In this document: positions 1 through 33,521 of the stretch, one piece after another
How the letters are laid out: every line of letters begins with the position of its first letter
How positions within the stretch are numbered: the stretch's first letter is position 1
Assembly (NCBI GenBank): GCA_026391415.1
Contig: JAPLEL010000048.1
Location: forward strand, 1 to 33,521
Source: Bacteroidota bacterium
GTDB taxonomy: Bacteria; Bacteroidota; Bacteroidia; Chitinophagales; Chitinophagaceae
Reading direction: 5' to 3'
DNA length: 33,521 bases
Notes under the pieces: generated by a model
The model's database searches: none
Seen by the model: the letters and a program-made list of their open reading frames with translations, nothing else
Told to the model about the DNA's origin: nothing
Program-made: the position numbers and the translations under genes

Positions 1-738
1 GATGGTGATAGTTTAAGTATTGGTGGTAATCATACGATTCATTTATTGCGTAGAAACTTAGATGTAAATATCTTGATGTTTAATAACCAGATCTATGGTT
101 TAACCAAAGGGCAATATTCTCCAACCTCTGAGCAAAATAAGGTTACTAAATCAACGCCTTTTGGAAGTATTGACCATCCGTTTAATCCTTTGGCTTTGGC
201 TTTGGGCGCAGATGCTAGCTTTATAGGTCGTAGTATGGACAGAGACCCTAAGCACTTGCAGTTTATGCTAACTAGGTCTCACCAGCACAAAGGGTCTTCT
301 TTTTTAGAAATCTATCAGAACTGTAATATTTTTAATGATGGTGCTTTTGAAATTTTCACTGAAAAATCTACAAAAGCCGACCAAGGTTTATACTTAGAAC
401 AAGGACAACCATTAGTATTTGGCGCCAATCAACAAATGGGTATTAAAATAGATGGTTTAAAACCAGTAGTGGTTGAATTGAGTGATTCGGTTACCAAAGA
501 TGATTTGTGGATCCACGACGAAAAAGATTTTTACAAAGCACAAACTTTAGTAAGAATGTTCGACGATCCTAATAAAACAGGCGGTCATTTCCCTCGTCCA
601 TTTGGTGTTTTCTTTGAAGATGATAGGTCATGTTATGAAGATGCTATGGCTATGCAAATTGAAGAAACCATTGCATCAAAAGGCAAAGGCAATTTAGATA
701 AATTGATTCGTGGAAAAGAAGTTTGGGAGATCGTTTAA
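1..738 (+). CDS. 2-oxoacid:ferredoxin oxidoreductase beta subunit (KorB-like), 5'-truncated by window edge
   Basis: Frame open from base 1 (DGDSLSIGGNHTIHLLRRNLDVNILMFNNQIYGLTKGQYSPTS), typical TPP-binding beta subunit motif GDG..NIGGNH and NNxIYGLTKGQ.SPTS. Confidence 0.9.
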   Translation, partial: DGDSLSIGGNHTIHLLRRNLDVNILMFNNQIYGLTKGQYSPTSEQNKVTKSTPFGSIDHPFNPLALALGADASFIGRSMDRDPKHLQFMLTRSHQHKGSSFLEIYQNCNIFNDGAFEIFTEKSTKADQGLYLEQGQPLVFGANQQMGIKIDGLKPVVVELSDSVTKDDLWIHDEKDFYKAQTLVRMFDDPNKTGGHFPRPFGVFFEDDRSCYEDAMAMQIEETIASKGKGNLDKLIRGKEVWEIV

Positions 739-1391
739 ATTTGCGCAATATCATTTCTTACAGCATAGAGTACCAACCCTATTCTAGAAGAGACCCGCAA
801 TTTTTCAAATAAATTATCTCTATATCCATCAATTGTTCTTGGACTCAAGTACATGTCGTCTGCAATTTGCTTGTACGGCGCATCTGTACAAACGCGTTGC
901 AAAAAATCAATTTCCCGATCGTTTAAGGCAATTTTTTTTCGATAAAATCCTTGCGCATCTTCGTGTAGGTGATTGTTTATATTATCTATTAAATGGTGGC
1001 ACATTAGTTTATTTAGGTAAACACCTTTTTGCATTAAATGGTCAAGCGCTTCTTTAAGTTCTTTAGGGGCGCTATCTTTTAAAACATATCCTTTCGCCCC
1101 ATTCTTTAGCATTTTAATGATTGCTTTTTCATCATCGAGCATGCTAAGTGCAAGTACTTTTATTTGCGGATAATTAGTATGAATCCAGCTTGCCGTTTCG
1201 TATCCATTCATATCGCGCATGGTAACGTCTAAAATGACTATTTCAGGTAAATCATTTGGCATTAGAAGGGTGGTAAATTCTTTGCCACTTCTAGCTTCTA
1301 GAATAATAGTGTAATCAGGAAAGCTATTAACAATTGCTGCTAATCCTTCTCTAAAAAGGTCGTGGTCGTCTACAAGTGCAATTTTTGTCAT
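735..1391 (-). CDS. LuxR/NarL-family response regulator
   Basis: N-terminal receiver (ALVDDHDLFREGL, DVTMRDMNG, K in YVLKD) and C-terminal LuxR HTH (LNDREIDFLQ...SPRTIDGYRDNLFEKL). Confidence 0.9.
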   Translation of the reverse strand: MTKIALVDDHDLFREGLAAIVNSFPDYTIILEARSGKEFTTLLMPNDLPEIVILDVTMRDMNGYETASWIHTNYPQIKVLALSMLDDEKAIIKMLKNGAKGYVLKDSAPKELKEALDHLMQKGVYLNKLMCHHLIDNINNHLHEDAQGFYRKKIALNDREIDFLQRVCTDAPYKQIADDMYLSPRTIDGYRDNLFEKLRVSSRIGLVLYAVRNDIAQI

Positions 1392-1623
1392 GGAATTAAT
1401 TTTTTTTAAACAATTATTTGAATGCCAATTTCAATAATCTTCATTGATTTTTGCTAGCAGTTTTAACTGGAATTTCACCGTGTTTAAACTTTTGAAAATC
1501 AGTGATAACTATTATAGCTATTGGGGTTGCTGTTATATTTTTGAACCGATAAACTGCTATTGGCTATTTCCCAATGCGCCTTTTTAGGTAGTCGGTTTTT
1601 CTAAGGGGTTACAAACTAGCATA

Positions 1624-1658
1624 AGGAGGTGGCAATGAGCCGCCTCTTTTATTTTTTT
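1624..1658 (+). terminator. Intrinsic terminator
   Basis: GAGGTGGC (1626-1633) AATGA GCCGCCTC (1639-1646) followed by TTTTATTTTTTT. Confidence 0.7.
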
Positions 1659-1692
1659 GCAAGGTTGCCAATTGTTTTAAGCTTCTTATTTG

Positions 1693-1726
1693 TTTGGCAT
1701 TGTGCAGACCATTAGGTTTAACTTTG
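1693..1726 (+). promoter_or_regulatory. Bacteroidota-type promoter for the YrdC gene
   Basis: TTTG (1693-1696) N22 TAACTTTG (1719-1726), fits TTTG/TAnnTTTG; supports translation start at ATG 1751 rather than TTG 1730. Confidence 0.55.
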
Positions 1727-1750
1727 TAATTGACTATATCCGTTAATTAT

Positions 1751-2359
1751 ATGTTATTAGAAGTCCATCCATCTAATCCCAATCCCCGCTACTTGAAAAT
1801 GATAGTGGATTGTTTATTATCAGGTGGCGTGATTATATATCCTACTGATACGATTTATGGGTTAGGCTGCGATATTTTTCAGCACAAAGCCATTGAAAGA
1901 ATTGCAAAAATTAAACAAGTAGATCCAGCCAAAGCACAACTCAGTTTTGTTTGTTATGATTTGAGTGATTTAAGTAAGTACACAAAAAGTATTAGCACAC
2001 CATTATATAGAATGCTAAAAGATTATTTACCTGGTGCCTTTACTTTTATTTTACCTGCTAGTAAAGAAGTGCCAAAAATATTGCAGAGTAAAAAAAGCAC
2101 CATAGGATTAAGAATTCCAGACAATATGATTGCTAGAAGTATTGTACACGAATTAGGTCATCCTATTTTATCTGCTTCCTTACCCGGTGAAATGGTGGAA
2201 GAATACACCGATCCAGAATTGATTTACGAAAATTTTAAAAACCTTGTTGATATTGTTGTAGACGGAGGTATTGGTGGCATGGTTCCGTCTACCATTGTTG
2301 ACTGCACCAAAGACAATTATGAATTAATAAGAGAAGGTGCAGGAAAATGGGAAGAATAA
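1751..2359 (+). CDS. L-threonylcarbamoyladenylate synthase (YrdC/Sua5 family)
   Basis: GGVIIYPTDTIYGLGCD, KxR-like SKKSTIGLRIPD, PSTIVDCT motifs. The ORF track starts at TTG 1730; ATG 1751 preferred. Confidence 0.9.
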   Translation: MLLEVHPSNPNPRYLKMIVDCLLSGGVIIYPTDTIYGLGCDIFQHKAIERIAKIKQVDPAKAQLSFVCYDLSDLSKYTKSISTPLYRMLKDYLPGAFTFILPASKEVPKILQSKKSTIGLRIPDNMIARSIVHELGHPILSASLPGEMVEEYTDPELIYENFKNLVDIVVDGGIGGMVPSTIVDCTKDNYELIREGAGKWEE

Positions 2360-2394
2360 AAGACTAGTTTAAATTATAGGTACTAAAATAAAAA

Positions 2395-2433
2395 GTATAC
2401 ACAAATCGTCAAAAATTGACGATTTGTGTATAC
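2395..2433. repeat. Perfect 18-bp inverted repeat with 3-nt centre
   Basis: GTATACACAAATCGTCAA (2395-2412) AAA TTGACGATTTGTGTATAC (2416-2433). Confidence 0.95.
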
Positions 2434-2451
2434 GAATCTGCCGTATATTTG
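2423..2451 (+). promoter_or_regulatory. Bacteroidota-type promoter of candidate sRNA
   Basis: TTTG (2423-2426) N17 TATATTTG (2444-2451), a full TAnnTTTG match. Confidence 0.55.
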
Positions 2452-2454
2452 TAA

Positions 2455-2515
2455 TGATATTTAATAACCGGGGGGGAATTAAATATTAAGTCTCGTAATA
2501 ACGAGGCTTTTTTTT
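2455..2515 (+). ncRNA. Candidate two-hairpin small RNA with G7 apical loop
   Basis: Hairpin ATATTTAAT (2457-2465) - AACCGGGGGGGA - ATTAAATAT (2478-2486), then terminator AGTCTCGT (2489-2496) AATA ACGAGGCT (2501-2508) and T8; promoter directly upstream; no convincing ORF. Confidence 0.5.
2489..2515 (+). terminator. Intrinsic terminator
   Basis: 8-bp stem AGTCTCGT/ACGAGGCT (one GU), loop AATA, T8 tract. Confidence 0.75.
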
Positions 2516-2592
2516 GCACAAATACTACTGATTTTCAAGTGATATTTTTAAATCTTACAAAATCCTAGAGGGCTTTACACAATTTAATAATT

Positions 2593-3216
2593 CTATTTTG
2601 GCAAAATAGAAAAGCTTATTCTGTGGTATTTACACAAGCCTTTTTTTGCAATAGCCTCTCTGTGATCTAGGGTTCCATACCCTTTATTTTTTTCCCATTT
2701 GTACACAGGAAATTCTTGGTGAATTTTTTGCATATATGCATCTCGATGGGTTTTAGCTAGTATGCTTGCTGCTGCTATTGAACTATATTTTCCATCTCCT
2801 TTAATAATGCAATGGTGTGTCATTTTTTTATATGGGGTAAATCGGTTACCATCAATAAGCAATAAGGATGGTTTTGTTTTTAAAGCAGCAATAGCCAAAT
2901 GCATTGCTTTAAAGGACGCTTTTAAAATATTTATTTGATCTATTTCATTATTGTCAACACTTGCTACAGCCCAAGCAATAGCCGACTGTTCTATTATATC
3001 TTTAAGAATTAGTCTATTTTTTTCGCTTACTTTTTTACTATCATTCAATAATGGATGATAAAAATTATTGGGTAAAATAACCGCCGCCGCAAATACAGGC
3101 CCTGCATAACAACCCCTTCCAGCTTCATCACAGCCTGCTTCTATTAGTTTTGATTGATAAAATGGTGCTAACATGGTACTAAAAGTGAGAATTCTTATTA
3201 ATACTATCAAATTCAT
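2593..3216 (-). CDS. rnhB: Ribonuclease HII
   Basis: EAGCDEAGRGCYAGPVFAAAVIL, LLIDGN, AAASILAKTHRD motifs; likely true start at internal Met (MLAPFYQ). Confidence 0.93.
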   Translation of the reverse strand: MNLIVLIRILTFSTMLAPFYQSKLIEAGCDEAGRGCYAGPVFAAAVILPNNFYHPLLNDSKKVSEKNRLILKDIIEQSAIAWAVASVDNNEIDQINILKASFKAMHLAIAALKTKPSLLLIDGNRFTPYKKMTHHCIIKGDGKYSSIAAASILAKTHRDAYMQKIHQEFPVYKWEKNKGYGTLDHREAIAKKGLCKYHRISFSILPK

Positions 3217-3280
3217 TTTACAAATGCAAGGCCCAATTTAGTATACTAGTAACTTTGCGCTAGATTTTAATTCAAATACT

Positions 3281-4345
3281 ATGCAAACAAATGAACGGTC
3301 TTCTAAATTAATTGCCACTTGGTTATTAATTGGAGTAGGTATGACAGTGGTGCAAATTGCTTTAGGTGGAATTACCCGCTTAACCGGCAGTGGGCTTTCT
3401 ATTACGCAATGGGATGTGGTAACCGGCTCCCTTCCCCCATTAAACGAACAACAATGGCTGGTTGAATACAATAAGTATCGATTAACACCCCAATTTCAAT
3501 TGCTGAATTTTAATTTTAGTATCAGTGATTTTAAAATGATATTTTTCTGGGAATGGTTTCACCGTTTGTGGGCTCGTACAATTGGCTTGGTTTTTATAGT
3601 TGGCTTTGCTTTTTTATTAGTAAAAAAACATTTCAAAAAAGAAATGATAAAGCCTTTGTTGCTACTATTTGTTTTAGGCGGATTACAAGGTGCTATTGGT
3701 TGGATTATGGTTAAGAGTGGCTTAACTGGTGATGCAGTATATGTTCAGCCTACAAAATTAGCTTTACATTTTATTTTTGCAATGGGTTTGTTGTGTTATA
3801 CATATTGGTTTGCTTTATCGCTATTGGTTAAACCTTCAGAAATTATAGTAAATGCTTCAATTAGGAAATGGAATATCACTTTAATTCTGTTGATTGGATT
3901 TCAATTAATATACGGAGCATTAATGGCTGGCCACAAAGCGGCAAATGTAGCAGCTACTTGGCCGAGCATCAATGGTCGTTGGATTCCTGAACCTTTTTTA
4001 ACCAAAGAATCTTTTTTATTAAATACCATCAACAATAAATTATTCATTCATTTTGTACACCGTGGTTTAGCCTATTTACTTTTATTAATTATTGTGCTTT
4101 TTACTATTCAATTATTTAAAAAAACAGGAACCGCTCTATTCTATATTTTAAGGCCTTTGCCAATTGCAATTGTATTTGTACAAGTAATGTTGGGAATACT
4201 AACAGTACTATCAAGTGTTAAAATTGTTCCTGGCACTTGGGGCGTTTTTGAGTGGATGGCACAATTACACCAATTATTTGGGATGCTTTTATTATTGTCA
4301 TTGGTGTCATTGTTATTTGTGGTGCGATCACCAAAAATCTCTTAA
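3281..4345 (+). CDS. Heme A synthase (COX15/CtaA family)
   Basis: QIALGGITRLTGSGLSITQWDVVTGSLPP, EWFHRLWAR, HFVHRGLAY; multiple TM segments. Confidence 0.92.
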   Translation: MQTNERSSKLIATWLLIGVGMTVVQIALGGITRLTGSGLSITQWDVVTGSLPPLNEQQWLVEYNKYRLTPQFQLLNFNFSISDFKMIFFWEWFHRLWARTIGLVFIVGFAFLLVKKHFKKEMIKPLLLLFVLGGLQGAIGWIMVKSGLTGDAVYVQPTKLALHFIFAMGLLCYTYWFALSLLVKPSEIIVNASIRKWNITLILLIGFQLIYGALMAGHKAANVAATWPSINGRWIPEPFLTKESFLLNTINNKLFIHFVHRGLAYLLLLIIVLFTIQLFKKTGTALFYILRPLPIAIVFVQVMLGILTVLSSVKIVPGTWGVFEWMAQLHQLFGMLLLLSLVSLLFVVRSPKIS

Positions 4346-4367
4346 TACAAGTAGGGATATAATAAAT

Positions 4368-5288
4368 CTATTGTGGCTGAATTAAACGAAAGCAATTAGC
4401 AATAATTTGAATTTGAAATGCTTCTGCTGTTTCTCTTGGCTCTCCATCAATATGAAAAGGCGCGTATTTTTTATTTATAATTGTTAGGCTAGCAGTTTGA
4501 AAATATAGCACATTATTTTTGTTGATATTTTCTACTAATTCCGTTAATCGATTATTACCTCTAATTTGTTTGAGCACGGCAAATGGCATTTTTGCTTTGT
4601 GCATTTTTTGCACTACTACAATATCTAATAAGCCATCATTCAAAATAGCTTTTGGGGCAATGGTAAAATTGTTTCCAAATTGATTACTATTGGCTATGCT
4701 AATAAAATAAGCATCCGTATAAAATGAAAAATCATTTAAAATAATTTCAAATTGATAAGGCTGTGCTTTAAAATAGTTGATCAATCCTTGCTGAGTATAA
4801 GTCATTAAACCCCTCGCTGCTTTTGTAGAAAAATCATGGGCCACTTGCGCATCAAATCCAATTCCACTTAACATACAAGAGAATTGGTTGTTAATTAAAA
4901 ATGCATCTACAGGGCTAGCTTTGCCTTTAAGTATTAATTCAATTGCTTTTTTAAATTTTCTAGGAATTCCTGCGGCCAATGCCAAACCATTTCCTGAGCC
5001 AACAGGTATAATACCAAAGTTTACATTGGTTTCTTTTAGTGCATTTACAACTTGGTTAACGGTTCCATCACCACCAACAATTACAATATCTGTAATGGAT
5101 TCTTTTTCAATTTTATCAATTAGAAAATTATAATTACCTGCAGCATTGGTAGCATGGATTTCAAAATAGCAAGCATTTTTTTCCATTGCAACTTGTATCT
5201 CTTGCAATAGCACCTCTTTTTTGGTATTTCCAGAAATGGGGTTAACTAAAAAAATAATTTTTCGATTGCTGGCTAAGTCCATGATCAT
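4368..5288 (-). CDS. Diacylglycerol kinase family lipid kinase (YegS/DgkB-like)
   Basis: FLVNPISGN, IVGGDGTVNQVVNAL, PVGSGNGLA motifs. Confidence 0.9.
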   Translation of the reverse strand: MIMDLASNRKIIFLVNPISGNTKKEVLLQEIQVAMEKNACYFEIHATNAAGNYNFLIDKIEKESITDIVIVGGDGTVNQVVNALKETNVNFGIIPVGSGNGLALAAGIPRKFKKAIELILKGKASPVDAFLINNQFSCMLSGIGFDAQVAHDFSTKAARGLMTYTQQGLINYFKAQPYQFEIILNDFSFYTDAYFISIANSNQFGNNFTIAPKAILNDGLLDIVVVQKMHKAKMPFAVLKQIRGNNRLTELVENINKNNVLYFQTASLTIINKKYAPFHIDGEPRETAEAFQIQIIANCFRLIQPQ

Positions 5289-5303
5289 TTATTAGAAATT
5301 CAA

Positions 5304-6353
5304 TTACCATTTTAACAGCGCAGAAGCCCATGTAAAGCCACTTCCAAAAGCAGCTAGGCAAACTAAATCTCCGTCTTTAATTTTTCCATCTTCCCAAGCT
5401 TCACAAAGTGCTATAGGAATAGACGCGGCAGTAGTGTTGCCATATTTTTGAATATTATTATAAACCTGATTGTCGTTTAATTTTAATTTTTGTTGTACAA
5501 ATTGTGCAATGCGCAAATTTGCCTGATGTGGAATTAACATATTAATATCAGCAGGGCTGTAACCGTTTTTGCTTAATGCTTCTACAATCACTTCTGGAAA
5601 TTTAACTACTGCTTTTTTAAATACAGATGGCCCATCCATAAAAGGAAAATTTTGATTCTTGTCAATCATTTCGTGGCTCATAAACATATCGCCAATAGGG
5701 GCGTCGTTATAGGCTGCTACAGGAGTTTCCATCCAATGGTTGGCATGTGTACCAGGATTGTATTGCGCTAAAATCTCTGCACTTTCTCCATCACTATGTA
5801 AATGCGTACTTAAAATTCCTTGTCCTTCTTTTTCGGTTGGCTGTAACACAACTGCTCCTGCACCATCTCCAAATATAACAGAAACGTTTCTGCCCCTTGT
5901 ACTATAGTCCATACCAAAACTGTGTTTTTCTGCTCCAATTACCAATATGTTTTTATACATGCCTGTTTTTATAAATTGATCTGCAACACTTAATGCATAT
6001 ACAAATCCACTGCACTGGTTACGCACATCTAATGCGCCAACCTCTTTCATCTTTAATGCGCGTTGCACCAATACGCCACATCCTGGAAAAAAATAATCGG
6101 GCGATAAAGTTGCAAACACTATAAAGTCTATGTCTTGTGCTGTAATACCTGCTCTTTCAATGGCAATTTTTGCAGCTTCTACACCCATGGTGGTAGTGGT
6201 TTCTTCTGTTCTTTTTGCTATCCTTCTTTCTTTAATACCTGTTCTTTCTTGTATCCAAGCATCATCCGTTTCCATGTATTCTTTTAAGTCGTTATTGGTA
6301 ACAACTCTTTCTGGCAGGTACTTGCCTATTCCGGCAATTTTACTAAGTGTCAT
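5304..6353 (-). CDS. fabH: 3-oxoacyl-ACP synthase III
   Basis: Catalytic C in DVRNQCSGF, H in LIPHQANLRI, N in KYGNTTAASIP. Confidence 0.93.
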   Translation of the reverse strand: MTLSKIAGIGKYLPERVVTNNDLKEYMETDDAWIQERTGIKERRIAKRTEETTTTMGVEAAKIAIERAGITAQDIDFIVFATLSPDYFFPGCGVLVQRALKMKEVGALDVRNQCSGFVYALSVADQFIKTGMYKNILVIGAEKHSFGMDYSTRGRNVSVIFGDGAGAVVLQPTEKEGQGILSTHLHSDGESAEILAQYNPGTHANHWMETPVAAYNDAPIGDMFMSHEMIDKNQNFPFMDGPSVFKKAVVKFPEVIVEALSKNGYSPADINMLIPHQANLRIAQFVQQKLKLNDNQVYNNIQKYGNTTAASIPIALCEAWEDGKIKDGDLVCLAAFGSGFTWASALLKW

Positions 6354-6414
6354 AGCTAAGGTTTATTATTAGTAATGAGCGAAGTTAAGAGAATTTAATA
6401 TGGACGGTTGTGCT

Positions 6415-7467
6415 TTATTTGATGGGTTTCAGTTGCATAATTTCTTGTAAAAACTTAGCGGTTTCCATTTCAACACCTACAATATCTTTCGACAGAATAG
6501 GGGAAGTTAGTACATGATCGCCAGTATTGGGCATTGCTACTTGACGTTTTTTGTTTACAGGTGTTCTTAATTGCTCAAACATTTTTTTAGTTGCTGAGAC
6601 TTTTACAACGGTATCTTGATTTTTTTCGTCTTTGTAATAATATAAAGCCAATACTGGTAGCGTAACTGATTTAAAAGTGGTTTCAATCATTTTAGTTTCT
6701 AGTAGTTCTTCTATTTGGCTAGCAGCTTCTAATCGGTATTTGGTGTTCCAGTATGGGGCATACTGTGGGTTATTGGTTTTAATGATATTATAATTTGATC
6801 CCTTAACTATCCTAGCAATTTGGAGGCCCCATGGATTATTTATTAGTGGTGCATTAACATCATTAATAGCAATATTTGGCGAATACAAAACAAGGCCTGC
6901 TACCTCTGGATATGTTGCGGCTAGCTGAAGTGCCAATGTTCCACCTGTTGAGGTGCCCATTAAAATAACTTTATTGCCCAATTGCTTTCCTATAGCCAAT
7001 GCTTCTTTGGCACTTTCCCATAAATTATCTGTGGTTAAATTTATTAATGCATCAACCGTATCAATGCCATGTTGCGAAAGCCTTGATAAATAAAGGTTAC
7101 AGCCAAATTGCTTAGCAATATTTTTATGTACTGGAGCGCCTTCTTCTTTACTCGCACTAAATCCGTGTAAATACACAATGGCATAATTTGTTTTTTGTTT
7201 ACTTGTATCAGCCCAAATAATCTCTGCCTCATTATGTGGTTTTATAATATGTAGCGCTTCTTGTTTTTTTACATACAATTCTAATTCAATTGGGCTTGAT
7301 GGTATTGTTGGTAATTGCGAATTATAAATTGGTTTTGATGGATGTGGACCTAATAAATAGATGCCAAATAAAACAGCAACTACACCAATAAATATTTTAA
7401 AGTATTTCATACATAATAGTTGAAGAATGAACTGTTCAATAAAATTAAATAAAAAACATTGCCCCAA
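6415..7467 (-). CDS. Alpha/beta hydrolase (serine lipase/esterase-like), membrane anchored
   Basis: YLHGFSASKEEG, nucleophile elbow GTSTGG, C-terminal His region TGDHVLTS; likely start at MKYFKIFIG (about 7410). Confidence 0.8.
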   Translation of the reverse strand: MGQCFLFNFIEQFILQLLCMKYFKIFIGVVAVLFGIYLLGPHPSKPIYNSQLPTIPSSPIELELYVKKQEALHIIKPHNEAEIIWADTSKQKTNYAIVYLHGFSASKEEGAPVHKNIAKQFGCNLYLSRLSQHGIDTVDALINLTTDNLWESAKEALAIGKQLGNKVILMGTSTGGTLALQLAATYPEVAGLVLYSPNIAINDVNAPLINNPWGLQIARIVKGSNYNIIKTNNPQYAPYWNTKYRLEAASQIEELLETKMIETTFKSVTLPVLALYYYKDEKNQDTVVKVSATKKMFEQLRTPVNKKRQVAMPNTGDHVLTSPILSKDIVGVEMETAKFLQEIMQLKPIK

Positions 7468-7520
7468 GCTATTTAACTAGTTTGATAAAATAGGTATATT
7501 GGCATTACCAAAACCACAGC

Positions 7521-8642
7521 ATGCTTAAAACCCAACGATTTCTTGCACTCGATGTATTTAGAGGAATGACCATTTGCTTGATGATCATTGTAAATACGCC
7601 AGGCAATGAACTGACTTTTGCGCCTTTATTGCACGCAAAATGGCATGGGTTTACGCCTACCGATTTGGTTTTTCCATCATTCTTGTTTGCAGTAGGAAAT
7701 GCCCTGAGTTTTGTGCTTCCCAAATGGGAGGGGATGAGCCATTCAAGCATAGTTGCTAAAATAACCAAACGTACTACACTGATATTTTTATTAGGATTTT
7801 TAATGTATTGGTTTCCATTTCTTGAATTCAATGAGGCCAACCATTTAACCCTAATGCCTTTGAGTGAAACCCGCATTATGGGTGTGTTACAGCGTATTGC
7901 ACTATGTTATGGAATTGGTGCTTTATTAATATATTTCTTAAAAACACGACTGGCTATTATTACAGGAATTGCTTTTTTATTCGTTTACTGGATATTGTGT
8001 TTTTGGCTAGGAGATGCTGCTGATCCATTTAGCATGACGGGTAATGTTGGACACCATTTAGACCACTGGTTATTTGGCGAAGCACACTTGTATCATGGAG
8101 AAGGGATTGCTTTTGACCCCGAAGGATTATTAAGTACCATTCCCTCTATTGTTAATGTAATTGCTGGATTTGCAGTAGGGCAGTTTGTACAACAAAAAGC
8201 AAAACAATACGAAGGGCTAGCCAAATTATTATTATTAGGAGTGCTGCTAGTATTTCTAGCGTATTGTTGGAATATGGTATTTCCAATTAACAAAAAACTA
8301 TGGACATCATCCTTTGTTTTAATAACAGTGGGGCTTGATTGTATTATTTTATCGGCTATTATTTATTGGATAGATTTTGCTAAAAAAACTAAATGGACTT
8401 TTTTCTTTGAAGTGTTTGGTAAAAATCCTTTGTTTGTTTATTTGTTATCTGAAATACTAGTTACCTGTTTGAATTTGATCCCTATGGGCAAAAATGGCAA
8501 CCTATTCAACTGGTTATATATTAACATATTTAGTTATGCTGGAAACTATTTTGGATCTTTATTCTTTGCCTTATGCTATATGTTGCTTTGTTGGACTGTT
8601 GGTTTTTGGCTCGACAAACGCAAAATCTATGTTCGCGTGTAG
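7521..8642 (+). CDS. Acyltransferase/heparan-alpha-glucosaminide N-acetyltransferase-like membrane protein (DUF5009/NagX-type)
   Basis: LALDVFRGMTICLMIIVNTPG, KWHGFTPTDLVFPSFLFAVGNAL, GVLQRIALCYGIGAL, FGKNPLFVYLLSEI. Confidence 0.85.
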   Translation: MLKTQRFLALDVFRGMTICLMIIVNTPGNELTFAPLLHAKWHGFTPTDLVFPSFLFAVGNALSFVLPKWEGMSHSSIVAKITKRTTLIFLLGFLMYWFPFLEFNEANHLTLMPLSETRIMGVLQRIALCYGIGALLIYFLKTRLAIITGIAFLFVYWILCFWLGDAADPFSMTGNVGHHLDHWLFGEAHLYHGEGIAFDPEGLLSTIPSIVNVIAGFAVGQFVQQKAKQYEGLAKLLLLGVLLVFLAYCWNMVFPINKKLWTSSFVLITVGLDCIILSAIIYWIDFAKKTKWTFFFEVFGKNPLFVYLLSEILVTCLNLIPMGKNGNLFNWLYINIFSYAGNYFGSLFFALCYMLLCWTVGFWLDKRKIYVRV

Positions 8643-8668
8643 CTTTTACATTAACTTTTAAGTTGCCC

Positions 8669-8699
8669 ATTGCCCCTCGGTTGTAAAGACGTACCTTTG
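8669..8699 (+). promoter_or_regulatory. Bacteroidota-type promoter for typA
   Basis: ATTG (8669-8672) N19 TACCTTTG (8692-8699). Confidence 0.6.
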
Positions 8700-8716
8700 C
8701 AGCCTTAAAAAAATAC

Positions 8717-10531
8717 ATGGAAATAAGAAACATTGCTATTATTGCTCACGTAGATCATGGCAAAACAACATTAGTAGATCGTATTCTACAAACTACAAAA
8801 GTATTCAGAGATAACCAAGACGCCGGTGAGCTCATCATGGACAGCAATGACCTTGAAAGAGAAAGGGGTATTACTATTTTCAGTAAGAATGCTGCGGTAA
8901 CTTATAACGGAGTTAAGATAAATGTAATTGATACCCCAGGTCACAGTGATTTTGGTGGAGAAGTTGAGCGTGTGTTGAAAATGGCCGATGGTGTAATTTT
9001 ATTAGTAGATGCATTTGAAGGACCAATGCCACAAACACGATTTGTATTACAGAAAGCTTTGCACCTAAACTTGCACCCTATTGTAGTAATCAATAAAGTA
9101 GATAAAGCCAATTGCCGCCCCGATGAAGTACACGATGCGGTTTTTGAATTATTCTTTAACCTCGATGCAACAGAAGAGCAATTAAATTTCTCTACTTTTT
9201 ATGGTAGTGGAAAAAATGGTTGGTTCAACGATAGCCTTATACAAACAGAAGATATTATTCCTTTAATGGATGGCATCATTAAATATGTACCAGCTCCAAA
9301 AGTTAACGAAGGAACTTTGCAAATGCAAATCACTTCATTAGACTATTCTTCTTTCTTAGGACGTATTGCCATTGGTAAAGTAACCCGTGGTAAAATCAAA
9401 GAAAGTCAAACAATTGCACTAGTTCAAGCCGACGGTTCTGTAAAAAGAAGCAAAGTGAAAGAACTATATGTGTTTGAAGGAATGGGTAAGCGTAAAGTTT
9501 CAGAAGTATTAACTGGCGATTTGTGCGCAGTTGTAGGATTAGATGATTTTACAATTGGTGATACAATTGCAGATATTGAAAATCCAGAAGGATTACCAAT
9601 TATTAGTGTTGATGAGCCTACTATGAGTATGACTTTCAGCATTAACAATTCACCTTTCTTTGGTAAGGACGGAAAATTTGTTACTTCTCGTCACTTGCGT
9701 GATCGCTTGATGAAAGAAACAGAAAAGAACTTGGCATTGCGTGTAGAAGATACCGATAGTGCAGATAGCTTTTTAGTTTTTGGTCGTGGTATTTTACACT
9801 TAGGTATTTTAGTTGAAACCATGCGCCGTGAGGGGTATGAGTTAACAGTTGGAAATCCGCAAGTATTGGTAAAACACATTGATGGAAAAAAACACGAACC
9901 TTTCGAGAACTTGGTAGTTGACGTTCCTGCCGATTTTAGCGGAAAAGTAATTGACCTAGTTACCCAACGCAAAGGCGAAATGCAAATCATGGAAAGCAAA
10001 GGTGAAATGCAACACCTTGAGTTTGAAATACCTTCGAGAGGTTTGATTGGTTTACGTTCTCAAATGCTTACCAATACTGCAGGGGAAGCTGTTATGGCGC
10101 ACCGTTTTATTGAATACAAGCCTTGGAAAGGACCAATTCCTGGAAGAAGTAATGGTGTGTTAATTGCAAAGTTTCAAGGAACAACAACTGCTTATTCAAT
10201 TGATAAATTACAAGACCGTGGCGCATTCTTTATTGAGCCAGGTGAAGAAGTATATGTTGGTCAAATTATTGCTGAGCATATTAAACCAGGTGATTTAAAT
10301 GTAAATGCGGTGGAGATGAAAAAACTAACTAACCACCGTGCAAGCGGTAGTGATGATAGCGTTCGTATCACTCCAAAATTGCAGTTTACTTTAGAAGAGT
10401 GTATGGAATATATTCAACAAGATGAGTGTATTGAAGTAACTCCTAAAATTATCCGTATGCGTAAAGTAGTATTAAACGAAGACGACAGAAAGAAGAGTTC
10501 TAAGAGCATGCAAAGTGAAGCTGTAAGCTAA
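8717..10531 (+). CDS. typA: Translational GTPase TypA/BipA
   Basis: NIAIIAHVDHGKTTLVDRIL, ERERGITIFSKN, DTPGHSDFGGEVERVL, NKVDK; full length. Confidence 0.97.
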   Translation: MEIRNIAIIAHVDHGKTTLVDRILQTTKVFRDNQDAGELIMDSNDLERERGITIFSKNAAVTYNGVKINVIDTPGHSDFGGEVERVLKMADGVILLVDAFEGPMPQTRFVLQKALHLNLHPIVVINKVDKANCRPDEVHDAVFELFFNLDATEEQLNFSTFYGSGKNGWFNDSLIQTEDIIPLMDGIIKYVPAPKVNEGTLQMQITSLDYSSFLGRIAIGKVTRGKIKESQTIALVQADGSVKRSKVKELYVFEGMGKRKVSEVLTGDLCAVVGLDDFTIGDTIADIENPEGLPIISVDEPTMSMTFSINNSPFFGKDGKFVTSRHLRDRLMKETEKNLALRVEDTDSADSFLVFGRGILHLGILVETMRREGYELTVGNPQVLVKHIDGKKHEPFENLVVDVPADFSGKVIDLVTQRKGEMQIMESKGEMQHLEFEIPSRGLIGLRSQMLTNTAGEAVMAHRFIEYKPWKGPIPGRSNGVLIAKFQGTTTAYSIDKLQDRGAFFIEPGEEVYVGQIIAEHIKPGDLNVNAVEMKKLTNHRASGSDDSVRITPKLQFTLEECMEYIQQDECIEVTPKIIRMRKVVLNEDDRKKSSKSMQSEAVS

Positions 10532-10552
10532 ACCAAGCAGGTTTAATTATAT

Positions 10553-10588
10553 TCAATCCCCGGTAATTCATTTTATCGGGGATTTTTT
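10553..10588 (+). terminator. Intrinsic terminator downstream of typA
   Basis: AATCCCCG...CGGGGATT followed by T run. Confidence 0.7.
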
Positions 10589-10612
10589 ATGTGATGCTTG
10601 AATAAAGGGCAT

Positions 10613-10663
10613 AAAAAAACTAGCATTGTTATTTGATTACTCAAACAAACAACAATACTAGTG
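10613..10663 (-). terminator. Terminator downstream of the secreted-protein gene on the minus strand
   Basis: ACTAGCATTGTT...AACAATACTAGT inverted repeat; on minus strand followed by a T7 tract (plus-strand AAAAAAA). Confidence 0.6.
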
Positions 10664-10680
10664 TACTAATTACTTAAAAA

Positions 10681-11100
10681 CTATTTATTGTTAGACCTTA
10701 CTTCGGCAATTATTTTAGTACTAAATTTTATATCAAAAATTTCTTTGAATGATCCATTGTTTGTTTGGATCATAAAAGTCAATTTGCTTAAATCTTGGTC
10801 GTTTTGCAAGATGAATCTTTTATCAAATAATTTCTCGGAATATTTTTCTTGAAACAATGGCTCGCCATTTTCATCCAATACAAATACTCTAAAACTTTTT
10901 CCAGTTTCGTTGTTGAATTTTACATTGAAGAAAATATTTTCTTCAGTGGTTCCTACAAATTTCACTTCTACATTTTTAGACGTTGGATCGGTTTCATTTT
11001 TTGAAACTGTTGTTGCATTTGCAGAAAGTAAAAATATTACAGCAAATAAATTGCTTAATAAAAATCTTTTTGCGATGGTGTTAATGGTTTGCTTTTGCAT
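10681..11100 (-). CDS. Small secreted protein of unknown function
   Basis: N-terminal signal peptide-like KRFLLSNLFAVIFLLSANA, followed by a FxVxxxNxxGxxxxVxVLDENGEPLFQEKYS beta-rich segment. Confidence 0.65.
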   Translation of the reverse strand: MQKQTINTIAKRFLLSNLFAVIFLLSANATTVSKNETDPTSKNVEVKFVGTTEENIFFNVKFNNETGKSFRVFVLDENGEPLFQEKYSEKLFDKRFILQNDQDLSKLTFMIQTNNGSFKEIFDIKFSTKIIAEVRSNNK

Positions 11101-11366
11101 AACTTTTTATTTTAAACATGAATAAATAAATACTTGATGGCACAAGCAATTTTGTTAGGCAAGCAATTGAATCTAAAATGGCTGAAGCAAGGCTTCGAAG
11201 TGTTAGATGAAGTAGCAGTATGATCGGAACAATCAATTGAATTTCATCGATCGCTATTTCAAGGGTTAATACTTATAACTAAAAAAGGTAACCTCCATTT
11301 AAGAAAATCACCTTGTTATTAAAAAGTTAATGGAGTGCAACTAAATGAATATCAGTTGTTTGAAAA

Positions 11367-12365
11367 CTATTTTTTATTTAGTGTTTCCCATAACAAATCT
11401 TTTAATTCTGTTAATCCTTTATTAGTAATAGAAGAAATAAATACCAATGGAATATTTGAAGGCAACTCCTTTGCAATGGCTGTTTTTAGTTCTTCGTCTA
11501 ACATATCAGACTTACTAACTGCAATTACAAAATCTTTTTGTAACATTTCTGGATTGTATTCTTTCAATTCATTTCTAAGAATTTCAAATTCTTTTTTATG
11601 GTCGTCACTATCTGCTGGAATTAAAAATAGCAAGGCAGAATTTCTTTCAATATGTCTTAAGAATCGATGCCCTAGTCCTTTTCCTTCTGCGGCTCCTTCA
11701 ATAATTCCGGGTAAATCTGCTATACAAAAAGATTTGTTATCGCGGTATTCTACCATGCCTAATTGCGGCTTTAAAGTAGTAAAAGCATAGTTGGCAATTT
11801 TGGGTGTAGCCGAAGTAATTACAGAAAGTAAAGTAGATTTTCCTGCATTAGGAAATCCTACCAAACCTATATCTGCCAATACTTTTAACTCTAAATTTTT
11901 CCAACCTTCAATGCCTGGTTCGCCGGGTTGTGCGTGTTCTGGAACTTGGTTAGTGGGTGTTGCAAAATTGCTATTACCCAAACCGCCTCTTCCACCACGC
12001 ATCCAAATAACTTCTTGTCCGTCTTCTAATATTTCAACTTCTATTTTTCCTGTTTCTTCGTCTTTTGCAATAGTGCCTAATGGTACTTCTATAATTACAT
12101 CTTCGCCATCTCTTCCAGTACAATTATTTTTACTGCCACGTTCTCCGTCTTCGGCCAATACATTTTTAAAATAGCGTAAATGCAATAGGGTCCATAAATT
12201 ACTGTTGCCTCTTAGTATAATATGTGCACCCCTTCCTCCATCGCCACCATCGGGTCCGCCCATTGCAGTTAATTTATTGCGCATTAAATGTTTAGCGCCT
12301 GGGCCGCCATGACCTGTTTTGCAAAAAATTCTTATATAATCAATGAAGTTATTTTTTTCTGACAC
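11367..12365 (-). CDS. obgE: GTPase Obg
   Basis: [43 protein letters not shown] and G1 [12 protein letters not shown]. Confidence 0.95.
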
Positions 12366-12454
12366 TGGGTAATTTAATTATTAAATGAATGCAATTGAAT
12401 ATATGGCAAAGTTACACTAATGTTTGCGGAAAGCAGCATCTATACGCTATTTGG

Positions 12455-12877
12455 CTATACAATGGCTTTGCCTGTTCTAAAACAAGTGCCTTTAAATACA
12501 GCCACTTTACTGCCAGCTTGATTGGTTATTGTTATTTGATACAAGCCTGTTGATTGACCATTATGAATTTCAGTAGTTTCCGCAGTAATCGTATCATTTT
12601 CATATACTGGTTTAATAAAATTAATAGCAGACTCTAATGTAACTGATGCCTTATTGCGACCATTACAGGCAAGTGCCAACGCAGTATCTGCTAAAGAGAA
12701 AACAATGCCTCCATGCGCTATTCCAATGGCATTGATCATTTCGGGTCTTATGCGTAATAATATTTTACTATATCCTTCTTTAATAGCAACTAATTCAACC
12801 CCTAACCATTGGCCAAACAAATCGTCTGCAATAATTTTTAATGCAATTTTATTGGCTAATTGGTCTTGTTCATTCAT
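12455..12877 (-). CDS. Hotdog-fold thioesterase (PaaI family)
   Basis: NAIGIAHGGIVFSLADTALALACN hotdog signature. Confidence 0.88.
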   Translation of the reverse strand: MNEQDQLANKIALKIIADDLFGQWLGVELVAIKEGYSKILLRIRPEMINAIGIAHGGIVFSLADTALALACNGRNKASVTLESAINFIKPVYENDTITAETTEIHNGQSTGLYQITITNQAGSKVAVFKGTCFRTGKAIV

Positions 12878-12878
12878 G

Positions 12879-13478
12879 TTATAATGATTGGTTGGTTAAG
12901 CCACCTACTAAAATGGTTACCATATTTTCTTCTAATTCTGAAGCGCTAATTTTTTGTTTTGAACGGTGCCAACTTTCAATACCACTAATAGCATGTAAGA
13001 TGATTAATACTGCGGTTGCTGCATCAATTTTTTTTATTTCATTATTGTGGATACCCTGCTCAATAATTGCAGCAAATCTTTTGCGATAAATGCGTCGTTG
13101 GTTTTGAAAATTTGAAAGATATGGATCCGACAAATGTTTCCACTCTCTATCACTCACATATACTTCTTCGTAATGCTGAATCATTTCATTGATATGAAAG
13201 CGCAATAACTTTTCAATTTTTTCAATAGCTGTTGTGTTTTGAGATTCTACTTCATCCATCTTGTGTAAAAAACGATTGGCAACACTAAAGCATAATTCGT
13301 GTAATAATTCGGTTTTTGATTTGATATGGTTATACAAACTGGCCGCTTCTACACCCACTGCTTCGGCTAAATCGCGCATGCTAGCTGCTTTAAAACCTTT
13401 TTCTCTAAACAAAGCTGCTGCCTTGGTTACAATCACATCTTTTCTAGAGAGATGGTTGTCTGTTTTGATTCTTGCCAT
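12879..13478 (-). CDS. TetR/AcrR family transcriptional regulator
   Basis: VTKAAALFREKGFKAASMRDLAEAVGVEAASLYNHIKSKTELL HTH. Confidence 0.92.
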   Translation of the reverse strand: MARIKTDNHLSRKDVIVTKAAALFREKGFKAASMRDLAEAVGVEAASLYNHIKSKTELLHELCFSVANRFLHKMDEVESQNTTAIEKIEKLLRFHINEMIQHYEEVYVSDREWKHLSDPYLSNFQNQRRIYRKRFAAIIEQGIHNNEIKKIDAATAVLIILHAISGIESWHRSKQKISASELEENMVTILVGGLTNQSL

Positions 13479-13494
13479 AGCACGAAGATAAGAT

Positions 13495-13544
13495 ACTAAC
13501 GAATGTTAGCGGTATTTGGCTTGAAAAAACTTTTAATCGTTAGT
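13495..13544. promoter_or_regulatory. Candidate TetR-family operator cluster
   Basis: CTAAC-GAAT-GTTAG (13496-13509) and ACTAACG (13495-13501)/CGTTAGT (13538-13544) inverted copies directly upstream of the TetR gene. Confidence 0.45.
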
Positions 13545-13656
13545 TTTTGGGATACATTTTAGGGCCATTTTAAAGCGTTTTAAAATAGTAACCTCCTCCA
13601 TTAATGCATTCTACAGAAATACATTAGTTTCGCCGACCAACATTAAATTATATAAT

Positions 13657-14577
13657 ATGTCTTTAGTAGTAGTAGGATCTATGGCTTTTGATGCCATTGA
13701 AACCCCTTTTGGGAAAAGTGATAAAATTATTGGCGGCGCAGGAACTTATATTGCCTGGTGTGCCTCAAATTATACAGCTGTAAAGCAAATTTCAGTGGTT
13801 GGAGGTGATTTTCCTGAATCGGAACTTACGGCACTAACCAATAGAAATGTAGATTTAGAAGGGGTTCAAATTAAAAAAGACGAGAAAACTTTTTTTTGGA
13901 GTGGCCGCTATCATTTAGATATGAATTCGCGTGATACTTTAGAAACACAGTTGAATGTGCTAGAAAATTTTCAACCAGTTGTTCCCGAAAGCTACCAAGA
14001 TTGCGAGTTTTTAATGTTGGGTAATTTAGCTCCATCAGTTCAAAGAAGTGTGATTGAGCAATTAAAGAACAGACCTAAGTTAATTATCATGGATACCATG
14101 AATTTCTGGATGGAAATTGCCATGGATGACTTAAAAAAAACCATTTCAATGGTGGATGTTTTAATGGTGAACGACAGCGAAGCACGCCAATTAAGTGGTG
14201 AGTTTTCATTGGTAAAAGCCGCTAAGTCTATCTTACAAATGGGTCCTAAATACTTAATTATTAAAAAAGGCGAACACGGTGCTTTATTGTTCCATGAAAA
14301 TAAAGTTTTCTTTGCGCCAGCATTACCATTAGAAGAAGTGTTTGATCCTACAGGTGCAGGTGATACTTTTGCTGGTGGATTTATTGGTCATATTGCAAAA
14401 ACAAAAGATATCTCTTTCAATAATATGAAAACAGCTATTATAGTTGGTTCTGCAATGGCTTCTTTTTGTGTTGAAAAATTTGGCACACAACGTTTAAGAG
14501 AAATTAATAAAGCTGATATTGATAGTAGAATTGCAGAGTTTGTACAACTAGTAAATTTTAATATTGACCTAGTGTAA
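13657..14577 (+). CDS. PfkB-family carbohydrate/nucleoside kinase
   Basis: GGAGTYIAWCASNY, LIIKKGEHGALLF, DPTGAGDTFAGGFIGHIA. Confidence 0.92.
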   Translation: MSLVVVGSMAFDAIETPFGKSDKIIGGAGTYIAWCASNYTAVKQISVVGGDFPESELTALTNRNVDLEGVQIKKDEKTFFWSGRYHLDMNSRDTLETQLNVLENFQPVVPESYQDCEFLMLGNLAPSVQRSVIEQLKNRPKLIIMDTMNFWMEIAMDDLKKTISMVDVLMVNDSEARQLSGEFSLVKAAKSILQMGPKYLIIKKGEHGALLFHENKVFFAPALPLEEVFDPTGAGDTFAGGFIGHIAKTKDISFNNMKTAIIVGSAMASFCVEKFGTQRLREINKADIDSRIAEFVQLVNFNIDLV

Positions 14578-14598
14578 TAGGTTGCATTGAAAAATAAT

Positions 14599-14630
14599 TT
14601 TGGCATTCAAAAGGTTTCGCAATAGTTTCG
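14599..14630 (+). promoter_or_regulatory. Candidate promoter of the asd leader
   Basis: TTTG (14599-14602) N20 TAGTTTCG (14623-14630), one mismatch from TAnnTTTG. Confidence 0.45.
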
Positions 14631-14637
14631 CACCACA

Positions 14638-14682
14638 ATGATGATTTTAAAACATACAAAACGTACCAAGAAACCTCTCTAA
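14638..14682 (+). CDS. Candidate attenuator leader peptide MMILKHTKRTKKPL (14 aa)
   Basis: ATGATGATTTTAAAACATACAAAACGTACCAAGAAACCTCTCTAA; 9 of 14 residues are Met, Ile, Lys or Thr; stop codon 3 nt upstream of an antiterminator strand. Confidence 0.6.
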   Translation: MMILKHTKRTKKPL

Positions 14683-14684
14683 AA

Positions 14685-14732
14685 GGAAGGTGACTCAACG
14701 TTGTGTATGCTGAATATACTTAGAGGCCTTCC
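14685..14732 (+). promoter_or_regulatory. Candidate antiterminator pairing in the asd leader
   Basis: GGAAGG (14685-14690) is complementary to CCTTCC (14727-14732), which lies in the 5' arm of the terminator; mutually exclusive with terminator. Confidence 0.55.
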
Positions 14733-14754
14733 CAAACTGGGGAGGCCTTTTTTT
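14724..14754 (+). terminator. Intrinsic terminator/attenuator upstream of asd
   Basis: AGGCCTTCCC (14724-14733) AAACT GGGGAGGCCT (14739-14748), 10-bp stem with one GU, T7 (14748-14754). Confidence 0.85.
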
Positions 14755-14845
14755 AGGCTCATCACAACAGATACAATTGTAGATAAAGAATCAATTAATT
14801 AATCAATTTCGTAAAAACAATCCCCAAGGGGGCGGAGGTTAAAAA

Positions 14846-15802
14846 ATGAAAGTAGCCGTAGTAGGTGCCACTGGTTTAGTAGGTACTAAAATGTTGCAAG
14901 TATTAGCAGAACGTAATTTTCCAGTTACAGAAATTATTCCTGTAGCATCTGAAAGATCAGTGGGTAAGGAAGTGATATTTAAAGAGAAGTCATATAAGGT
15001 AGTTAGCATGGAAGATGCTATTGCAGCAAAACCTGCTGTAGCAATATTTTCTGCTGGTGGTAGTACTTCATTAGAGTGGGCGCCAAAATTTGCAGCCGCT
15101 GGTATTCGTGTAATTGACAACTCTTCTGCATGGCGCGTAAATGCCAATGTATTAACTGCAGAAGATTTTATTATTGCCAATCCAAATTGTTCTACTATTC
15201 AAATGGTGGTTGCATTACAGCCGCTACACTTAAAATATAAAATTAAACGTGTGGTAGTTAGCACTTACCAAAGTGTTACAGGCACTGGTAAAAAAGCAGT
15301 AGACCAACTCTTTAATGAGCGCAAAGGTATTGAAGGTGAGATGGCTTATAAATATGCTATTGACTTAAATGTGATTCCACAAATTGATGTTTTCTTAGAT
15401 AATGGTTACACCAAAGAAGAAATGAAAATGGTGAAAGAAACCAATAAAATTATGCAAGACGATAGTATTCGTGTAACGGCTACTACTGTTCGTATTCCTG
15501 TTGTGGGTGGTCATAGCGAAAGTGTGAATGTTGAATTTGAAAATGAATTCGATTTAGTTGAATTGACAAATGTTTTAAAAAATGCTCCAGGTATTATTGT
15601 TCAAAATGACGATGCCAATCAACTATATCCAATGCCTTTATGGGCACACGAAAAAGACGAGGTATTTGTAGGCCGTTTGCGCAGAGACGAATCACAAGAT
15701 AAAACTTTGAATATGTGGATCGTAAGCGATAATTTACGCAAAGGTGCTGCTACCAATGCTGTGCAGATTGCAGAATATTTATTAAGCAAGGGATTGTTAT
15801 AA
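14846..15802 (+). CDS. asd: Aspartate-semialdehyde dehydrogenase
   Basis: VAVVGATGLVGTKMLQVL, catalytic Cys in ANPNCSTIQMV, STYQSVTGTG, VGGHSESV; GGAGG SD-like at 14834-14838. Confidence 0.95.
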   Translation: MKVAVVGATGLVGTKMLQVLAERNFPVTEIIPVASERSVGKEVIFKEKSYKVVSMEDAIAAKPAVAIFSAGGSTSLEWAPKFAAAGIRVIDNSSAWRVNANVLTAEDFIIANPNCSTIQMVVALQPLHLKYKIKRVVVSTYQSVTGTGKKAVDQLFNERKGIEGEMAYKYAIDLNVIPQIDVFLDNGYTKEEMKMVKETNKIMQDDSIRVTATTVRIPVVGGHSESVNVEFENEFDLVELTNVLKNAPGIIVQNDDANQLYPMPLWAHEKDEVFVGRLRRDESQDKTLNMWIVSDNLRKGAATNAVQIAEYLLSKGLL

Positions 15803-15810
15803 TTTTTTAC

Positions 15811-16482
15811 TTAGTCTTCCAAAGCCCTATTTAAAAACACAATCATAGGTTGTAATGCTTCAAAAGCATTACTAATATTTTTTACTAATGACTGCTCGGT
15901 TAGTTCCTTGTCTGTGATGGGCGCAATGGCTATCCAACTTTTTAATTTAATATACGCAATTGCAGGGTTGTCTTTTTCATATCCTTTGGGCTCACGGATA
16001 AGTGTCATGCCTTCAGATTTATCTAAATCAGTATACTGCGTTTTAAATTTTTTGGTAGATAAAATTTCATGAAACTCCGTCCAGTTATAATCAATTTCTT
16101 GTCGAACCTTTTTTAATTTGTCTGGTTCGGCCATGTACAAACCGCCACCTACAAAACTATTGCCACCTGGCTCAAAATGAAAATAGTAACCTGCTGTAAA
16201 TGATTTTTTTCCTCTACTATTAATGCTTGCACCCATATTAGTTTTATAGGGGGCTTTGTTTTTACTAAATCGAACATCCCTATTAATTCTAAAAATACAT
16301 TCCTTGGCAGTTAGTGTTGCAATCGATGCGTCTTTAGCACCATGCTTTTGAATAATTTGATCTACTAATTGTATGAAATCTAATTTAACTGTTTCGTAAT
16401 TTTTTCTATTTACATCAAACCACTCTTTTGAATTATTTTTTTTCAATTGTTTTAAAAATTGCAAGGAGTTTGTTTGTAGCAT
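15811..16482 (-). CDS. DUF2461 family protein
   Basis: FLKQLKKNNSKEWFDVNRKNYE, FRINRDVRFSKNKAPYKTNMGA, GYYFHFEPGGNSFVGGGLYMAEPD. Confidence 0.88.
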   Translation of the reverse strand: MLQTNSLQFLKQLKKNNSKEWFDVNRKNYETVKLDFIQLVDQIIQKHGAKDASIATLTAKECIFRINRDVRFSKNKAPYKTNMGASINSRGKKSFTAGYYFHFEPGGNSFVGGGLYMAEPDKLKKVRQEIDYNWTEFHEILSTKKFKTQYTDLDKSEGMTLIREPKGYEKDNPAIAYIKLKSWIAIAPITDKELTEQSLVKNISNAFEALQPMIVFLNRALED

Positions 16483-16486
16483 AGTA

Positions 16487-18528
<2,042 letters not shown>

Positions 18529-18668
18529 GCAAATTAATTGGGCGATAAAGTTAAGTGCTAGATTGGATTAGAACAGCCTTACTATGTAAAAGGTACACAT
18601 TATCTGATAATTTAGTAACTTGACCCCAGATTGTACAAAATAGCGATTGCTTTTTAACTTTTGTGGCC

Positions 18669-19406
18669 ATGAAAAAAAATTATCTAGAAAAAAACAAGCC
18701 CGAGCACCTGATAAAGGATGCTAAATTATTAGTGGTGAACTATCCAAAAGTGCCTCTAACAGTTGACTGTGTGATTTTTGGTTTTGAAGAAAACAAGTTG
18801 AAAGTATTGGTTATTAAGAGTGACTTGGAATATTACAAAGAACATTACTCCCTTTTGGGCGATATAGTCAAAGACAACGAAGAGTTAGACGAAGCCGCTT
18901 ATCGTATTTTAAAGGAGCGTACAGGCATGAACGATGTATTTCTAGACCAAGTAAGGGCTTTTAGCCATCCCAATAGACATCCAGGAGGCAGAGTTATTAC
19001 AGTTGCTTATTGTTCCTTATTAAATATTAACCACCATCAGTTAAAAATTCACGACAATGACCTTAACTGGCATAGTTTGTCTGATTTGGCTGAAATGGCG
19101 TTTGACCACAAAGAAATTGTGGACCAATGTTATGCATGGCTTCAAAAGCGCATTCAAGAACATCCACTAGGTTTCAATTTGCTCCCGGTTAAGTTTTCAT
19201 TGCGGGAATTACAAAATTTATACGAAGCTATTTTGGCTGTAAGCCTTGATAGGAGGAACTTTCGTAAAAAATTTGCCTCAATGGACTTACTAATTGACAT
19301 TGATGAAATGGAGCAAGATGTGCCCCATAGGCCAGGAAAATTATACAAATTCAACTTCGAGAAGTACGAGAAAAGTAAACGTAAATGGATAGGGATTGAT
19401 TTTTAG
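18669..19406 (+). CDS. Nudix-domain transcriptional regulator (Nudix hydrolase fold plus C-terminal winged helix, NrtR/AraR-like)
   Basis: VDCVIFGFEENKLKVLVIKS, degenerate Nudix box region (GDIVKDNEELDEAAYRILKERTG), C-terminal LLPVKFSLRELQNLYEAILAVSLDRRNFRKKF winged helix. ORF track starts at GTG 18663; ATG 18669 is preferred. Confidence 0.85.
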   Translation: MKKNYLEKNKPEHLIKDAKLLVVNYPKVPLTVDCVIFGFEENKLKVLVIKSDLEYYKEHYSLLGDIVKDNEELDEAAYRILKERTGMNDVFLDQVRAFSHPNRHPGGRVITVAYCSLLNINHHQLKIHDNDLNWHSLSDLAEMAFDHKEIVDQCYAWLQKRIQEHPLGFNLLPVKFSLRELQNLYEAILAVSLDRRNFRKKFASMDLLIDIDEMEQDVPHRPGKLYKFNFEKYEKSKRKWIGIDF

Positions 19407-19480
19407 ATGGTTAGAGCCACTATAGATCTTTTCTAATTAATAACGCTGCACGAAAAGGGAAAAGAAAAAAAATTTCTTTT

Positions 19481-19499
19481 TTGTGTAAAAAATACACAA
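19481..19499. promoter_or_regulatory. Operator-like inverted repeat 1
   Basis: TTGTGTA-AAAAA-TACACAA. Confidence 0.65.
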
Positions 19500-19508
19500 C
19501 TTTGTACC

Positions 19509-19531
19509 TAATGTGTTAATTCAACACATTA
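19509..19531. promoter_or_regulatory. Operator-like inverted repeat 2
   Basis: TAATGTGTT-AATTC-AACACATTA, same TGTGT-N7-ACACA core, centre 30 bp from repeat 1. Confidence 0.65.
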
Positions 19532-19562
19532 AGCACGCAAACGATTGCGAACAAATTGCCTC

Positions 19563-22460
19563 ATGAATAGAATCTGCATAATACTGCTATTGCTTTGCTG
19601 TACATTTTACAGTCATGCGCAGCTATTAAGTTCAACACCAGATTTTATTCTCGAAACATCTAATAGTATTGATATTGTTGCTGATGCAACTAAAGGAAAT
19701 GCAGGCATTAAAGACTACGCCAATACCACAGATATTTATGTGCATATTGGTTGTATCACTTCTTTAAGTACTAGTTCATCTGATTGGAAATATTCGAAGT
19801 TTACTTGGGGCACTACCAATGTTTTGGCACAGTGCACTTATCTTGGTAATAATAAATGGAAATACACCATCACGGGTGGGTTGCGTACTTATTTTGGCAT
19901 TACTAATACAGCCGAAAAAATTTTAAAAATCGCTATCTTATTTAGATATGGTAATGGGAATACTAAACTTACCAATGCAGACGGTTCCGATATGTTCTTG
20001 ACGGTGTATGATAATGGGAATGCCGTTAGAATTACAGATCCTTTAAAACAGCCAACCTTTATTTCAATTCCAGAAACCATTACAAAAACAATTGGTAACT
20101 CAGTTGCTATAACTGCAAAAGCAGCAGCAGCAGCAGATTTAAAATTATATTTTAATGGTACGCAAATAGCAGCTCAAACAGCTGCAACAACTATTACAAG
20201 TGCTGCAACTATTTTAGTTAGCGGCAATCAAAGTATTGTTGCGGAGTCGGTTCTAGGTAGTTCTACACTTAGAGATACAGTGAATTTTTTTGTAGCCAGT
20301 ACTACAGTAATTGCGGCACTTCCAACAGGGGTGAAGCAAGGCATTAATTACGAACCTGGCGATACATCTGTAACACTTGTGTTGTATGCCCCACTTAAAT
20401 CAAGGGTTTCTGTGGTAGGTGATTTTAATAATTGGGTAGAAGGATCTAAATACCAAATGAATCAAACACCCGATGCAACTACATACTGGGTGCGCATTAC
20501 AGGACTAACACCCGCAACAGAATATAGTTACCAATATATAGTGGATGGTAGTTTAAAAACTGCAGACTATAACACTGAAAAAATCTTAGACCCTTCTAAC
20601 GACCAATATATTTCAGCCACTACTTATCCAAATTTAAAAGCCTATCCCACAGGAAAAACAACGGGTATTGTGAGCATCTTGCAAACGGCAAAACCTGCTT
20701 ACAATTGGCAAGTGGCTAATTTTAATAGACCCGATAAAAGGAACTTAGTAATCTACGAATTATTAATACGTGATTTTGTTACAACTCAAAATTTTCAAAC
20801 AATAAAAGATACATTAACTTATTTAAAAAGACTAGGGATAAATGCAATTGAATTAATGCCGTTCAATGAATTTGAAGGCAATAATAGTTGGGGATATAAT
20901 ACGAGTTTTTATTTCGCTCCAGATAAAGCCTATGGTACCGAAACGGCTATTCGTCAATTTGTTGATGAGTGCCACAAGCAAGGTATTGCAGTGATTATGG
21001 ATATGGTATTGAATCATTCATTTGGTCAATCGCCAATGGTGCAATTGTATTGGGATGCAGCCAATAGCAGACCAGCTGCAAATAGTCCTTGGTTTAATCC
21101 TATTGCAAAGCATCCGTTTAATGTAGGATACGATTTTAACCATGAATCACAAGCTACCAAAGACTTTACAGATAGAGTGATGGAGCATTGGTTAACCAAA
21201 TATAAAATCGATGGATTCCGTTGGGATTTATCAAAAGGGTTTACACAAGTTGATAATTTAAATAGTGTAAGCGCTTGGGGTAATTATGATGCAAGTCGTG
21301 TAGCTATTTGGAAAAGAATTTACGACAAAGAACAACTGCTATCTAGCAATGCCTATTGTATACTAGAGCATTTTGGTGGTAATCAAGAAGAGATTGAATT
21401 ATCTAATTATGGTATGCTATTATGGGGCAATTCTAACTATTCTTTTAACCAAGCAACCATGGGTTATAATAGTGGTTCAGATTTTCAATCAACTGTTTTT
21501 AATAGTAGCCAACGTGGATGGACAAAACCACATTTAGTTGGATATATGGAAAGCCACGACGAAGAAAGATTGGCTTATAAAAACACGGCTTATGGCAATG
21601 CAAATGGCGCTTATAATACCAAGGTTTTAGCCACCTCACTTAAGCGTAATGAAATGGCTGCTGCATTTTGGGCAATGATTCCTGGTCCTAAAATGGTATG
21701 GCAGTTTGGTGAATTGGGTTATGATTATGCTATTAATACTTGTAGCGATGGTGTTACCATAGATATCAATAATTGTAGATTAAGTTCAAAACCAATTCGC
21801 TGGGATTTTTATTCAAATGCAAGTCGTTTATCGCTCTATAATATTTACAAACAATTATTTGCTTTAAAACTTCGTCCAAATTATTTAAGTACATTCACTA
21901 CTACTAATTCAACCTATGATTTTGTAAGCAATCAAAAATGGTTGAAGCTTACTACCGATAGTTTGAATGTAGTTGTGATAGGAAACTTTGATGTTGTAGC
22001 AGGTAATGTGAGTATTGCATTTCCTAATACAGGTACTTGGTATAGTTATTTAACAGGAAGTACACGTAGTGCAACAGGTGCTATTGAAACAATTAGTTTA
22101 CAACCTGGCGAATATTATGTGTACACTAATAAAGATGTACGTAATTTAATTACTACTGCATTATTTCCAATAGCTGATATCAATTTGCAAATGCCATTAA
22201 GTATTTCACCTAACCCTGTAAATCAAAACGCTACTATTCGTTACGATTTACCTGAGAGCGGATTGGTCTCTATTCAAATTCGTAGCATTGACGGAAAAAA
22301 TAATCAATCAGTATTCAATGGATACCAAGCCAAAGGTTTGCATTCAATGAATTTGTATAATAATGCAACAAGTATTAAGCAATTTTCTACTGGCGCATAC
22401 TTGCTTCAGTTGCTAGTTAACGGCAAACAAAAAATTGAAAAATTTATCATTGAAAAATAA
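19563..22460 (+). CDS. Secreted GH13-family alpha-amylase-like protein with E-set/CBM48-like domain and T9SS C-terminal sorting tail
   Basis: VVGDFNNW...YQYIVDG, DMVLNHSFG, DGFRWDLSKG, ILEHFGG, MESHDEER; C-terminal SISPNPVNQNATIRYDLPESG...LLQLLVNGKQKIEKFIIEK. Confidence 0.92.
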   Translation: MNRICIILLLLCCTFYSHAQLLSSTPDFILETSNSIDIVADATKGNAGIKDYANTTDIYVHIGCITSLSTSSSDWKYSKFTWGTTNVLAQCTYLGNNKWKYTITGGLRTYFGITNTAEKILKIAILFRYGNGNTKLTNADGSDMFLTVYDNGNAVRITDPLKQPTFISIPETITKTIGNSVAITAKAAAAADLKLYFNGTQIAAQTAATTITSAATILVSGNQSIVAESVLGSSTLRDTVNFFVASTTVIAALPTGVKQGINYEPGDTSVTLVLYAPLKSRVSVVGDFNNWVEGSKYQMNQTPDATTYWVRITGLTPATEYSYQYIVDGSLKTADYNTEKILDPSNDQYISATTYPNLKAYPTGKTTGIVSILQTAKPAYNWQVANFNRPDKRNLVIYELLIRDFVTTQNFQTIKDTLTYLKRLGINAIELMPFNEFEGNNSWGYNTSFYFAPDKAYGTETAIRQFVDECHKQGIAVIMDMVLNHSFGQSPMVQLYWDAANSRPAANSPWFNPIAKHPFNVGYDFNHESQATKDFTDRVMEHWLTKYKIDGFRWDLSKGFTQVDNLNSVSAWGNYDASRVAIWKRIYDKEQLLSSNAYCILEHFGGNQEEIELSNYGMLLWGNSNYSFNQATMGYNSGSDFQSTVFNSSQRGWTKPHLVGYMESHDEERLAYKNTAYGNANGAYNTKVLATSLKRNEMAAAFWAMIPGPKMVWQFGELGYDYAINTCSDGVTIDINNCRLSSKPIRWDFYSNASRLSLYNIYKQLFALKLRPNYLSTFTTTNSTYDFVSNQKWLKLTTDSLNVVVIGNFDVVAGNVSIAFPNTGTWYSYLTGSTRSATGAIETISLQPGEYYVYTNKDVRNLITTALFPIADINLQMPLSISPNPVNQNATIRYDLPESGLVSIQIRSIDGKNNQSVFNGYQAKGLHSMNLYNNATSIKQFSTGAYLLQLLVNGKQKIEKFIIEK

Positions 22461-22575
22461 AACCCTATGAAAATAAAAAACCATATTCTATTTAAATATC
22501 CAGCGCCTGGATGAATTAAAAGGGCCAAAAACAAAACTTATCATTAACAATTTTATCTATAAAAAACCACAATTT

Positions 22576-25575
22576 ATGAACATTAAACGATTGCTTTTTG
22601 CCTTTGTTGTTGTGATGCTCGCATTTGCTTTGCCAGCATTATCGCAAGACAAAGTGGTTACCGGAAAGGTAACAGACTCAAAAGATGGATCAGCGCTTGC
22701 AGGCGTATCCGTTTTAGTAAAAGGAACAACCATTGGTGTTTCAACCGATGCAAAAGGTGCCTTTTCAATTAAAGTTCCTGCTACTGCAAAAACCTTGGTG
22801 TTTAGCTCGGTGAGTTTTGGAACCAAAGAAATGGCTATTGTAGGTGGAAGCTTACAAGTGTCACTAGACCAAACCAATTCTGCTTTAAATGAAGTAGTTG
22901 TTATTGGATATGGTTCTGCTCGCAAAAAAGATTTAACGGGCTCTGTAACAACTGTTGGCTCAAAAGACTTTGTAAAAGGAGCCATAACTAGTCCAGAACA
23001 ATTAATCATTGGTAAAGTTGCTGGGGTTGCTATCACTTCTAATGGTGGTGCTCCAGGATCTGGAAGCACTATTCGTATTCGTGGCGGTTCTTCTTTAAGT
23101 GCGAGTAACGATCCATTGATTGTATTAGATGGTATGCCTTTAAGTAATGGCGGAATTTCTGGGGTTGCTAGTCCATTAAGTATGATTAATCCAAATGACA
23201 TTGAAACATTTACGATATTAAAAGATGCATCAGCTACAGCTATTTATGGTTCAAGGGCATCTAACGGGGTTATTTTAATTACTACTAAAAAAGGTAAAAA
23301 AGGTAAACCAACTTATAGCTTTAGTAGTCAATTATCTGCAGCAACCATTGCTAAAAAAGCAGATGTTTTAACTGCCGACCAAGTAAGAGCCATTGTTTTG
23401 GCAAATGCTAATTCTACCATTATTGCAAAAATGGGTACTGCTAATACCGATTGGCAAAATCAAATTTATCAAACCGCAATAGGTTCAGATAATAACTTGA
23501 GTGTTGCTGGTAGTATTAAAAATATTCCTTACCGTTTATCGGCTGGATATTTAAATCAAAATGGAATTTTAAGAACAGGAAATTTAGAGCGTACTTCTTT
23601 AGGATTAACGCTTAGTCCTACTTTAATGAACAACCATTTAAAGATTGATATTAATTTAAAAGGAACATCAAGCAAGAGCCGGTTTGCTAATCAAGGCGCT
23701 ATTGGTTCTGCTGTGTATTTTGATCCAACACAACCTATTTATTCAAGTAGTGCAAGATATGGTGGCTATTGGGAATGGTTAAATGCTAATAACTTTGCAA
23801 GCACTGGATTAGAAACACTAGCTCCTAGAAATCCATTAGGACAATTAATGCAAAGAAACGACAGAAGTAATGTGCAAAGAAGTATTGGTAATGCTGTGGT
23901 TGATTACAAATTACATTTCTTACCAGACGTTCATGCCGTATTAAATGTAGGGTATGATATTTCTCAAGGAACTGGAACTGTTATTGTGAATGATAGTGCT
24001 GCTGGTAGTTATAGAAGATTTAAAGATGCAGGTAGTGTGTTTCATGGTGGACAAAATACACAATACAAACAAACCAAAACCAATACTTACTTGAACTTCT
24101 ATTTAAACTATGCCAAAGATCTTACATCAATGGATAGTCGTATTGAAGCAATTGCAGGTTATGAGTACCAAGATTATAAATCAAGAAACAATAACTACGC
24201 AGATTTAACTTACGACAAAACAGTGGTTAGTACACCTAACTATGCTTTTGACGAACCTGAAAATGCATTGATTTCTTTTTTAGGAAGGGTAAACTTTACC
24301 TATAAAAATGCTTATGTATTAACTGCTTCGGTTCGTCGTGATGGATCATCTAAATTTAATCCAGATAATCGTTATGGTGTTTTTCCTTCAGCAGCATTTG
24401 CTTGGAAAATTAAAAATGCAAGTTTCTTAAAAAATGTAGATGCTGTATCTGATATGAAATTAAGAATTGGATATGGTGTAACTGGTCAACAAGACGGAAT
24501 TGGTAACTACGATTATATTTCTTACTATAATTTAGGTAGCGCAACTGCTAGCTATCAATTAGGTAATACGTATTATCAAATGTATCGTCCGGGTGGCTAT
24601 TACTTTAATAGAAAATGGGAGCAAACAGCTACCAAAAATATTGCCTTGGATTATGGTTTCTTAAACAATCGTATTACGGGTAGTGTAGAATATTACGATA
24701 AAACAACTTCTGATTTGTTGAATGAAATCAACCAACCAGCTGGTACCAATTTCTCAAACAAAATTGTAGCGAATGTTGGTAGCATGCAAAATAAAGGTGT
24801 TGAGTTTACAATCAACTACCAATTAATTCGTTCTAAGAATACTACTTGGGATATTGCTTTTAACGCAACCTACAACGAAAATAAAATTACCAAACTAACT
24901 ATCTCAGACGACCCTACTTATGCAGGTGCACGTTATGGTGGTATCTCTGGTGGTACTGGTAATACTATCTTGATTAATTCTGTAGGATATAATCGCGGAT
25001 CTTTCTTTGCATTCAGACAAGTCTACGATCCTAAAACAGGTAAACCAATTGACAATCTATTTGATGATGGCAATAGAGATGGTGTGATTAATGAAAAAGA
25101 TTTGTATCAATACAAAGGATCAGATCCTACCATGTTCTTTGGATTTAGCACAAATGTTACCTATAAAAAATGGAATTTCGGAACAGTTGTAAGGGCTAAT
25201 GTGGGTAATTATTTATACAACAATATCGCTTCTAGTTCAGGTACCATACGTAATATCATTAACCCACTTGGTTATGCCAATAATGGATCGACTGATTTAT
25301 TGTATACCAATTTTAGTGGTAATGGTACAAACTATTTCTTGTCTGATTATTATATTCAAAATGCCTCTTTCTTAAGAATGGATAACCTTTCATTTGGCTA
25401 TAACGTAGGAAAAGTTTTTAATAATAAAGCAAATCTTCGTTTTAGTGCCAATGTTCAAAATGTATTTGTAATTACTAAATACAAAGGATTAGATCCAGAA
25501 ATGAATGGCGGTATTGATAACAATTTTTATCCAAGACCTAGAACAATAGTGTTTGGTTTAAATCTTGATTTTTAA
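22576..25575 (+). CDS. SusC/RagA-family TonB-linked outer membrane protein
   Basis: Carboxypeptidase-D-like plug extension VTGKVTDSKDGSALAGVSVLVKGTTIGVSTDAKGAFSIKVP, VVIGYGSARKKDLTGSV, SATAIYGSRASNGVILITTKKGK. Confidence 0.96.
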   Translation: MNIKRLLFAFVVVMLAFALPALSQDKVVTGKVTDSKDGSALAGVSVLVKGTTIGVSTDAKGAFSIKVPATAKTLVFSSVSFGTKEMAIVGGSLQVSLDQTNSALNEVVVIGYGSARKKDLTGSVTTVGSKDFVKGAITSPEQLIIGKVAGVAITSNGGAPGSGSTIRIRGGSSLSASNDPLIVLDGMPLSNGGISGVASPLSMINPNDIETFTILKDASATAIYGSRASNGVILITTKKGKKGKPTYSFSSQLSAATIAKKADVLTADQVRAIVLANANSTIIAKMGTANTDWQNQIYQTAIGSDNNLSVAGSIKNIPYRLSAGYLNQNGILRTGNLERTSLGLTLSPTLMNNHLKIDINLKGTSSKSRFANQGAIGSAVYFDPTQPIYSSSARYGGYWEWLNANNFASTGLETLAPRNPLGQLMQRNDRSNVQRSIGNAVVDYKLHFLPDVHAVLNVGYDISQGTGTVIVNDSAAGSYRRFKDAGSVFHGGQNTQYKQTKTNTYLNFYLNYAKDLTSMDSRIEAIAGYEYQDYKSRNNNYADLTYDKTVVSTPNYAFDEPENALISFLGRVNFTYKNAYVLTASVRRDGSSKFNPDNRYGVFPSAAFAWKIKNASFLKNVDAVSDMKLRIGYGVTGQQDGIGNYDYISYYNLGSATASYQLGNTYYQMYRPGGYYFNRKWEQTATKNIALDYGFLNNRITGSVEYYDKTTSDLLNEINQPAGTNFSNKIVANVGSMQNKGVEFTINYQLIRSKNTTWDIAFNATYNENKITKLTISDDPTYAGARYGGISGGTGNTILINSVGYNRGSFFAFRQVYDPKTGKPIDNLFDDGNRDGVINEKDLYQYKGSDPTMFFGFSTNVTYKKWNFGTVVRANVGNYLYNNIASSSGTIRNIINPLGYANNGSTDLLYTNFSGNGTNYFLSDYYIQNASFLRMDNLSFGYNVGKVFNNKANLRFSANVQNVFVITKYKGLDPEMNGGIDNNFYPRPRTIVFGLNLDF

Positions 25576-25608
25576 TCTTAATACAAGTAATAACATAAAA
25601 AAATAATT

Positions 25609-27192
25609 ATGAAAAAGAATATTTTTAAAATCGTTATAACTGCGGCATTATTTGTGAGTGGCTTTGCATCTTGTACTAAGAAGTTAGACCTTCTTCCTAC
25701 AAATGATATTACAGCTACCCAAGTATATAGCACGCCTACCGGTTATAAACAAGCATTTGCCAAAGTTTATGGCAGTTTTGCTTTAACAGGAAATCAAGGT
25801 GGAGCGGGAAATGGAGATATCCAAGGAATAGATGAAGGAACATCCGACTTTTTACGTTTGTTCTGGAAAGCACAAGAACTAAGTACCGAAGAAGCAGTGG
25901 TTTCTTGGGGAGATCCTGGTATTCAGGATTTTCACAACATGAACTGGTCTTCAAGTAATCCAATGTTAACTGGATTATATTATCGTTCTTACTATCAAAT
26001 CACTTTGTGTAACGACTTCATCAACCAAGCTTCTGATGCTAATTTAGCCTCAAGAGGAATTACTGGCGCTGATGCCGATGCAATTAAAGTTTTTAGAACT
26101 GAAGCTAGATTTTTAAGAGCTTACCAATATTGGGTAATCATGGACTTGTTTGGAACTGGGCCTTTTGCAACTGAAAAAGATGCACTAGGTTCTGTTATGC
26201 CAGAACAAGCAAGTAGAACGCAATTATTTACTTATATTGAGTCTGAATTAAAAGCCATTGAAACGCTTTTGGTAGACGCTAAGAAAAACGAGTATGGTCG
26301 TGCCGACAAAGCTGCTGCATGGTCTTTGCTTTCTCGTGTTTATTTAAATGCAGCTGTGTATACTGGAACACCAAAATGGACTGAAGCAGCCACCTATGCT
26401 AAAAAAGTAATTGATGCAGGCTATGCTTTAATTCCAAATTATACCCAACTAATGTTAGCGGATAATAATTTAAACACTAGTGAATTTATTTTAACCATTA
26501 ACTACGATGGTTTAAAAACGCAAAACTGGGGGGGTACTACTTTTTTAACACATGCACCTATTGGCGGATCAATGACCGCTTCTGCTTTTGGAGTTGATGG
26601 TGGATGGAGTGGTATTCGAACTACTAGTAGTGTTCCTGCATTGTTTCCAGATATTACAGGAACTGCCGACAAGCGTTCGCAGTTTTATTCTTCAGGACAA
26701 AATTTAGATATTTCAGACCTAACTTCTTTTAAAGATGGGTATGCAATTACTAAGTATAAAAATATTACTAGAACTGGTGCTGCTGGTTCAAGCTTATCAT
26801 TTACTGATATTGATTTTCCATTGTTTCGTTTAGCAGAACAGTATTTAATTTATGCCGAAGCTGCTACTCGTGGCGGTGGTGATGCAACTATTGCATTAGG
26901 ATATATTAATACACTACGCACGCGTGCTTATGGAAATGCTACAGGAAACATTACAGCAGCTCAATTAACAACCAACTTTATTTTAGATGAGCGCGGACGT
27001 GAATTGTATTGGGAAGGTTTTAGAAGAACTGATTTAGTTCGTTATAACAAATTTGTTGAATCTACTTATCTATGGCCATGGAAAGGCGGCGTGAAAAGCG
27101 GTACTTCCGTTAGTTCATTTAGAAAAGTATATCCAATACCTTCTTCTGATATTTCATCAAACGTGAAATTGGTTCAGAATCCAGGATATTAA
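25609..27192 (+). CDS. SusD/RagB-family nutrient-binding outer membrane lipoprotein
   Basis: Lipobox GFASCTKKLDLLPTNDI; EARFLRAYQYWVIMDLFG; LDERGRELYWEGFRRTDLVRY. Confidence 0.96.
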   Translation: MKKNIFKIVITAALFVSGFASCTKKLDLLPTNDITATQVYSTPTGYKQAFAKVYGSFALTGNQGGAGNGDIQGIDEGTSDFLRLFWKAQELSTEEAVVSWGDPGIQDFHNMNWSSSNPMLTGLYYRSYYQITLCNDFINQASDANLASRGITGADADAIKVFRTEARFLRAYQYWVIMDLFGTGPFATEKDALGSVMPEQASRTQLFTYIESELKAIETLLVDAKKNEYGRADKAAAWSLLSRVYLNAAVYTGTPKWTEAATYAKKVIDAGYALIPNYTQLMLADNNLNTSEFILTINYDGLKTQNWGGTTFLTHAPIGGSMTASAFGVDGGWSGIRTTSSVPALFPDITGTADKRSQFYSSGQNLDISDLTSFKDGYAITKYKNITRTGAAGSSLSFTDIDFPLFRLAEQYLIYAEAATRGGGDATIALGYINTLRTRAYGNATGNITAAQLTTNFILDERGRELYWEGFRRTDLVRYNKFVESTYLWPWKGGVKSGTSVSSFRKVYPIPSSDISSNVKLVQNPGY

Positions 27193-27199
27193 TAATAGT

Positions 27200-27229
27200 A
27201 GCAGAAAGAATTTAAACCTTCTTTCTGCT
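27200..27229 (+). repeat. Intercistronic hairpin between susD-like and susE-like genes
   Basis: AGCAGAAAGAA (27200-27210) TTTAAACC TTCTTTCTGCT (27219-27229), perfect 11-bp stem, no T tract. Confidence 0.85.
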
Positions 27230-27260
27230 TAATAAAAATTAACTCAATAAAATAATTGTT

Positions 27261-28097
27261 ATGAAATCAATCATCTCAAAAATATTTTTCATAAGCGCCG
27301 CGGCTTTATTGTTCGGCTCTTGTAAGAAAGATGAAGCACAGCAGATATTTGCAGGTGGTAAAGCGCCTGTTCTTGCGGCTTCTGTATCAGGAACCATTCC
27401 ATTGTCTTTTGCAGTGGAAGACCAATTAGGTGTAAACTTTACATGGACAAATCCAAATTATCAATTTGGAAATGGCATCAGTTCCCAAGACGTTACTTAT
27501 GCTATGGAAATTGACAAATCGGGCAATAATTTTGCAGGCGCAAATAAAGTAACTATTTCTATTGCAAAAGATTTAGGAATAGTATACACGCAAAAGCAAT
27601 TTAATATTGTATTGAGTGCTTTGAAATTTACAATTGGTGTAGCATCTAGTATTGATGTACGTATTGTTGCAACTATCAATAATGTAGAAGCTACTAAACT
27701 CACTTCAAATACATTAGTTTTTTCTGTAACAACCTATAATCCTCCTCCAAAAGTAGCAGTACCAGCAGGTGGCGTTTTGTACTTGGTGGGTAGTGCAACT
27801 GCAGGTGGATGGACAAATCCAGTTCCGGTTCCAACACAACAATTTACCAAAGTAAGCAATACACTTTATACCATCACAACAACATTAACTGGTGGACAAG
27901 AATACTTATTCTTGCCTTTGAATGGCGATTGGGGTCATAAGTTTGCTTGTAACAAAACGACTGCGCCTCCTTCAGGAGAAGCAGGTGGCGTTTTTGGCTA
28001 TGATTTTGCTGACAATTTCCCTGGACCAGCGGCTAATGGAAAATATAAAATAGATGTTGATTTCCAAAGCGGAACTTATACAGTAACTAAACAATAA
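27261..28097 (+). CDS. SusE-like outer membrane starch-binding lipoprotein (one SusE N-domain plus one binding module)
   Basis: Lipobox LLFGSCKKDE; FTWTNPNYQF...; LYLVGSATAGGWTNPVPVPTQQFTK...LPLNGDWGHKF...GKYKIDVDFQSGTYTVTKQ. Confidence 0.85.
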   Translation: MKSIISKIFFISAAALLFGSCKKDEAQQIFAGGKAPVLAASVSGTIPLSFAVEDQLGVNFTWTNPNYQFGNGISSQDVTYAMEIDKSGNNFAGANKVTISIAKDLGIVYTQKQFNIVLSALKFTIGVASSIDVRIVATINNVEATKLTSNTLVFSVTTYNPPPKVAVPAGGVLYLVGSATAGGWTNPVPVPTQQFTKVSNTLYTITTTLTGGQEYLFLPLNGDWGHKFACNKTTAPPSGEAGGVFGYDFADNFPGPAANGKYKIDVDFQSGTYTVTKQ

Positions 28098-28155
28098 TTT
28101 TTTAAAAGATAGAATTGATAAGCAGTTATGAATTCATCTAACTAAAAAAACACTT

Positions 28156-29955
28156 ATGAAATATTTATTAAAAATTAGCTTGTTTACTGTAATGCTTGCA
28201 ACAGTATTCACGGCTTGTAAAAAAGTCGATAATTTGCCATTTTATGCAAATGGCACTGCGGTAGTTTTAACTGGCTCATCGGCTAATATTACACCAACAC
28301 CAAGCGATTCAAGCAAAGTGGTTGCAACATTTTCTTGGACAAATCCTAATTATGCAACAGACTCAAACACTCAAAAATTTATTTTAGAGATTGATTCTAC
28401 TGGTCGTAATTTTTCTAAATCAACAGTTAGTATTGTTATTGGCAAACCTAGTATCTCTTTTACTGGTCAACAATTAAACAATATTTTAGCAGCATTTGGT
28501 TTTGCAGGAGGCCAAACTTTTTCATTCGATATTAGAGTTACTTCTTCTTATGGTAACAACAACGAACAATTGAAATCGAATGTGCTTTCAGTTAAAATAT
28601 CTTCTTATTTAGTACCTATAACCCTTGTGCCGTCTTCTACAGCAGACCTAACATTATTGGTAACTAATGCAAGTAATAAGGCTATTTCATTCAACTGGAA
28701 TGAAAGCGGGTACGGTACTAATGTAATTAACTATGCTTTGCAAATGGATGTAGCTGGTAATAACTTTGCTACTCCACAAGTGCTAAAAACTGGCACTACT
28801 TTAAATTCAAGCATTACAGTGAATGACTTAAATTCTTTGGCAATTGCTGCGGGAATTATTGGGGGCACTAGTAAATCAATGGAGTTTAGAGTGGTAAGTT
28901 ATTTGGGAACAACCTATGTAACCAAAATGGTTACTTCAAATGTGGTTTCGGTTAAAGTAACTACGTTCACCCCAGTGCCACCGGCATTGTATATTGTAGG
29001 TGATGCAACTGATGGCGGATGGAGCAATCCAGTTCCTTTGCCTTCGCAACAGTTCTCTAGAATTGACGCAGTTTCATATGGTATTGTTGTGAAATTAATT
29101 GCTGGAAAGAGTTATTTAATGTTACCAACTAATGGCGATTGGGGTCGTAAATATGGCGGTGCAAGTGCAACAGGTGGTGCTTTATTAGCTGATAATGCTG
29201 TGCCTGGTTCTAACACACCGGCGCCTGCAACTACTGGAATGTATCAAATAGTTGTCAACTTCCAAACAGGAACTTACACTGTTAAGCCATTTATTAATAC
29301 CATCCCTACTGCTTTATTCATTGTAGGTGATGCAACCGATGGTGGATGGGCTAATCCAGTTCCAGTTCCTTCTCAACAATTTACCAAAATTGATGGCGCC
29401 TCATTTGGTGCAGTTGTAAAATTAACTACCGGAAAATCTTATTTATTCTTGCCTGTAAACGGAGACTGGGGTAGTAAATTTGGTGGTGCTAGTGCAACGG
29501 GTGGTCCTTTATTAGCTGATGGCGCAGTACCTGGTTCAAATACACCAGCGCCTACTGCAACAGGGTACTATCAAATCATTGTGAACTTCCAAACAAATAC
29601 ATACACCGTTACTCCTTATTTAGGACCAGTTCCGCCACCAAGCAATTTGTACATTGTAGGTGATGCAACTGCAGGTGGATGGAATAATCCAGTACCAACT
29701 CCTTCACAACAATTTACGCGCATTAGTTTAACGAACTTTCAGTTGACTATTCCATTAACTGCAGGAAAGGGCTATGTGTTTTTACCTTTAAATGGGGATT
29801 GGTCGAAAAAATTTGGTGGAACTAGTGCAACTGGTGGAACCATTTTAGCTGATGGTGCAGTACCAAGCTCAAATACGCCATCACCTGCTGTAAGTGGTAC
29901 TTATTTGATTGATGTGAATTTCTTAACCGGACAGTATACGCTTACAAAACAATAA
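28156..29955 (+). CDS. SusE/SusF-like outer membrane lipoprotein with two N-domains and three tandem binding modules
   Basis: Lipobox VFTACKKVD; three (V)GDAT.GGW.NPVP.PSQQF...NGDW..KFGG.SATGG..LAD.AVP.SNTP modules. Confidence 0.87.
   Translation: MKYLLKISLFTVMLATVFTACKKVDNLPFYANGTAVVLTGSSANITPTPSDSSKVVATFSWTNPNYATDSNTQKFILEIDSTGRNFSKSTVSIVIGKPSISFTGQQLNNILAAFGFAGGQTFSFDIRVTSSYGNNNEQLKSNVLSVKISSYLVPITLVPSSTADLTLLVTNASNKAISFNWNESGYGTNVINYALQMDVAGNNFATPQVLKTGTTLNSSITVNDLNSLAIAAGIIGGTSKSMEFRVVSYLGTTYVTKMVTSNVVSVKVTTFTPVPPALYIVGDATDGGWSNPVPLPSQQFSRIDAVSYGIVVKLIAGKSYLMLPTNGDWGRKYGGASATGGALLADNAVPGSNTPAPATTGMYQIVVNFQTGTYTVKPFINTIPTALFIVGDATDGGWANPVPVPSQQFTKIDGASFGAVVKLTTGKSYLFLPVNGDWGSKFGGASATGGPLLADGAVPGSNTPAPTATGYYQIIVNFQTNTYTVTPYLGPVPPPSNLYIVGDATAGGWNNPVPTPSQQFTRISLTNFQLTIPLTAGKGYVFLPLNGDWSKKFGGTSATGGTILADGAVPSSNTPSPAVSGTYLIDVNFLTGQYTLTKQ
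28987..29952 (+). repeat. Three tandem modules of about 330 bp coding for starch-binding-like domains
   Basis: Module starts (LYIVGD/LFIVGD/LYIVGD) at 28987, 29314 and 29647, spacing 327 and 333 bp. Confidence 0.9.
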
Positions 29956-30000
29956 TTTAAATATTGTATCGCTTCTAAAACGGTACTAATTCTAATAAAT

Positions 30001-30038
30001 AAACGGTAGTGGGGCTTCCCTACTACCGTTTGTTTTTT
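30001..30038 (+). terminator. Intrinsic terminator of the Sus-like operon
   Basis: AAACGGTAGTGGGG CTT CCCTACTACCGTTT, about 14-bp stem, then GTTTTTT. Confidence 0.85.
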
Positions 30039-30094
30039 AATTGGCTTCAAGCATTTTTAAAACATTGCTTACATTGCATAAATAACTATTTGAT

Positions 30095-30970
30095 ATGCTG
30101 TATTCAATGACAGGTTACGGAAGGGCTGAACAAAACATTAATGGGAAAACCTTTTTGGTTGAAATCAAGTCATTAAATGGCAAACAGTTTGATTTAAGGT
30201 TAAATATTCCATCGCTATTAAAACCATTTGAATTTGAAGTTCGCAACCTCTTAAGCGAAGGATTACAAAGAGGCAGTGTGGAATGTATTATTACACTCAA
30301 ACAAAATGGTGCTAGTAAGCCTGTTTCTATTAATACCGATTTAGCCAAAGCCTATTACCATTCTGTTTCAGAATTAGCTGCAGAATTGCATATTGAAACG
30401 GGCGATATTTTAAGCACTATTTTAAAATTACCAGATGTTGTTACTGCATCAACAGAAATATTAACGGATGATGAATGGAAGGGATTTTCACTGGTGTTAA
30501 AAGAAGCGATTGGACTATTGAATGCCCATCGCATAGACGAAGGAAAATCATTAGAGGCCGACTTATTACTACGTTTAAAAAATATAGAAGAGCAACAAGC
30601 ATTAATTGTAACGCTTGAACCACAGCGCCGACTCCGCATACGTGAAGGTCTTTTAAAATTGTTGGAAGAAAATGTGGGCAAAGAAAATTACGACCCAAAT
30701 AGGCTTGAACAAGAATTGATATATTACATTGAAAAAATTGATATTAGTGAAGAGCAGGTTCGATTAAATAATCATTGCAAATATTTTAGAGATATTTTAC
30801 AAGAAAAGGAGCCTAGTAAGGGCAAAAAACTTTCTTTTATTTTGCAAGAATTCGGACGAGAAATTAATACCACAGGTTCAAAAGCGAATGACGCTGCTAT
30901 GCAAAAAGCAGTCATTCTAATGAAGGATGAACTTGAAAAAGCAAAAGAACAAATATTAAATGTTTTATAA
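30095..30970 (+). CDS. YicC family endoribonuclease-like protein
   Basis: MLYSMTGYGRAEQ, LNGKQFDLRLNIP, C-terminal KKLSFILQEFGREINTTGSKANDAAMQKAVILMKDELEKAKEQI. Confidence 0.93.
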   Translation: MLYSMTGYGRAEQNINGKTFLVEIKSLNGKQFDLRLNIPSLLKPFEFEVRNLLSEGLQRGSVECIITLKQNGASKPVSINTDLAKAYYHSVSELAAELHIETGDILSTILKLPDVVTASTEILTDDEWKGFSLVLKEAIGLLNAHRIDEGKSLEADLLLRLKNIEEQQALIVTLEPQRRLRIREGLLKLLEENVGKENYDPNRLEQELIYYIEKIDISEEQVRLNNHCKYFRDILQEKEPSKGKKLSFILQEFGREINTTGSKANDAAMQKAVILMKDELEKAKEQILNVL

Positions 30971-31008
30971 AATTGCGCCAATTGTATCTTTATAAAAATT
31001 TCAGGTCG

Positions 31009-31473
31009 GTGAAAAATATTTTCTATAGTTTTTTTTTAATATGTTGCTGTTGGTCTTGCAACAGTTTAGATGTTTTTGAAAAGAATGTTTTCTTTCCTAA
31101 GCATGAGTGGGCATCTAATAATCAACCTAGTTTTGAATTTCAAATTATTGACACTGTGGCTAGTTATCATATTTATGTAGTTATTCGCCACGAAGACGCT
31201 TTTCGATATAAAAATCTTTGGTTAAATATTACCACACAAGCGCCTAATGATAAGCCTCTTGTACAAAAAGTAAATTTGGCTTTGGCCAATAATGCCAATG
31301 GTTGGCTTGGAACTGGAATGGATGATGTGTTTGATCATCGTATTAGAATTACCCAATCTCCTATCCATTTAAAAAAAGGAACCTATCGTTTTACGCTGCA
31401 ACAAATTATGCGTGAAGACCCCTTAATGTATTTATTAAATGCTGGCATACGTGTAGAAAAAACAAAGCTATGA
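31009..31473 (+). CDS. gldH: Gliding motility lipoprotein GldH
   Basis: Lipobox LICCCWSCNS; FEFQIIDTVASYHIYVVIRHEDAFRYKNLWLNI; ORF track start 30973 is TTG, GTG 31009 gives a better signal peptide. Confidence 0.8.
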   Translation: MKNIFYSFFLICCCWSCNSLDVFEKNVFFPKHEWASNNQPSFEFQIIDTVASYHIYVVIRHEDAFRYKNLWLNITTQAPNDKPLVQKVNLALANNANGWLGTGMDDVFDHRIRITQSPIHLKKGTYRFTLQQIMREDPLMYLLNAGIRVEKTKL

Positions 31474-32447
31474 TTGGCTTTCAAAAGAAAAAACTTGTTT
31501 TAGTATCAGTTGTTTACTGGTTTTTGTTATCCTATATGTTGGCCGCATTACTATGGTGGTTTATTGCGCTAGAAAAACAAAATAGACTAATTGCTAATAT
31601 TCGTTTAGGCGAGTTTAAAAAAGACGATATTTCCTATATACTTAAGGTTGCAGAAGTTGAATCGGCGGCAAAAAGAAAAACCATACAATATATTGGAGAA
31701 GGCCTAACTTTTTTGGGCTTAATTATGTTTGGGGCTGTATTTGTATTTAGAGCTACCCGACGTCAAATTAGGTTATCGCACCAACAACAAAATTTCATGA
31801 TGGCGGTAACGCATGAATTAAAAACACCTATTGCCGTTACACAATTAAATTTAGAAACCTTACAAAAACGGCAACTAGATGATGGAACGAAACAAAAATT
31901 AATTGTAAATACACTTCAAGAAGCCAATAGATTAAATACGCTTTGTAACAATATTTTATTTGCTTCTCAACTTGATGCAGGCATTTATTCAAAACATTTG
32001 CAAGAAATTAATTTTACCGATTTAATTCATGGATGTATAGATGATTTTAGAATCAGGTTTCCACAGCGAATATTTGAAGAAAAAATTAATGAGCATATTT
32101 ATTTACACGGAGAACCCTTATTGCTTCAATTGCTAGCGAATAACCTAATAGACAACGCACTTAAATATGCGCCCAAAGAACAGCCAATTTTATTATCGTT
32201 ATCTGAAATTGAAAACCATATTCATTTCAGTGTGATAGATCAAGGACAAGGGGTGCCCGATGTAGAAAAGAAAAATATTTTTGACAAGTTTTATAGAATT
32301 GGTAATGAAAATACGCGTCAGGCAAAAGGTACAGGGCTTGGTTTATATCTGTGTAAAAAAATTGCTCAAAGCCATAAAGCAAACATTTCTATGACAGACA
32401 ATAACCCGCAAGGCAGTAATTTTACCGTAATATTTAAACACGCATGA
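31470..32447 (+). CDS. Sensor histidine kinase
   Basis: Two TM segments, HisKA MMAVTHELKTPIAVTQLNLE, HATPase N box NNLIDNALKYAP, GTGLGLYLCKKIA. Confidence 0.93.
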   Translation: MIGFQKKKLVLVSVVYWFLLSYMLAALLWWFIALEKQNRLIANIRLGEFKKDDISYILKVAEVESAAKRKTIQYIGEGLTFLGLIMFGAVFVFRATRRQIRLSHQQQNFMMAVTHELKTPIAVTQLNLETLQKRQLDDGTKQKLIVNTLQEANRLNTLCNNILFASQLDAGIYSKHLQEINFTDLIHGCIDDFRIRFPQRIFEEKINEHIYLHGEPLLLQLLANNLIDNALKYAPKEQPILLSLSEIENHIHFSVIDQGQGVPDVEKKNIFDKFYRIGNENTRQAKGTGLGLYLCKKIAQSHKANISMTDNNPQGSNFTVIFKHA

Positions 32448-33148
32448 GTCAAGCAATAGCCAATATATTATTAGTTGAAGACGAAGAAAACTTGCACGAG
32501 GCCCTTAAATTAAACCTTGTAATGGAAGGGTATTCTATCACTTCTGCTTTTGATGGAACGGCTGCTTTAAAAGCAATAGCCAATGAATATTTCGACCTCA
32601 TTATTTTAGATATCATGCTGCCTGAAATTGATGGGATTAGTATTATTGAAACGGTTCGTGTAAATGCAAATGAAGTACCCATTTTAATTTTAAGTGCAAA
32701 AAACGCAAGTGCAGATCGGGTACTAGGTTTAAAAAAAGGTGCCGACGACTATTTAACCAAGCCCTTTAATTTAGAAGAGTTATTACTGCGCGTTGCGAAA
32801 TTAATTGAAAAAAATAAAAAGCTACAAGTAAAAGATGCTATTGGAGATGTGTATGAATTTGGCATTAATAAAATAGATTTCAAGGCGCAAAATGCACTAA
32901 CCTGGAATGGTGAAACGGTAGATTTAAGTAAAAAAGAAGCAATGCTTTTAAAGCTGTTAATTGAAAACAAAGGAGAGGTGGTTACCCGCGAAAAAATTTT
33001 ACAAGTAGTTTGGGGCTATAATGTATATCCAACAACCCGTACTATTGACAACTTCATCTTAAACTTCCGAAAATATTTTGAAGACGATAGCCGAAATCCC
33101 AAGTATTTTCATTCTGTAAGGGGGGTAGGCTATAAGTATACTAGTTAA
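32444..33148 (+). CDS. OmpR-family response regulator
   Basis: ILLVEDEENLHEALKLNL, DLIILDIMLPEIDG, LTKPFNLEELLLR, C-terminal winged helix VVTREKILQVVWGYNVYPTTRTIDNFILNFRKYFEDDSRNPKYFHSVRGVGYKY. Confidence 0.95.
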   Translation: MSQAIANILLVEDEENLHEALKLNLVMEGYSITSAFDGTAALKAIANEYFDLIILDIMLPEIDGISIIETVRVNANEVPILILSAKNASADRVLGLKKGADDYLTKPFNLEELLLRVAKLIEKNKKLQVKDAIGDVYEFGINKIDFKAQNALTWNGETVDLSKKEAMLLKLLIENKGEVVTREKILQVVWGYNVYPTTRTIDNFILNFRKYFEDDSRNPKYFHSVRGVGYKYTS

Positions 33149-33211
33149 ATCTGCCTCAAAAAATACAATAAACACCAATAAATTTCGTTTGAAGAGTTCC
33201 AAATAGCTATT

Positions 33212-33521
33212 ATGTCTGTTCAAACCATCATCGATTTTCTAGACCCTGTAAATATTGCTTTCTTATCTAATGATGAAGGATTTAAGGAGACTCAATTGGG
33301 CAAACATATTTCGGTTTACGATGAATTCTTTCCAGATATAAGTCATGCAGATATTGTTTTGGTAGGATGTGGTGAAATGCGCGGTGCGGGCATAGAATTA
33401 ACCAGTACAACTGCACCAGATGCTATTAGGGCTGAATACTACAAATTATTTCATTGGCATACCGAAGTGAACGTAGCTGATATAGGAAATGTAAAATCGG
33501 GTGCTACATTAGAAGATACTT
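33212..33521 (+). CDS. Arginase/agmatinase/formimidoylglutamase family protein, 3'-truncated by window edge
   Basis: ATG at 33212: MSVQTIIDFLDPVNIAFLSNDEGFKETQLGKHISVYDEFFPDISHADIVLVGCGEMRGAG...APDAIRAEYYKLFHW; open to the end. Confidence 0.75.
   Translation, partial: MSVQTIIDFLDPVNIAFLSNDEGFKETQLGKHISVYDEFFPDISHADIVLVGCGEMRGAGIELTSTTAPDAIRAEYYKLFHWHTEVNVADIGNVKSGATLEDT

Follow-up and report, generated by a model that had tools for sequence, protein, structure and literature searches.

The thrL leader of enterobacteria (RF00506) carries Thr and Ile codons and controls thrABC. The element that we describe here lies before asd in a 33,521-nucleotide contig from a bacterium of the family Chitinophagaceae (the window, by which we mean the whole stretch of DNA analyzed). 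It likewise appears to combine codons for end products of the aspartate family with alternative antiterminator and terminator structures, but it is rich in Lys codons and stands before asd or dapA. With the RF00506 Thr_leader model it scored 13.9 bits, where the cut-off is 55. The Bacteroid-trp motif (RF01692) acts on trp through a leader mechanism and thus has another target than the asd element; its model had no match at gathering score in the window or in the trpE leader of the same genome. This motif is listed among the cis-regulatory RNAs of Bacteroidetes (PMC2864571). Leader-peptide attenuation, the type of mechanism that we propose for asd, has been noted in the same phylum before amino-acid operons of Flavobacterium psychrophilum, in a main-text section that names no asd, dapA or lysine leaders (PMC9723704). 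A leader-peptide role was suggested in Sinorhizobium for the small ORF SEP5, which contains six codons for Thr and three for Lys and belongs to the 5′ UTR of a gene said to encode aspartate dehydrogenase (PMC10117765). SEP5 differs from the asd element in belonging to Alphaproteobacteria, in being dominated by Thr and in its conservation only within Sinorhizobium, and the passage that presents it describes no attenuator structure (PMC10117765).

For lysine itself, the control named in the literature is the L-box riboswitch (PMC1262725). That riboswitch resembles the proposed asd element in its effect, with lysine genes controlled according to lysine, but works by direct ligand binding, and its model found no match in the window at gathering score. 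The asd RNA motif (RF01732), a structured RNA linked to asd by name, was reported from Lactobacillales (PMC2864571) and has no match in the window. Passages in the literature name attenuators or candidate leaders for Trp, His, Phe, Thr, Leu, Ilv and Cys, those for Cys without terminators. A lysine leader of the attenuator type was not found in the literature searched, largely open-access papers. The proposed attenuation mechanism is classical, and its lysine specificity is provisionally new. We propose, with a probability of about 0.83, that a ribosome-mediated transcription attenuator controls asd in the window and that it senses charged lysyl-tRNA.

The element between the kinase gene and asd

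The gap between a PfkB-family kinase gene and asd contains a promoter, a mini-ORF, the sequence GGAAGG and a terminator, in that order. The features are as follows, in window coordinates.

13657-14577, co-oriented with asd: PfkB-family kinase gene, upstream of the leader
14599-14602, + strand: promoter -33 element TTTG, read from the sequence and kept in relatives
14623-14630, + strand: promoter -7 element TAGTTTCG, ending 7 nt 5′ of the leader ATG
14638-14682, + strand: leader ORF MMILKHTKRTKKPL with its stop codon, conserved, with nearly invariant Lys and AAA/AAG exchange
14653-14664, + strand: 5′ arm of stem P1, CATACAAAACGT, inside the ORF and covarying with the 3′ arm
14685-14690, + strand: antiterminator 5′ strand GGAAGG, enclosed by P1 and covarying with CCTTCC
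14698-14709, + strand: 3′ arm of stem P1, ACGTTGTGTATG, covarying with the 5′ arm
14724-14754, + strand: intrinsic terminator, a 10-bp hairpin and T7, with hairpin and T-run kept in relatives
14846-15802, + strand: asd, aspartate-semialdehyde dehydrogenase, above cut-off for NF011456 and TIGR01296

The two promoter elements, of Bacteroidota type, are separated by a 20-nt spacer. The leader peptide has 14 residues, 9 of which are Met, Ile, Lys or Thr with the start Met included, and its Lys codons begin at 14650, 14659, 14668 and 14671. GGAAGG starts after a gap of 2 nt 3′ of the leader stop codon. Its partner CCTTCC (14727-14732) sits within the 5′ arm of the terminator, which reads AGGCCTTCCC-AAACT-GGGGAGGCCT followed by T7 and has one G-U among its 10 base pairs. 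A preliminary description had placed the promoter, ORF, GGAAGG, CCTTCC and terminator here, and each position is borne out by the sequence. Folding of 14630-14845 gave z = -3.8, and none of 200 shuffles was as stable.

Because the terminator is located between two co-oriented genes in the window, it might serve the upstream kinase gene, with the ORF arising by chance. We consider this barely credible: the promoter and a conserved ORF intervene between the kinase gene and the terminator, and synteny leads us to reject it, since the element stays with asd at the 48 of 82 loci where the kinase gene is absent upstream.

Several other features of this region were recorded. At 957 nt, asd in the window is shorter than in relatives (987 nt); some 10 residues are missing in frame after SAWR and before the IIANPNCST motif, a stretch that is conserved in relatives, and either a true deletion or an assembly error could explain this. 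Directly before the asd ATG (14815-14845) are a C-run/G-run, CCCCAAGGGGG, and GGAGG, with similar CCC..GGG and GGAGG stretches in some relatives (L007 and L014); Bacteroidota rarely use Shine-Dalgarno sequences, and a GGAGG at this place is unusual for the phylum. Farther downstream, the minus strand encodes an NAD-dependent DNA ligase in two separate ORFs (16487-17644 and 17725-18528), between which part of the adenylation domain is lost; this is a pseudogene or an assembly error.

Conservation and codon content of the leader

Sequence comparison established the parts of the element, their conservation, their covariation, the constraint on Lys and the spacing. In a genus sample of 60 relatives plus the window's own genome, about 40 loci carry the leader in near-identical form, M-x3-K-H-T-K-[RQ]-x-K-K-P-x-stop. 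Leader, promoter and terminator are absent from ten genus loci (L011, L029, L030, L033-L035, L043, L051, L052 and L054), where asd lies close behind the kinase gene. The genomes of these ten members measure 1.5-2.1 Mb, so loss of the leader may accompany small genomes. A covariance model (R1), built from 28 sequences and run with E up to 0.1, placed the element in 219 of the 299 genomes scanned from Chitinophagaceae, representing 91 of 104 genera. It almost always stands before asd, and among its carriers are Sediminibacterium roseum, Niabella ginsengisoli, Niastella yeongjuensis and Limnovirga soli. Across the class, 48 of 395 genomes matched R1 at a loose threshold; part of these matches, and part of the weak ones outside the family near E = 0.01, were inspected. 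Clear asd leaders are also present in several other families of Bacteroidia, where the element is rarer, and the asd loci examined in Pedobacter, Sphingobacterium, Mucilaginibacter, Dyadobacter and Hymenobacter had no such leader. At E 0.001, 11 of 396 genomes from the phylum matched, all except one in Chitinophagaceae. Two further R1 matches in the window's own genome (L140 and L142) look like chance.

The promoter is kept along with the leader. Of 135 leaders, 115 have TAnnTTYG within 25 nt of the leader ATG, where shuffles would give 4.4, and this element mostly ends 6-9 nt before the ATG; TTTG is found 17-23 nt, mostly 19-20 nt, before the -7 element in 96 of the 135. For this class of Bacteroidota promoter, the usual distance from promoter to start puts the start of the transcript at or very near the leader ATG. 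With the window promoter ending about 7 nt before that ATG, the leader mRNA would begin at or very near it and be nearly leaderless.

We examined codon content in 136 distinct asd leaders, having removed by eye 11 ORFs from loci that lack the element. Every leader has at least three Lys codons (mean, 4.5), a count made slightly circular by this removal, and Lys makes up 28.3% of residues compared to 15.7% in shuffles. Leaders of 14 codons (n = 56) have Lys at codons 5, 8, 11 and 12 in 53-56 cases, with AAA and AAG exchanging; codon 11, for instance, is AAG in 40 and AAA in 13. Diversity in this class is 0.058, 0.21 and 0.318 at codon positions 1, 2 and 3, and the alternative frames hold stops in 118 and 91 of the 136 leaders. 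The A-rich arm of P1 could account for part of the Lys bias, although the stem does not include codons 5, 11 and 12. The element is also found upstream of dapA, in four genomes belonging to two genera; MQLIKKHTKRVKKHSKREG is one of the leaders there (DapA identified by TIGR00674). DapA opens the lysine branch. Coding constraint, together with Lys conserved before both asd and dapA, points to a short, putatively translated ORF with end-product codons, as in known attenuators. The dapA loci examined in the window's own genus have no leader, and by eye dapA there closely follows the end of an accA-like gene.

In line with the preliminary description, the leader might sense Lys, Thr, Met and Ile about equally. 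Many Chitinophagaceae leaders are indeed rich in both Lys and Thr (for example, MIIMKHTTKTKKQLPQMEGV), a leader has 1.9 Thr on average, and most residues at codons 2-4 are Met, Thr, Ile, Asn or Lys. Nevertheless, Thr is missing from 14 of the 136 leaders, Ile from 35 and non-initiator Met from 42, while Lys is missing from none. Outside Chitinophagaceae, Thr yields to other residues; dapA leaders keep Lys; and a separate Thr-rich leader precedes thrA in the window's genome. Sensing of all four amino acids is therefore unlikely, and we favor lysine over the aspartate family as a whole because Lys is conserved and Thr, Met and Ile vary.

The peptide is also short and strongly basic, and drug-sensing upstream ORFs with alternative structures are described (for example, in PMC12121999). 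The leader might then report translation stress or ribosome-targeting drugs in general, with stalling caused by the basic nascent peptide and not by the charging of Lys-tRNA. This is very improbable, given that the element is tied to asd and dapA rather than to resistance genes and that no 14-codon leader replaces Lys by Arg at codons 5, 8, 11 or 12.

Alternative pairings and their spacing

P1 and the antiterminator helix were scored for covariation in the 28-sequence alignment. Jointly they reach 0.170 compared to 0.108 when shuffled; none of 500 shuffles attains this score, and slid helices stay at or below 0.051. In P1, where CGT in the ORF changes to CAA (Arg to Gln), the opposite arm changes from ACG to TTG to match, although this may be a single ancestral event counted many times. 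The antiterminator varies as GGGGC:GCCCC in L008, as GGGAG:CTCCC in L048 and, in other families, as GGAAAGG:CCTTTCC. Swapping partners among the genus sequences weakens both pairings, with 4 of 5,000 and 0 of 5,000 permutations matching the real sets; for the antiterminator over 136 leaders, 0 of 2,000 permutations reach the real set. CCTTCC common to both structures, covariation and compensated variants all indicate that antiterminator and terminator would exclude each other. Between the P1 stem and the terminator, a further hairpin (GTAT:ATATAC) is only semi-conserved.

A conserved RNA structure and a terminator before a biosynthetic gene would also suit a metabolite-binding riboswitch or a T-box, to which the ORF would be incidental. 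A known riboswitch or T-box was rejected, as the Rfam models gave no match at gathering score. The structure has no conserved large unpaired core, the ORF is under coding constraint and its stop codon is positioned relative to GGAAGG, all of which make any reading of this kind highly implausible.

The position of the stop codon follows two patterns. In leaders of up to 15 codons, the stop codon's first base and the start of the antiterminator strand are nearly always 2-6 nt apart. In longer leaders the ORF passes through GGAAGG, often with an end such as ..REG.. or ..GKC, and the stop lies directly behind. The two arrangements were noted from L016, L048 and L055 and from longer leaders of the family. 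Both positions adjoin GGAAGG, so a terminating ribosome would cover it either way.

We then considered pairing in a nascent-RNA model in which the ribosome is assumed to extend, at its 3′ edge, 13 nt beyond the first base of the A-site codon. In the window, the predicted antiterminator pairing is 0.09 without a ribosome, 0.81 with a ribosome stalled at the first or the last Lys codon and 0.17 with one at the stop codon. The corresponding family means are 0.68 for free RNA, 0.86 for the first Lys, 0.71 for the last Lys and 0.06 for the stop. With the spacing of the 136 leaders and the assumed footprint, a ribosome at the stop codon is thus predicted to mask GGAAGG and a stalled one to release it. 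The masking is robust in the model, though partly built in by blocking those bases. In the absence of a ribosome, P1 blocks the modeled antiterminator in the window but not in most relatives; it should give termination without translation, clearly in the window and weakly in most relatives.

A proposed lysine attenuator and its sister leaders

These comparisons suggest how the switch could work, and coupling, stalling, lysine as the signal and the direction of control are what we infer. Transcription would start at or just before the leader ATG, with a ribosome trailing RNA polymerase along the mini-ORF and its many Lys codons. A shortage of Lys-tRNA would stall the ribosome at a Lys codon, where it would hold P1 open and leave GGAAGG free to pair with newly made CCTTCC; no terminator would form, and asd would be transcribed. 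With plentiful lysine, the ribosome would proceed to the stop codon and cover GGAAGG, allowing the terminator to form. An untranslated leader would likewise terminate, through P1 enclosing GGAAGG. Judged by its sequence, the asd element is a match to a classical attenuator in every feature tested at that level, with the picture divided for the protector stem, where P1 covaries but is predicted to block the antiterminator in the window and not in most relatives. The attenuator of the preliminary description is supported by its conserved parts and fitting geometry, and the ORF composition and alternative pairing on which it had been made to depend are both conserved across Chitinophagaceae; its aspartate-family specificity was too broad, and stem P1 had been missed.

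Other leaders in the window's own genome serve as internal comparisons. The Thr-rich thrA leader, MYLQPLHIISTTCTATLLHTAVTTTTSTTTTL (L280:2984-3082, minus strand, on G000:C43), lies about 100 nt upstream of a gene for bifunctional aspartate kinase-homoserine dehydrogenase (NF006959); with an inverted repeat and a T-run behind it, it is a candidate thrL-like attenuator. The leader MKQTTQLHHHHHNLPNW (L139:1501-1617) precedes hisG, which is over its cut-off, and MNKLTNKYWWWHTNFERGL (L141:1501-1620) precedes trpE, for which the assigned family is the best match but below cut-off; both leaders are on G000:C228. A terminator follows each of them, and at gathering score no Rfam family matches either. 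The organism seems to devote a separate leader attenuator to each of these amino acids, and by comparison with the thrA, hisG and trpE leaders we read the asd leader as the lysine one.

Beyond this locus, the element probably represents a family of lysine-specific attenuators, conserved in Chitinophagaceae and scattered in other Bacteroidia, that act on asd and in some genera on dapA, are nearly leaderless and use two interchangeable arrangements of the stop codon. A conserved lysine leader would add a new specificity to attenuators, and it offers a candidate mechanism for controlling the aspartate branch point in Bacteroidota. If the proposal is true, the leader takes the role in these bacteria that the L-box riboswitch has for lysine elsewhere. 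The matching Trp, His and Thr leaders in the same genome form a natural set for probing a ribosome-coupled switch with near-leaderless initiation. The same set bears on the coupling of transcription and translation in Bacteroidota, for which Niastella and Sediminibacterium provide cultured carriers.
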